The notes under the pieces: model-generated
What the model saw: only the letters and a program-made list of their open reading frames with translations
The model's database searches: none
What the model was told of the DNA's origin: nothing
From: Planctomycetota bacterium
GTDB taxonomy: Bacteria > Planctomycetota > Planctomycetia > Isosphaerales > Isosphaeraceae
Length of the DNA: 64,000 bases
Assembly (NCBI GenBank): GCA_028291545.1
Contig: JAQGHR010000065.1
Location: 1 to 64,000, forward strand
Direction: 5' to 3'
Shown: in pieces, positions 1-64,000 of the stretch
Position numbering within the stretch: the first letter of the stretch is position 1
Layout of the letters: each line of letters starts with the position of its first letter
Made by a program: the position numbers and the translations under genes

Positions 1-170
1 ATGACCGGATCACGGCCTCTCGGGCCAGGCTAACCTGCGGGCAGGGAGCACCAAGGAGAGTACGGCCACCGACCCACGCCACGGTCCAGGCTACGCCGCG
101 CCGAGCGGCGGGGCAAGACGCACCCGATCCTCGTTCACGCCGCCCCGGGAGCGGACGAAGGCCGCAGGAT

Positions 171-270
171 GGTTAACCTTGCGCTGCAGCGGACCCCGCA
201 CCGCCGCGGCACTTCCCGTGGTATCATGCGTATCTCGGCGGTGCGGGTCCGCTGAGCTTTTGCGTTAGGC
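171..270 (+). repeat. attC-like integron recombination site (complete)
   Basis: R''-like GGTTAAC (171-177) and R' GTTAGGC (264-270) flank an imperfect palindrome: GCAGCGGACCcCGCACCGCC ... GGCGGTGCGGGTCCGCTGAGC. The ORF starts 8 nt after R'. Confidence 0.75.
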
Positions 271-277
271 GGCGGAC

Positions 278-622
278 ATGAAGGCACCCACCCATACCGT
301 TACCCTGTCGCCGCCGCTGCGCCGCCTGCTCCACGACCACCAGATCTTCTGCTCCGCGGACTGCTGCCGAGAGCGGGCCTTCGAGATCACCGAGGGCTCG
401 ATCTCGCGCTGGCTGGACTCCGAGCGCACCGACCGCACGGCGGAGCTCGCCGCGGAGATCCACCGCGTCGCCTCCGACGTACAAGGAGCCTCTGGGTGCG
501 TCTACCTGGCGGTGCCCGGCCTCAAATCTGAGTGGGGCGGGGACCAGTTCCGGACCTTCTGGGGGCACCTGCGATCAACCTACTCTCTGGCCGCAGAAGC
601 CCGCCAGCGAGCCCGCGCCTAA
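278..622 (+). CDS. hypothetical protein, probable integron cassette ORF
   Basis: 114 aa ORF lying between two attC-like sites; its stop codon overlaps the R'' box (GCCTAAC) of the next site. Confidence 0.6.
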   Translation: MKAPTHTVTLSPPLRRLLHDHQIFCSADCCRERAFEITEGSISRWLDSERTDRTAELAAEIHRVASDVQGASGCVYLAVPGLKSEWGGDQFRTFWGHLRSTYSLAAEARQRARA

Positions 623-716
623 CCTCGCGCTGCAGCGGACCCCGGCCGAGGCGGGCGCTATCAGGTAACATCAGGGCTGTTGCTCCGCGGCCGGGGCGTT
701 GAGCTTTGGCCGCCCG
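617..716 (+). repeat. attC-like site (second copy, degraded 3' side)
   Basis: GCCTAACCTCGCGCTGCAGCGGACCCCGGCCG ... CGGCCGGGGCGTTGAGCTTTGG. Shares AACCT(T/C)GCGCTGCAGCGGACCCC and (C/T)TGAGCTTT with the first site; the terminal GTTAGGC is not preserved. Confidence 0.6.
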
Positions 717-778
717 GCGGACGGAGTGGATGCCGGGACCGTACCGAACTCGACGCTGAGGGGTTTCGAACGCGACCG

Positions 779-1753
779 ATGGAACGTATAGGCTGGCTCC
801 TCCTGGCGTGCGCCGTTGCCTACGGATGCGCCCTGGCCGTCCCGCTCCTGGGATGGTGGTCTCGGGGACGGCTTCGGAACCCGGCAGGTTGGTGCGCTGC
901 GGTCGGAGCCCTGGCCTGTCCGTTACTCATTCCCGCCGATCTGGTGGTGTTTCGGGCGGCGTCGGCGTTCGTTTCGACCGACGTCGTCTTCAAGATGGTC
1001 GATTTTCTCCGGCACCATCGCCGCGAGTGGGATGGTCTTGTCGCCCGCGAATACTGCCGCTTCCTGATCCCTTTCCCCGTGCTCTCTATCGTCTATCCCG
1101 ACCACAAGCGTCGGCTTGCGCGTCCTGATTGCCCCTGGCCGCATATCGTGCGGATTCTCGGCGGGACGGCGGGCGTCGCGGCGGGGATCGTGCTCGTGAG
1201 GACGCTCGCGGCGAATGCGATCTTTCGATCGTCCCCCGCGCTCGACCATGCCTTGAGGTTGGTGATCTTCGTCCCGACGATCGAAGCGATCTCGCGCGTG
1301 CTTCATGGGATCGAACGGCTGGCCGGCTTCGACACGACTCCGATTATCCGGAACGCCTTCCTGTCTCGGACCGTCTCCGAGTTCTGGCGTCGGTACAACG
1401 GTCGGATGCACGACTGGTATGATCGCAACGTCTTCCGCCCGTCCGGCGGCCGGCGTGCGCCGACCCGCGCGGTGGGGCTCGTCTTCCTCGTCAGCGGCCT
1501 GCATCACGAATTGATGTTCGCGATCGCCACCTCGGGATTCACGGGTTATCAGCTGGCCTTCTTCCTGGCTCAGGCCCCGGCCGTGCTGGCCTCGGGACGG
1601 CTTGAGCGAGTGGCGAGGCGGGGCGGGATCGCGGGGAAGATCCTGGCCCACGGCGTCACGATCCTCTTCCTGTCCGTGACTTCCGTCCTGTTCTTCCACG
1701 GCGTTAGCCAGGTGTTTCCCTCGATCCTTGCGAACGGGTCGCCGTTGCCGTAG
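779..1753 (+). CDS. MBOAT / wax-synthase-like membrane-bound O-acyltransferase
   Basis: Polytopic protein with FWRRYNGRMHDWYDRNVFRP and SGLHHELMF (MBOAT-type conserved histidine). Confidence 0.7.
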   Translation: MERIGWLLLACAVAYGCALAVPLLGWWSRGRLRNPAGWCAAVGALACPLLIPADLVVFRAASAFVSTDVVFKMVDFLRHHRREWDGLVAREYCRFLIPFPVLSIVYPDHKRRLARPDCPWPHIVRILGGTAGVAAGIVLVRTLAANAIFRSSPALDHALRLVIFVPTIEAISRVLHGIERLAGFDTTPIIRNAFLSRTVSEFWRRYNGRMHDWYDRNVFRPSGGRRAPTRAVGLVFLVSGLHHELMFAIATSGFTGYQLAFFLAQAPAVLASGRLERVARRGGIAGKILAHGVTILFLSVTSVLFFHGVSQVFPSILANGSPLP

Positions 1754-1764
1754 GTGACGACCCC

Positions 1765-1935
1765 GCCGATGGACCTCCGAACCTCGCGCTGCCGCAACCC
1801 AGCCCCGACGCCTGGCGCGACAGGCCCGAGAGCCGGCGAAGCTCGTAGGCACGCTCGCATTCGGTCATCGCCTGCGCCAGGTACGCCTCGCCCTTGGTCA
1901 GCAACGCGTACTCCAGCCGCGCCAGCTTGTGCGCC
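1765..1935 (-). pseudogene. C-terminal remnant of an IS transposase
   Basis: Minus-strand translation ...FSDPAHKLARLEYALLTKGEAYLAQAMTECERAYELRRLSGLSRQASGLG resembles IS transposase C-termini. No full ORF. IS family not assigned. Confidence 0.5.
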
Positions 1936-1966
1936 GGATCAGAGAACGGTGCGTGGTCGCCGCGAC

Positions 1967-3181
1967 TCAGAAGGGGCCGGAGCCGCCGGCGCCGATGGTG
2001 GTCCCGGTCCCGCTACCGGTCTGACCGATCCCGCCCGTGGTGATTCCTCCTGTTCCGGATGAACCCGCATTCTGTCCGCCGAACCCCGTCGCGGTGCCTC
2101 CGAGACTCGTGCCGCCAAGAGTTGTGCCGCCGAGGCCGGTTCCCGTTCCGGTCGTGCCGGTTCCCGTTCCGGTCGTGCCGATGCCGGTCCCGGTCGTGCC
2201 GGTGCCAATCGGGCCGATGATGGTGCCCGGACTGATCGGGCCGATGAACGTGCCCGTGCCGGTGCCGCCGATGGCGGTCCCGGTCCCAGTCGTCCCGGTG
2301 CCGAGGCCGGTTCCCGTTCCGGTCGTGCCCGTTCCGGTTGTAACCGTCCCGGTGCCGGTCGTACCAGTCGTGCCGGTTCCGGTTGTACCCGTCCCGGTTC
2401 CGGTCGTACCAGTCGTGCCGGTGCCGGTGGTGCTGGTTCCGGTGCTCGTGCCGGTGGTACTGCTCCCGGTGCCGGTGCCGGTGCCCGTACCGGTGCCGGT
2501 CCCGGTCGTACTGGTGCCGCTAGTGCTTCCCGTCCCGGATGTCTGGGCGAGATGTTCGGGCGAATTGAGGAACGCACGTCGAACCGTGGCTCGGGAGATG
2601 CCCGCGTCAAGAATGCCGATCCAGAAGGCCTCGCCGTCGGGATCGGGAGGACGGCCGAGGATATCCGCGTACAAGGAATCCACGAATTCCTGGACCCGCG
2701 ACCCGGTGGTCAACTGGCTCGCCCGGGAGCCGCCGCCGTTCCCACCGCTTTGGGCGGAGATCCCCGAGGAATTCAGAAAGGCGGATCGGACGACCGAGCG
2801 GGGCGTCCCTCCCAAGAGCACGCCGACCCAGAAGGCCTCTCCCGTGGGGTCGGGGGATCGGCCGAGGATGCTGGTATATAGTGACTCGACGAAGCTCTGC
2901 ACGCTCGACAAGGATCTACCGCTATTGGCGGTCGTGCCGCCCACGCCCGATGTCGTTGCGGTCGTATGGACCGCCGTCCGGGTCGCTCCCGACTGGCTGC
3001 TCAGCGACCCGGATGGTGTCGCCGAGGACAGGGTTGAAAGGAGCGATCGGCTTTCGAGCGGTTCGAACCGGAGGTCACGGGGCCTGGCAGGCCGCGGCTT
3101 GGTGAACCTCATCGTATCTCTTCTCCATTCCATCAGATCCATCGCCGGGCCAATGCGCCCGACCGCCTCGCCCGGCATCAC
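1967..3181 (-). CDS. exported protein: LEPR-XLL-type N-terminus, two DUF4214-like repeats, Thr/Gly-rich low-complexity tail
   Basis: [12 protein letters not shown] near the N-terminus; two repeats of the form [27 protein letters not shown].../[27 protein letters not shown]...; long GTGTTGTG tail. The true start may be the ATG at 3112. Confidence 0.8.
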
Positions 3182-3483
3182 CTAGGACGGCCCCGGGACA
3201 CGCTCCAGACCGGGCGAGACGAAGGCGAAAAAGTGCAACCTCCATGCCATTGAGTTAAAACATGCAAGAGCGTCAATGATTCGGCGTCGAGCCCGGTCCA
3301 CCGCCTGATCGCGGGGAGCGGAGGACGGGGCAAAGTGGCCGGGCATGGGCGCTCCTGGCCATCCGGAAAAACGCCGAGATCGGGGGGACTCGGCGGCGTC
3401 GATGGCGGTGGGTCGTCGCTCACGCAACGGCCCGGTCACGCGGGTGGCGTCCCGGGAGAGGAGGCTTCCGATGGCCCGCCAAC

Positions 3484-3528
3484 AAAAAAAGGTGGACGGA
3501 CAGACCACGAAGGTCCATCCATCCACCT
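3484..3528 (-). terminator. strong Rho-independent terminator downstream of rpoB
   Basis: Minus strand AGGTGGATGGATGGACC-TTCG-TGGTCTGTCCGTCCACCT followed by TTTTTT; 43 nt beyond the rpoB stop. Confidence 0.9.
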
Positions 3529-3570
3529 CGAAGATTTTCCCCGGTTTCGCCCGGCTGGCGAGCCCTCGGA

Positions 3571-7275
<3,705 letters not shown>

Positions 7276-7320
7276 ATTGTCGCGCTCCTCTAGGGGAGAT
7301 GTTCATCGAAGGATCGGTCG

Positions 7321-7390
7321 TTGTAGGGCGGGGACGACCCACCAGCTCACCGAACGGGACGAGGACGGCGGGTTCCACCCACCCTACAAG
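7321..7390. repeat. inverted repeat, TTGTAGGG...CCCTACAA family
   Basis: ttgtagggcggggacgaccca ... ttccacccaccctacaa, in the rplL-rpoB gap. Confidence 0.55.
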
Positions 7391-7577
7391 GACGCGTGAT
7401 TCCTTGGCTGGGCGCGCCAGAGCACCCCGGCGGGCCGAAAGCCTGGTACGGAACCCAGGATGGCCGAGGCCGGGGCGGATCGGACGGGAATCGAAGATTC
7501 GGCCGGTCCCCGGAGGTCGCGGGTGCGAACGCCGGGGGCGGCCGGATTGTGGAGCGAGCGATTGAAGGGAATGAGAA

Positions 7578-7979
<402 letters not shown>

Positions 7980-8101
7980 TGCGAGTCGGATCCTTTCTAC
8001 GTGCGGGGAGGACGCGGGGTTCGCGCCTGGCTCTCGGGGAAATCCGGATGCGAGTCTCGCATCCTACGAATATCGATGAACGGGACGCGTGGCGTGTTAA
8101 C

Positions 8102-8728
8102 TCAGGCCCCTTCGGGGGCCGGGGCAGGCTCGGCGGCCGGGGTGGGCTCGGTGCCGGCGTCACCCTGGGCGGGCTCGGCAGCGGCGTCGGCCTCGGCGTT
8201 TGCCTCGGCCTCGGCCTCAGCGCCTTCGGCCAGGGTCTTGAGCTGGCCGAGGATGCCGGAGGCCGGGGAATTGGCGAGCGTGATCACGCGCTGGACGGGG
8301 GCCAGGGCAAGGCTGACCACCCGGCCGATCAGAATTTCGCGGCTGGGGAGCTTGGTGATGTCGGCGACCTGATTGGCGGTAATCACCACGCCGTCGACGG
8401 CCCCGCCCTTGATCTCGGGCTTCTTGAGCTTCTTGACCTGGGCGGAAATTTCCTTGGCCAGCTCGGCCACGCCGTCTCCGCCCCAGACCGCGACGCTCGG
8501 CCCGGTCAGGAATTGCTCCAGGCCGGGGATGCCCGCGTCGGAAAAGACACGCCTGGCCAGCGTATTCTTCACCGCCCGCATGTGGATCTTCTTCTTCCGC
8601 AGGTCGAGCCGGAGTTTGTTCTCCGCGACCGCGTCCAGGCCCTTGAAATCGAGGATCAGCACCGACCGCGAGCCGTCGAGCTCGGTCTTGAGCTGATCCA
8701 TCATCATTTCTTTAACGTATTTGCTCAT
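8102..8728 (-). CDS. rplJ: 50S ribosomal protein L10
   Basis: L10-type N-terminus [48 protein letters not shown]; located between rplL and rplA. Confidence 0.95.
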
Positions 8729-8735
8729 CTGTGTG

Positions 8736-8829
8736 GTTCGCAGTTCGCGGTTCGCGGTTCGCAGCGAAGAGGAAAATACTCAGTCTCGCGGGCCTCTTCG
8801 CTGCGAACCGCGAACCGCGAACTGCGAAC
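8736..8829. repeat. long perfect inverted repeat (family GTTCGCGGTTCGCAG), copy 1
   Basis: 37-nt arms 8736-8772 (GTTCGCAGTTCGCGGTTCGCGGTTCGCAGCGAAGAGG) and 8793-8829 (exact reverse complement); 20 nt loop. Confidence 0.9.
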
Positions 8830-8835
8830 TGCTCC

Positions 8836-9513
8836 TTATTGCACCACCCGGATGCCCGGGCTCATGGTGGCCGAGATGGTGACGGATCGGATGTACGCGC
8901 CCTTGGCGGCGGCCGGCTTGACGGAACGGAGGTGGTTCAGGAACGCGGTGATGTTCTCGATCAGGTCGTCATCGCTGAAGCTGATCTTGCCCACCGCCGC
9001 GGCGACGTTGCCGCCCTTGTCCGAGCGGAACTCGATCTTGCCCGCCTTGAACTCCTTCACGCCGGCCGTGATGTCGGTCGTGACGGTGCCCGAGCGAGGT
9101 GACGGCATCAACCCGCGAGGGCCGAGCACGCGGCCGAGGGGGCCGACGACGCCCATCATGTCGGGGGTGGCCAGTGCCACGTCGAAGTCCATGAACCCGG
9201 CCTTGATCTTCTGCGCCAGGTCGTCTCCGCCGACGATGTCCGCACCGGCGGCGCGGGCCTTCTCGGCATTATCGCCCTGGGCGAAGACGGCCACGCGGAC
9301 GGTCTTGCCGATCCCGTGCGGCAGCGCGACCGACCCGCGGACGTTCTGATCGCTCTGCCGGGGGTCGATGCCCAGGTTCGTCGAGACTTCAACCGTCTGG
9401 TTGAACTTCGTCGTGCCGAACTGCTTCAGTTGTTTGACCGCATCGGCCAGGGGGACCGGGTCGGGCTTGACCTTGTCCCTCAAGGCGCGATAGCGCTTCG
9501 ATTGCTGTGCCAA
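8836..9513 (-). CDS. rplA: 50S ribosomal protein L1
   Basis: L1 sequence. A TTG start at 9513 ([10 protein letters not shown] preceded by AAGGGAGCGA) fits better than the longer ATG ORF (9549). Confidence 0.95.
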
Positions 9514-9886
9514 AAAGATTCGCTCCCTTCGTTGGGGGGCTGCCGCCAAGATATCTTCCTCGCCTGGTTCCGACGGGCGGTCGCATCGGGGCGAGATGTG
9601 CGCAGAAAGGAGAGGAGATCGGGCGGGCTCTCGGTCCTGTTCGAGCCATTCCGGCCGAGCAAATCAGGGGGGCAACGTTTCCGGCCCTCGCCACGAGGCT
9701 CCCGCCGGACCACCCATCCCGGGGGCTCGGAGCGGTAGCACGCGAGGAACCCGGCGTTTCCCTCGCCGGCCATCCGGGGCCACCGCCGCTCGCCGTCCCA
9801 AGTTTCGAGCCGAAGACTGTAACCTTTTTCCGGCAGCACAAGCAAGCGAGGATTGTATGCGTCGCCCGCCTCGCCGCAAATCACCA

Positions 9887-9958
9887 TGGGCGGCGAGGGG
9901 ATCGAACCCTCACCCGGCCCTTATAAGGAGCCTGCTCGGACCACTGAGCTAGCCGCCC
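9887..9958 (-). tRNA. tRNA-Ile(TAT)
   Basis: GGGCGGC TA GCTC-AGTGGTCC-GAGC A GGCTC CTTATAA GGGCC GGGT GAGGG TTCGATC CCCTC GCCGCCC A; complete cloverleaf, anticodon TAT, CCA not encoded. Confidence 0.9.
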
Positions 9959-10019
9959 GTCACGGTGTCGCGACGGGCGGATATCAAGAACATCCCTGGG
10001 GTCCGGGCCATCGAGGTCC

Positions 10020-10445
10020 TCATCCCTTCACGTCCACGCCCATGCTCCGGGCCGTGCCGGCGATGATCCGGCAGGCGTGCTCCATGTCGCGGGCGTTGAG
10101 GTCCTGGAACTTCGTCTCGGCGATCTTGCGGACCTGTTCCATGGTGACGGTGGCCACCTTGGTCTTGTGCGGCTCGGCCGAGCCCGACGCGATGCCGGCG
10201 CTCTGCTTGAGCAGCACGGCGGCGGGCGGGCTCTTGGTGATGAATTCGAACGTGCGGTCCGAATAGATCGTGATCTCGACGGGGATGGTCGTCCCCTTCA
10301 TCTCCTTGGTCCGCTCGTTGAATTGCATCACGAACTGACCGATGTTCACCCCGTGCTGGCCCAGCGCCGGGCCGACCGGAGGCGCGGGCGTGGCCTGGCC
10401 GCCGGGGCACTGGAGCTTCACCTTCGCCGTCATCACCTTCGCCAT
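10020..10445 (-). CDS. rplK: 50S ribosomal protein L11
   Basis: [47 protein letters not shown]... Confidence 0.97.
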
Positions 10446-10456
10446 CTCGTCCCTCG

Positions 10457-10552
10457 CAGTTCACAGTTCGCGGTTCGCGGTTCGCAGTCGAAAGGAACCG
10501 GTTCGCTGCGATATTCTTCGCTACGAACCGCGAACCGCGAACTGCGAACTGT
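10457..10552. repeat. inverted repeat (family GTTCGCGGTTCGCAG), copy 2
   Basis: CAGTTCACAGTTCGCGGTTCGCGGTTCGCAG ... CTACGAACCGCGAACCGCGAACTGCGAACTG; fills the rplK-nusG gap. Confidence 0.85.
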
Positions 10553-10555
10553 CGG

Positions 10556-11272
10556 TCAGATTCGTTCCACCTGCCAGTATTCCAGATCCACCGGCGTGGG
10601 CCGGTTGAAGATGATGAGCATGACCTTCACAAGGCCGCGCTGTTCGATGACTTCCTCGACCGTGCCCTCGAAATTCTCGAACGGGCCGTCCTTGATCTTC
10701 ACGCGATCGCCGCGCTCGACATCGATCCGCACCTTGGGCGGGGTCTCGGCCTCGGCGGCCGTCTGCTGGCCGAGCATCTGGTTGACCTCGGTCTCGGTCA
10801 TCTTCGTCGGCTGGCCGTGTGCCCCCACGAAGTCACCGACGCCCGGGGTCTCGCGGACCGTGAACCAGGTCTTCTCGTTCAGCTCCATCTCGACCATGAT
10901 GTAGCCGGGATAGCTCTTGCGCTCGACGATCTTCTTCTTGTTGTTGCGGATCTCGGTCGTCTTCTCCGTCGGCACCACGATCCGGCCGAAGAATCGGCCC
11001 AGGCCCTGGATCTTGACCCGGCGCTCCAGCGCATCACGGATCGTATCCTCGCGGCTGGACTGGACCTTCAGGACGTACCACACCAGTTGCGGAGGCGGTT
11101 CGGCGTCCGGATCCGGTTCGGGCGCGGCGGGAGGCGCCTTGGGCTGCGGGGGAGGCGGTGAGGTAACGCCTCCATCGGGAGTCTGTTCTTCGACCTCGAA
11201 GAGGTTGGAGACGCCCATCGCCGTGGGGTTCTCGGCGGCCGGTTCGGGAGGAGGCTCGGTCGGATGGCTCAT
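10556..11272 (-). CDS. nusG: transcription termination/antitermination protein NusG
   Basis: WYVLKVQSSREDTIRDAL...PGYIMVEMELNEKTWFTVRETPGVGDFVGAHGQP...GDRVKIKDGPFENFEGTVEEV. Confidence 0.96.
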   Translation of the reverse strand: MSHPTEPPPEPAAENPTAMGVSNLFEVEEQTPDGGVTSPPPPQPKAPPAAPEPDPDAEPPPQLVWYVLKVQSSREDTIRDALERRVKIQGLGRFFGRIVVPTEKTTEIRNNKKKIVERKSYPGYIMVEMELNEKTWFTVRETPGVGDFVGAHGQPTKMTETEVNQMLGQQTAAEAETPPKVRIDVERGDRVKIKDGPFENFEGTVEEVIEQRGLVKVMLIIFNRPTPVDLEYWQVERI

Positions 11273-11362
11273 TACAATGCGGCGCCACGCTGGTGGGGGA
11301 CAAGCCGGGATCGGAAGACGAAGACGAGCACGAACAGTCCAGGCGGAAGCGGTTGACTGAGT

Positions 11363-11887
11363 CTACTGGTTGCCGAGCGATTCGCCGCTGAACTTCAGGA
11401 CGCCGACGATCTGGAGCAGCCACGACCAGAGATAATCGACGCCGAAGAGGTACAGCGCAAGGACGAAGACCGTGGCCAACACGACGATGGTCGCCCGATA
11501 CAGATCCTCGCGACTAGTCCACGAAACCTTGTTCATCTCGGCTTCGGTCGCGATCAGGAAGTCGGCGAACGGGGGATACTGAACGATTCGCCAGATCACC
11601 CAGGCGAAGGCCAAGCCCAGCCCGACGGGGATGCTGAACCGGGTCAGCGGGGGGTACTGGTCCTTGAGGTACAGCTCATAGAGTTGGTAGAGGCCGGCGG
11701 CCACGACGACCCCGAGGCCCACGCCGGTGAAGAGCCGGGCGTTCTTCCCCTGGGTCGGCTTGACGACATCGGTCCGCACCAGGTTGGTGAAGAACGGCGC
11801 GAGCCGGCTCCCGCCTCTGCGCACCGCCGTGCCTTTGACGGCGGCCTTCGCCGATTTTACCGGCGCTTCGTCTTTGATCTTAGCCAT
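11363..11887 (-). CDS. secE: preprotein translocase subunit SecE
   Basis: C-terminal SecE motif (FADFLIATEAEMNKVSWTSREDLYRATIVVLATVFVLALYLFGVDYLWSWLLQ); between nusG and tRNA-Trp. Confidence 0.9.
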   Translation of the reverse strand: MAKIKDEAPVKSAKAAVKGTAVRRGGSRLAPFFTNLVRTDVVKPTQGKNARLFTGVGLGVVVAAGLYQLYELYLKDQYPPLTRFSIPVGLGLAFAWVIWRIVQYPPFADFLIATEAEMNKVSWTSREDLYRATIVVLATVFVLALYLFGVDYLWSWLLQIVGVLKFSGESLGNQ

Positions 11888-12018
11888 GACGCCCACCCAT
11901 CCCAGTGCGGAGCCGGAGAGTGCTGAGTGCTGAGGCGCGATCCGCCGAGGGTGCCGGGGCCGATCGATTCGCCCCCAGCCGCACACCCCGCGTCCTCGTC
12001 CCGGCCCTTCCCACGAGG

Positions 12019-12091
12019 CACGAGCGGAGGGAATCGAACCCCCAACCGCCGGTTTTGGAGACCGGTGCTCTACCAATTGAGCTACGCTCGT
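12019..12091 (-). tRNA. tRNA-Trp(CCA)
   Basis: ACGAGCGTAGCTCAATTGGTAGAGCACCGGTCTCCAAAACCGGCGGTTGGGGGTTCGATTCCCTCCGCTCGTG; anticodon loop CTCCAAA. Confidence 0.95.
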
Positions 12092-12151
12092 AACGTAACG
12101 GACGCCCCGGCGGCCTTCGCTCGCCGGGACGGCCGTTGGTTTTGATTGCCG

Positions 12152-12304
12152 TCACTTCTTCCGCGATTCCTTGTGCGGCGTATGCTTCCGCTCTCGCGAG
12201 CAGTACTTCTTCAGCTCGAGCCGTTCGGCCCCCCGCGTTTCCTTGGGGGTGCGGTAGTTTCGCTCGCCGCACGAGGTGCATTCCAGCCAGACGTATTCGC
12301 GCAT
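12152..12304 (-). CDS. rpmG: 50S ribosomal protein L33
   Basis: MREYVWLECTSCGERNYRTPKETRGAERLELKKYCSRERKHTPHKESRKK. Confidence 0.93.
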   Translation of the reverse strand: MREYVWLECTSCGERNYRTPKETRGAERLELKKYCSRERKHTPHKESRKK

Positions 12305-12379
12305 CGCAGTTCTCGGTTGGCAGTTCGCAGCCCACAATTCGCCGTTGAACGGAATCAACGGCGAACCGCGAACGGTGAA
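12305..12379. repeat. inverted repeat (family GTTCGCGGTTCGCAG), degenerate copy 3
   Basis: cgcagttctcggttggcagttcgcag ... cgccgttga-acggaa-tcaacggcgaaccgcgaac; fills the tuf-rpmG gap. Confidence 0.6.
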
Positions 12380-13591
<1,212 letters not shown>

Positions 13592-13760
13592 CTGATGAAC
13601 GCCTCTTTAGCTCAACGCCTCGCGGCGTCTCTCGTCGAAGATGGCGGTCGGGTACCTCACCCGGCCACCCCAAAGTCAACGTGGTCAATCTCTCAGATCA
13701 TACCGACAACGGGCGGGACGGAGTCGGCCGTCCATCGTGGGTTGGTCGGCCCGATCCGAA

Positions 13761-13833
<73 letters not shown>

Positions 13834-13955
13834 GTGTTTTTGATCGATCTGAAAGGATTCGTGTTTCCGAAGGGGACTCACCCGAGGGGGAGGGAAAAGT
13901 TTTTTGGTCGGTGCTCGGTCAAGCTTGATCCTGGGAGACCCCGTCCTGTCGCGAG

Positions 13956-14026
13956 AGCGGGTGATGGGAATCGAACCCACGTTGCCTGCTTGGAAGGCAG
14001 GTACTCTACCATTGAGTTACACCCGC
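13956..14026 (-). tRNA. tRNA-Gly(TCC)
   Basis: GCGGGTGTAACTCAATGGTAGAGTACCTGCCTTCCAAGCAGGCAACGTGGGTTCGATTCCCATCACCCGC. Confidence 0.95.
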
Positions 14027-14199
14027 GTGCGGGACGCGCCGGCCGAGGAGTCTTCCCCGGAGGGAGGCCATCGCAAAGGGCGAAATCCGCAGCGCTGTCC
14101 GATCGGGCCGGTCGTCATTTGGGGGTCGTCTATCGATGTCCTCGTGACTGGGCTGGTCGTCGTGTCCGTCGTTCCTTACCGGACCGATCCGGCTGGCAA

Positions 14200-14281
14200 T
14201 GGGTGGTGCAGGATTCGAACCTGCGAAGGCAGTGCCAGCAGATTTACAGTCTGCCCCCTTTGGCCGCTTGGGTAACCACCC
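14200..14281 (-). tRNA. tRNA-Tyr(GTA)
   Basis: GGGTGGTTACCCAAGCGGCCAAAGGGGGCAGACTGTAAATCTGCTGGCACTGCCTTCGCAGGTTCGAATCCTGCACCACCC; long variable arm. Confidence 0.95.
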
Positions 14282-14350
14282 GGGTCAAAGCCCGATCGTG
14301 CGTCCAACCGAGGGCCGCGTCATCTTTCCCTCGCTCTGCTCGCCGTGCAG

Positions 14351-14423
14351 AGCTGGCGGTGAGAGTCGAACTCACAACCTACGGTTTACAAAACCGTTGC
14401 TCTGCCGATTGAGCTACGCCAGC
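14351..14423 (-). tRNA. tRNA-Thr(TGT)
   Basis: GCTGGCGTAGCTCAATCGGCAGAGCAACGGTTTTGTAAACCGTAGGTTGTGAGTTCGACTCTCACCGCCAGC. Confidence 0.95.
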
Positions 14424-14762
14424 GACCAGCAGGCCGTGAAACTCCTTACTATACAACCTCGCCCCGGCGATGCAAGCACTTTCCTTCGCCGTAGGCCCAT
14501 TTCCCCTGTCGCCCGCATCGCCTTTTCAGCGAACACGACCGCATCTCCCGACCGGGAACCCTCAAGGCCCCCGACCCGACGCGGTCGAGCTCGTTCCAGG
14601 CGCAGCCGAACGCCGCGCAATGAGCAGGAATCATCCTACACGTCCCCCAGGTCGTTCGGCAAGAGGGGGATCTGGAAAAACGTCATTTCGCTGCTAGCGG
14701 TGGGGTGGGGAGGACACTCTTCCCCTGGAAACGCTGGGGGCTTCTCTTCCTGGGCTCGCCTC

Positions 14763-16634
14763 TCATGGCGCGGATTTCTTCCGATGAACCCGGATCTCGT
14801 GATCGGTAAACGTCGAGTGTGGCATGGGTCCGGTGGCGGGGGGCATATGGCAGGAGATGCAGCCCTGGGAGGGATTGACGGGGCACGTCACGCGGCGGGC
14901 GGTCGCGGGCAGGCGCGGGGTGGCATGGGAGGAAATGGTCATGGCGTGCGGGCTCGCGGGCGAGGACTCGGGGCCGTGGCAGGCCAGGCATTTCGCCTCA
15001 TAGAAGCGGGCGGATTTCTCGGCGTCGCGGTGCGGGCTATGGCAGGTGACGCAACTCAGGTTGCCTTCGGACTTCTGGACGCAGCGGCTCATGGGCAGCG
15101 TGGTGGCCTGGAACCGCAGGAGGAAGGATGGGTTGTTCGGGGGGATGGGGCGGTCGCCGAGACCATGGCACTGGCCGCAGAGCTGGGTCACGGCCTCCGA
15201 CGAGCCGAGCCGGGGGCGGCCGATGGCGGGGTCGGGGAACGACGAGGCGACGGCGGCCAGGTGGTTGCCGGCCGGTCCGTGGCAGCGTTCACAGCCGATG
15301 GCGTGGTCGGCCGCCTCGGGACCGGTCTTGTCGAAAATCGCGCGAAAATTGGTCGTGTGGCAGTTCAGGCAGGTGTGGATCGAGTCCCCAGACTGGGCCT
15401 GGCCCAGGAATTCGTGGGGATCGCCGGGGACGGGCGTGTGGCCGGTGGTCACGTCCCAGAGCCCGCCATGGTCGTAGTACGAGAGGCGGTGTTCGCGATA
15501 TGTCCCGTCGTCGTCGCGGCCCACCAGGGTGAAGGCGCGGTCGCCTGAGCCCAGGATGAATGCGATCACGTCGTGGAGTTTCTGGTCTCCCACCCGCGTC
15601 GTCGCCTCGATCCGCCCGCCCAGCCGTTCCAGGGTGTGGATGACTTTGGGGTCGTGGGGATCGGGAAGGGGCGTCGCGGGGAGGACCAGATCAGGACGCT
15701 CCTCGGCCCGGCGGAAGGTCTGCGCATGACGGCTGGATTGCTGGGTGTGGTGGATCCCTTTGTGGCACTCGGCACAGCTTGCCGCGCCGACGTACGGGGC
15801 GGGCTCGCGATCGTCGAACGGCCGCGACGCATCGCTTCCAGATCGAGCGAGTGCTTCGTTGGCGGCCGGGATGTCGCCGGCCTGAAGCGAGGCGCGGCTC
15901 ATGAGCCACCAGGCTTCGAGATCGAGGCTAGAAGCAGGCACGGCCTGGAGTTGTGTCTTCGCCTCGATGGGCCGATGGGCCTTGAGCAGTGCCCGCGCGA
16001 GGAGCTTCCGAACGTCCGCCGGAGATCGGTCCGCCCCCTTCAGCTCGGGATCTCGCCCGATCGCGTGTTCCAGGGGCGCGATTGCCCCGACCGGATCATG
16101 CGCCTGGTCGCGAGCCAGGCCCAGGAGCACGTCGGCCCGAACATCCCAGGCGGGATTCTTGGTGAGGGGTTCGAGCAGGTAGGCGGCATCACCGGGCCGC
16201 CCCTCGTCCAGCGCGATCTTGGCCAGTTCCCGCCGCGCCTCGGGGTGGTCGCGTTGATCCTGCAAGACGAATTGCAGGGCCTCTTTCGCGTCGTTCCGGC
16301 GTCCCTCACGAATCAAGGCCAGCGCGAGGATCAGGTTATCCTCCGGTTGCATCGCCTCGGCACGGAGCCTCTGGAAGATGCGTTTCGCGGTGTCGTCCTG
16401 ACCCTGTCTTCCGGAGGCTCTGGCGAGCAGGCGGAGGGCGTCTGGATCGTCTTTCCGGGTGATGAGCACGGCCCTTGCCTGGGCCTCCGCGCGCTTCCAG
16501 TCGCCGCGATCGTAGGCGTCCCGAGCGATCGCCAGCGGGTCGGGTGCGCGGCCAGGCCAGGCCCACAAGACCCCCCCTGCCCCGATGGCGACGATGGCCG
16601 CGACCGCTCCCCACGCTCTCCGCCGGCTGGTCAT
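14763..16634 (-). CDS. N-terminal TPR, C-terminal multiheme (7 CXXCH) cytochrome c protein
   Basis: CAECH, CLNCH, CERCH, CGQCH, CVTCH, CLACH, CISCH, preceded by TPR-like helices. Start taken at MTSRRRAWG (signal/TM anchor). Confidence 0.85.
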   Translation of the reverse strand: MTSRRRAWGAVAAIVAIGAGGVLWAWPGRAPDPLAIARDAYDRGDWKRAEAQARAVLITRKDDPDALRLLARASGRQGQDDTAKRIFQRLRAEAMQPEDNLILALALIREGRRNDAKEALQFVLQDQRDHPEARRELAKIALDEGRPGDAAYLLEPLTKNPAWDVRADVLLGLARDQAHDPVGAIAPLEHAIGRDPELKGADRSPADVRKLLARALLKAHRPIEAKTQLQAVPASSLDLEAWWLMSRASLQAGDIPAANEALARSGSDASRPFDDREPAPYVGAASCAECHKGIHHTQQSSRHAQTFRRAEERPDLVLPATPLPDPHDPKVIHTLERLGGRIEATTRVGDQKLHDVIAFILGSGDRAFTLVGRDDDGTYREHRLSYYDHGGLWDVTTGHTPVPGDPHEFLGQAQSGDSIHTCLNCHTTNFRAIFDKTGPEAADHAIGCERCHGPAGNHLAAVASSFPDPAIGRPRLGSSEAVTQLCGQCHGLGDRPIPPNNPSFLLRFQATTLPMSRCVQKSEGNLSCVTCHSPHRDAEKSARFYEAKCLACHGPESSPASPHAMTISSHATPRLPATARRVTCPVNPSQGCISCHMPPATGPMPHSTFTDHEIRVHRKKSAP

Positions 16635-16691
16635 GCGATCGAATTCCTCCCCGCATCTAATATAGTCGGGGCATCGCGAGATCGCATCATC

Positions 16692-16860
16692 AAGAAGCGG
16701 TTTCACGCAGAGGCGGGGAGGCGCAGAGAAGACGGAGAAGAGGGGGAGAAGAGATTTGGATAGGAAATCACGTGGTCGGGACATCTATTGACTGCGCCAG
16801 CCTGCTACTCGTCCCCCTCTTCTCCTCTGCGCCTCCCCGCCTCTGCGTGAAACCTCTTCG
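16692..16860. repeat. inverted repeat family CACGCAGAGgCGGGGAGGCGCAGAG, copy A
   Basis: Left arm ggtttcacgcagaggcggggaggcgcagagaa..., right arm ...tctcctctgcgcctccccgcctctgcgtgaaacc. Confidence 0.85.
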
Positions 16861-16978
16861 ATTTCCTGACTCCCGTCCTCCCGCCTGTTCGTCCTCTCGA
16901 ATTGACAGGGATCGGGATGGGCCACTACAGTCGGCGGGGTTGGGATCGGGGATCGGAGGATCAGGAAGGGGGCTAGGG

Positions 16979-18325
16979 ATGGCTCGGATCGCGATTCGTG
17001 CGTGGGTGCTGCTGGTCGGGCTCGCAGGCATCGGGGCGAGAGCCGACGACGGCGTGATGCTTCGGGAGGAGGCGACGGGTGCGACTCAGGTCCTGATCGA
17101 GATGAAGGCCCAGGGCGAGTCGCGCCCGGAACTGCCGCCGGGCTCACCCAAGGATGCGCCGGTGGCCAAGCCCGTGCCGTTGAGGATCGAGGCTCGGCTC
17201 GATTTCCTCGAGCGCGTGGTGAGTCGCGATGCGGCGGGGCTGCCGAAGCGGGCGGCCCGCCGGGTGGTCGAGGCGGCGACGGCGCTGGGGGAGCCGCAGG
17301 GCAGGCTGCTCAGGCTCCGGCCCGAGGTGGCGATCTTGATCGCGGAGCGTCGCGAGGCCGGGGTCATTGTCTACAGCGCCGGAGGTCCGCTCACGCGGTG
17401 GGAACTGGAGATGGTCCAGGTGCCCGGCGACCCGATGGCCCTGGCGGGCCTGCTGCCGACGAAGGCGGTGAAGGTCGGCGATCGGTGGCCGGTGTCGACC
17501 GAGGCGGCGCGGAACCTATCGGACTACGACACGATCAAGACCAACGGCCTGGAGGCGAAGCTCGAATCGCTCGACGAGGCCGAGGCCAAGATCCGCCTGG
17601 GCGGATCGGTCGTCGGCTCGGCCCGGGGCGGCGAGGGCGCGATCGGCTTCCTCGGGCTCGTGACGTTCGATCGCAAGGCCAGGCGGATGAGCACGATCAA
17701 GCTGACCCGCCAGGAGACGCGGAAGGAGGGGCTCGTCGAGTTCGGGCTGGCCGTCAAGAGTACACTGACGATCGAACGGTCCGCGTGCGAGACGCCCAAG
17801 GAACTCTCGGACGACGCGATCGCCACCCTGCCCCGCGAGGACGACCCCAGGCGGGAGTGGCTCTTGCTCGCGGCTCCCGACGCCAAGTACACGCTGGAGC
17901 ACGATCGGGACTGGCACCTGACCCGAGAGAACGCCCGGCAGATCGTGCTGAAACGGATTGAGGCGGGGGAGCTGGTGGCCCAGTGCAACCTCGCCGTCGG
18001 GCCGAACGCGGGCAAGGGGCGGCATCAAGACCTGGAGGAATTCCGCGCGGACGTCAAGAAGGCCCTGGGCGCGAGGTTCACGCAGATCGTCGGCGCGGGC
18101 GACGTCGACGGCGGGCCGAACAGCGGATTTCTGTACAAGGTCGCCGTCGCGGGCCAGGAGGGCGATCTCGGCGTACTCTGGTACTATTATCTGATCGCGA
18201 GCCCGGAGGGAGACCAGCTTCTGGCGACGTTCACGCTCGATCAGGGCTCCGAGAAGCGTTTCGGCAACGCCGATCGGGAGATTTTGAGTACGCTGGAATG
18301 GAAAGCGGTGGCCGGGAAGAAGTAG
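16979..18325 (+). CDS. exported hypothetical protein
   Basis: Signal peptide MARIAIRAWVLLVGLAGIGARA; no confident family. Confidence 0.7.
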   Translation: MARIAIRAWVLLVGLAGIGARADDGVMLREEATGATQVLIEMKAQGESRPELPPGSPKDAPVAKPVPLRIEARLDFLERVVSRDAAGLPKRAARRVVEAATALGEPQGRLLRLRPEVAILIAERREAGVIVYSAGGPLTRWELEMVQVPGDPMALAGLLPTKAVKVGDRWPVSTEAARNLSDYDTIKTNGLEAKLESLDEAEAKIRLGGSVVGSARGGEGAIGFLGLVTFDRKARRMSTIKLTRQETRKEGLVEFGLAVKSTLTIERSACETPKELSDDAIATLPREDDPRREWLLLAAPDAKYTLEHDRDWHLTRENARQIVLKRIEAGELVAQCNLAVGPNAGKGRHQDLEEFRADVKKALGARFTQIVGAGDVDGGPNSGFLYKVAVAGQEGDLGVLWYYYLIASPEGDQLLATFTLDQGSEKRFGNADREILSTLEWKAVAGKK

Positions 18326-18521
18326 AGTACAGGGTATTGTCGGTCTCGAACTCTGGTGAACCGGTTCGATCCGCGATCGGTCGGGGACGATCCGTCCCGC
18401 GGCCGCACAGGTGGACCATCCACCTCCCCGATCCGAGGGCGACCGCTTAGATTGGAGTAAGCGGATCTGGGCGGCCGGTTCGCGAGGGTCATGGAACACG
18501 CAACGAAAGAGGAACACCGGT

Positions 18522-20108
18522 ATGAGGCATCGACGTCCGGGCGAATTCGCCGCGATCGGCCTCCTCGTCTCGCTCGCCACGGTTTTCGGGCCGGCCTTGT
18601 TCGTGAGGTCGCAGGGTGTGCTGGCGCAGACGCCGGCGCCGCCGACCAATCCGGCTCAAACCACGCCGAAACCGTCCGACCCCGCCCGGCCCAAGGTGGC
18701 GGCTCCGGCCGACACCGAGGCGCAAGAGTCGCTGCTCCCGCCCATGGTCGGCAGCCTGACGGCGAAGTATCGGTTGCAGGAGCGATTCACGAGCAAGGAC
18801 GTGAAATCGGATTCCGGACTGCTCGGCCAGTATCAGGTCGGCTTCCGCGAGAAGATCTCGGTCGACGATGCGCCCGACAAGGAGCCTCGGATCACCCACG
18901 CGATCTACACCGAACGGCCCGCGGTGGTCAGCCCGGTGGATGATAAGCAGGTCAACGATCTCGTGCGCCACTACACGTTGGTCAAGATCACGCCCGACAC
19001 GGTCAAGAATCGCAAGGACCAGAAGCTCTACGACGACCTGTCGATCTGGTATCGCCGCGAGTCGATCGATACGCCGCCCCAGGTGCTCGTGCTGACGCCG
19101 AAGCGGACGTTGCGGGAAGAAGAATATACCTTCGCGATCACGTACGATTTCGTCACCAACTTCGCCTATCTACTGCCGGATCGGCCGGTACAGATTGCCG
19201 ACACGTGGAAGGTGGAGCGGGCCGGCGCCATGGCGCTGATCAATGACGAGCATGTCCGGGGCGGCAAGCTCACCGGCAAGCTGACCGAGATCCGCAACCA
19301 TGGCAGCGTCAAGGGGATGCACCTGGCGATCATCAACATCACCGGGAAGCTGGAGACCTCCGACAGTCGCGTGACCGGCGACATCGCCGTCAACGCCCGG
19401 CTCCAGTTCGCGTTCATGCCGGTCACGGCGCAGGACGGGCGAGAAATCGAGGCGTTCGGCGCGATCGAGAAGCTGAGCCTGGCGCAGGCCTCGGAATACA
19501 GCGCCCCCGGCCTGACGAAGTCCAAGGCCGCCCGGCGCGAGCTGATCTTCGAGCGCAAGCGTCCGGGGCCGGAGCCGCTCCTGGCGATCCCCAATCCGAT
19601 CCCCAAGGCCACGCCCGAGAACTCCTGGCTGACGTTCACTGATACCAAGGGGCGGTTCCAGTTCCGCCATCCCCAGGAATTTCAGCCCGATACCACGCGC
19701 AACACGCGGGGGACGGTCGTCCTCGCGCGATTCCATTCCGACCTCGATGATGACATCGTCACCTTGGAATTCGTCGAGAAGCCCCAGGCCCGGCCCGAGA
19801 CGTTGTTCAAGCAGCTTGTCGATGACTGGCGCTCGAAGGGCGTCGAAGTCGTGGGCGGTCAGCCCGAGAAGTTGCCCGCCGCCGACTGGCCCGGGATGTC
19901 CGTCCACCACATGGAGGCCGCCCTCAAACCGCCCGACCAGGGTGGCCGGCCGGCGGCTCGCCCGTATGTCGATGCGTACTCGGTCCAATTCCCCCGCAAT
20001 GTTGCCATCCAGATCACCGCGACGACCTTCCAGGAGGATCCGGCCCCCTTCCGCGACCAGGTCCGCGGGATGCTCAAGACCCTCCGGCTCGGCGAGGCCA
20101 ACCCGTAG
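18522..20108 (+). CDS. exported hypothetical protein
   Basis: Signal-peptide-like N-terminus MRHRRPGEFAAIGLLVSLATVFGPALFVRSQGVLAQ; long ORF. Confidence 0.7.
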   Translation: MRHRRPGEFAAIGLLVSLATVFGPALFVRSQGVLAQTPAPPTNPAQTTPKPSDPARPKVAAPADTEAQESLLPPMVGSLTAKYRLQERFTSKDVKSDSGLLGQYQVGFREKISVDDAPDKEPRITHAIYTERPAVVSPVDDKQVNDLVRHYTLVKITPDTVKNRKDQKLYDDLSIWYRRESIDTPPQVLVLTPKRTLREEEYTFAITYDFVTNFAYLLPDRPVQIADTWKVERAGAMALINDEHVRGGKLTGKLTEIRNHGSVKGMHLAIINITGKLETSDSRVTGDIAVNARLQFAFMPVTAQDGREIEAFGAIEKLSLAQASEYSAPGLTKSKAARRELIFERKRPGPEPLLAIPNPIPKATPENSWLTFTDTKGRFQFRHPQEFQPDTTRNTRGTVVLARFHSDLDDDIVTLEFVEKPQARPETLFKQLVDDWRSKGVEVVGGQPEKLPAADWPGMSVHHMEAALKPPDQGGRPAARPYVDAYSVQFPRNVAIQITATTFQEDPAPFRDQVRGMLKTLRLGEANP

Positions 20109-20112
20109 CCAG

Positions 20113-21054
20113 TCAGAAGCCGGTATGCCCCCACCGATTGGCCATCTTGAGGTTCCAACCCTCGGTGATTGTTGACGGCAGATCGCCACGATGGAGCAGA
20201 ACGTTGCCTTGGCCGAAGACCTCAAGGTCGTCGAGATCGTGGCACCTGGCGGGATCAAGCTCGATCCGCCAGGCACGATAGCCCCACGAATTGAGCAGCG
20301 CCATGAGCGATTTCGTGCCGCTTCCGAGCATTTCGAGAGCCTCGCGATTCACCTCCATCAAGATGATCGGCGAGTCTCGTTCGAGAGTCGCGGCCGCCCC
20401 TCTCAGGGTGTGGGCCTCGGCCCCTTCGACGTCCATCTTGATGACGTCGACCCGGTTGATGGCCTGTTCGCGGACATAATCGTCCAGGCGGATCGCTTTG
20501 GCCTCATAGCTGAGCGTGTTCTCAGGCATGGCGGAGGAGACGTGGAACGATCCGTTGTTGTTCATTGAATCGGCGGGTAACTGGAATCTGAGCGTGGTCG
20601 CCTCGTGCCAGGTGGCGACCCGGTTCAGTTGGACATTCTGGAGCTTATTGCGCTGGACGTTCCGCGAGAGGCGCTGGTAGTTGATTTCCACCGGCTCGAA
20701 GGAATGCACGTGACCGGTCGGCCCGACCGCTGTCGAAGCGAGCATCGTGTACTGACCGATGTTGGCCCCGACGTCCAGGACGGTCATCCCCGGTTGGAGC
20801 AGGCGGAAGAAGATGAACGATTCGACATCTTCGTAGATCCCACTGAAGTAAATGTGCCTGAGCACCTCGTCGCGGATGTCGCACTCGACGACGCATCCAT
20901 TCGGGAGGTGTCCCATCAGCGAATCGGACTCCGCGAGGCTCGGGCCAATCTTCTGAATCCATTGGTAGCGAAGTCCCGGTGCCTTCCCGATTTTAGCCCA
21001 TTTGCGGAGCAGACCTCGAGTCACCGATCGAGCGATCTTATTCATGAGTCCCAA
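20113..21054 (-). CDS. FkbM family methyltransferase
   Basis: LLQPGMTVLDVGANIGQYTMLASTAVG...VHSFEPVEINYQRL...VDVIKMDVEGAEAHTLRGA. Confidence 0.85.
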   Translation of the reverse strand: MGLMNKIARSVTRGLLRKWAKIGKAPGLRYQWIQKIGPSLAESDSLMGHLPNGCVVECDIRDEVLRHIYFSGIYEDVESFIFFRLLQPGMTVLDVGANIGQYTMLASTAVGPTGHVHSFEPVEINYQRLSRNVQRNKLQNVQLNRVATWHEATTLRFQLPADSMNNNGSFHVSSAMPENTLSYEAKAIRLDDYVREQAINRVDVIKMDVEGAEAHTLRGAAATLERDSPIILMEVNREALEMLGSGTKSLMALLNSWGYRAWRIELDPARCHDLDDLEVFGQGNVLLHRGDLPSTITEGWNLKMANRWGHTGF

Positions 21055-21103
21055 TCGACCTCCACGAGGTTGTTGTCACCAGGCGCGCTCCCGCGGACCG
21101 GGC

Positions 21104-22924
21104 TTATTCGTGATTGCTTTTTGATTCATGCCCCGGGGCTACGGTCACCCCGGCCCGCTCCCACAGGTCCCAGTACCGCCCTCGTTCGAGAAGGGTCCAG
21201 CCGCCGCCAGGGGGGACCTGACTTGCCGAGCCCGCGAAGTAACGAACCCGGAACCGATCCAGCGCAGCCTGAGGATTGACCCTGGCCGCATCGTATTCCG
21301 ACAGGAGGTTGGCCAGCCGCCGTGCGCGCTCCGAGGGATCGCGTAACCAGGGCCCCCAGTCTCGCTTCATCTCCTCATCATGCTTGGAAGCGAAGGTGGA
21401 GCGAGGGATGCCGTTCAGGCAAGCGTCGAGCGCGATTCTTGCATCCCACTCGTCATTGCTGGTGAGCGAGCTATGGTTGATCACGTTATGGGACAGAGGA
21501 AACTGACGTTCCAGGACGAGGGCCATGTTGACGAACGCGGGCTGCCCGGCGATGACCGAATGGGGTGCCAGTGTAACGGCTCCGGCCGCGCGACGTTGGG
21601 TCCGGTATCGGTCGTAGTCGCCCAGGTACTGCCGTGTCTGGCTGGTTCGCATCGCCTCTTCGGCCCGAAGCCAGAGACCGAGAGCCAGATACACCGCGGT
21701 TGCCCCCAGCACCGCCCAGAACGCTTGGCGAGGCCAGTTTCGGACTCGGCTCAACTCACCCTGGATCAGCAGCAACAGGAGCAGGAACAGGGCCGGGCCC
21801 GCGGCATATTGCCAGTGAAAATTCTGGATCTGCATCCCCGAGACCACCTGCTGATTTAACAACAGCGTGCCCGACGTTGCCAAACACCAGATATAAAGAA
21901 GATCCTTCCTGCGAAACCAGACCCAAGCCAGACTGAAGGTCAGGAGGAGGATCGATGTGGACGGGAAGACGATCTCGCTCAGTCGCTTGATCGGTAAGAA
22001 CGTATCAAGTCGCGGACCATAGTCGGGAACCGACGCCGCCTTGAGTCGCATGCCGCCGAGAACAGCCGGCAGACCGATCAACGAGCCAAGGATGCCGACG
22101 CTCAGATACGTCTTTCGGTTCCGCGCGTCCAGCAAGATGGCCAGCGCCAGGCCAAGCCCGGCCGCGGTCCAGAAATAAAAATAGGCGTGGATCAGCAAAC
22201 CGAGACCCGCGCTGGCCGCAAGGATTCGGGGCCATGTGGGCCGGGCCAGCGCCCGGCCGAGGAACCCGAGGTAGAGGAGCAGGTAGATAAGACTCAGTCC
22301 GGGCGTGGCAATTCGCCATTCCGTATGAATCCGGGGAAAGGAATTAAATAGCCCCGCGCCATGGCCGGTCAGAAGCTGAACCATGACCTTGGACTGCCGC
22401 AGCAGGGGCGTGCCGAAGACCAGGCCGATATCGCACATCAGGACCACCGCGAGTGCCGCCGCGACCGAGGGCCGCTTCACGTACTGGCGGAGCACGAAGT
22501 ACCACCCGAGCGGAACTGTGACTCCGGCGAACAGTCGCCAGGCAAGATTGACGCCCATCGGCCCCCATCCCAGCGCCTTGGCGAACATGACGCCCGGTAC
22601 CATCTGAAGCCAGGGATAGATCGCTAGCCCGCCCGTGGGGCGAGCCGGGTCCGCCAGCGAAGTCGGATGATCAAAGTAGGCCTGACTGCCGATCGGCATA
22701 TAGAGCGTCATATCGTCGCCATCGGCGATGTAGACGAACTCGCCGAGGGACCACGACCAGAGTAAATACGGCAAGGTTGCCATCAGCAGGCCCACCGCGA
22801 CGCAGAGAGTCACCGCAAGGACGTCCGGCCACCAGCCTTGGGAGGGCAGTTTGTCTGGCGATGCCGTGGTCGCTCCTCGCCCATTCGCCGGGATGGCCTC
22901 AGCGGACTTCGAAGGATCGATCAT
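21104..22924 (-). CDS. polytopic membrane protein, GT-C-like glycosyltransferase candidate
   Basis: Many predicted TM segments after MIDPSKSAEAIPANGRG; early loop ADGDDMTLYMPIGSQAYFDHP resembles GT-C-type proteins; lies in a glycan-type block. Confidence 0.55.
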   Translation of the reverse strand: MIDPSKSAEAIPANGRGATTASPDKLPSQGWWPDVLAVTLCVAVGLLMATLPYLLWSWSLGEFVYIADGDDMTLYMPIGSQAYFDHPTSLADPARPTGGLAIYPWLQMVPGVMFAKALGWGPMGVNLAWRLFAGVTVPLGWYFVLRQYVKRPSVAAALAVVLMCDIGLVFGTPLLRQSKVMVQLLTGHGAGLFNSFPRIHTEWRIATPGLSLIYLLLYLGFLGRALARPTWPRILAASAGLGLLIHAYFYFWTAAGLGLALAILLDARNRKTYLSVGILGSLIGLPAVLGGMRLKAASVPDYGPRLDTFLPIKRLSEIVFPSTSILLLTFSLAWVWFRRKDLLYIWCLATSGTLLLNQQVVSGMQIQNFHWQYAAGPALFLLLLLLIQGELSRVRNWPRQAFWAVLGATAVYLALGLWLRAEEAMRTSQTRQYLGDYDRYRTQRRAAGAVTLAPHSVIAGQPAFVNMALVLERQFPLSHNVINHSSLTSNDEWDARIALDACLNGIPRSTFASKHDEEMKRDWGPWLRDPSERARRLANLLSEYDAARVNPQAALDRFRVRYFAGSASQVPPGGGWTLLERGRYWDLWERAGVTVAPGHESKSNHE

Positions 22925-23087
22925 GAAAACTCGGTTACCTCGTGTCGTGAGTTGCAAGTTCGTCGAAGGACTCGGTAGCGCATTTCAGCGACGCTGGGGC
23001 CTGATCTACGCTTGATTCTCGCCCTGGGCGATAGAGCGAACTCGCAATGGGGGACACTCGCTCGCGTGGTCCCTGGCTGACTCGGCG

Positions 23088-24140
23088 TCAATGCGAATTG
23101 GCCGCTCTTGCACCCCGCAAGACATCCTCCAGGATGTCGTCCAGGCTGCGGGTCAGGTCCCAATCCGGATAGTGGGCGCGCATCTTGGCGAGGTCGGTGA
23201 TGTAGCAGATGTGGTCGCCGACGCGGGCCTGCGGATCATACGTCGTGGGGATCTCGTGCCCGACCGCCTGGCCGACCCGGTCGAGCAATTCCCGGAGCGA
23301 GGCCGCATTGGCCCGGCCGCCGCCGAGATTGTACACCTCGCCGGGGCGGGGGTTCTTGTAGAAGGCCTCGAACGCCCGGATCACGTCCTCGCTGTGGATC
23401 TGGTCGCGGACCTGCTTGCCTTCGTAGCCGATGATCGTGTAGGTTTCGCCCCGCAGGGCCACGCGGACCATGTAGGCGAGGAACCCGTGGAGCTGCACCG
23501 CGCTGTGGAACGGGCCGGTCAGGCAGCCGCCGCGGAAGACGCCCGTCTTCAGGCCGAAGTACCGGCCATACTCCTGCGTGATCACGTCGCCGGCCAGCTT
23601 GCTGGCTCCGAAGAGGCTGTGGGTGCAGCGGTCGACGCGGCAGTTTTCATCGATCCCGTGGTAATCTTCGGGGCGGGCGTAGTCGTAGCGGGTGGGAAGC
23701 TCGGTCAAAGGAAGCTCGTTGGGGACGTCGCCGTAGACCTTGTTGGTGCTCATCAAGATGAACACGGCGTCGGGCGCGTGCAGGCGGGTGGCTTCCAGGA
23801 GGTTGAGCGTCCCTCCGGCGTTGACGTCGAAGTCGTCGAACGGCCGGAATTTGGCGAGGTCGTGCGACGGCTGCGCGGCGCAGTGGATGATCAGGTCCGG
23901 CGCCGTTTCCTGGATGACCTTGGCCATCGCCGCCCGGTTGCGAATGTCGAGGTTATGGTGTTCGAACCGCTTGCAGGTCTCGCGGAGGTGGTGCAGGGTC
24001 CATGTCGTGTCGCCGCCGGGCCCGAAGAAGTCGGCGCGCATGTTGTTGTCGACGCCGTGGACCTGAGCCCCGCGCTGGTCGAAGTAACGGACCGCCTCGG
24101 ATCCGATCAGCCCGCTGCTACCGGTCACTAGCACGTTCAT
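23088..24140 (-). CDS. NAD-dependent epimerase/dehydratase (CDP-paratose 2-epimerase-like)
   Basis: [40 protein letters not shown]...; Rossmann GXXGXXG; CDP-tyvelose-epimerase-like N-terminus. Confidence 0.8.
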
Positions 24141-24262
24141 GAGACACGATCCTCCTCGCCCCGCGTGGAACCCGGCGGGGGATGATACCATTCACAAGAA
24201 ACCGCGCAGGCCTGACGCGCGGAGATGGAACCGGGGTGAGAATCTTCGCCGCGACGGAGGTC

Positions 24263-25921
24263 TCAGCCATCACCCACCTCGGGGCTGGCCGGGCCTTGTC
24301 CAACCCCCACGACGACCGGGCTCGGGGCCTCTGCGTTCTCGGCCGAGACGGGGACGGGCCGCGAATCCGATTTCCGAGGCAGCAACCGCGTGCCGAACCG
24401 GGTCTGCCAGGCGAGTGAGCCCAGCACCTTGGCGTAGCCGATCCCGTTCTTCACGAGCGAGAAGCTGGACTGGCCCATCTCGGGCGTCCGGTTGATCCAG
24501 GAGATGGGCACACCCTGGACCTTGTATCCCATCAGCAGCGGCTTCAAGCCGGTCTCGGCGTTGGCGGCGAACCACGCGGCTTCGAGGTCGAGGTTCTCCA
24601 CCACCTCCCGCCTCATCAGCTTCAGGTTGTTCGTGAGGTCGCGGACGCGGCGACGGAACAACAGGTTCAGCAGGACGTGGAACGAGCGGTTGCAGAGGAT
24701 CTTCTGGAGCGGGTAGTTGATCAGGACGCTGTCGCGGGAGAACCGGCTCCCCAGCACCACGTCGGCGCCCGCGGCGGCGGCGTCGAACATCTCCCGCAGC
24801 TCCGGGAGGATGTGCAGGAAGTCGCAATCCATCAAGAGAACATACCTTCCCGTGGCCGCCCTCATGCCGTCGGCCAGCGCCCGACCCACGCCGTTGGGCG
24901 GCTTGCGGAAGACGGGACGGACCCGCGGGTCGGCCGCCGCCAGGCTCTCCATGACCTGGCGGGTGCGGTCCTTGCTGTTGTCGTCCACCAGGATGATTTC
25001 ATGGAGATATTCATCGTAGTGCCGCAGCAGCCCGTCCGCCAGCGGCCCCACGTTCATCTCTTCGTTGTAGCACGGCACGACCACCGAGATCGCGCCTTTC
25101 AAGGACGCGTGCTCGGTCATCGAGACCGCCGGCCGGTGGGTCGCCCTCGGACCCTTCTGGGCGTGAAGCAAAACGGTCCCGGCGAAGTTGCGCACGCCGG
25201 GCGTGTTCTCCATCAGGAGCGTCAGGTTCCGCGCCGGCATCATCAGCCAGCGAGGGATCGGGGGATAAAGAAAGTCGTAGCAGGAGGCCGCGATGCTGAT
25301 GAAGCCCACCTCGGAAAGCAGTTCATAGAGCTGGACCTGATTGTGCAGCGCCCGCTCGTCGCCGCGCTTCAAGAATGGGAGGAGACGCCCCAGCGCCTTC
25401 CGGATCTGGAGGACCGGATTCCAGGGGTTGGTCTCGAAAAGCAGGAGCCGCCCGCCCGGCTTGAGCAGCTTCAGGACCTCTTGCAGCAGGCCGGCCGCGT
25501 GTCGCTGGTCGAGCAGATTGCCCCCGATGACGTAGTCGAACTGGCGGCCCGTCAGCTCGCCGGGGAACCCGGTCAGGTTCACGACCTCGACCGCGGGGCA
25601 AGCCTCTCGCAGCGTGTGCAGGTCGTTGCCCGGCATGAACGTGGCGGCCGTGATCGGGCATTCGCCGCGCGTAACGGAGTGAATGGCCTTGGTTTGCGCC
25701 CCGGTTCCGCAGCCCAGCTCCAGGACGGTCTCACCCGGCAGGATGTGGAACATATGGCGGGCCGTTTGCGCCCGCCACCAGAGCCGCTCGGCCAGGATGG
25801 TGTCCTTGTGCGTCCAGTACCGATCCGAGACCCGCTCGCGCGTCGCGATGGCCTCGAAGGCGGCACTGGACAGGACGTTCGGACCGGGGGCCGGAGGGGC
25901 GAGGAGCGACGGATCGATCAT
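24263..25921 (-). CDS. fusion: SAM-dependent methyltransferase (N-term) and family 2 glycosyltransferase (C-term)
   Basis: GETVLELGCGTGAQTKAI (class I MTase) and ISVVVPCYNEEMNVGPLADGLL...IILVDDNSKDRTRQVMESLA (GT2) in one ORF. Confidence 0.85.
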   Translation of the reverse strand: MIDPSLLAPPAPGPNVLSSAAFEAIATRERVSDRYWTHKDTILAERLWWRAQTARHMFHILPGETVLELGCGTGAQTKAIHSVTRGECPITAATFMPGNDLHTLREACPAVEVVNLTGFPGELTGRQFDYVIGGNLLDQRHAAGLLQEVLKLLKPGGRLLLFETNPWNPVLQIRKALGRLLPFLKRGDERALHNQVQLYELLSEVGFISIAASCYDFLYPPIPRWLMMPARNLTLLMENTPGVRNFAGTVLLHAQKGPRATHRPAVSMTEHASLKGAISVVVPCYNEEMNVGPLADGLLRHYDEYLHEIILVDDNSKDRTRQVMESLAAADPRVRPVFRKPPNGVGRALADGMRAATGRYVLLMDCDFLHILPELREMFDAAAAGADVVLGSRFSRDSVLINYPLQKILCNRSFHVLLNLLFRRRVRDLTNNLKLMRREVVENLDLEAAWFAANAETGLKPLLMGYKVQGVPISWINRTPEMGQSSFSLVKNGIGYAKVLGSLAWQTRFGTRLLPRKSDSRPVPVSAENAEAPSPVVVGVGQGPASPEVGDG

Positions 25922-26172
25922 CCGGGGATTCCTTCGGCGCGATCGATGGAAAGACGGTCCTGGGCTATCAATCTGGACGACTCACATCCCACGACGAGCA
26001 GTCCCCGTCTTCGGAAATCGACAGATCCTAGGCCGTCCATGATAACGGCGGCTCCCGACCTGGCATAGGGTCCACGATGGCCTTTTTACAACACGACGGT
26101 CGACTTCCCCTCGAAATGAGCGGCCAGGCCCGGTTTTGTGACCGACGTGTTCACTTGAGGAAACGCGACGCG

Positions 26173-27105
26173 TCAGGACTTCGACGCCCTGTCCTCCGCC
26201 AGACGCGCGGCGACTTCGCCGGCAAGGACGGCGTTGGCGACGATCAAGGCCCGGTTCGCCACCAGGCTTCGGCCCTCGGTGACGCGACGGATGGCGTCGA
26301 GCAAGAAGGGGGTGATCGCCTTGCCCCCGATGCCCTGGGCCTGGGCCTCGGCCAGCGTATGCACGAGGGCCGCATCCATCTCCGCCTCGGCGATCGCGAC
26401 CGCGTCCGGGACCGGCTGGGCCAGCACGATCGCCCCCGGCAGGCGCATCGCCCGATGCGCCCGGGCGATCCTCGCCACGTCCTCGGCCGAGTCCGCCCGC
26501 CATTCCAGCGACAGGCCGCTTGACACCGTGGTGAACGCTGGGAACGCCTCCGTGCGATAGCCGATGACCGCCACCCCGCGGGTTTCCAGATTCTCCAGGG
26601 TGGCCGGGATGTCCAGGATCGACTTCACGCCGGAGCAAACCACGACCATCCCGTCGGCCCGCGCCAGTTCGTCCAGGTCGGTGGAGACGTCGAAGCTCTC
26701 GGCCGCGCCGCGGTGGACGCCGCCGAGCCCCCCGGTGGCCATCACGCCGATGCCGACCTCCCGGGCGATCCAGACCGTCGCGGAGACGGTCGTGGCCGCG
26801 TCCAGTCCTCGCGCCACGACCGGGGCCAGGTCCCTCCGGCTCGCCTTGAGGAACGAGGAGGCGCGGGCGATCCCTTCCAGTTCGTCCTCGGCCAGCCCCA
26901 CATGGATGATGCCCCCGATCACCGCGATCGTGGCCGGCGCCGCCCCCGCCAGACGGACGGCGGCCTCGGAGTCCCGGGCGGTCTCCAGATTCTGGGGCCA
27001 GGGCAGACCGTGTGCGATCAGCGTCGATTCCAGCGCCACGACGGCCCGCCCGTCCTCCAGCGCCGCGACGACTTCGGGGGCGAGTCGAACGGACCCGCGT
27101 GTCAT
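26173..27105 (-). CDS. psuG: pseudouridine-5'-phosphate glycosidase
   Basis: VALESTLIAHGLPWPQNLETA...ATTVSATVWIAREVGIGVMATGGLGGVHRGA...FDVSTDLDELAR. Confidence 0.93.
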   Translation of the reverse strand: MTRGSVRLAPEVVAALEDGRAVVALESTLIAHGLPWPQNLETARDSEAAVRLAGAAPATIAVIGGIIHVGLAEDELEGIARASSFLKASRRDLAPVVARGLDAATTVSATVWIAREVGIGVMATGGLGGVHRGAAESFDVSTDLDELARADGMVVVCSGVKSILDIPATLENLETRGVAVIGYRTEAFPAFTTVSSGLSLEWRADSAEDVARIARAHRAMRLPGAIVLAQPVPDAVAIAEAEMDAALVHTLAEAQAQGIGGKAITPFLLDAIRRVTEGRSLVANRALIVANAVLAGEVAARLAEDRASKS

Positions 27106-27283
27106 GGATGAAGTCCTCCTCGGGTCGCGACGGCGTCCCTGATCGCCGCGAGCGAATGGCCTGGCTGCGACGGAACAGCCTGCCGAATTGTCGGCATGCC
27201 TGGTCCCGTTACGATGTTAAGGCGTATAATGCCCTGTCCCGCCGGTGCGGTGGAAGCCCCGTCCCGATCCATTGTCAGGTCGC

Positions 27284-28609
27284 ATGCACGTCATCCTGGA
27301 TGTGGTTCAAGGCCCTCGAACGGGGCGATCGTTCGTCTTCGATGGCCACGATACGTTCATCGTGGGGCGATCGCGGCTCGTTCATTGCGCCATGCCCGAG
27401 GACTCGGCGCTGTCTCGGGACCACTTCCTGATCGAGGTCAAGCCGCCGCGCTGCGAGCTTCGCGACCTGGGCAGCACCAACGGGACGTTCGTCAACGACA
27501 ACAGGGTCGATCAGGTCCGGCTCGAGTCGGGGGATCGCATCGCGGCCGGGCAGAGCGTCTTCGTGGTACGGATCGAAGGTCATCCCAGGCAGACGTCCGG
27601 CGAAGGCGTCCCGCTCCCCGAGGATCGGCCGGCGAATGCGGCCCAGGTCGGCCCGATCGTCTGCATGTCGTGCGGGACCTCGGCCCCGTCGGGTGTCGAG
27701 GTCGCCAGCGGCTCGCATCCGGATTTCCGCGAGTCGATCTCCTGGCTCTGCGAGGCCTGCCGCGTGGACGTGGCCACGACGTTCCAGCCCGTCCCGCACT
27801 ACACCACCCTCCGCGAGCTGGGCCGTGGAGCGATGGGCGTCGTCTACCTCGCGCAGCACTTGCAGAGCGGCCGCAAGGTCGCCCTGAAGCTGATCGCGCC
27901 GGAGACCGCCGCGGCGCGATCGGCCATCGACCGGTTCCTGCGCGAGATGACCGTCATTAGTCAGATGAAGCATCCGAACATCGTCGAATATCTCGAACAG
28001 GGCACGACGAAGGGCCAGTTCTGGTTCGCGATGGAGTACGTCTCCGGCCCGAACCTGGAAGAGATCGCCCAGGCCGAACCGGGGACTTATCCCATCCTCC
28101 AGGCCTGCCGCATGGCCTATCAGGTGCTCAAGGGGCTGGAGCACGCCCACAGCCTCGGCTTCGTCCACCGCGACGTCAAGCCCGAGAATATCCTGATCGG
28201 CAAGACGCCCGCCGGCCTGCTCGCCAAGATCTCCGACTTCGGGCTCGCCAAGAGCTTTCGCGGCATCGGCCTCTCCGGCCTGACCTTCTCCGGCGAGATG
28301 CGCGGCACGATCCCGTTCATGCCGCCCGAGCAGGTGCTCGACTTCAAGAAGGTTCTCCCCTCCGGCGACCTGTACGCGACGGCCGCGACGCTCTACTACT
28401 TGATCTCCGGCCAGTTCATCTACGATCAGAATGCCGAGGGCGACGTGATCCGCATGCTGCTGGAAGACCAGCCCGTGCCCATCCGCGACCGCCGCCCCGA
28501 AGTCCCCAAAGGCCTGGCCGACGTCCTCCAGAAATGCCTCGCCCGCGACCCCGCCGATCGCTACCCGACGGCCGGAGACATGCGCAAGGCGCTCCGGCCG
28601 TATTGTTGA
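27284..28609 (+). CDS. FHA domain-containing serine/threonine protein kinase
   Basis: FHA: VGRSRLVH...LSRDHFLIE...LRDLGSTNGTFVND; kinase: LGRGAMGVVYLAQH, HRDVKPENILI, ISDFGLAK. Confidence 0.92.
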   Translation: MHVILDVVQGPRTGRSFVFDGHDTFIVGRSRLVHCAMPEDSALSRDHFLIEVKPPRCELRDLGSTNGTFVNDNRVDQVRLESGDRIAAGQSVFVVRIEGHPRQTSGEGVPLPEDRPANAAQVGPIVCMSCGTSAPSGVEVASGSHPDFRESISWLCEACRVDVATTFQPVPHYTTLRELGRGAMGVVYLAQHLQSGRKVALKLIAPETAAARSAIDRFLREMTVISQMKHPNIVEYLEQGTTKGQFWFAMEYVSGPNLEEIAQAEPGTYPILQACRMAYQVLKGLEHAHSLGFVHRDVKPENILIGKTPAGLLAKISDFGLAKSFRGIGLSGLTFSGEMRGTIPFMPPEQVLDFKKVLPSGDLYATAATLYYLISGQFIYDQNAEGDVIRMLLEDQPVPIRDRRPEVPKGLADVLQKCLARDPADRYPTAGDMRKALRPYC

Positions 28610-28631
28610 AGGCGGGTTCTGCGGCCCGGCC

Positions 28632-29543
28632 CTATGGCACGGCCACCCGAACCGCCCCAGGCACGACCGTCACCTCGACCGGCGTCTCGCCGATGATCTC
28701 GCCGTCGGCCTGGACGGGAAGGGGCCGTCTCGTCTTGATCGAGACGGATTGCGTTACCGGAAAGTATCGCAAGTTCGGGTCGTCGCGATGCGTCTTTCGC
28801 AAGACGTTCCAGGACACTCGCAGGTAGTGCCAAATCGTCGAGGCGCGGACCACGCAGAGGTCCCCCCGGCCGTCGTCGGGTCGGATGCCCGGCCCCCACG
28901 TCAGCGGGGGCTCGCCGAGCGTGCCGCAGTTGGCGACCAGCACTTCCGAGGCGCGGGTCTGGTAGGGGCGGCCGTCGATCGTGAGAAAAAACCGCCGCGG
29001 CTGGAAACCGATCAGGCGGACAAGAGCCGTCCAGGTATAGGCGATCCGGCCGAACCGCCGCTTGTGCTCGCGCGTGGTGTCGCGGATCATCAGCGCATCG
29101 ATTCCGACCCCGACGTGCGTGTAGAAGTGACGATTGCCGACCCGCAGGGCATCGACGGGCGTCGTGCGAAAATCTCCCGCGAGCAGGTCGCACGCCTCGT
29201 CCAGATCGATCGGGATGCCCAGCTCGCGGGCCAGGATATTGCCCGTGCCCAGGGGCAAGATCCCCAGCGGCCGATCCGACCCGACCAGGCCCTCGGCCAC
29301 CGCCGAGACCGTGCCGTCGCCCCCCGCGGCGACCACGATGTCCACCCCGCGCGAGACCGCCTCGCGGGCGAGCTCGGCCAGGTCCTCCGCGCCGGAGACC
29401 TGATGGACGTCACACGAGCCGTCGTCGCAGCGGAAATGCGTCTCCAACGCCGCTTGCACGGACCTGGCCGAATACGAGCCCGAGTTCGGATTCAGGATCA
29501 CGAATAGCTTGCGTGCGCGGACGGTTGTCGCTGCGGCGGACAT
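28632..29543 (-). CDS. diacylglycerol kinase / YegS-like lipid kinase
   Basis: KLFVILNPNSGSYSARSVQAALE...VVAAGGDGTVSAVAEGLVGSDRPLGILPLGTGNILARELGIP. Confidence 0.9.
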   Translation of the reverse strand: MSAAATTVRARKLFVILNPNSGSYSARSVQAALETHFRCDDGSCDVHQVSGAEDLAELAREAVSRGVDIVVAAGGDGTVSAVAEGLVGSDRPLGILPLGTGNILARELGIPIDLDEACDLLAGDFRTTPVDALRVGNRHFYTHVGVGIDALMIRDTTREHKRRFGRIAYTWTALVRLIGFQPRRFFLTIDGRPYQTRASEVLVANCGTLGEPPLTWGPGIRPDDGRGDLCVVRASTIWHYLRVSWNVLRKTHRDDPNLRYFPVTQSVSIKTRRPLPVQADGEIIGETPVEVTVVPGAVRVAVP

Positions 29544-29603
29544 GCGATGGAATCCTCGCGTGCGATGAGCAGGACCGGACGATCCCGAGACAGCACTCGC
29601 AAT

Positions 29604-30215
29604 TCACGGGCCATTGCCCCGCGCGGGGTGACGGACAGGGGACCGTTCCTCAAGCAGGCCGTGAACGTCGGCGACCACGGCGTCCGGCGTCAGAAACTCC
29701 AGGCTGTAAATCTCTCTCTGCACACCGTTTGGATCGACCAGGAACACGCGGGAAGGATGATCGAGCACGCCCATCGCGTTCTTCCTGGCCCACATGCCCC
29801 ACGAGGCGACCACGCGATCGACGCGATCGGTGGGGCCGGTCAGGAAGTGCCAGGATTCGGGCCTGGCGTCATAAATCTTCGCGTACATCTTCAAGACTTC
29901 GGATGTGTCGTGCGCCGGGTCGAGCGAGATCGAGACGAACTCGACCTTCGTGCCCCAGAGGCCGTCCTTCTCCAGCGCATCCCGGCATTGCGCCATCGCC
30001 GCCGAGGTCAGCGGGCACGAGCCATTGCAGGTCGTGTAGACGAAGCTCACGAGCACCGCCTTGCCCCGCAGCTTTGACAGATCAAACGGCTCCCCCTCGG
30101 CATCGATCAGCTTCACCTCCGGCGCGGGGGCAATCCGGGCCAGGGGAGAATCGGCTTTTGCCAAAGAATACACAGAGAGCACGGAAAGAGAAATCATAAT
30201 AGGAAAGTATTTCAT
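29604..30215 (-). CDS. SCO1/SenC family copper-binding protein
   Basis: GKAVLVSFVYTTCNGSCPLTSAAMAQCRDAL (CXXXC)...VSISLDPAHDTSEVLKMYAK. Confidence 0.88.
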   Translation of the reverse strand: MKYFPIMISLSVLSVYSLAKADSPLARIAPAPEVKLIDAEGEPFDLSKLRGKAVLVSFVYTTCNGSCPLTSAAMAQCRDALEKDGLWGTKVEFVSISLDPAHDTSEVLKMYAKIYDARPESWHFLTGPTDRVDRVVASWGMWARKNAMGVLDHPSRVFLVDPNGVQREIYSLEFLTPDAVVADVHGLLEERSPVRHPARGNGP

Positions 30216-30247
30216 CACGTTCCCCCCGCTCTCTGTATGCTCTTTGG
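30161..30247. repeat. inverted repeat overlapping the SCO1/SenC 5' end
   Basis: CCAAAGAATACACAGAGAGC (30161-30180) against the reverse complement of GCTCTCTGTATGCTCTTTGG: 17/20 paired positions. Confidence 0.7.
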
Positions 30248-30257
30248 TGAAATTGCC

Positions 30258-31454
30258 TCAATTTAACAACATATCATGTCCCCTCGCCGGACCGGTCGGG
30301 AAGCTGGTCAGATCGACATTGAACGATTTCTCGATCTTCAGCCCCTCCGGCGTGATCCGGATCAACCGGACCCAGAACGTGCCGTCACGGTCGAGCGTGG
30401 AGAGCAAGGAATTGGAGACGTACATGCGTTGGCCGTCGCCCGTGACGTGCATCATGTTCGGCTGTGTGCCGATCTTGGCGGTGCTGAAGAGGGTGACTTT
30501 CTCCGGGTCGGAGACGTCGAACTGCTGGATCGTATCGCCGCCGAAATTGCTGACGAACAGGTACTTGTCGTCGGGGCTCTGACGCAGGTCGGCCGGCATC
30601 GGGCCGGTGTCGGCAACCTTCTTGAACTCGTACCGGCCGTCGGTCTTGCCGCGGAACATCCAGAGCGAGTCATCCAGCGCGCAATTCGTGAACCCGTAGT
30701 TCGCGCCCTTCTTCAAGGACCACCGCACCTCCAGCGGCGCGAGCCCGGCGCGGCCGACCTGAAGGGGCTTTCTCGCCTTGAAGTCCCACACCACCATCTC
30801 GGTGCCGAAGTCCTTGGGGTCCATCTGCTTGAACGGCTTCCGGTAATTCCGCATCGGCGTGAAGCTCGACGTGACCATCCGGTTGAACTCGGGCTTCACG
30901 GCGAGGTCGTAGGCATAAGGGGCATCTTTCGGCTGGTCGATCCGCCGGATGAATCGGCCGTCGTTGGTGAACTCCGCCATACCGGCCGGCAGTCCGCCAT
31001 CTTTCGCCCCCAGGAAGCTCAGGAGCATCCGACCCGGGAGCGCATAATACGTATGCGGGCCGGTCAGGCCGGTCACCTCGGGGATCGTTTCCAGCACCTT
31101 CTCGATCCTCGGCTTCGCCGGGTCGGTCGCGACGTCCAGGATCCAGATCTTGCTCGACAGCAGGCCCCCGGCCCAGATCCTGGTGCGATCGTCGGTGTAT
31201 CCCCAGTGATGCGTCTCGTTCCCCCTGGAGCCGAGATCGACCGTGTGAATGATCTTCGAGAACGTCTTGCTCGCCGGGTCCACGTCGATCACCGCGACGA
31301 AGTCGTTGTCCTTCGCGTCGGCATCCACGCAGAACAAGTAAAGATATTTCTCCGGCCTGTCGAGCCGCTTGACGTAGGGCGAGAGGCAGGTCTCGGCCAT
31401 CGCGAGGGATGGTAGGACGAGGATCAAGAGCGCAGCGAATAGGCGTCGCAGCAT
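30258..31454 (-). CDS. SBP56 / methanethiol oxidase (MtoX)-like protein with signal peptide
   Basis: YLYLFCVDADAKDNDFVAVIDVDPASKTFSKIIHTVDLGSRGNETHHWGYT...LRQSPDDKYLFVSNFGGDTIQQFDVSDPEKV; signal MLRRLFAALLILVLPSLAMA. Confidence 0.85.
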   Translation of the reverse strand: MLRRLFAALLILVLPSLAMAETCLSPYVKRLDRPEKYLYLFCVDADAKDNDFVAVIDVDPASKTFSKIIHTVDLGSRGNETHHWGYTDDRTRIWAGGLLSSKIWILDVATDPAKPRIEKVLETIPEVTGLTGPHTYYALPGRMLLSFLGAKDGGLPAGMAEFTNDGRFIRRIDQPKDAPYAYDLAVKPEFNRMVTSSFTPMRNYRKPFKQMDPKDFGTEMVVWDFKARKPLQVGRAGLAPLEVRWSLKKGANYGFTNCALDDSLWMFRGKTDGRYEFKKVADTGPMPADLRQSPDDKYLFVSNFGGDTIQQFDVSDPEKVTLFSTAKIGTQPNMMHVTGDGQRMYVSNSLLSTLDRDGTFWVRLIRITPEGLKIEKSFNVDLTSFPTGPARGHDMLLN

Positions 31455-31533
31455 GGCGATTCTCCCCGTGACCTTGGCAAAGATCGAGCAATATTGATGA
31501 TAGGGATCGCGAATCCGAAATCGAGCGGACGCG

Positions 31534-31923
31534 TCAATCACGCTTCGGCTCGAACAGGGCCATCACCGCACCCGCCGGGTCCCGGATCGCGGCGAACCGT
31601 CCCATCCCGCCCATGCTCCGAGGCCCGTCGAGGATCGCGCCGCCGAGTTCCACGCAACGCGAGAGGCTGGCGTCGATGTCCGGCACGTTCACATAGATGA
31701 GCCAGACCGGGGGCAGCTTGGCGTTCTCTCCGCGCGCATGGCAGATCCCCGCGACGGGCGTGGCCTCGCCCTGGGGGTGGACGCAGTAGTCGCTGTACGC
31801 GCCCATCGGGACCTCGCTGGTGGTCCAGCCGACGACGGCCTGGTAGAAGTCTCGCACCGCCCCGGCGTTCGGGACCGAGAGGTCGATCCAGCCGATCCGC
31901 CCCAGACTCGAAGGTGATTCCAC
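31534..31923 (-). CDS. VOC family (glyoxalase-like) protein
   Basis: GRIGWIDLSVPNAGAVRDFYQAVVGW...FAAIRDPAGAVMALFEPKRD. Confidence 0.85.
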   Translation of the reverse strand: MESPSSLGRIGWIDLSVPNAGAVRDFYQAVVGWTTSEVPMGAYSDYCVHPQGEATPVAGICHARGENAKLPPVWLIYVNVPDIDASLSRCVELGGAILDGPRSMGGMGRFAAIRDPAGAVMALFEPKRD

Positions 31924-31941
31924 GTCGCGGTTCCTGTGTTA

Positions 31942-33162
31942 TCAGACCTGAATGGCCCGTCCCGACGCACCGTCCGCCGCGTGACAGACGTGGATTGCGG
32001 GCTCGATCCCCATGCGGCGAGCGTACTCGATCCGCACGGAGTCGGCAAAGGCCTCGGCCTTGTCGGGCTCGACGAGATTGACCGTGCAGCCCGCCCAGCC
32101 GGCGCCGGAGAGCTTCCCGCCGAGAAATCCGGGTGATTGCTGCGCCGCCTCGATCAGGGCATCGAGCGCCGGGGAGCTGTTCTGGAAGTCATCCCGACTG
32201 GACCTGTGCGAGGCCGACATCAGCTTGCCGAACGTGGCGACGTCCCCTCGCTTCAGCGCCTCGGCGCCGCGGCGGACACGCTCGTTCTCCGTCAGCACAT
32301 GACGGGCGCGAAGCCGGCCGACGGGGTCCAGAGCGTCCCACTCCGCCTGCAGATCCTCCGGGGAGATGTCTCGCAATTGCGTCACGTTCGCGCCCGGGCG
32401 AAGGCGCTGAAAATACGAGACGACGCGCTCGCATTCCTCGCGACGCCGGTTGTACATGCCGTCGGCCAGCCGCCTGGCGGTCTTCGAGTCGCACACCACG
32501 ATCGCCGGCGCGGGGTTGCCCAGCGGTAGCCGTTCGTACTCCAGGGTCCGGCAGTCGAGCATGAGCGCGTGATTCTCCCGGCCGAACAGCACGGAGAATT
32601 GATCGAGCAGGCCCGAGCCCACGCCGACGTATTCGTTCTCCGACTTCCGCAGCGTGTGCGCCAGTCTCATTCGTTCCGGGTCGCTCAGGGGCGTCGATCC
32701 GGCCTCCCCTCCCGGCACGACGCCGGCCGCCAGCAAGAACACGCCCAGCGCCGCTTGCAGGCTCGCCGAGCTGGAAAGCCCCGCACCCAGCGGCACATTG
32801 CCGGCGATGGCCAGGTCAAAGCCGGATCGCAGCGGGCCGTAGTTTTCCTGAACGGCCCAGACCACACCCCTCACGTATCGCCGCCAGCCCTCGGACCTGT
32901 CGCGATCGAGCCCATCGATTGCGAACTCGTCCTTCTGGTTGTCGAAATTGGCCGCGATCGCCCTTGCCTCTCGCCCCGGCCTGGTCCGCCCGACGACCAC
33001 CGTGAACCGATCGATCGCCGCCGCCAGTACCAGCCCGCCGTTATAGTCCGTGTGATTGCCGAGCAGTTCCACCCGACCCGGCGCCCGCGACACCACCGTC
33101 GGCTCCTCCTGGAACGCCTTATCGAACGCCTCCTCCGCCAGGGCTTCCAACGCAACGCTCAT
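31942..33162 (-). CDS. galK: galactokinase
   Basis: SRAPGRVELLGNHTDYNGGLVLAAAID; GNVPLGAGLSSSASLQAALG; LSGAGWAGCTVNLV (GHMP motifs). Confidence 0.9.
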   Translation of the reverse strand: MSVALEALAEEAFDKAFQEEPTVVSRAPGRVELLGNHTDYNGGLVLAAAIDRFTVVVGRTRPGREARAIAANFDNQKDEFAIDGLDRDRSEGWRRYVRGVVWAVQENYGPLRSGFDLAIAGNVPLGAGLSSSASLQAALGVFLLAAGVVPGGEAGSTPLSDPERMRLAHTLRKSENEYVGVGSGLLDQFSVLFGRENHALMLDCRTLEYERLPLGNPAPAIVVCDSKTARRLADGMYNRRREECERVVSYFQRLRPGANVTQLRDISPEDLQAEWDALDPVGRLRARHVLTENERVRRGAEALKRGDVATFGKLMSASHRSSRDDFQNSSPALDALIEAAQQSPGFLGGKLSGAGWAGCTVNLVEPDKAEAFADSVRIEYARRMGIEPAIHVCHAADGASGRAIQV

Positions 33163-33384
33163 GAGAATCCCGCGGCTCCCTTCTTCCGAGTGGAACGACG
33201 CGCCTCGCCGCCGATAGCCTAATCCAGGATCGCACCGGGCGGAAGACGACCCGCCGCCTGGTTCACGGCCGTTCGGTTCTTGATTCAGTGCGACCCCAAC
33301 CAAGACCACGCAGAGCGTCGAGGACGGCTTCACCTCTCCGTGCCAACGGGCCTGGATTGCCGGACCCGACTTCGTGACCCGGGG

Positions 33385-33618
33385 TCAGGGGCGGGGACGC
33401 GACACCTTCCAGACCACGATCCCCATGATCGTCGCGCCCAGCACCAGGAAGAACCCACCCACGAGTGTGGCGGTGAGCGCATTGAGCAGGACGGGCGGCG
33501 GGGCGATTGAGGGCGCGCTCGTCTTGACGGCAATCTGCCCCGTCGCGAGGATCGCAGCCCCGAAGGCCGTGACCCCGAGGCCGGTCAGGAAGACTCGCTT
33601 CATCTCGGCCCGGTTCAT
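33385..33618 (-). CDS. small membrane protein, hypothetical
   Basis: Two predicted TM segments; MNRAEMKRVFLTGLGVTAFGAAILATG... Confidence 0.5.
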   Translation of the reverse strand: MNRAEMKRVFLTGLGVTAFGAAILATGQIAVKTSAPSIAPPPVLLNALTATLVGGFFLVLGATIMGIVVWKVSRPRP

Positions 33619-33754
33619 GTGCGCCCTCCGCTCAAGATCCACGCTCGGGGCATCCCGCCCGCCGAGGTGAGCGATGATAACACGCGGAGGCGACGCGGTG
33701 TGTCGGGTCCACTGCCGCGCGAGGGTTGGTTGTCACTCAGGAGAGGTAGGTCCG

Positions 33755-33852
33755 TGTGGCCGGGGTCGATGCGAGCCGTGGCGCTGCTGCCGGCGCTCGG
33801 GTATCCGCCGCGGGCATCGCCGGCTCCGCCGACTCGACCCCAGTCACCCGGC
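33755..33852. repeat. intergenic repeat sharing GGGCATCGsCGGCTCyGCCGmCTyGACCCCAGyCACCCG, copy 1
   Basis: gccgcgggcatcgccggctccgccgactcgaccccagtcacccgg; second copy near 58850-58951. Confidence 0.7.
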
Positions 33853-33904
33853 CGAAGAACTGCTCATTACTAACTATTTAACTGATGATCACACTTTGAA
33901 TCGA

Positions 33905-33962
33905 GTCGGGCAGGCCACGGCGTTCGGGGATTCCCGATAGCCCTGGCCTGCCCGACTTTTTT
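33905..33962 (+). terminator. intrinsic terminator-like hairpin with T-run in + orientation
   Basis: GTCGGGCAGGCC...GGCCTGCCCGAC followed by TTTTTT; inner TCGGGGATTCCCGA. Confidence 0.7.
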
Positions 33963-33965
33963 CTC

Positions 33966-35153
33966 TCAGACTTCCACGGCCACCAGCTTCGCCGCCTTCT
34001 TCAGGGCGTCGGCCTTGTCGGTCTTTTCCCAGGTGAATTCGGGCTCGTTGCGGCCGAAGTGGCCGCCGGAGGCGGTCTTGCGGTAGATGGGGCGGCGGAG
34101 GTCGAGGTGTTTGATGATGCCGCTGGGGGTCAAGGGGAACGTCTTGCGGATCAAGGCGGCGATCTGTTCGTCGGGGATCTGGCCGGTGCCTTCGGTGTCG
34201 ACGTGGATGCTGACCGGCTCGGAAACGCCGATGGCGTAGGCGAGCTGGATCTCGCAACGGTCGGCGAGGCCGGCGGCGACGACGTTCTTGGCGACGTAGC
34301 GGGCCATGTAGGCGGCCGAGCGGTCGACCTTCGTGGGGTCCTTGCCGCTGAAGGCGCCGCCGCCGTGGCGGGCGCGGCCGCCGTAGGTATCGACGATGAT
34401 TTTCCGGCCGGTCACGCCCGAGTCGCCGTGGGGGCCGCCGACGACGAACTTGCCCGTCGGGTTGATGTGGTAGATCGTCCCCTCGTGCGAGAGGTCCTCC
34501 GGCAGGCAGGGGTCGATCACCTGCTTGCGGATCACCTCGCACAGGGTCTTGTGGTCGACGTCCGGCGCGTGCTGGGTGGAGACGACCACCGTATGCACGC
34601 GGACGGGCACGCCGTTCTCGTACTCGATCGTGACCTGGCTCTTGGCGTCCGGCCGCAGCCACTTGATCGTGCCGTTCTGGCGCAATTCGGTGATCCGGTT
34701 GATGATCCGGTGCGACAGGGCGATCGGCAGCGGCATCAGCTCGGGCGTCTCGTTGGAGGCGTAACCGAACATCAGGCCCTGGTCGCCGGCGCCGATGTCC
34801 TTGCCGGTGGAGGCGTCCTCGTTCACGCCCTGGGCGATGTCGGGCGATTGCTTGCCGAGGGCGACCATCACGGCGCAGGTGGTGGCATCAAAGCCCATGT
34901 CGCTGGACGTGTAGCCGATATCGCGGACGATCTGGCGGACGATCGTGGGATAGTCGACCATGGCCTTGGTGGTGATCTCGCCGGCCAGGCAGACCAGGCC
35001 GGTGGTCAACAAGGTTTCGCAGGCGACGCGGGCGTACGGATCTTGCGCCAGGATCGCGTCGAGGATGCCATCGGAGATCTGGTCGGCCATCTTGTCGGGA
35101 TGGCCCATCGACACCGATTCGCTGGTGAACAAGTAACGGCTGGCTTGGGACAC
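33966..35153 (-). CDS. metK: S-adenosylmethionine synthase
   Basis: [27 protein letters not shown]...[12 protein letters not shown]...[27 protein letters not shown]. Confidence 0.97.
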
Positions 35154-35290
35154 GTCGATGGGCCTCCCTTGGCCGTGAACTGTCTCGAATCCTCGGCCGA
35201 CGCATGAACACTACGGCGGCCTCACAGGTCTGCGAGTGTATCAACCTCCTCGCCGCGCTGTAAAGCGAGACTGCGAGCGCGAGCGGAGGG

Positions 35291-37231
35291 TCACTTCGCG
35301 GTCGGCTCAAACAGGTGTCTCAGGAGATCGGCCTTCGATGGGTCGAAAACCTGGAGGATCTCCAGATCGGCGCGGGCGAGGCGGTCCTCCTTGAGTTTCA
35401 ATTCGCAGGTGATGAGGTTCATCCGTGCGACGTCGAGCGAGGGGTCCAGGCGGAGGGCCTCCCGACTGGCGGCGGCGGATGGTCGCCATTCGCGCTGCTG
35501 GAGGAGGATGTGGCCCAGCCTCTGGTGATAGTCGGCGCGGCGGGGATTGACCGCGATCACGCGTCGGGTGTAGTCGGCAGCCAGCTCCCATCGGTTCTTG
35601 TTCAGGGCGATCAAGGAGGCGCGGTCGAGGAGCAATTCCCCCTTCGGGGCCTGGACCAGCGCCTCCTGAATCGCGGCGAGCGCGGCGGTCTGGCGGTCGT
35701 CCAGCAGGAGGGCTTCGCCCAGGACGCCCCTGGCGAGCTGGTCGTCGGGATCGTCTTTCACGGCCGTCGTGAGCAGTTTCGTGGCCATCTGACCGAAGCT
35801 GGCACGCTCGGCTTCGCTCCGGCGGGTCTCCCCTTCGTGGACGAGCGCGACGCCCAGGTCGCGCAGGGCGGCGCGACGGGAGTCGGGATCGGTCTTGCCC
35901 GGGTGGAAGAGTTCCAGCGGTGCGCCGTTCTGGCTCGCGCTCGCTCCGGTGGGGTTCCGGGACGGTTCCTCCACCGCCGGGTTGCGAGCGATGCGGTGGT
36001 TCGTGGTGGCGTTGTGGACGATGTCGGTATTCTTCAGCACGGGCATGTGGCACTGGATGCAGGAGTCGTCCTTGCTGCGCGCCCGCCGCTCGGGCTCGGC
36101 GATGCTGCATCCCGTCCTGTTCGGTCCGTGACAGGCGAGGCAGCGATCACGAAAATAGGCGACGCGTTCGGCGGGTTCCGGGGTGCGGTGGGGGTCGTGA
36201 CAGGAGATGCAGCCGAGCGTGCCCTGGGTCTCCCGGAAGCAGCGGCTATCGCGCATCTGCTCCACATGGCCGACCGCCCGATTGGTGGTCGAGCGGTTGT
36301 CCGTCCGATGATAAACCGCCAGGAACTCGCCCAGGGGAAGACCCGGCCGGAAGTCGCGGAGCGTCGCGCCCGCCCGCTCGATCCGATGATCGCCCTGGAG
36401 GTGGCACTGCTCGCAGACGGAATCGCGCAAGGTGAGGTCGAGGCGACGCGGGTTGACGATGGTCACGTCGATCCCATTGAGCATCCTGGGCGCCTTCACA
36501 TGAAGCTCGCCCGGTCCGTGGCAGCGCTCGCAGCCGATCGATTCGCCGCGAAACGTGGGCGGGAGGTAGCGATTGACCGCATCCCCGGCCGGCTCGACGC
36601 GGTTGGAATGGCAGGACAGGCATGCCGGATCGATCGGCCGCTCGAAATGGGAGTTCATCTGGTCGAAACCGGGGGCGAGGCCCCACCGCCCTTCCTGGCT
36701 GTACCAGGAGATCGGCGACTGGACGAGATAGCCGTCGCTCTCCGACAGGAACGACCGGCCCCGCGTCCCCGAGCCCAGGATGTAGCTCACCACGGCCTCC
36801 ACGCTGACGACCGCGCGGCCCTGAGCATCGCGGCGAGTCTCGCGATCATAGACGCGGCCGTCCCGGCTGGTGATCGAATACTCGAATCCCGCCGCCTGGA
36901 ACACCTGCCCCACCGGCGCATCCCCTGCATCATGGCCGGGCAGCGCCGCGGCCGACGACAGGGATCGCCCCATCGGATGCTTGCGATAGCTCGCGGCGAT
37001 CTCCGCGTGGCAAGTGGCGCACGCCGCGTCGCCCACGTAATTGACCCCCATCTTCACATTCTCGTACGGAGATTCCAGGCGAGCCATGCTCTGCCTGGCT
37101 CCGTACCTCGGCCCGGTGCCCCTCCACCACGACCACCCCAGGCCCGCGGCCAGGCACGCCGTCGCGCCCAGTGAGAGGACGATCTGCAGTCGCCTTCGCG
37201 AAGAGATCCGAACTGATGGAACCGTGGCCAT
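35291..37231 (-). CDS. N-terminal multiheme (7 CXXCH) cytochrome c, C-terminal TPR protein
   Basis: CATCH, CLSCH, CERCH, CEQCH, CISCH, CLACH, CIQCH, followed by TPR-like repeats. Confidence 0.85.
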   Translation of the reverse strand: MATVPSVRISSRRRLQIVLSLGATACLAAGLGWSWWRGTGPRYGARQSMARLESPYENVKMGVNYVGDAACATCHAEIAASYRKHPMGRSLSSAAALPGHDAGDAPVGQVFQAAGFEYSITSRDGRVYDRETRRDAQGRAVVSVEAVVSYILGSGTRGRSFLSESDGYLVQSPISWYSQEGRWGLAPGFDQMNSHFERPIDPACLSCHSNRVEPAGDAVNRYLPPTFRGESIGCERCHGPGELHVKAPRMLNGIDVTIVNPRRLDLTLRDSVCEQCHLQGDHRIERAGATLRDFRPGLPLGEFLAVYHRTDNRSTTNRAVGHVEQMRDSRCFRETQGTLGCISCHDPHRTPEPAERVAYFRDRCLACHGPNRTGCSIAEPERRARSKDDSCIQCHMPVLKNTDIVHNATTNHRIARNPAVEEPSRNPTGASASQNGAPLELFHPGKTDPDSRRAALRDLGVALVHEGETRRSEAERASFGQMATKLLTTAVKDDPDDQLARGVLGEALLLDDRQTAALAAIQEALVQAPKGELLLDRASLIALNKNRWELAADYTRRVIAVNPRRADYHQRLGHILLQQREWRPSAAASREALRLDPSLDVARMNLITCELKLKEDRLARADLEILQVFDPSKADLLRHLFEPTAK

Positions 37232-37336
37232 GGGATGGCTTCCCTGCGAACTGAAGCGCCGCTCTTCTTCGCCCTCGCAAGGGTAACACTCTACCGGGAG
37301 TCACGGCCTTGTGACCAGCAAGGGGCGGACGGGGAA

Positions 37337-37525
37337 CGGAAGAGGGTTCACGCAGAGACGGGGAGGCGCAGAGGAGACCAAAATATTGTAAATTATTTAT
37401 TAGCCAAAATTATAAACAATATTAATTAATGAGTCTTAACTACTACATCTTGGCCCACGCTCCTACCTGCTCTCGCTCTCTCTTCCTCTGCGCCTCCCCG
37501 CCTCTGCGTGAACCCTCTTCCGTTC
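37337..37525. repeat. inverted repeat family CACGCAGAGaCGGGGAGGCGCAGAG, copy B, with AT-rich core
   Basis: gaagagggttcacgcagagacggggaggcgcagaggag ... ctcttcctctgcgcctccccgcctctgcgtgaaccctcttc. Confidence 0.85.
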
Positions 37526-37533
37526 CCAGAGCC

Positions 37534-38367
37534 TCAGTTCTCCGTCCTCTGCTCGCCGACATCGCGGTCGCGGTCGCGGCGATACCAGCTCCAGAGCAGG
37601 CGGTGGGTTGCGTAATCGAGGAGGGACTGGGACGTGGGGAAGGCGAAGTCCTGGGGGGGGCCGTCTTCGAGCAGGGCGAGCGTGGAGGGGGTCACGAACG
37701 CGTCCGAGGCCAGGGTGCGGAGATCCTCCAGGAAGATCGGGAAGTTCTCGGCCGCCAGCGGCCAGATCCGGTCGCCGAGATAGGCGTAATTCATCTGGTT
37801 CTCGATCACTCGCAGCGTGACCCGAGGGTCGCGACGGACGATGACGACCTCGCCCACCGGGTCGCGCGGCACGCGCACGGCGCGTTGTCGCCGGGCGATC
37901 ATCTGGGGCCGTCTCAGCAGGGCGTTCAGGCCGGTGGAGACCGCCACGATCCAGGTCGGCGGGCTCACGTCGCGGAACTCGTCCTCCATCTCGACCTTGC
38001 CGGCGGCGATCAGCTCGATCTTGTCCCACGGGACCCAGTGGGTCGGCTCGCCGCGCAGGCCCGTCACGCGGAAGCCCTCGGGCAGGCAGGCCGCGCCGTG
38101 GATCGTGCGAGGCGGACTCAAATTGGGGAACAGGTCCGCCCGCCTGGCCTCGGCCGCCACGCCCTGCTCGTACAGGCCATCGAGCAGGTCGCGGGCCTCG
38201 ATCTCGGACAGCGGCCGCGGCCAGACCCCGGGCGAATGCGCGACCCATCGCATGGCATCGGTCGGGTGGATTCCTGTCACCCGGCACAAGAGGTCGCGCA
38301 CGGCCTGCGGGTCGTCGGGCGCGTCGAACAGGACGAGCCGGTAACCGTCGTCCGCCTTGGCCATCAT
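37534..38367 (-). CDS. hypothetical protein
   Basis: 277 aa ORF; N-terminal VRDLLCRVTGIHPTDAMRWVAHSPGVWPRPLSEIEARDLLDGLYEQGV; no confident family. Confidence 0.65.
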   Translation of the reverse strand: MMAKADDGYRLVLFDAPDDPQAVRDLLCRVTGIHPTDAMRWVAHSPGVWPRPLSEIEARDLLDGLYEQGVAAEARRADLFPNLSPPRTIHGAACLPEGFRVTGLRGEPTHWVPWDKIELIAAGKVEMEDEFRDVSPPTWIVAVSTGLNALLRRPQMIARRQRAVRVPRDPVGEVVIVRRDPRVTLRVIENQMNYAYLGDRIWPLAAENFPIFLEDLRTLASDAFVTPSTLALLEDGPPQDFAFPTSQSLLDYATHRLLWSWYRRDRDRDVGEQRTEN

Positions 38368-38468
38368 TCGCCCCGCCTCGTCCGCGATTGATCCAGCCCG
38401 ATCCTATCAGGCGTGAGGCCTCCCGCCAATCGGCATGAGGAGTCCGAGGGCGACCGGTTCAAGGCGAG

Positions 38469-39392
38469 TCAAGTCCCCGCGGGCTTGACCTTCGCGGCTG
38501 CGCTTCGCACCTTCTGCTTCATTTCGTGGAAGCGGGCTTGCGCCCGGAGCGCCTGTTCGTTGCGCCACAGAGTTTGAGCCTCGCCGAGCTTGACCCGAGC
38601 GGGCTCCGCCTTGCCGTCATCGAACAGCCGGACCGCCGCGTCCAGGCGCAGAAGGACCTGGGACTCCACCGCGGAAAGCTCCATCGAGGCCCGCGCTCGG
38701 TCCGCCTTGGCGAGATCGTCTCTCGATCGTTCGAACTCGTTTTTCTTGCTCAACACCTCGGCCAGGGCGGCCTTTTGCGCGGCCTGGAGATGGGTGATTT
38801 GCTTCTCGAACGTGTACTGCTGAAGAACCTTCAGCTTGGTGTTCGCGTTTACCAGGACGATCTCGCTCTTCTGGGCGCTCATCCTGTCTTCCACGAGTTG
38901 GCTCTCCGAGATCGAGCCCCGCTTGGTCATCTTCTCCGACCAGGCTACTCGATCTTTGGCGCGGGCCACCTCGGACTCCGCCAGCTTGATCTCTCCCGTG
39001 ACCGTCTGGAGATCCTGAGGAATGGTCCCCCGGCGATACTCCTCGATCGCGATGTTCGCGAAGTTACTCGCAAGCTCCGCTTTTCCCAGGGCGGCTTTGG
39101 CTCGTTCGACTGCGATCGCGGCCTGTTCGTGTTGCAGCCGCAGCGTCTCGGCCGCGTCCATGCGTCCCAGAATCTCACCGGCGAGGGCTTCGATCGCCGC
39201 GCGCTCACCCTCACCCTGGGGTCTGCCCAGTGCCGGGCTGAAGGCGAGGCCAACGAGCAGCAAGCCAGGAACCAGCCCACGAAGCTCGTCCCCAAGGCGT
39301 CCGATGATCGATGGCAAGTTCATGAGACTCCAACCTTTCTTGAGGGAGACGTGAACAGGGATTTCGGCGTCGCGATCGGAGGACGGGCTCAT
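38469..39392 (-). CDS. exported coiled-coil protein, HlyD/adaptor-like
   Basis: KRGSISESQLVEDRMSAQKSEIVLVNANTKLKVLQQYTFEKQITHLQAAQ, similar to coiled-coil hairpins of membrane-fusion proteins; overlaps the upstream gene by ATGA. Confidence 0.6.
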   Translation of the reverse strand: MSPSSDRDAEIPVHVSLKKGWSLMNLPSIIGRLGDELRGLVPGLLLVGLAFSPALGRPQGEGERAAIEALAGEILGRMDAAETLRLQHEQAAIAVERAKAALGKAELASNFANIAIEEYRRGTIPQDLQTVTGEIKLAESEVARAKDRVAWSEKMTKRGSISESQLVEDRMSAQKSEIVLVNANTKLKVLQQYTFEKQITHLQAAQKAALAEVLSKKNEFERSRDDLAKADRARASMELSAVESQVLLRLDAAVRLFDDGKAEPARVKLGEAQTLWRNEQALRAQARFHEMKQKVRSAAAKVKPAGT

Positions 39393-40651
39393 TTTTTCGG
39401 GACGTTCCGCGCGATCGTCTCGAACGAGGCGAGGAAGCTCTTCCAGTCGTCGAACGGCAGGATACCCATCGACGGGTATGCGGCCAGGCGCTGCGTCTGG
39501 ACCTCGGTCCAGGCAGAGACGAGCCGATCTTGCGCCGAGAGGACCGCACCCCGCGCCGCCAGCAGTTGCTGCGACGACTTCAGACCGTCGCCTTGACGAG
39601 TCAGGTCGACACCGGCCGCAGGTGGGGCGATGATCTGATCCAGCAGGTCGGCCTCGAGGCGGATCTCCAGGCTCAGCGAGGCCTTCTCCTCTTCGTAGGC
39701 CTGAATCGCCCGCACGAGTCGCCGGACCCGCGACCTCACGAGCATCGCCGCGCGATCGTCCGCGACACTGCGCGCGGCGGCCGTCAACAGGTCATCGAGC
39801 CTGCCCTCGTTCGTGATCGCGACTTCGCGCGCGGAGATCCCCCCGGCGACGAAGTCCGGCGGAACAGGCAGGCGCCCCACGATCGCGCCGATTTCCTGGA
39901 AATCGTGGTCATCCTTGGCCCTCCATTCACCGAGCTCTTCGAACACGCGGCGGAACCCGTCGTGGAGCGACGGACCGGGCAAGAGCTTTGTACCCGGAGG
40001 CAGGCCGAGACTCACGTGGAATGCGTCCAGGGAGTCGCGGAACTCCCGCTCACGATCGAGCATGGCGGCCCGCGCCGCACGCACGTTTCCGGCGAACTGC
40101 TCGACGTGAATCGGGGCGATGCCCGACGAGGATTTCGCGGTCTGCCGGTAGAGGTCGTACAATCCCTCATAGCCGGTGAGCTTCCGGCTCGCCACTTCGG
40201 CGGATTGCAGGCGACGGAGGACGTCGAGATAGGCCGGCGCGGGGTCGAGGAATTTTCCAGCCGGGTCCGGTTCGCGCGCCGCGAGATACTCCGCGCGAAA
40301 CCGTGCGAAATCACTGACGCCCGCTTTCGCGATCTCGGCCGCCCAGTTCTTCGAGCCCAGGACCGCCAACCGATCCGCCGGGCTCGTGGGTTTCGGAGAA
40401 CGCGACCGGATCAGGGCGATCCCATACACCTCCTCCAGGCCGATAGTGATCGGTTTCGTCCCCGCGGGCCATCCCGCGATCCGAACCGGATCCATGAGTC
40501 GTGCCCCGGGACCTCTCGGCGCCACGAAGCCGGCCGCTGGCTTCTCGTCCGATCGGATCGTCTCCGTTGGCGGTCGTCGGACCTCCTGGCAGAAGGCGGG
40601 AGCGACCAGGACGAGCACCAAGGTAATCGGAGCGAGTGTCGCGCATCGCAT
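39389..40651 (-). CDS. exported TolC-like protein (putative)
   Basis: Signal MRCATLAPITLVLVLVAPAFC; helical body with FHVSLGLPPGTKLLPGPSL and LAAYPSMGILPFDDWKSF, recalling planctomycete TolC-like proteins. Confidence 0.5.
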   Translation of the reverse strand: MRCATLAPITLVLVLVAPAFCQEVRRPPTETIRSDEKPAAGFVAPRGPGARLMDPVRIAGWPAGTKPITIGLEEVYGIALIRSRSPKPTSPADRLAVLGSKNWAAEIAKAGVSDFARFRAEYLAAREPDPAGKFLDPAPAYLDVLRRLQSAEVASRKLTGYEGLYDLYRQTAKSSSGIAPIHVEQFAGNVRAARAAMLDREREFRDSLDAFHVSLGLPPGTKLLPGPSLHDGFRRVFEELGEWRAKDDHDFQEIGAIVGRLPVPPDFVAGGISAREVAITNEGRLDDLLTAAARSVADDRAAMLVRSRVRRLVRAIQAYEEEKASLSLEIRLEADLLDQIIAPPAAGVDLTRQGDGLKSSQQLLAARGAVLSAQDRLVSAWTEVQTQRLAAYPSMGILPFDDWKSFLASFETIARNVPKK

Positions 40652-40745
40652 CGTCGCGGGCCTCGGGCGAGAAAGGGATCGCGGCCAGTGCCATCCCCCA
40701 CGATACCAGAGCCCAGGCATCACTCAAGCGAATTACGCGATCCCG

Positions 40746-41402
40746 TCAGGCCATCGGCCCGATCGGGTCCGCGAAGAGATCGCGGAGCGCGAGGGCGAAC
40801 CCCGGCAGCACGGTGCCGCCGTCGAGCGTGCCGGACTCGCGGACGAGGCGGGAGCGATCGGGGGCCGTATAGGCGCGGACGGTCTTCTTCTGGGGATCGA
40901 CGTACCAGACCAGCTCGACCCCGCAGGCGAAGTAATCCGCCAGCTTGGCGGCCATCTCTTTCTTCGTGTTCGACTCGCTGAGGACTTCGACGGCGAGATT
41001 CGGGATCGCGGGGCAGACCTTCTCTTGCGGCATGCGATGCCCGGGGATGCGTTCGCGAGAGAGGAAGGAGGCGTCGGGGATGCGAATCAGGCCGGGATTG
41101 AGACGGTAGGGACCATCGGCCCCGACGACGACCCCGGAGCGGAGCGGGCGGACGAAGTTGCTCAGAAATGTGCCGATCAGGCCCGCGAGGTGGGATTCGT
41201 AGAGCCCGCCAGTCTTTTTCACCAGAACGCCATCGACCAACTCGTAGAGTCCGTCCTCGTGGTCGTGAATCGTGATGAGATTCTGTTCCGTGGCCGTCCC
41301 CGGGGCGGGATCTCGCCGTATCCGCCAGATCGGGATCGGGCCGAACCGTCGGAACAGGTCGAGAGCGGTCCAATCGTTCCGGGTTTCGGCATCGATGGCC
41401 AT
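40746..41402 (-). CDS. Uma2 family (DUF820) protein, PD-(D/E)XK-like
   Basis: GLYELVDGVLVKK...IPDASFLSRERIP...IPNLAVEVLSESNTKKEMAAKLADYFACGVELVWYVDP. Confidence 0.85.
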   Translation of the reverse strand: MAIDAETRNDWTALDLFRRFGPIPIWRIRRDPAPGTATEQNLITIHDHEDGLYELVDGVLVKKTGGLYESHLAGLIGTFLSNFVRPLRSGVVVGADGPYRLNPGLIRIPDASFLSRERIPGHRMPQEKVCPAIPNLAVEVLSESNTKKEMAAKLADYFACGVELVWYVDPQKKTVRAYTAPDRSRLVRESGTLDGGTVLPGFALALRDLFADPIGPMA

Positions 41403-41437
41403 GTTTTCTCCGCCTCAGGCCGTGACCACGGATTTCT

Positions 41438-41464
41438 TGTAGGGTGGGTCAGCCCGCCCTACAA
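41438..41464. repeat. short inverted repeat TTGTAGGGTGGG...CCGCCCTACAA
   Basis: ttgtagggtgggtcagcccgccctacaa. Confidence 0.6.
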
Positions 41465-41647
41465 ATCACGGATCGCCGCGTCCATGTGCGAGGCAGGGGC
41501 GGGGTTCCGCCCGTCTTGAAAAACGTGTGCGGCAATCGAACCCTGGCAGCTTGCATGCCCGGTTCGTTACAGTAGATAGGATCGGGCGGGGCCAATTTGA
41601 GGGCTCACGCCCAGGAGACGATCATCAACCACGGAAGCGAGGTCGGC

Positions 41648-44527
41648 ATGGTGCGCTGGACCCTGACGTGTCTGCTTATGGGGCTGGTTCCAACATTCGC
41701 GATCGCGGCCGACGGGGGGACGATCGCCAAGGCGAAGGGGCTGGCGCAATCGGGCAAATATGCGGAGGCCCTCGATGCGTATGAGGCCCTGGTCAAGGAT
41801 GCGAAGGACGACGCGGAGAAGATGACGATCGCCCTCGGCCGGGCGGATGCCCTGGTCGCCACGGGCGAGTTGAATAAAGCGGCCGAGGCACTCAAGCCGT
41901 TCGCCGAGGGAGACGCGCCGAATCCCGACGCCGCCGCGGCGATGGCGGACCTGGAGTTCGGGCGAGGTCGATGGGAGAAGGCCGAGGCGCTGGCCAACGC
42001 GGCGCTGAAGGTCAAGGCCGATCACATCCGGGCCAAATGGGTCCTCGCCAACCTGCTGGACGCCACCGGCAAGACCAAGGAGGCCGACGCCCTCTACAAG
42101 GGCTTCATCGACTACCACAACGTCCACGGCCGGGAACTCTCCCGCGACGCCGACAGCCTCCTCATCATCGGCCAGGCCGCCGAGCGCTACTATCGGGCCA
42201 ATGCGCGGGGCGCGGAGTTGAAGGAGACGCTCGAAGAAGTCATCAACGACTTATATGAAGGCGCCTTGCGGGCCGACCCCAAGTGCTGGCGGGCGCCCCT
42301 ACTTGAAGGCCGGCTCTTCCTCTCAGGCTACAATGAGCGGGCGGCCATGAAGGAACTGGTGCGGGCGCAGCGGATCAATCCGGCCGCGCCGGAGATCCTC
42401 GTCACGCTCGGCCAGGCGGATTTGCAGGGCTATAAACTCGCCTCGGGCCGGAAGCGGGCCGACGCCGCGCTGGAGATCAACCCGCATTACGGCCCGGCCC
42501 ACATCCTCCTGGCCGACCTGAACATCTCCGACGAGAAGTTCAAGGACGCGATGGAGGCCGCCAAGAAGGCCGTGGTCGAGAACCCTCGCGACGAGGAAGC
42601 GCTCGGCCGTCTCGCGGCCGCATACCGGCTACTCGTGGACCCGGTGGGTGCCGCCGCCGCCGAGGCCGTCGCCGTGGCGAACAACCCCAGGCCCGCCGCG
42701 TTCTACGCCGCCCTGGGCGAGCGCCTCGCCGACCGCCGCAAGTATCATTCCGCCGAACGCGCCTTCCTCAAGGCCATCGCGGCCGACCCCGATCGCGCCG
42801 ATACCCGCATCGGCCTGGGGATGCTTTATATGCAGATCGGCCGCGAGGACGAGGCCAATGACCTGTTCACCGTCGCCTTCGCCGCCGACCCGTTCAACGT
42901 CCGCGCCGACAACATGATGAAAGTCCTGCGGCACCTCGCCACGTACACCACGATCGATTCGCCGCATTATCAGGTGCTCGTCCTTCCCGGCCAGGATGCG
43001 CTGCTCGGCAAGTACATGTCGCGCTACCTGGAGCAGATCCACGACGACGCGGCCAAGCGCCTGGGCTTCGACCTGCCGGCGAAGACGAAGATCGAGATCC
43101 TGAAGGACCACCAGTGGTTCAGCGGTCGCACGACGGGCCTGCCGTTCATCCCCACCGTCGGGGCCTGCACGGGCAAGATCATCGCCATGGCCAGCCCCCA
43201 GCCGATGAAGTCGCCGTATAACTGGGCACGCGTGATCACGCACGAGATGACCCACGTCATCAACCTCCAGCAGACCGACTTCAACATCCCCCACTGGTAT
43301 ACCGAGTGCCTGGCCGTCGAGAGCGAGAAGAGCCCGAGGCCGCAGGAGTGGAACAAGCTCCTTTTGGAACGCGTGCCCTCCCGCAAGAAGCTCCACAATC
43401 TGGACACGATCAACCTCGGCTTCATCCGCCCCAACGAGCCCGCCGACCGCTCGATGGCGTACTGCCAGGCCCAGCTTTACGGCCAGTACATGGTCAAGCG
43501 GTTCGGACCCGACGCCAACGTGAAGATGCTCAACGCCTACCGCCGCGGCCTCACGACCGAGCAGGCTATCAACGACAGCTTCCACGTCGACAAGGCCGAC
43601 TTCGAGAAGGCGTATCTCACGTTCCTCGACGAGACCGTGAAGACGATTCGCGCCCGGGTGAACGACGAGAAGCCCGTGAAGTTCTCGGCGCTCCAGCAGG
43701 AGCTCAAGGCCAAGCCCGACGACGCCGACCTCAACGCCAGGATGGCGTACGAACACTTCGCCCGCCGCGAGCTGCGCGAGGCCCGGCCGTTCGCGGATAA
43801 AGCCCTCGAACTCAAGCCGCACCACCCGCTCGCCTCGTACGTGAAGGCGCGGCTCATGCAGTCCATCGGCGATAACTCCGCCGCGCTGGAGATCCTTGAG
43901 CCGGCGCTCGACATGGCCAATCCCAACGAGCGCGTGATCGACCTCCTTGCCGAGCTTCAGATGAAGGCCGGCAAGCTCGACGACGCCGAGAAGCTCTACG
44001 AGATGGCCCGCAAGGACGACCCCGCCCAGACCAAGTGGATTGCCGGCCTGGCCCGCATCCACCTCCGCAAGACCGAAAAGGCCAAGGATGAGAAGAACGA
44101 CGTCGAGGCCGCCTCCTACGAGGCCAAGTTCCTGAACGACCTCTCGATGATCGCCGCCAACGACGCCGACGACCTCCCGATGCGCCAGGCGTTGGCCAGC
44201 TACCATTTCAAGGCCGGCCGCATGGCGGATGCCGAAAAATGGGCCTGGGAATGCCTCTACGTCCAGGTCTACGACCCCGCCAACCACGTCACGCTCGCCG
44301 ACGTCCTCTCCGCCGAGAAGAAGTTCCCCGAGGCCATCGAGGAGTATCAGACGGCCATCGAGCTGAAGGTCAAGAAGCCCAACGACGTCAAGCTCAAGCT
44401 CGCCCAGGCCCAGGTCGGCGCGGGCAAGAAAACGGATGCGAAAACCACGCTCGACGCTGTCCTCAAGTCCGACCCGGAGCACCCGGAAGCGAAGGCCCTG
44501 AAGGAGGAGATGGATAAGGGGAAGTGA
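41648..44527 (+). CDS. TPR protein with gluzincin-type (HEMTH) metallopeptidase core
   Basis: Many TPR helices; central ARVITHEMTHVINLQQTDFNIPHWYTECLAVESEK; signal peptide MVRWTLTCLLMGLVPTFAIAA. Confidence 0.8.
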   Translation: MVRWTLTCLLMGLVPTFAIAADGGTIAKAKGLAQSGKYAEALDAYEALVKDAKDDAEKMTIALGRADALVATGELNKAAEALKPFAEGDAPNPDAAAAMADLEFGRGRWEKAEALANAALKVKADHIRAKWVLANLLDATGKTKEADALYKGFIDYHNVHGRELSRDADSLLIIGQAAERYYRANARGAELKETLEEVINDLYEGALRADPKCWRAPLLEGRLFLSGYNERAAMKELVRAQRINPAAPEILVTLGQADLQGYKLASGRKRADAALEINPHYGPAHILLADLNISDEKFKDAMEAAKKAVVENPRDEEALGRLAAAYRLLVDPVGAAAAEAVAVANNPRPAAFYAALGERLADRRKYHSAERAFLKAIAADPDRADTRIGLGMLYMQIGREDEANDLFTVAFAADPFNVRADNMMKVLRHLATYTTIDSPHYQVLVLPGQDALLGKYMSRYLEQIHDDAAKRLGFDLPAKTKIEILKDHQWFSGRTTGLPFIPTVGACTGKIIAMASPQPMKSPYNWARVITHEMTHVINLQQTDFNIPHWYTECLAVESEKSPRPQEWNKLLLERVPSRKKLHNLDTINLGFIRPNEPADRSMAYCQAQLYGQYMVKRFGPDANVKMLNAYRRGLTTEQAINDSFHVDKADFEKAYLTFLDETVKTIRARVNDEKPVKFSALQQELKAKPDDADLNARMAYEHFARRELREARPFADKALELKPHHPLASYVKARLMQSIGDNSAALEILEPALDMANPNERVIDLLAELQMKAGKLDDAEKLYEMARKDDPAQTKWIAGLARIHLRKTEKAKDEKNDVEAASYEAKFLNDLSMIAANDADDLPMRQALASYHFKAGRMADAEKWAWECLYVQVYDPANHVTLADVLSAEKKFPEAIEEYQTAIELKVKKPNDVKLKLAQAQVGAGKKTDAKTTLDAVLKSDPEHPEAKALKEEMDKGK

Positions 44528-44558
44528 CGGGACTGATGCCCTTCCCTCCCGCTTTTCC

Positions 44559-44620
44559 AGTGGGGCGGGCGTCCCAGCCCGCCTAATATTTGGTAGGCGG
44601 GCTGGGATGCCCGCCCCACT
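44559..44620. repeat. inverted repeat family AGTGGGGCGGGCGTCCCAGCCCGCCT, copy 1
   Basis: 26-nt arms, 25/26 matching. Confidence 0.85.
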
Positions 44621-44748
44621 ACATGACGCGGCACAGTCGTACTCGACCAGTACCCCCCGCCGTCGGACAAGAAGATTCGAGCGGAGGACACCAGGCCTCG
44701 TGTAGAATCAACGCCTGACCATTCTCGTCGAGTCGAGAGGAGGTCGCG

Positions 44749-45345
44749 ATGCTGCCACGCGAAGCCACGCCGGAGTCTCCCTCGCCTGAAGCCGATCCCA
44801 GGCCAGGCGGGCGGATCGCGGACCGCCTGAATTCCATCGCGAGAGAGCAGACGCACGAGGAGCGGGGAGAGCCGGACACGGGCGGAAGATGGAATTCCGC
44901 CGGGATCGTCGCGCTGGCCATGATTTCGCTGGTCCTGCTCGTCGCCGTGCTCACGTCGGCCAAGGCCGGACGCCCTGTGGCCCCTGCGCCGATGCCGGCC
45001 GGACCGGTATTGACGGCGATGGAACTGATGCAAGCCGAGAACGGCTTCATCCTGAAGAACTCGAAGACGGCGCGAGCCTATCAGGCGAATCGGGCCGCGC
45101 TGGCCAAGTCGGCGTTGGCCGTCTCGGGCCTGGCCGGCTCGGTACGCGGCAACAACGCCCACGCCTCGGCCCTCGGCGTGCCGCAGTCCGATTGGGTCGC
45201 CGCGATGGATGACCTGACCCTCGCGTCGGACGCGTTCGCCGCGCTGGTCGCGAACCCGAAGACGACGCAAATGGAGGCCAAGGCGGCTTATCGAGCAGTG
45301 ACCGCCTCCTGTACGGCCTGCCACGTGGCGTTCGTCGTCGAATGA
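44749..45345 (+). CDS. membrane-anchored protein with a single C-terminal c-type heme motif
   Basis: N-terminal TM WNSAGIVALAMISLVLLVAVLT; C-terminal AYRAVTASCTACHVAFVVE. Confidence 0.7.
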   Translation: MLPREATPESPSPEADPRPGGRIADRLNSIAREQTHEERGEPDTGGRWNSAGIVALAMISLVLLVAVLTSAKAGRPVAPAPMPAGPVLTAMELMQAENGFILKNSKTARAYQANRAALAKSALAVSGLAGSVRGNNAHASALGVPQSDWVAAMDDLTLASDAFAALVANPKTTQMEAKAAYRAVTASCTACHVAFVVE

Positions 45346-45450
45346 CGGGCCGCTCTCGACGGTGATCGAGCGATCCCATCCCGCCCGATGAGTGCCCGGC
45401 CATGCCGGTCCCCTGGCGGGGTGATCCACGTGCTCTCGACCGCCGTGACC

Positions 45451-45750
45451 CTACCACCTCGGTTGCCGCGCCTCGACCGGGACCTTGGCGACTTCCTCGA
45501 TCGCTTCGCTGGCCATGATGAGCACGACCCGATCCTTCGCCACGACCAGGAACGGCGATCGGCCCAGTTCGGTGCCCGTGCGGCGGCAGGTGACGGTCGG
45601 GTCCTTGATTTTCAGGTAGGGGTCGTCCTGGTGCGCGGCGGCGCTCAGGAAGTCGCTCAGGCGAATGCCGCCCATGTGGAAGAGCGTGCCCTCGATCCGC
45701 TCGCCGTCGGTGATGACGAGGACCCGCTGTTCAATCTGTTTGCCATGCAT
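45451..45750 (-). CDS. hypothetical protein
   Basis: MHGKQIEQRVLVITDGERIEGTLFHMGGIRLSDFLSAA... Confidence 0.5.
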   Translation of the reverse strand: MHGKQIEQRVLVITDGERIEGTLFHMGGIRLSDFLSAAAHQDDPYLKIKDPTVTCRRTGTELGRSPFLVVAKDRVVLIMASEAIEEVAKVPVEARQPRW

Positions 45751-45927
45751 CGGGGAATTCCTTGTCGGGCCGTGAGGTGAGTCCTCTGTTCGGAATCTAG
45801 GCCCGAAACGAGCGCCGGGCGCCGGATAACCTCGGGACAAAGTCGGCGTGCACGCCCAAGGAATTCGTATTGAGCATCCGGCGGATGCGACCTATGATCC
45901 CGCAACCAACACAGGGAGGTTCCGACA

Positions 45928-46278
45928 ATGCGATGGCCCCGAATGCAGTTCACCCTGAGACGAATGCTCGTCGCCGTGGCGTGCGTGGCGACGCTTTTGG
46001 GCCTCGGGGTCGAGTCGAGCCGGCTCCACAGGCGGGCGGTCCGGTTCCGGTCCGAGGCGCAGCGCTATGCCGTGTGCGAGCAGTTCCTGAGTGCGTTTGC
46101 CGTCGGCATGGGCCGCGATGCGACGCTGCCCTCTTTCACGCCCGACGGGGGGCGACATACGATGAAGATCGTCGCGGGAATTGGGTCTGACCACGCCGCG
46201 GTGATGAAGCGCAAGTACGAGCGTGCCGCCCGCTATCCCTGGATCGCCGTCGCGCCCGACTCGCCCTGGCCGAATTGA
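45928..46278 (+). CDS. hypothetical protein with N-terminal TM
   Basis: MRWPRMQFTLRRMLVAVACVATLLGLGVESSRLHRRAVRFR... Confidence 0.5.
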   Translation: MRWPRMQFTLRRMLVAVACVATLLGLGVESSRLHRRAVRFRSEAQRYAVCEQFLSAFAVGMGRDATLPSFTPDGGRHTMKIVAGIGSDHAAVMKRKYERAARYPWIAVAPDSPWPN

Positions 46279-46393
46279 CGCGGAGCTGGCGAGGACGAGA
46301 CGGAATTTCTGGGTCGGTAGATATCGTTTGTGAGAGGCCGGTCACCGGCTTCGCCGATCGTTGCATCGGGCCGGATGAGGAGGAAGTGAGACG

Positions 46394-46935
46394 ATGTCCA
46401 CCGAGACCACGCAGCCGCAGCCGAAAGCCACCTCGAAGATCGACCTCAAGCCATTCCCGGGCGGCCGGTACATCGTGATGCATGGCCTGGACTGGAAGGG
46501 GTACTCGGCGATCCTTCGCGCCACGGGAGATCGCACCGATCCGAAGATGGTCTACCTCGACGGGAGTCTGTGGCTGATGTCAGCCGGATTTCCGCATGAG
46601 TTTATCAAGGCCCGCGCGGGGCGAATCGTCGATGAAGTCTGCGTTGGCGTGGGTGTCCGCTGCATCCCTTCGGGGTCGACGACCTTCCGGCGCAAGCAGA
46701 AACGGGGTGGATGTGGATCTGCGACGAGCGCGCTTTCCGCCTCCTTGTCCTGCAACCCGATGGAAAGTACGCGGAGACCTCGGCGAGTGCATCGTTGCCG
46801 TTCCTGACCGGCGAGGAAATCGAGGGTTGGCTGCGACGACCGTATGACGATGACGAGATCAAATGGACGTTGGACCTCCGCCAGTGGATCATCGATGTCC
46901 TGATTCCGCGTGTTCGAGGAGGCAACGCCCCATGA
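46394..46935 (+). pseudogene. degenerate Uma2 family gene (central region deleted, frameshifted)
   Basis: N-part MVYLDGSLWLMSAGFPHEFIKARAGRIVDEVCVGVGVRCIPSGSTTFRRK in one frame; C-part VDVDLRRARF.../WMWICDERAFRLLVLQPDGKYAETSASASLPFLTGEEIEGWL in another (46711..46935). Confidence 0.7.
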
Positions 46936-47486
46936 GTGCCAACCGCCGATCCTCCCTCCTCGCGGTCATCGCGATGTTCCTCGCCCCTCCTGTTGCCTAC
47001 TCCGACGATCCGCTCGACCCCGACTTCAACCCGAACGTCGTCGCGTTCGCGAGGTCGAAAGTGGGGGAGAAGGTGGGGAATGGCGTGTGTTCGACGTTCA
47101 TTCAGGAGGCGTTGAAGGAGGCGGGGGCCAAGGTGCTGAGGTCGCCTGCGGCGGACGGGGAGTATCTGTGGGGAGAGCCGGTGAAATCGGTCAAGGAAGC
47201 GAAGCCGGGCGATATCGTGCAATTCGAGAAGGTCGTCTTCAAGGGTCGAAGGCGGATCATCGGCGATAACGGCCAGCCGGCCATGCTCAATACCAGGCTC
47301 AGCTTCCCGCACCATTCGGCGATCGTCTCGGCCGTGGGCGCGAAGGGCAAGACGGTGACCATCCTCCACCAGAACGCCGCGGGGCCGGACGGTCAGCCGC
47401 TGAAGATTGTGCAGGAATCGACGCTGGTGATGGCGGAGCTCCAGAAGGGAGGGAGCTTCAAGATCTACAGGCCGGTGGCGCCGTAA
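46932..47486 (+). CDS. exported NlpC/P60- or CHAP-like hydrolase (putative)
   Basis: KVGNGVCSTFIQEALKEAG...VKEAKPGDIVQFEKV...LSFPHHSAIVSAVG. Confidence 0.55.
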   Translation: MSANRRSSLLAVIAMFLAPPVAYSDDPLDPDFNPNVVAFARSKVGEKVGNGVCSTFIQEALKEAGAKVLRSPAADGEYLWGEPVKSVKEAKPGDIVQFEKVVFKGRRRIIGDNGQPAMLNTRLSFPHHSAIVSAVGAKGKTVTILHQNAAGPDGQPLKIVQESTLVMAELQKGGSFKIYRPVAP

Positions 47487-47516
47487 GTAGGTGAAGAGTG
47501 TCGCGAAGAGGAAAAA

Positions 47517-47681
47517 TCGAAGAGTTTCACGCAGAGACGGGGAGGGGACGCAGAGTGCGCAGCGGAAGAGGGAGAGATCAGGAAGAGCAGGGCAAGGGGA
47601 AGACTACGTGTTCCAAACTCGTGGTTCTCTCTTCTCCGCGTCCTCTGCGTCCCCTCCCCGTCTCTGCGTGAAACTCTTCGA
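47517..47681. repeat. inverted repeat family CACGCAGAGaCGGGGAGG, copy C
   Basis: gaagagtttcacgcagagacggggaggggacgcagag ... ctctgcgtcccctccccgtctctgcgtgaaactcttc. Confidence 0.85.
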
Positions 47682-47757
47682 TCTCCTCCCTTTCAAATTC
47701 CTCAATCTGCCCGCTCCCTTTGCATCCCTCTTACGAATTGATTAAGATTTGGAATCC

Positions 47758-48084
47758 ATGAGCGAACAGCAGACGGACGGACTGACGATCCGGGGATTTC
47801 AGGCGAGGATTCACGAGCTTTACGGCGCCAAGGATGCCGCGCGCGGGGACGCGGCGACGTTCTTGTGGCTGACCGAGGAGTTCGGCGAGCTGGCCACGGC
47901 CCTGAGATCGGGCTCGGACGAGGAGCTGGCGCTGGAGATGGCCGACGTGCTGGCCTGGCTGGTCACGCTCGCGAGTATCCGGGGGATCGACCTGGAAGCC
48001 GCCGCGATGCGAAAATATGGCCTGGCCTGCCCCGGCGGATGCGGCCAGGTTCCCTGTGCGTGCGACCCGGCCGAGAAGCCCTGA
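47758..48084 (+). CDS. MazG-like nucleotide pyrophosphohydrolase
   Basis: FLWLTEEFGELATALRSGSDEELALEMADVLAWLVTLASIRGIDLEAAAMRKYG (EEXXE...EXXD). Confidence 0.8.
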   Translation: MSEQQTDGLTIRGFQARIHELYGAKDAARGDAATFLWLTEEFGELATALRSGSDEELALEMADVLAWLVTLASIRGIDLEAAAMRKYGLACPGGCGQVPCACDPAEKP

Positions 48085-48149
48085 TCCATCCATTCGTTCC
48101 ACGACCCAACGACGCGATATCGCAGACGATCCGATCGCGGAGACCATGC

Positions 48150-50381
48150 ATGAAACGGCTCGCCCTCCTCCCCCTGCTCTGCTCCGCGATCTTCGGGTTC
48201 TCGGCAAGGAACGGAGCGTTCGCCGCGGGCCCGCCCGAGGTGAAGATCGAGAACGTGATTTCCGGGCTCGGCGACGGGCAGAAGGGCGGCTGGTACAAGT
48301 CGGGGACGTGGACGCCGGTCTGGGTGGACCTCAAGGCCGGTGCCGCGCGGTTCGAGGGTATCCTGGAACTGACCGTCCCGGACGATAGCGGCACGGCGAC
48401 CAAGATCCGCCGCGCCGTGAACATCCCGGCCAACGAGATGGGCACCGTCGCGATCTTCGGCCGGCCCGGTACGCGAGGTGACATGGGGGTCCGCGTGATC
48501 GGCAGGGATGGGCGGACGAAGGATGTCTGGAACGGGGGCTCGGTCGAGGCGATCGGGGCGGAGACGGCCGTGATCGTGACGGTCGGCGTCCCTCAGGGCG
48601 TGGGCGATATTGCGCAGCTTGCCAGGTACGCGTCGAGCACGCCCGGCGGGACCTCGAACCTGATCGTCACGCCGATTCGGCCTCGTTACGGGCTTCCCGG
48701 ACGCTGGTACGGCTTTGACGCGGCGGATGCCGTCGTCGTGGACACCAACGACCCGGCGACGATGACGCGACTCCGCGAGTCCAAGTCCCTGATCGACTGG
48801 GTCCGCCAGGGCGGGCACCTGGTGATCGCGGTGGGCCAGAACTGGCAGGCGGTGAAGGATAGCCCATTCGAGCCGCTGCTGCCGGGCATCCCCGCCGGTC
48901 GGGTCGAGCTTAACGACCCCGGCCTGATCGACCAGTTCGCCGGGGCCGGGAACAAGCCGATTGTCCCGCCCGGATCGAAAGAGAAGATGCTGGTGACGAA
49001 ATTCGAAGGCTGGGAGGCCCGCGGAGGCGTCCCCCTGGCGTCGTCGTCGGTCACGCCCCTGGTCCTGCGCGGGCCGTACGGGTTCGGGCGGGTCACGATG
49101 GTCGGCATCGACGTGGACAACAAGCCGTTCGCGTCGTGGGAGGAGAAGAAGAGCTTCTGGGACAAGGCCCTGGATCTCCGGGGCCGGGGCGTGGACACGC
49201 TCAACAACGGCATCCCTGGCAACGCGATTTACCGGACCGGGACGAGCGACCTGTCGGCGTCGCTGCACGACTCGCTCGAACGGTTCCCGGGCGTGCGGCT
49301 CGTGCCGTTCGGCTGGGTGGCGTTCTTCGTCTTTATTTACATCCTCCTGATCGGTCCGGGCGACTACCTGTTCCTCCGCAAGGTGGTCAAGCGGATGGAG
49401 ATGACCTGGATCACGTTCCCGCTGATCGTGATCGTGGTCAGCGGCCTGGCCTACGCCGCGGCGTACTATTTCAAGGGCACGGAGCTGCGGATCAACAAGG
49501 TGGACCTGGTGGACGTGGACCAGACCACGGGCCTGGTCCGGGGATCGACCTGGCTGACGCTGTTCAGCCCCCAGAACCGCGACTACACCCTCGGCATCGC
49601 CCCGCTGCCGCCCGAGGCCGAGGCGCCGGCCGATCCGGTGGCGACGGGGGCGAGGACGGCGAACGTCGAGACCATGATGTCCTGGTTCGGCGCGGCGGAT
49701 AATCCCATCAACGGAGGGGGCGGGCTCTCGATGACCGGTGGCGGATACGACTATGCCCCGATGAGCGAGCCCGAGGAGGTGACCGGCGTGCGGGTCCCGA
49801 TCTGGAGCACCAAGAGCTTCACCGGCCGCTGGACGGGCACGACCGGCACTCCGTTGCTGGAGTCCGACCTGACGCCCGACGGGCCGGACCGGGTCCGGGG
49901 CACCGTCACGAACATCTCTCGCAGGCCGATGAAGAGCGCCGCGCTGTTCTTCGGCCGGTACGTTTACACCCTGAACGACGTGGCCCCCGGCGCGACCGTC
50001 CCCCTGGGTGAGGCGCAGGCCCTGGCCGGCTACCTGGACGGTGTGACGCGGGGGATTCAACAGCGCGGAGTCACCTACTACGGCGGCCGCCCTGTCGTGC
50101 AGGCCGACGACGCGATGGCCGAGAGCGAGCGGCCTAACATCCTCCGAGCCCTGATGTTTCACTCGGGCCTGGGACCCAAAGGCACCTCGCTGCCGAGCTA
50201 CGCCCTCAAGTCCCTGGACCTGACCGACCAGCTCGACCTCCGGCGGCCGATGCTCGTGGCCAATGTGGAAGGCCCGGTCGCCCAGCTTCGACTCGAGGGG
50301 GCCGGAAGCAAGCCGAAAATGACGCAGACCACGCTCGTTCGGGTGATCCTCCCGTTCAAGACCACCCCCGCCAAGCCATGA
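48150..50381 (+). CDS. exported/membrane hypothetical protein
   Basis: Signal MKRLALLPLLCSAIFGFSARNGAFA; internal TM helices around LVPFGWVAFFVFIYILLIGPGDYLFL. Confidence 0.75.
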   Translation: MKRLALLPLLCSAIFGFSARNGAFAAGPPEVKIENVISGLGDGQKGGWYKSGTWTPVWVDLKAGAARFEGILELTVPDDSGTATKIRRAVNIPANEMGTVAIFGRPGTRGDMGVRVIGRDGRTKDVWNGGSVEAIGAETAVIVTVGVPQGVGDIAQLARYASSTPGGTSNLIVTPIRPRYGLPGRWYGFDAADAVVVDTNDPATMTRLRESKSLIDWVRQGGHLVIAVGQNWQAVKDSPFEPLLPGIPAGRVELNDPGLIDQFAGAGNKPIVPPGSKEKMLVTKFEGWEARGGVPLASSSVTPLVLRGPYGFGRVTMVGIDVDNKPFASWEEKKSFWDKALDLRGRGVDTLNNGIPGNAIYRTGTSDLSASLHDSLERFPGVRLVPFGWVAFFVFIYILLIGPGDYLFLRKVVKRMEMTWITFPLIVIVVSGLAYAAAYYFKGTELRINKVDLVDVDQTTGLVRGSTWLTLFSPQNRDYTLGIAPLPPEAEAPADPVATGARTANVETMMSWFGAADNPINGGGGLSMTGGGYDYAPMSEPEEVTGVRVPIWSTKSFTGRWTGTTGTPLLESDLTPDGPDRVRGTVTNISRRPMKSAALFFGRYVYTLNDVAPGATVPLGEAQALAGYLDGVTRGIQQRGVTYYGGRPVVQADDAMAESERPNILRALMFHSGLGPKGTSLPSYALKSLDLTDQLDLRRPMLVANVEGPVAQLRLEGAGSKPKMTQTTLVRVILPFKTTPAKP

Positions 50382-50438
50382 GACCGGATCGCTTCGTGTA
50401 CCCCAAGACCTCGGCCGAGTCAGGAATGGTTCTCCAGC

Positions 50439-50654
50439 ATGCGTGTGCTCATTCGTCTGCTGGCCCTTCTGGTCAACGGACTCCGCAAGGGAGACACTTC
50501 CGCCCAGGCTGCCCTGGCGGTGATCGTCGCGGTGGCGGTCGTCGTCGGCGTCGTCTGGTTCGCCCGGCGGCCCCTCGGCGGTGATCCCGAGAAGCCGCCC
50601 CTGGACGAGGCCGACTTCCAGGACGAGAAGAACCCGTATCGCACATCCCCGTGA
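50439..50654 (+). CDS. small single-TM hypothetical protein
   Basis: 71 aa ORF between the membrane protein and the ABC ATPase, same strand. Confidence 0.5.
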   Translation: MRVLIRLLALLVNGLRKGDTSAQAALAVIVAVAVVVGVVWFARRPLGGDPEKPPLDEADFQDEKNPYRTSP

Positions 50655-50722
50655 TTCTGATCCTGAACGACATCCGCCAGCCGCTCCATGACATCGACCT
50701 CCCCGATCCAAGGGCCGCCCTC

Positions 50723-51649
50723 ATGATCGAGACCCACGACCTGACGAAGATGTACGGCGACCTGTACGCCCTGAACCGATTAAACCTGACGCTCGACCAG
50801 GGCGACGTCTACGGGTTCATCGGCCCCAACGGCGCGGGCAAGACGACCACGATGCGAATTTTGGCCACCCTGCTGAACCCGACGTTCGGCGAGGCGACCG
50901 TCTGCGGCTACTCGATCTACACCGGCGCAAAGGACATCCGCCGCACGATCGGCTACATGCCGGACTTCTTCGGCGTGTACGACGACATGAAGGTCATCGA
51001 GTACCTCGAATTCTTCGCCGCCGCCTACCGGATCAAAGGCCCGGCGCGGAAGAAGATCTGCGAGGAGGTGCTCGAACTTGTTGACCTGACCTACAAGCGC
51101 GATGCGCTGGTGACCAGCCTCTCTCGCGGCATGACCCAGCGGCTCGGCCTGGCCCGCGTGCTCCTGCACGATCCCCAGGTGCTCTTGCTTGACGAGCCCG
51201 CCTCGGGCCTGGACCCCCGCGCCCGCATCGAGATCCGCGCGCTGTTAAAAGAGCTGCGGAACATGGGCAAGACGATCCTGGTCTCCAGCCACATCCTGCC
51301 CGAGCTGGCCGACATCTGCAACAAGATCGGCATCATCGAGCAGGGCGTCTTGCTCGTCAACGGCACCGTGGTCGACGTGATGAAGCAGGTCCGCGCCGAT
51401 ATCGTCCTGAACATCAAGGTCGCCGATCGCCAGACCGACGCGGCGAACCTGCTGGAAGGCCAGCCCGAGGTCGAGAGCGTCCAGAGCAAGGACGACTACC
51501 TCGTCGTCAAGCTCCGCGAGGGCGAGCTCGTCTTCAGCCCCCTGGCCAGCCGCCTCATCGCCCAGGGCTACGATCTCACCATGTTCAAGGAAGACGAGAT
51601 CAACCTGGAAACGGCGTTCATGCACCTGACGAAGGGCATCACCAGCTAA
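50723..51649 (+). CDS. ABC transporter ATP-binding protein
   Basis: GFIGPNGAGKTTTMRIL (Walker A), SLSRGMTQRLGLARVLLHDPQVLLLDEPASGLDP (signature, Walker B). Confidence 0.92.
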   Translation: MIETHDLTKMYGDLYALNRLNLTLDQGDVYGFIGPNGAGKTTTMRILATLLNPTFGEATVCGYSIYTGAKDIRRTIGYMPDFFGVYDDMKVIEYLEFFAAAYRIKGPARKKICEEVLELVDLTYKRDALVTSLSRGMTQRLGLARVLLHDPQVLLLDEPASGLDPRARIEIRALLKELRNMGKTILVSSHILPELADICNKIGIIEQGVLLVNGTVVDVMKQVRADIVLNIKVADRQTDAANLLEGQPEVESVQSKDDYLVVKLREGELVFSPLASRLIAQGYDLTMFKEDEINLETAFMHLTKGITS

Positions 51650-51655
51650 TTTGCC

Positions 51656-51692
51656 GGGTGGGTCAACGTCGCGGCGCGACGTTGACCCACCC
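51656..51692. repeat. 17-bp perfect hairpin downstream of the ABC ATPase (GGGTGGGTC family)
   Basis: GGGTGGGTCAACGTCGC-GGC-GCGACGTTGACCCACCC. Confidence 0.85.
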
Positions 51693-51727
51693 TACGGGAG
51701 CGTTGACACGGATCGCTCGGCATTACA

Positions 51728-52651
51728 TTAGGGGAAAATCCCGCCACGGGACACATAGTTCGCCGCGCCGAACGGGATCGTGATCCGGGAGGCGCCGTCA
51801 GTCCGGCCTTGGACGAGGAAGGTCGACTGGAGGGCGCGGCCGATGGTGAAGGCCCCCCCGGGGGCGATGTTCACGTTCCCGCCCACGAGACCGCCTGCCC
51901 CGCCGGGGTCGGTGCCTTTCGCCGGTTGAAGCGTCAGGCCCACGTCGCGCGCGACGGACAGGGACGAGCCATCGCTCACGGTCAGGTTGCCGCCGATGTT
52001 CACCCAGTTCAGGTCGCGTCCCACCTGGATTCCCGGCCCGCCGGCCAGGTTCATGTCGGTGAACGAGTCGAGCGTGTTCAGATCGCCGCCCGTCGTGATC
52101 GCGGCGCCGGGCTTGTACGCAATGAAGGCGATCCGGTCCACGGCCGACGCGCCCGGCAGGTTGATCGGCCCCGAGAGATCGGCGGTCCGATAGCCCAGGA
52201 TCTGGCTGATGACGCCGGTCCGGACCTTGATGGCGCCGACATGGAGGATATGGTCGCCCAGCGTCGCGCCGGGCGGGTAGAGGTGGGCCGTGCCCTTGCG
52301 GAACTGCCGGCTTTCAGGATTGATCGAGATCACGGTACTCGCGTCCGACCCGTCCACGATCAGCATGACGCGACCGCCGGACATCGGCTTGGCACGCACG
52401 CTGCCGGTGCCCGTGAGGACGACGTTGTAGAGCTCCAGGTCGGTATCCCGGATCTTGGCGATCTTGCCGCCGAAGGCCGTGTGATACTGGATGTTCTTCT
52501 GGACGTGGAATACCGGGTCGTCGTGGTTATTGAAGATGCTGACCGTCGAGAGCAGTTGACGCCCCTCCAACTGCCCGCACGTCCGGTCGTCCAGCCCCGG
52601 CCGGAACGCCCGACGACCCGACCGATGCCTGCCCTGGCGATCTCGCGACAT
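51728..52651 (-). CDS. hypothetical protein with LEPR-XLL-like N-terminus (QLEGRQLLSTV)
   Basis: LEGRQLLSTVS motif near the N-terminus, then a beta-rich Gly/Asn sequence. Confidence 0.65.
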   Translation of the reverse strand: MSRDRQGRHRSGRRAFRPGLDDRTCGQLEGRQLLSTVSIFNNHDDPVFHVQKNIQYHTAFGGKIAKIRDTDLELYNVVLTGTGSVRAKPMSGGRVMLIVDGSDASTVISINPESRQFRKGTAHLYPPGATLGDHILHVGAIKVRTGVISQILGYRTADLSGPINLPGASAVDRIAFIAYKPGAAITTGGDLNTLDSFTDMNLAGGPGIQVGRDLNWVNIGGNLTVSDGSSLSVARDVGLTLQPAKGTDPGGAGGLVGGNVNIAPGGAFTIGRALQSTFLVQGRTDGASRITIPFGAANYVSRGGIFP

Positions 52652-52897
52652 CCTTCGGTCCTCCCGACCCTGAGGCGCGGCCCGCAACCGGGTCGTCCCG
52701 CACGAATCCCGTACGATCGATGGTGAAGCGATCCGACGCGGTTTCCCGGCCGGACGGCGTTCTCTCCACACGTATCGGCCGATCCGTCGTCCGATCGTCG
52801 AACGTTCGGAGGAACCGCCGGCCTACCCGTTCCGGATCAATGGCCTGGAACGTTTCGCCCGATCGTCTCGATTCTCCCGCGGTCCTGGTCGTCGCCC

Positions 52898-54919
52898 TCA
52901 CGGAACGACCAGCGCCGCCGGTGGGGCGTTGACCGCCTGGGCCTCGTTCCCCCCCTCGAACCACGCCTGCACGGTGAAAAGGACCCGGCGCGGAGAGAGG
53001 CCCGGCTTGGCCTTGAGGACGAAGACGTGCTCGGATTTATCGACGGCGACCGTCGCGTCGCTCACCTTGTCGAGACCGTCCAGGCCGCCATCTTCCGCGA
53101 CCAGACGGAGCTTGACCGGCTTCTTCGCGGCCTCACCCCGGCGGTCGAGCCGGACCTTGATCTCGGCATTCCCGGACGGCGCGAGCGTGACCTCGTCCGG
53201 CTTGACGCTCAGCCCGAGGGAGGCCGGTTCGGCGACGGCGAGCTGGGGACGGTCCATCTCGACGGCCCCCTCGGCGGGTTCCGGCTTCCCGTCCGGCCCC
53301 GCCCTGGGCGGGCCGCGACGCCGGCCTCGCTCGCGATAGCGGACCACGGCCCCGCCCCGCACGTCGCGGACGACCAGCCGGACCGGAAACGGGCCAAGCG
53401 CGGCCGCGAGCGAGGCGGACAAAACCAGGACGCCGGACCTGGCCTTCGCGGGGATCGTGACGGGCGCCGCAGAAACGCCGGGGGGTAACTCACCGGCCAG
53501 GATCGTGGCCGGTCCGTCGTCGTCCTGCCGTTCGAGTGCGATCGGCACGGCGATCGAGCCGTTGCGAGGCACGGTGCGGCCGCCCAGATCGGCAATCGCG
53601 GTGATGCGGCGAAGCTGGATGGGCTCGACCTCGATCCGGTACACGAAGCGCGGGCCGCCCCGGTGGAAGGCGTCCCGCACGGCGATGACCAGGCCGTCGG
53701 CGTCAATCCTCCGCTCGATCCGCGCATCGCGCCCAAGTTTGTCGTCGTCCTCGGCCTGCGAGATCCCTCGAGGATCGACCACGGCCACCACCGGGTCGGC
53801 CGCCGAGCCGATCCTGGCGGCGTAGACGGTGATCGCGTAATCCCCCTCGCGGCCCGGGGCGGGCATGAGCCGGTAGAAATCGAGGTCGCCGTCGTCGATC
53901 GCCGCGAACCGGCCGTTGATCGCACCCGGCACGGTCACCGGCGTCGGCCGCACGGGATCGTCGGCCGGCTCGGGGATCGGCTCGACGAATTCCGGCCCAT
54001 CACCGACCCGGACGCTGAGTGCGTTGGCCTGCCCTTTCTCGGCCGCGATCCGCAAGAGCGTATCGCCGGGCGAGGCATCGGCCCGCGGCCTGAAGGGGAA
54101 ATCCAGCCCTTCGGGCAAGTTCACGCCCAGCAGGTGCATCCAGGTCGTCGCGCCACGCGCCCCGCCCGACGGGTAGGCCGAGATCACGAGCGGGACCTCG
54201 CCGATCGTGAGCAGGTACGGGCGGGTCGTCTGCCCCTCGGTCGCGCCGTCGCGGTTCCGGCCGTTGGCGTCCTGAATCTGCACATAATATCGCCCCGAAA
54301 CCGGCACATGAACCCACGCGGCGGCATCTCGACCGAACAGATCATCGTCGGCCGCCAGCTCGCGCCCGTCCGGCGAGAAGATGGTAACGAGGGCGTCGAG
54401 CCCCGAGCCGGCCCTCGCGGCGAAGGCCTCGGCCACCAGGGTTTGACCGGCCTTCATCTCGATAGCGAAGACGTCCACCTCGTCACCGTTCGCCAGGTTG
54501 CCCTCGACCGTGACCGGATTGGCGACACGCTGCGCCGTCTTGAATCCGTGGTTCGCCCCCGTCTCGACGATCGAGGGGATTGGCCTTCCCACGACGAATG
54601 ACCCGGCGTTGGAGAGCCCTCGGGGAGTGATCACTCGGAACGATCGGAGTCCCGGGGCGATGTCTTTCGGCACGACAATCCTGGCCTTGACGCGATCCCC
54701 GGACGGCTCGACCGCCTCAACCCTGGCATCCAGGTCCTCGAACACGATGGCCGAGGCCCCGTCGAGGTTCTCGCCCCGGATCTCGATCGCCGCCGTTTGC
54801 CCCGCACCGACGACCAGGGGCTTCACGTTGCGCACGGTGGGGACGGCCATCTGGGCGGTTACCGAGCGAGAACTCAGCGCGGTCGCGAGGATGGCCGACA
54901 GAAGGGCCGCTTTTTTCAT
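52898..54919 (-). CDS. exported protein with IPT-like and PPC (pre-peptidase C-terminal)-like domains
   Basis: Signal MKKAALLSAILATALSSRSVTAQ; AIEIRGENLDGASAIVF (IPT-like); NGDEVDVFAIEMKAGQTLVAEAFAARAGSGLDALVTIFSPDGRELAADDD (PPC-like). Confidence 0.75.
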   Translation of the reverse strand: MKKAALLSAILATALSSRSVTAQMAVPTVRNVKPLVVGAGQTAAIEIRGENLDGASAIVFEDLDARVEAVEPSGDRVKARIVVPKDIAPGLRSFRVITPRGLSNAGSFVVGRPIPSIVETGANHGFKTAQRVANPVTVEGNLANGDEVDVFAIEMKAGQTLVAEAFAARAGSGLDALVTIFSPDGRELAADDDLFGRDAAAWVHVPVSGRYYVQIQDANGRNRDGATEGQTTRPYLLTIGEVPLVISAYPSGGARGATTWMHLLGVNLPEGLDFPFRPRADASPGDTLLRIAAEKGQANALSVRVGDGPEFVEPIPEPADDPVRPTPVTVPGAINGRFAAIDDGDLDFYRLMPAPGREGDYAITVYAARIGSAADPVVAVVDPRGISQAEDDDKLGRDARIERRIDADGLVIAVRDAFHRGGPRFVYRIEVEPIQLRRITAIADLGGRTVPRNGSIAVPIALERQDDDGPATILAGELPPGVSAAPVTIPAKARSGVLVLSASLAAALGPFPVRLVVRDVRGGAVVRYRERGRRRGPPRAGPDGKPEPAEGAVEMDRPQLAVAEPASLGLSVKPDEVTLAPSGNAEIKVRLDRRGEAAKKPVKLRLVAEDGGLDGLDKVSDATVAVDKSEHVFVLKAKPGLSPRRVLFTVQAWFEGGNEAQAVNAPPAALVVP

Positions 54920-54977
54920 GGAAAAAGCTCCATATCAACGTAATTTAAAATTTAAAGGCTTGAGCCACCTGTTCTCC

Positions 54978-55051
54978 GGTGGGGCGGGCGTCCCTGCCCG
55001 GCTACAACGCCCTTTATTTTTGGTAGGCGGGCAGGGACGCCCGCCCCACTG
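54978..55051. repeat. inverted repeat family GGTGGGGCGGGCGTCCCTGCCCG, copy 2
   Basis: ggtggggcgggcgtccctgcccg ... cgggcagggacgcccgccccact. Confidence 0.85.
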
Positions 55052-55199
55052 GAAAAAACGACGCAAATCATCTCATGCCCTCGTTCCCACGCTCTGCTTG
55101 GGTACTTGTTTAGCCTCGAAGGGGCTAACACCTACCTGCGTGGGAATGCCGTCCTCGACGCTTCGCGTCGGCTTCCGGGTGCCACTGGCCGCTCGCTTA

Positions 55200-56546
55200 T
55201 CATTCCTCTTTCCCCGGCACGAATTCCCTCTGCTTCTTCCCGTCCTTCAGCCCCCATATCAAGACCTTCCCGTCCCATCCTCCGGCCGCGGCCGATTGAC
55301 CGTCTGGCGAGAGCGCGACGGCGTAGACCCAATCCTTGGACATGGAGCCCTCGTCGATCGGCGCGGCGCGGTTGCCGTCCTGCGTCTTGTAGGAAAGGAA
55401 CGAGGGGCGACCTCCCGAACCGGCCCAGAGGGAGGAGCTGTCGGGCCTCCACGCGAGGGCGTAGACCGGCCCGGTGTGGCCGAAGCCTCGAAGCGGGTTG
55501 TTCCACTCGCCGACCTTCCACAAGGCCATGTTGCGATCGGCGCTGGCGGTCGCCAGGTGCTTGCCGTCGGGGCTGAACGCCACGCCAAGCACCGCATCTT
55601 GATGCGTGGAGAGGCCCGCGATCTGAAGGCCGGTCTCGGCGTTGAAGACCTTGGCGGTCTTGTCGGACGAGGCCGAGGCCAATTTTGTTCCGTCGGGACT
55701 GTACGCCAGCCCGTTGACGATATCGGCGTGGCTCTTGATCGTGCGGACCACCTTGGCCGAGTCCACGTCCCACACCAAAATGAGCTTGTCCAGGCTCGCC
55801 GTGGCGATCTGGTTCTTACCCGGCCGCCATGCCAGGGCCAGCACCGTATCGGCATGGCCTCGAAGGACGCCGATTTCCGACCAGGACTCGACCGACCAGA
55901 TCCGTACCTCGCCCTGCCGTCCGGGAGTCCCACCGGAGGCGGCGAGCCACTTGCCATCGGGCGAGAACGCGACGGCAGTGACCTGCTCGGGGAAGCCCGC
56001 GAGGTGACGTCTCGTCTTGCCAGTCGCCGGGTCGACGATCGCGACCTCCTTGTAGCCCGCCACGGCCAGCAGTTTCCCGTCGGGCGAGAACGCCAGGCCG
56101 GTCACGGGCGGCGGGGCATCGGAGGCGAAGGCGGCCGCCTCCTGCGCGGCGATCTTGCGGGCCTGCTCCCGCTTGGCGGCCAGTGCCCCGGTGTCGTCCA
56201 CCTTGGCCCCCTGGTCGATCCATCGCTTGATCACGTCGATCTGGTCGAGCGCGATCGACGTCTTGGGCGGCATCTGCGGCTGTTTCTTGCCGGTCATGAA
56301 CTGGATCAGCGCGCTGTCGACCCCTTTACCGGGCACGATCGCCGGTCCCCGTCGGCCCCCCTTGAGCATGGCCGGAAGATCGTGCAAGGCAAGGTCAGAC
56401 GTCTCGAACCCGTCGTCATGACACGCGATGCAGTGCTCTTCCAAAAACGGCACCACCTCGCGCGAATAGCTCACGAGTCGGTCGTCGGCCCTGACAAGCA
56501 GAGGGATGGCGAGGATCGCCACAAGCGCGAGCGTCGAGAGACGCAT
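55200..56546 (-). CDS. c-type cytochrome domain fused to WD40 repeats
   Basis: HCIACHDDGFETSDLALHDLPAMLKGGRRGPAIVPGK (planctomycete cytochrome type), then repeated FSPDGK...W WD40 blades. Confidence 0.88.
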   Translation of the reverse strand: MRLSTLALVAILAIPLLVRADDRLVSYSREVVPFLEEHCIACHDDGFETSDLALHDLPAMLKGGRRGPAIVPGKGVDSALIQFMTGKKQPQMPPKTSIALDQIDVIKRWIDQGAKVDDTGALAAKREQARKIAAQEAAAFASDAPPPVTGLAFSPDGKLLAVAGYKEVAIVDPATGKTRRHLAGFPEQVTAVAFSPDGKWLAASGGTPGRQGEVRIWSVESWSEIGVLRGHADTVLALAWRPGKNQIATASLDKLILVWDVDSAKVVRTIKSHADIVNGLAYSPDGTKLASASSDKTAKVFNAETGLQIAGLSTHQDAVLGVAFSPDGKHLATASADRNMALWKVGEWNNPLRGFGHTGPVYALAWRPDSSSLWAGSGGRPSFLSYKTQDGNRAAPIDEGSMSKDWVYAVALSPDGQSAAAGGWDGKVLIWGLKDGKKQREFVPGKEE

Positions 56547-56636
56547 GGGAGATCACCTCAGGCGGGTTCGAATCCGGCGGGAAAGGAAATTGTGCCAGAT
56601 CACAACCGGAAAGGCCATGCCTTACGAATCTGGCAG

Positions 56637-56777
56637 GCGGGGGCGGAAGAGTTTCACGCAGAGGCGGGGAGACGCAGAGAAAGGGAGAACGAGAGCAAGA
56701 AGGTCCCTCACCAAACCTCTGATGCTCTCTTCTCCTCTGCGTCTCCCCGCCTCTGCGTGAAACTCTTCCGCCCCCGC
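56637..56777. repeat. inverted repeat family CACGCAGAGgCGGGGAGaCGCAGAG, copy D
   Basis: ggggcggaagagtttcacgcagaggcggggagacgcagagaa ... tctcctctgcgtctccccgcctctgcgtgaaactcttccgcccc. Confidence 0.88.
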
Positions 56778-56894
56778 CCTACTTTGGTCCGCCTTGACAT
56801 AAATTCGGAAATCGCGAATCTCCTTGACCGACTGCCGGACGCGGTGTAGTGTACGTGCGTATCAAAATCCCTTCCTGAATCGAAGGACACGACG

Positions 56895-57428
56895 ATGACC
56901 AGGTCTGCCCGTTTTCTCGGTGCCGGCGTTGCTTTGCTGGCGGGCGTGTTGGTGATGCCTTCCGTGGGTGACGACAAGCCGGGCGTCGAGGCCAAGGCGG
57001 CGTTCGCAAAGATGAAGACGCTCGCGGGCGAGTGGACGGCCGACGTCGATGGACACGGGGCGGGCGGAGGTCCGCAGAAGGTCACTTACAAGGTGACCGG
57101 GGCCGGCAGCGTCGTGATGGAGAGCCAGTTCCCGGGCACCGATCACGAGATGATCTCGATGTACCACCTGGACGGCGACGTGCTGCGGATGACGCATTAT
57201 TGTGCCGCCGGCAACCAGCCCCGGGTGAAGTACGACCCCAAGGCCTCGAAGCCGGGTGAGCTGGTCTTTGTTTTCGACGGCGGCACGAACCTCAACCCCG
57301 CGAAGGACATGCACATCCACGGCGTGACGTTCGTCTTCCGCGACGCGAAGCACGTTGACGCGCTCTGGGAAGGCCATGCGAATGGCAAGAAGATGGCCGA
57401 CACCAAGTTCGCGATGAGCCGTCCCTGA
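56895..57428 (+). CDS. exported hypothetical protein (DUF1579-like)
   Basis: MKTLAGEWTADVDGHGAGGGPQKVTYKVTGAGSVVMESQFPGTDHEMISMYHLDGD. Confidence 0.6.
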   Translation: MTRSARFLGAGVALLAGVLVMPSVGDDKPGVEAKAAFAKMKTLAGEWTADVDGHGAGGGPQKVTYKVTGAGSVVMESQFPGTDHEMISMYHLDGDVLRMTHYCAAGNQPRVKYDPKASKPGELVFVFDGGTNLNPAKDMHIHGVTFVFRDAKHVDALWEGHANGKKMADTKFAMSRP

Positions 57429-57536
57429 GGAAACGAAGCCGCGATTTTCCAGGTTGCTGTCTTGATCTGGATGTGTGGTCGGGCCTTCGGAGAACCTCAG
57501 TCCCGGCCACACAGAACGCGTGCGTCGATACAACTC

Positions 57537-57821
57537 TTAGCCCGGAGGCTGAGGGGGAGTCCCCTCCCCTTCCCACCATTTCGGCCCTCGTTCCCCCAGG
57601 GCAACCTTCGCGGCATGGACACGATCCCGAGCGGCGCGCTCGGCGGTCGTATCCCTGGCACGTAGCGCCCGGCCGACATCGCCCCGGGCGCGCATCAACT
57701 CGGCAACGAGCCGCGTGCGATCCTCTTCGGTGAGGTTCGGGTTGGTGGCCCGCCAGCGGCGGCCGTCGATAATAACGTAGTGGCCATCGGGCGTCCGATC
57801 GATCGTCTTGCGGTGCTTCAT
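57537..57821 (-). CDS. small hypothetical protein
   Basis: MKHRKTIDRTPDGHYVIIDGRRWRATNPNLTEEDRTRLVAELMRARGDVGRALRARD... Confidence 0.6.
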   Translation of the reverse strand: MKHRKTIDRTPDGHYVIIDGRRWRATNPNLTEEDRTRLVAELMRARGDVGRALRARDTTAERAARDRVHAAKVALGERGPKWWEGEGTPPQPPG

Positions 57822-57831
57822 GAAACCAGAA

Positions 57832-57873
57832 CACCCCGAGGAGACGAGATGGGCGTCTCGTCTCCTCGGGGTG
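57832..57873. repeat. 18-bp perfect hairpin immediately upstream of the 57821 start codon
   Basis: CACCCCGAGGAGACGAGA-TGGGCG-TCTCGTCTCCTCGGGGTG. Confidence 0.9.
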
Positions 57874-57909
57874 AACAGGATTTGCAATCAACGGGCCAAA
57901 AGGCGGCGA

Positions 57910-58653
57910 TCAACGGCGGTCCTGGAGCTTCCGCAGGAGGCGGAGGATTTCCAGGTACAGCCAGATCAGGGTGACCATCAGGCCGAACGCGCCGTACCAC
58001 TCCATGTACTTGGGGGCTTCGTAGCGCTCGCCCTGGGCGATGAAATCAAAGTCCAGCAGCAGGTTGAACGCCGCCAGGCCGACCGCCACCACGCTGATGA
58101 CGATACCGAGGCGGCCGGAGGAGTTGATCAGGTTGATACCGCCGGTCATGCCGAACATGCCCAGCAACATCGAGCCGAGGTAGAACAGGGCCAGCGCGCC
58201 GGTCGCCGCAGCGATGACGGCGGTTAGTCGTCCGGTCACCTTGACCAGGCCGGTCGCGTAGACGAAGAGCATCACGGCGGTCGTTGCGGCCGTGAGGCCG
58301 ACGGCCTGCGGAACGATGCCTTGATACGCTTGCGCGTAGGTGTAGGAAATCGCCCCGAGCAGCACACCCTCGCAGGCGGCGTACAGCGGAGCGGTCACGG
58401 GCGCCCATCGCTTGTTGAAGACGGTGGCGAAGAAGAACACCAGGCCGCCGATCAGCGAGCCAATGATCACACCCTGGCCCACCCCCTTGTTGCTGATCTG
58501 CGTCCACGTCACCGCGGCGCAGGCCACGAGGATCACCAGCAGTGCCATCGCTTTGCCGGCCGTGCCTTGCACGGTCATGACGTTGCCGCGGCGATCGGCG
58601 TGTTCCCAATCGCCGAAGATCGTCCCCGAGAACGCCGGATTATTGGTCTGCAT
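57910..58653 (-). CDS. Bax inhibitor-1 / YccA family membrane protein
   Basis: NPAFSGTIF...MTVQGTAGKAMALLVILVACAAVTW...SYTYAQAYQGIVPQAVGLTAATTAVMLFVYATGLVKVT; could start at 58683. Confidence 0.88.
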   Translation of the reverse strand: MQTNNPAFSGTIFGDWEHADRRGNVMTVQGTAGKAMALLVILVACAAVTWTQISNKGVGQGVIIGSLIGGLVFFFATVFNKRWAPVTAPLYAACEGVLLGAISYTYAQAYQGIVPQAVGLTAATTAVMLFVYATGLVKVTGRLTAVIAAATGALALFYLGSMLLGMFGMTGGINLINSSGRLGIVISVVAVGLAAFNLLLDFDFIAQGERYEAPKYMEWYGAFGLMVTLIWLYLEILRLLRKLQDRR

Positions 58654-58849
58654 GCTGGACAAGGTCGATCCTCCCAGATCCATTCCTCAGGATCGGCCTG
58701 CGCCTCCACGACGTCGCGGAGACCAGAAGCCGATCCCTCATGCTTTCATTGTGTCCGTACAGGCTCGGATTGGCAATTGCGAACCGCTCTCCGCCGTCGT
58801 ACGCCGGGGAATCCGAGGTGTCGCTCACGGAGTCCGATCTCGCAGGATT

Positions 58850-58951
58850 TCCGGGTGGCTGGCGTCGAGCCGGGGGGGCGCCCCCGACTCCTGGGTGCGG
58901 GCCGCACGCCGGGGGCATCGGCGGCTCTGCCGCCTTGACCCCAGCCACCCG
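58850..58951. repeat. intergenic repeat (CCGGGTGGCTGGcGTCGAG...CTTGACCCCAGCCACCCG), copy 2
   Basis: Arms ccgggtggctggcgtcgag and cttgaccccagccacccg; right half shared with 33755-33852. Confidence 0.7.
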
Positions 58952-59154
58952 ACGGATCGGGCCCGGCGACGGATTCGGCGATCGAAACACAGGCTCGCCT
59001 CGATGATGTCCTTGAAGCGAGGTGATCGCGCTCGCGACGGATCACTGAGGCTGCGTCGCAAGGAGTTTCGATTCCTCTCGGGGAGTTTTATTCGGCGAGT
59101 GAGCGGACCGAGGCACGGGTTGCCGTGTCGGATCGGCCCTCGCGATCCCCTCCG

Positions 59155-59223
59155 GTAGGTCCGACTTCAGTCGGTCCTGTGAATGGATTGTGTTGGGGCA
59201 GGACCGACTGAAGTCGGACCTAC
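59155..59223. repeat. 25-bp perfect inverted repeat GTAGGTCCGACTTCAGTCGGTCCTG
   Basis: Left 59155-59179; right 59199-59223 is the exact reverse complement. Confidence 0.9.
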
Positions 59224-59343
59224 TGTTCCGATGCCCGGCGTGGCGGCTACCCCGCAACCTCTCTGTGAGCGTCTCCAAAATCGAGCGCCGCACCCGAAGA
59301 ATAGGACGAAAAACCACCGCCGGCTCCTGGTTCGTCGCGCGTT

Positions 59344-61212
59344 TCACCGATGCCGGAAGAGCCGCAGGGGGCCATCCTCTCGAAAGGGGTTCGCCGCGAA
59401 CCACTTCGCGCTGATTTCATCGAGAACCGGGTCGCGTCCCCAGACCACGAGGATGTCGATCTCGGTGTGGTGCGCGGCCAGGAGGTCGTCCCACAGTTTT
59501 GCGCGCCCGGCGGCGTCGTTCGGGTCGTCCATGTTGGCGATCGCCTCGAAAGTATGGGCGGGAGGACGCCGGACGTCGGGCGAGAACTGAACAGGGAAGT
59601 AATAGTGGACGGTCTCGTAGTCGGCCCACACGATATTGCCGGTGCCAATGCCCAGGAGGTTGTCCGCGTGCAGGACCGGATTGGCACGGAATCGACCTCG
59701 AATGCCGATCAAGAGCGTCCCGACTCTCGCCTCCTTCCCGACATGCTCGCGGCTGCGGGCAAAGGGGCCGACCCGGTCGGAGGACTCGAAGGCGTAGTCC
59801 CAGACCGTCAGCGATTGGAGCATGAGCGCGGCCAGAAGCAGTCCGGTCGCGACCTTGCCGGGCCATCGCGACAGGTCGAGATCGACCCAGGCCAGGAGTG
59901 CGACCAGGCCGAGCAAGGCGACCCGCTGCGGCAGATAGTTCCCGTGGGATGCCCCGAGCGTATCGGGCGTGACCAGGCCGCCGACCAGGAGGACGGCCGC
60001 GAGGATTCCCCAGCCGCGAAGGTTGCGATCTCGACGGGTCCAGGTCGTCGTGATCAGGATCACGACCGCCAGCGCCACCAGGGCGGCGGGCGTGACGATC
60101 CCGAGCCAGGCCGTCTGGCCGGGTAGGAACGGCACGACGACCTTCCGGCCCAAGCTCAGCGGATCGACCCAGCCGAGTTGCTCTCGCCACGACGCGATCG
60201 CCCACGGAGTTCTTCGCAGATGCCCCCAGACCGGCACGATCGGCCCGCCCCGGCCCATCAAGATCCGGTAGACCGGCCCCAGGACCAACAGCGGCAACAG
60301 CCCCGCCGCCGTCCAGCCGATCCTGGCTCGCGACCTGCCTGGAGTCGCCATGGCGAGCAGACCCAGGCCCACCACCGTCAGGCCCAGGCTCACGAGGTGC
60401 GCGAAGTAGCCGAGCACGATGAGACTCGCTAACCCCAACGCCCATTTCCCGTTGACGCGATGCCGGCCGATCCACCAGAGGCCCAGCGTGACAGGGAAGA
60501 GGCAGGCGCCCAGCAGGAAACTCGTGAAGCCGAGCAACCAGGCCACGTTGAGGGCCAGAAGCGCCGAGACGACGGCCGCCGTGAGCTCGCCTCGCCTTCC
60601 GGCAACGCGACGGCGGAGCCAGAAAGCGGAGGCCGCGAACCCGATTAGCGGGATTGTCGTCGCCAGGCGGTCGGCGGCTCGTGGCGAGACGAGCGAGAGC
60701 AAACCCATCAGCAACAGGTGCCCCGACCAGTTCGGCAGCGGGGACCAGTTGACCTGAAACACGCCGCGAAACGGGGAGTTGGCGCGAAGTGACTCGTTCA
60801 GGATATGGGCATTGTACAGGTGGGCCGGGCCGTCCTGGGTGACGAAAACCGGGGCCATCCAGACGGCGAGCACCGCGGGGGCGAGCGCGATGGCCAGGAT
60901 GCACCAGCCCCGCACACGCGCGAACCCTCGGTCGGGGCCGAGCTCAATATCAAGATCAGCCCGTTCCTGGGCAGGCGACTCCGGCGACGGCAACGCAACC
61001 TCGCTCGCGGACGGGGCAGGCTCGATGAGAAGTGCCAACCCGTCCCCCCCGGAACGTGAGTGCCGAGGGGGGCGGGCTCGGGTGCGGGACAACCGGACTG
61101 ACGCCCGTCGAAAAAAGTCCCCCACCAGCGTCCCGGCGGGGGCAAGTCGGGTCGCAGCCGCTGGTGTGCGGCAAGGTCCTAAAATCACGCGGTGCAGACC
61201 GACATCGGGCAA
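59344..61212 (-). CDS. polytopic membrane protein, GT-C-like (start uncertain)
   Basis: FVTQDGPAHLYNAHILNESL followed by many TM helices. The true start probably lies downstream of 61212. Confidence 0.6.
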   Translation of the reverse strand: MPDVGLHRVILGPCRTPAAATRLAPAGTLVGDFFRRASVRLSRTRARPPRHSRSGGDGLALLIEPAPSASEVALPSPESPAQERADLDIELGPDRGFARVRGWCILAIALAPAVLAVWMAPVFVTQDGPAHLYNAHILNESLRANSPFRGVFQVNWSPLPNWSGHLLLMGLLSLVSPRAADRLATTIPLIGFAASAFWLRRRVAGRRGELTAAVVSALLALNVAWLLGFTSFLLGACLFPVTLGLWWIGRHRVNGKWALGLASLIVLGYFAHLVSLGLTVVGLGLLAMATPGRSRARIGWTAAGLLPLLVLGPVYRILMGRGGPIVPVWGHLRRTPWAIASWREQLGWVDPLSLGRKVVVPFLPGQTAWLGIVTPAALVALAVVILITTTWTRRDRNLRGWGILAAVLLVGGLVTPDTLGASHGNYLPQRVALLGLVALLAWVDLDLSRWPGKVATGLLLAALMLQSLTVWDYAFESSDRVGPFARSREHVGKEARVGTLLIGIRGRFRANPVLHADNLLGIGTGNIVWADYETVHYYFPVQFSPDVRRPPAHTFEAIANMDDPNDAAGRAKLWDDLLAAHHTEIDILVVWGRDPVLDEISAKWFAANPFREDGPLRLFRHR

Positions 61213-61306
61213 CGCGGGCCCGACCTGGCGATACTCTCACTATAGCCGATGCTCCACGGGGATGCTCGAATTTTTTCCCCGAGGGACCCCCGCCCCGCCC
61301 TTTCGA

Positions 61307-62530
61307 TCAACGAGCCGGGAGGACGACGATCGGGGCATAGCCCGGCATCCCCAGGACGCGGTGGATCTGCTCACAGGTCTGGCCGATCTTCTGGACCTGC
61401 GTGATGTTCGGGCCGATCCGGCCCTGGGCGATGCGATTGACGCGGCGCGCCAGCCTCTGCCAGGACGCGTCGGTCTCCCGGAATTCGAACGCGAGCTGAT
61501 TCGGGGGCAGTCCTCGGGCCGCGTCGTGCTGAAAATCCACCGCCGCAGCCTGGAGGCGCTGGGCCTCGGCCAGGATCAGGCCACCCTGGGGCACGGTGCC
61601 CGCCGTCGGCCCGAAGACCTGGAGAAACGCGTTCGTCTGGTCGACCAGTTGATTGGCCAGGCCCACGATCGGCGGCGGGCCTCCCGACTGTACCGGGGCA
61701 AGCGAGACCGCGACCCTGGGCTGGGGCGAGCGAAGTCCAAGTGCCTGATGGATCAGAATCTCGACCGAGGCGAACGACTGCCATGCCGCCTGGACGTCCG
61801 GCGGGGCCTGACTTGCCGTGATATAACGCTCCAGGCGATCGCCCAGCTCGTCGACCGGCGCGAACGCCCGTGCAGCGGCCTCGACCGAAGGATTGGCGTC
61901 GACCGAATCATGGAATGCATCGGCGGCACGCGTCAGCGCCTGCGCATCGCGGAGCACGGCCGGACCGTTGGGATCTCGGGCCAGACGCGTGGCCAGGGTC
62001 GCCGTGAGCGCATCCGCCCGAGCCTCCAGGGCATGAGCCAGGCGACGGACCTCGCCGAGGCCAGTCGGGGCGGCGTTCCCATAAAACCCCGGCGGCGGGG
62101 CGTTCAGTCCCATCGCCTGGCGGAGCTGAGCGACAAGCTCGTCTACCCGCCGGGCGGCCCGGTCCACGGCCGGAGAGGAGCCGCCGGGCCGCAGCAACTG
62201 CGACCTGAGATGCTGCCAGGTGGCGTCGATCCCCAGAAACGTCTGCCGCGACCGGGGTGAATTGGGGTTGTTGTGCAGGCTCTCATGGAACTCGTCCACC
62301 GTCTGGGCCAGTTCTCTCGTGTCCTCGACCAGATGTCTCCCATTCGGAGTTCGGCCCAGGTCCGACGCGATGTCCTCTCCCAGGTGACGGACGCGTTGGG
62401 CGAGCTCATGCGAGATGCCATTGAGGTCGATTTGCCCACCGGGCACAGGCGGAGGGACCTGCGCCAGGCTTGCACCCGCCAGGCCGAGGACCATGGTCCC
62501 CAGGATGAAGGTGAATGTCTTTCTGTTCAT
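61307..62530 (-). CDS. exported hypothetical protein
   Basis: Signal MNRKTFTFILGTMVLGLAGASLAQ; helical repeats. Confidence 0.65.
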   Translation of the reverse strand: MNRKTFTFILGTMVLGLAGASLAQVPPPVPGGQIDLNGISHELAQRVRHLGEDIASDLGRTPNGRHLVEDTRELAQTVDEFHESLHNNPNSPRSRQTFLGIDATWQHLRSQLLRPGGSSPAVDRAARRVDELVAQLRQAMGLNAPPPGFYGNAAPTGLGEVRRLAHALEARADALTATLATRLARDPNGPAVLRDAQALTRAADAFHDSVDANPSVEAAARAFAPVDELGDRLERYITASQAPPDVQAAWQSFASVEILIHQALGLRSPQPRVAVSLAPVQSGGPPPIVGLANQLVDQTNAFLQVFGPTAGTVPQGGLILAEAQRLQAAAVDFQHDAARGLPPNQLAFEFRETDASWQRLARRVNRIAQGRIGPNITQVQKIGQTCEQIHRVLGMPGYAPIVVLPAR

Positions 62531-62644
62531 GGAAGCCTCGTTAACGGGGAATCCGAGACGCTCGGACGGGATGGATGATGTACCATGTCCGCAAGCGCGA
62601 TGCCGCCATGGGCCAATCTCCCTGGGACGCACTCCGTCAGAGCG

Positions 62645-63610
62645 TCACACTTCCATTCCCGAAACCACCGCCTCGATCGTGCCGGGGGCGTTGCCTTCGA
62701 GGCGGTTGTTCACGAACAGGAAGGCGGCCTTGCGGAGACGAAGGGCGCGGTTGATGAGGTAGCGCAAAGCGTCCCGGACCCGCTCGTTCGGTTCCTGGAT
62801 TTCCTTGTAGGGCGAGAGGCCGGCGACGGCGTCCTCGTAATTGCGGCCTCGACGGAGCAGGGCGCGGGCGACGACGAAATCGGCGGTGAAGGCGCCGGGG
62901 AGGGCGACTTGATCGGCGATCTCGGGCATGCGGGTCCAGGCGTTGAAGACATGGGCCACGTTGTACGAGGCGAGCGTCGCGAAGTAGTCTGGGCCGAGGT
63001 ACTCGGGGTTGCGGATCTCGACCGAGTAGCGGAAGCCCTCGGGCAAGGCGCCCAGGAATGCGTCGAGACGGGCGAAAAACTGCCCCGGATCGGGGAAGAC
63101 GCGCTTCGGGAAGGTGCCGAACTCGAAGATCATCGCCGCGACCCGGTCGCGGTACGGCCCCAGGGGCTGCGCGAACGCGGTTTCGAAGAGGCGGGGGTCG
63201 AGGAACCCCTTGTTCTCCTGCCCCGCCCGCGCCCCATACCGCGCGTGGCTGGGCCAGTTGGCGACGGTGATCTCCTCGGGGACCTTGAACGCGAACCGAA
63301 GCGAGTCCGGCGTCCCTCCGAAGAGCTTCGTCCAGTACGCCGTCGTGGGGAACTGGTAGAAGCTGAAATCGCCGCAGACGGCGGGAAACGTCTGGGCGTA
63401 CTCCTTCAAGCATTCGGCGTCGAACTTCGCCTGCGAGAACTTGCCCCGCGTGATGTAGCGCTCGGGCGAGTAGATCTCGCCGAGCCAGCCTTCATATTTC
63501 CACGAGCTTGTGCCGAGATAGACGCCCCTCTCGGCCAGCGCGTGGAGCTTCGCGGCCAACCGAGCGGCCTGGGGAGGGGGATCGTCATTGAAGAGGGAGA
63601 GCTGGGACAC
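62645..63610 (-). CDS. DUF72 domain-containing protein
   Basis: VYLGTSSWKYEGWLGEIYSPERYITRGKFSQAKFDAECLKEYAQTFPAVCGDFSFYQFPT. Confidence 0.85.
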   Translation of the reverse strand: MSQLSLFNDDPPPQAARLAAKLHALAERGVYLGTSSWKYEGWLGEIYSPERYITRGKFSQAKFDAECLKEYAQTFPAVCGDFSFYQFPTTAYWTKLFGGTPDSLRFAFKVPEEITVANWPSHARYGARAGQENKGFLDPRLFETAFAQPLGPYRDRVAAMIFEFGTFPKRVFPDPGQFFARLDAFLGALPEGFRYSVEIRNPEYLGPDYFATLASYNVAHVFNAWTRMPEIADQVALPGAFTADFVVARALLRRGRNYEDAVAGLSPYKEIQEPNERVRDALRYLINRALRLRKAAFLFVNNRLEGNAPGTIEAVVSGMEV

Positions 63611-63620
63611 GAATCGGGTC

Positions 63621-64000
63621 TCACAGCATCGGCAAATCCAGCTTCGATTCCCCCGCGATCTTGCGAAGCTTATCCTGGGCCCGGCTCTCGATCTGGCGGA
63701 CGCGCTCCTTGGTGATCTTCAGCTCGCGACCGATGAATTCCAGCGTCTGCTCGCTCGCGCCGCCCAGGCCATAGCGGTTGATGATAATGTACCGCTCGCG
63801 GTCATCCAGGCGGCCGAGCATGCCCTTGACGGCGTCCTGCATGCGCTTGAGGGAGGACTCGTACTCGTGCTCGTCGGCGCGAGTGTCGGCGGCGGCCTCG
63901 AACATCTCTTCGTGGCCGGTCACGAACCGGTCGCGTCGGTAGTTTTCCTCGGGAATCGTGCGGGCGAAATTCTTCATGATCGCCCAGGAGGCATAGGTGC
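63621..64000 (-). CDS. sigma-70 family RNA polymerase sigma factor (C-terminal part, truncated by window edge)
   Basis: TYASWAIMKNFARTIPEENYRRDRFVTGHEEM...LDDRERYIIINRYGLGGASEQTLEFIGRELKITKERVRQIESRAQDKLRKIA; the frame stays open to 64000. Confidence 0.9.
   Translation of the reverse strand, partial: TYASWAIMKNFARTIPEENYRRDRFVTGHEEMFEAAADTRADEHEYESSLKRMQDAVKGMLGRLDDRERYIIINRYGLGGASEQTLEFIGRELKITKERVRQIESRAQDKLRKIAGESKLDLPML

What the first reader, a model, noticed from the sequence alone, without database searches (positions are those of the whole stretch)
171..716. Integron attC-like sites flanking a small ORF, with no integrase in view (CALIN-like fragment)
Site 1 (171-270) has R' GTTAGGC, a near-consensus R'' and a long imperfect palindrome (GCAGCGGACCcCGCACCGCC / GGCGGTGCGGGTCCGCTGAGC) with an unpaired base, as expected of a folded attC. 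A 114 aa ORF starts 8 nt later, and its stop codon lies in the R'' (GCCTAAC) of a second, closely related site that has a degraded R'. Repeat, tight ORF, repeat is the classic gene-cassette layout. Sedentary integrons in Planctomycetes are poorly characterised and the cassette protein has no family I recognise.
Basis: partly seen in the sequence, partly recalled or inferred. Interest (0 to 1): 0.75.

Follow-up and report, generated by a model that had tools for sequence, protein, structure and literature searches.

The report
End of a planctomycete integron array
The start of this contig carries the tail of an ordinary chromosomal gene-capture system (an integron) of an Isosphaeraceae planctomycete; its integrase sits on another contig of the same genome, and a mobile element that seems to home in on the capture sites abuts the first site.

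Summary
Window 171-270 is a genuine attC site: an own-genome covariance model trained without it and its closest relative scores it 83.8 bits (E 1e-19). Window 617-718 is a decayed second attC (46.5 bits, E 8e-10). The 114-aa ORF between them is a cassette gene, a borderline DUF6331 match, with its stop codon inside the second R''. A third remnant (about 1776-1851) follows an MBOAT acyltransferase ORF. "No integrase in view" is a contig-edge effect: the same assembly (an Isosphaeraceae MAG, 164 contigs) has a full IntI (455 bits) beside an attI-like core and an attC on contig C59, and about 20 attC in all, including a 9-site array. CALIN versus broken-off array end cannot be decided from this assembly. 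AttC of this type occur in 29 of 45 family genomes and IntI in 9, and a Planctomycetes attC model is already published: a new member of a known kind. It is homologous to the noncoding region upstream of an IS110-like transposase gene, so it is probably the left end of an attC-targeting insertion sequence, which also explains the contig breaks.

The parts
1..170 (-). Probable left end / noncoding region of an IS110-like insertion sequence (incomplete at the contig start), abutting R'' of attC 1; its transposase gene would read leftwards, off the contig
   Evidence: 96-98% identical repeat at 4 places in the genome, all directly against an attC R''; 73% over 171 bp to the region just upstream of a transposase start codon in relative G003; that protein's N-terminus matches genes annotated IS110 family transposase
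171..270 (+). attC site 1, complete (R'' 171-177 GGTTAAC, R' 264-270 GTTAGGC)
   Evidence: leave-out covariance model R2 83.8 bits, E 1.4e-19; R1 97.9 bits; fold z -4.3; BLASTN copies
278..622 (+). Cassette ORF, 114 aa, DUF6331 (function unknown)
   Evidence: Pfam PF19856 26.1 bits vs cut-off 25, E 1e-5; GC by codon position 0.67/0.55/0.86, the same pattern as rpoB in this window, whereas the equally long antisense ORF 224-568 has its high-GC position first
617..718 (+). attC site 2, decayed: R'' 617-623 intact, R' lost
   Evidence: R2 46.5 bits, E 8e-10; R1 42.6 bits; not in either training set; stem no longer folds better than shuffles
779..1753 (+). MBOAT acyltransferase ORF, 324 aa; second cassette or array-flanking gene
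   Evidence: Pfam PF03062 42 bits vs cut-off 27; 80% identical homologue in relative G043, 1.1 kb behind a 3-attC array
1776..1851 (+). attC site 3 remnant (CGAACCTCGCGCTGCCGC ... GCGAAGCTCGTAGGC)
   Evidence: exact match to AACCTYGCGCTGCMGC at 1780-1795 on the array strand, 27 nt after the MBOAT stop; all matches off the array in the window have 3 mismatches; covariance model only 4.7 bits, i.e. not significant on its own

Best explanation
Bases 171 to about 1850 are the distal, decaying end of a cassette array of a sedentary chromosomal integron in an Isosphaeraceae planctomycete. Cassettes (ORF plus attC) are taken up by the integrase IntI, which recombines the folded single-stranded attC at R'; the IntI encoded on contig C59 of the same genome is the likely actor. 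Here one intact attC, one attC without R' and one remnant lie in order towards rpoB, so the DUF6331 cassette keeps a good site only on its left side. The first attC is directly abutted by the left end of an IS110-like insertion sequence that sits at the same base of four different attC in the genome; its repeats probably broke the assembly here. Shown: attC identity, copy number, array spacing, IntI, repeat position. Inferred: that IntI acts on these sites, that the array is functional or fossil, and that the repeat is a site-specific IS.
For: attC by leave-out covariance model and 20 genome hits above 40 bits; C33 array of 9 attC with gaps of 257-773 bp, with the longest ORF's stop within 12 nt of the next attC in most cassettes; IntI 455 bits, cut-off 265, over the full model; on C59 intI and cassette 1 are divergent, with GTTAGGC at 726-732 between them and cassette 1's stop within the attC R''; same attC type in 29 of 45 family genomes and IntI in 9 of 45; IS-end evidence.
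Against: No read or long-contig evidence joins contig C80 to C59 or C33. The two R'-less sites suggest that part of this stretch can no longer be mobilised. The IS interpretation rests on the noncoding region; no transposase gene belonging to it is in this MAG.
Confidence: 0.9

Rival explanations
1. True CALIN: a cassette cluster at its own chromosomal locus next to rpoB, unconnected to the integron on C59, formed by off-target cassette insertion by IntI or by rearrangement.
For: Complete relatives show this layout: G001 has intI plus an array near 4.63 Mb and a separate integrase-free array at 5.537-5.549 Mb; G040 has intI plus an array near 2.70-2.71 Mb and further attC clusters near 2.05, 3.37 and 6.93 Mb. 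In the own genome attC sites lie on many contigs, some far from contig ends (C151, C111, C158).
Against: The window starts at the contig end, so what lies to its left is unknown; draft assemblies overcount CALIN (PMC9024848).
Confidence: 0.5
2. Cut-off distal end of the one complete integron (C59 to unknown cassettes to C80).
For: C59 leaves its contig inside a cassette, C80 enters with an array running in the compatible direction, and the sites decay outwards.
Against: C33 and C69 also enter from a contig end with the same IS-attC start, so at most one of the three can be the end of the C59 array; nothing favours C80.
Confidence: 0.35
3. Not an integron: a chance palindrome or a repeat family (REP- or MITE-like).
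For: The sites are palindromic and repeated.
Against: R'/R'' boxes, tandem same-strand spacing with one ORF per interval, stop codons in R'', IntI in the genome, and family-wide arrays next to intI.
Confidence: 0.01
4. Window 1-170 is an ORF-less gene cassette or an attI copy rather than an IS end.
For: It abuts an attC and shows no ORF of 60 aa or more.
Against: No match to the C59 attI region in the blastn comparison; copies 96-98% alike are followed by attC that are less alike, unlike copies of one cassette; homologous to the upstream region of an IS110-like transposase gene outside any attC in G003.
Confidence: 0.15

Closest known systems
Sedentary chromosomal integron / CALIN (IntegronFinder classes; PMC9024848, PMC8618304)
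   Same: Cassette ORFs separated by same-strand attC of about 100 bp with R''/L''/L'/R' boxes, conserved attC within the lineage, IntI in the genome, decayed distal sites
   Different: No difference of principle found; link to the integrase unresolved because of the contig end
Planctomycetes attC covariance model (Ghaly et al. 2021, PMC8352920)
   Same: Planctomycete chromosomal attC with a conserved, taxon-typical structure
   Different: Their model was not available here, so no direct score; ours is built from Isosphaeraceae sites only
IS1111-attC group (ISKpn4, ISPst6; Tetu & Holmes 2008, Post & Hall 2009, seekRNA paper PMC11187229)
   Same: Insertion sequence with a long noncoding region found at a fixed position at one end of attC sites
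   Different: The noncoding region is upstream of the transposase gene in the relative G003, as in IS110-type rather than IS1111-type elements; the own transposase is missing, and subterminal repeats and the right end could not be examined

Membership tests
attC recombination site | R'' (RYYYAAC) and complementary R' (GTTRRRY) at the two ends | tested here: met
   Site 1: R' GTTAGGC exact, R'' GGTTAAC one mismatch; site 2: R'' exact, R' lost
attC recombination site | Imperfect stem with an unpaired base in L'' | tested here: met
   Site 1 folds with one unpaired base in GCTGCAGC opposite GCTGAGC. On the bottom strand the unpaired base reads C; from general knowledge G is the usual one
attC recombination site | Recombined by IntI through the folded bottom strand | not testable with these tools
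   Needs an in vivo or in vitro recombination assay
CALIN | Cluster of at least 2 attC without an integron integrase | tested here: inconclusive
   Two covariance-model sites and no integrase gene hit on contig C80, but the cluster touches the contig end
Complete integron (same genome) | IntI of the integron subfamily | tested here: met
   C59: TIGR02249 454.9 bits, cut-off 265, profile positions 1-314 of 315
Complete integron (same genome) | attI and cassettes divergent from intI | tested here: met
   GTTAGGC at C59:726-732, cassette 1 199-627 (-), attC 103-204 (-), intI (+)
IS1111-attC / IS110 family element (window 1-170) | DEDD transposase gene next to the noncoding region | tested here: inconclusive
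   Present next to the homologous region in G003, N-terminal 81 aa only, tblastn to genes annotated IS110 family transposase but no Pfam DEDD match; not recovered in this MAG
IS1111-attC / IS110 family element (window 1-170) | Same insertion position in several attC | tested here: met
   4 of 4 copies join at GGATGGTTAAC in the R'' of an attC
IS110 / IS1111 element guided by a noncoding RNA | Guide segment complementary to the target in the noncoding region | tested here: inconclusive
   7-nt CTAACCT match to R''/spacer, but 898 of 1000 shuffles reach the same best score

The most novel reading that the evidence does not exclude
The 213-bp repeat is the left end of an IS110-type (noncoding region upstream of the transposase gene) insertion sequence whose guide RNA targets attC R'' sites, evolved independently of the IS1111-attC group, so that attC arrays of planctomycetes are the landing sites of an RNA-guided transposon.
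Probability: 0.35. Interest if true: 0.5.

Novelty: new member of a known kind. Interest (0 to 1): 0.3.

Why it matters
It adds a clear case to the integrons of Planctomycetota and shows that in Isosphaeraceae attC arrays are far more widespread (29 of 45 genomes) than the integrase (9 of 45), which makes the family useful for asking how integrase-free arrays arise. If the IS reading holds, it would be a further, probably independent, group of IS110-like elements that use attC sites as targets, a natural example of guide-determined targeting of a repeated, structured site.

Tried and rejected
Rfam: no match at the sites; the library returned no attC-type family. Guide-RNA match in the IS noncoding region: not above shuffles, and the RNA folds of that region are not significant. 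Rfam search of the C151 copy of the repeat: nothing above any gathering score. The IS110 transposase at the end of C158, first suspected to be the missing one: its upstream sequence does not match the repeat. Searches of plasmids with the cassette protein and with the repeat: no match. G259's copy of the noncoding region: no transposase gene recognised next to it among its ORFs. The class-level search for the repeat scored only two candidates per genome, so it undercounts. The 23-bit model match at window 33637-33723 was not pursued: intergenic, with nothing cassette-like noticed around it.

Full report
What was checked. The window is bases 1-64000 of contig C80 (133 kb) of an incomplete genome of 6.0 Mb in 164 contigs, 78% complete. 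The closest named carrier of its integrase is an Isosphaeraceae MAG (JANXSX010000039, 85% identity over the 240 residues present), so this is a planctomycete of that family or close to it. The window starts at the very end of the contig.

The attC sites are real. Site 1 has all boxes at the stated coordinates. BLASTN of the site finds more than a dozen further long matches in the genome. To avoid circularity a covariance model was built from 13 sites that exclude site 1 and its nearest relative on C151; it scores site 1 at 83.8 bits (E 1.4e-19) and site 2 at 46.5 bits (E 8e-10), and nothing else in the 64 kb above 24 bits. Site 1 as single-stranded DNA is more stable than 200 of 200 shuffles on either strand; site 2 is not. 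Site 2 has lost R' and part of the stem. A third remnant follows the MBOAT ORF: an exact 16-base match to the conserved 5' part of attC, on the array strand, 27 nt after the stop; all matches off the array in the window have three mismatches. It is not significant by the covariance model (4.7 bits). The homologous MBOAT region of relative G043 is followed by an equally weak attC-like stretch (10.7 bits), which suggests, without proving it, that an attC once followed MBOAT in both.

The ORFs. The 114-aa ORF is a borderline but above-threshold member of DUF6331, and its codon-position GC pattern is that of real genes of this genome while the antisense ORF of equal length has the mirrored pattern. 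The MBOAT ORF has an 80% identical homologue in G043, 1.1 kb behind a three-attC array and directly after a folK-like gene (recognised by eye), so it may be a cassette or a chromosomal gene that flanks arrays.

The integrase exists. TIGR02249 finds one integrase over the cut-off, on C59 (454.9 bits against 265). Next to it, in the divergent orientation, lie a GTTAGGC core (attI-like), a 142-aa cassette ORF whose stop falls in R'', and an attC, after which the contig ends. C33 has nine attC in a row with gaps of 257-773 bp; in most intervals the longest ORF ends within 12 nt of the next attC. In all, 20 sites in the genome score above 40 bits.

Family context. The model finds attC in 29 of 45 genomes of the family and IntI (over the cut-off) in 9 of 45. 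Two of the better assembled relatives show both an integrase-linked array and separate integrase-free arrays on one chromosome (G001, G040). Because several genomes are incomplete, the 29 versus 9 contrast is indicative only. Integrons in Planctomycetota are on record (PMC8618304), and a Planctomycetes-specific attC model exists (PMC8352920).

CALIN or array end. This cannot be decided. The site cluster touches the contig end; draft assemblies are known to produce false CALIN in this way (PMC9024848). I put separate CALIN at about one half, end of the complete integron at about one third, and leave the rest open.

Bases 1-170 are part of a repeat of at least 213 bp with four copies, on C80, C33, C69 and C151, 96-98% identical, each ending at the same base inside the R'' of an attC (GGATGGTTAAC), while the attC that follow are less alike. 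Three of the four copies lie at contig ends. In relative G003 a homologous region (73% over 171 bp) lies immediately upstream of an ORF whose N-terminus matches genes annotated IS110 family transposase at around 50% identity. The simplest reading is the left end of an IS110-like insertion sequence that inserts at one position of attC, comparable to the IS1111-attC group (ISKpn4, ISPst6; PMC11187229). In G003 the two copies share sequence further upstream and are not next to an attC that we saw, which would fit a different target. Weak points: the transposase gene was not recovered in this MAG, Pfam does not recognise the 81-residue fragment, the right end is unknown, and the guide match is not above chance. 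The idea that an RNA guides it to attC is therefore inference from the family, not a result. The insertion explains why R'' of site 1 deviates from the consensus and why the assembly breaks here.

Verdict. A correct observation of an ordinary thing: the decaying end of a planctomycete cassette array. New member of a known kind. The insertion-sequence end is the more interesting part and deserves its own follow-up.

Noticed in passing
window 1-170; L043 7464-7676; C33:20366-20578; C69:40591-40803: 213-bp repeat, probable left end of an IS110-like element, abutting R'' of four different attC; three copies at contig ends.
   Followed up: partly
window 1967-3181 (-) and L039 (C59) 1969-3240 (+): The two DUF4214 genes that score over the Pfam cut-off in this genome lie next to integron parts: one directly behind intI on C59, one directly behind the array end in the window; about 51% identical over 203 aa, with DNA similarity reaching upstream of the gene. 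Unexplained.
   Followed up: partly
L193 (G001:C1:5537000-5549000); L195, L196, L197 (G040:C1): Long arrays with no integrase found beside them, on chromosomes that also carry an integrase-linked array elsewhere; candidates for studying how CALIN arise.
   Followed up: no
L206 (G004:C1:176852-177796): IntI reading frame broken by two stop codons in a single-contig genome, with weak attC-like matches near by: a possible dead integron.
   Followed up: no
L043 about 6975-7005 (C151): Short perfect inverted repeat GTTAGACG...CGTCTAAC, like R' followed by R'', just upstream of a 91-aa ORF and the IS end.
   Followed up: no
window 33637-33723 (-): Isolated 23-bit attC-model match in an intergenic stretch; possibly a hairpin of another kind.
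   Followed up: no
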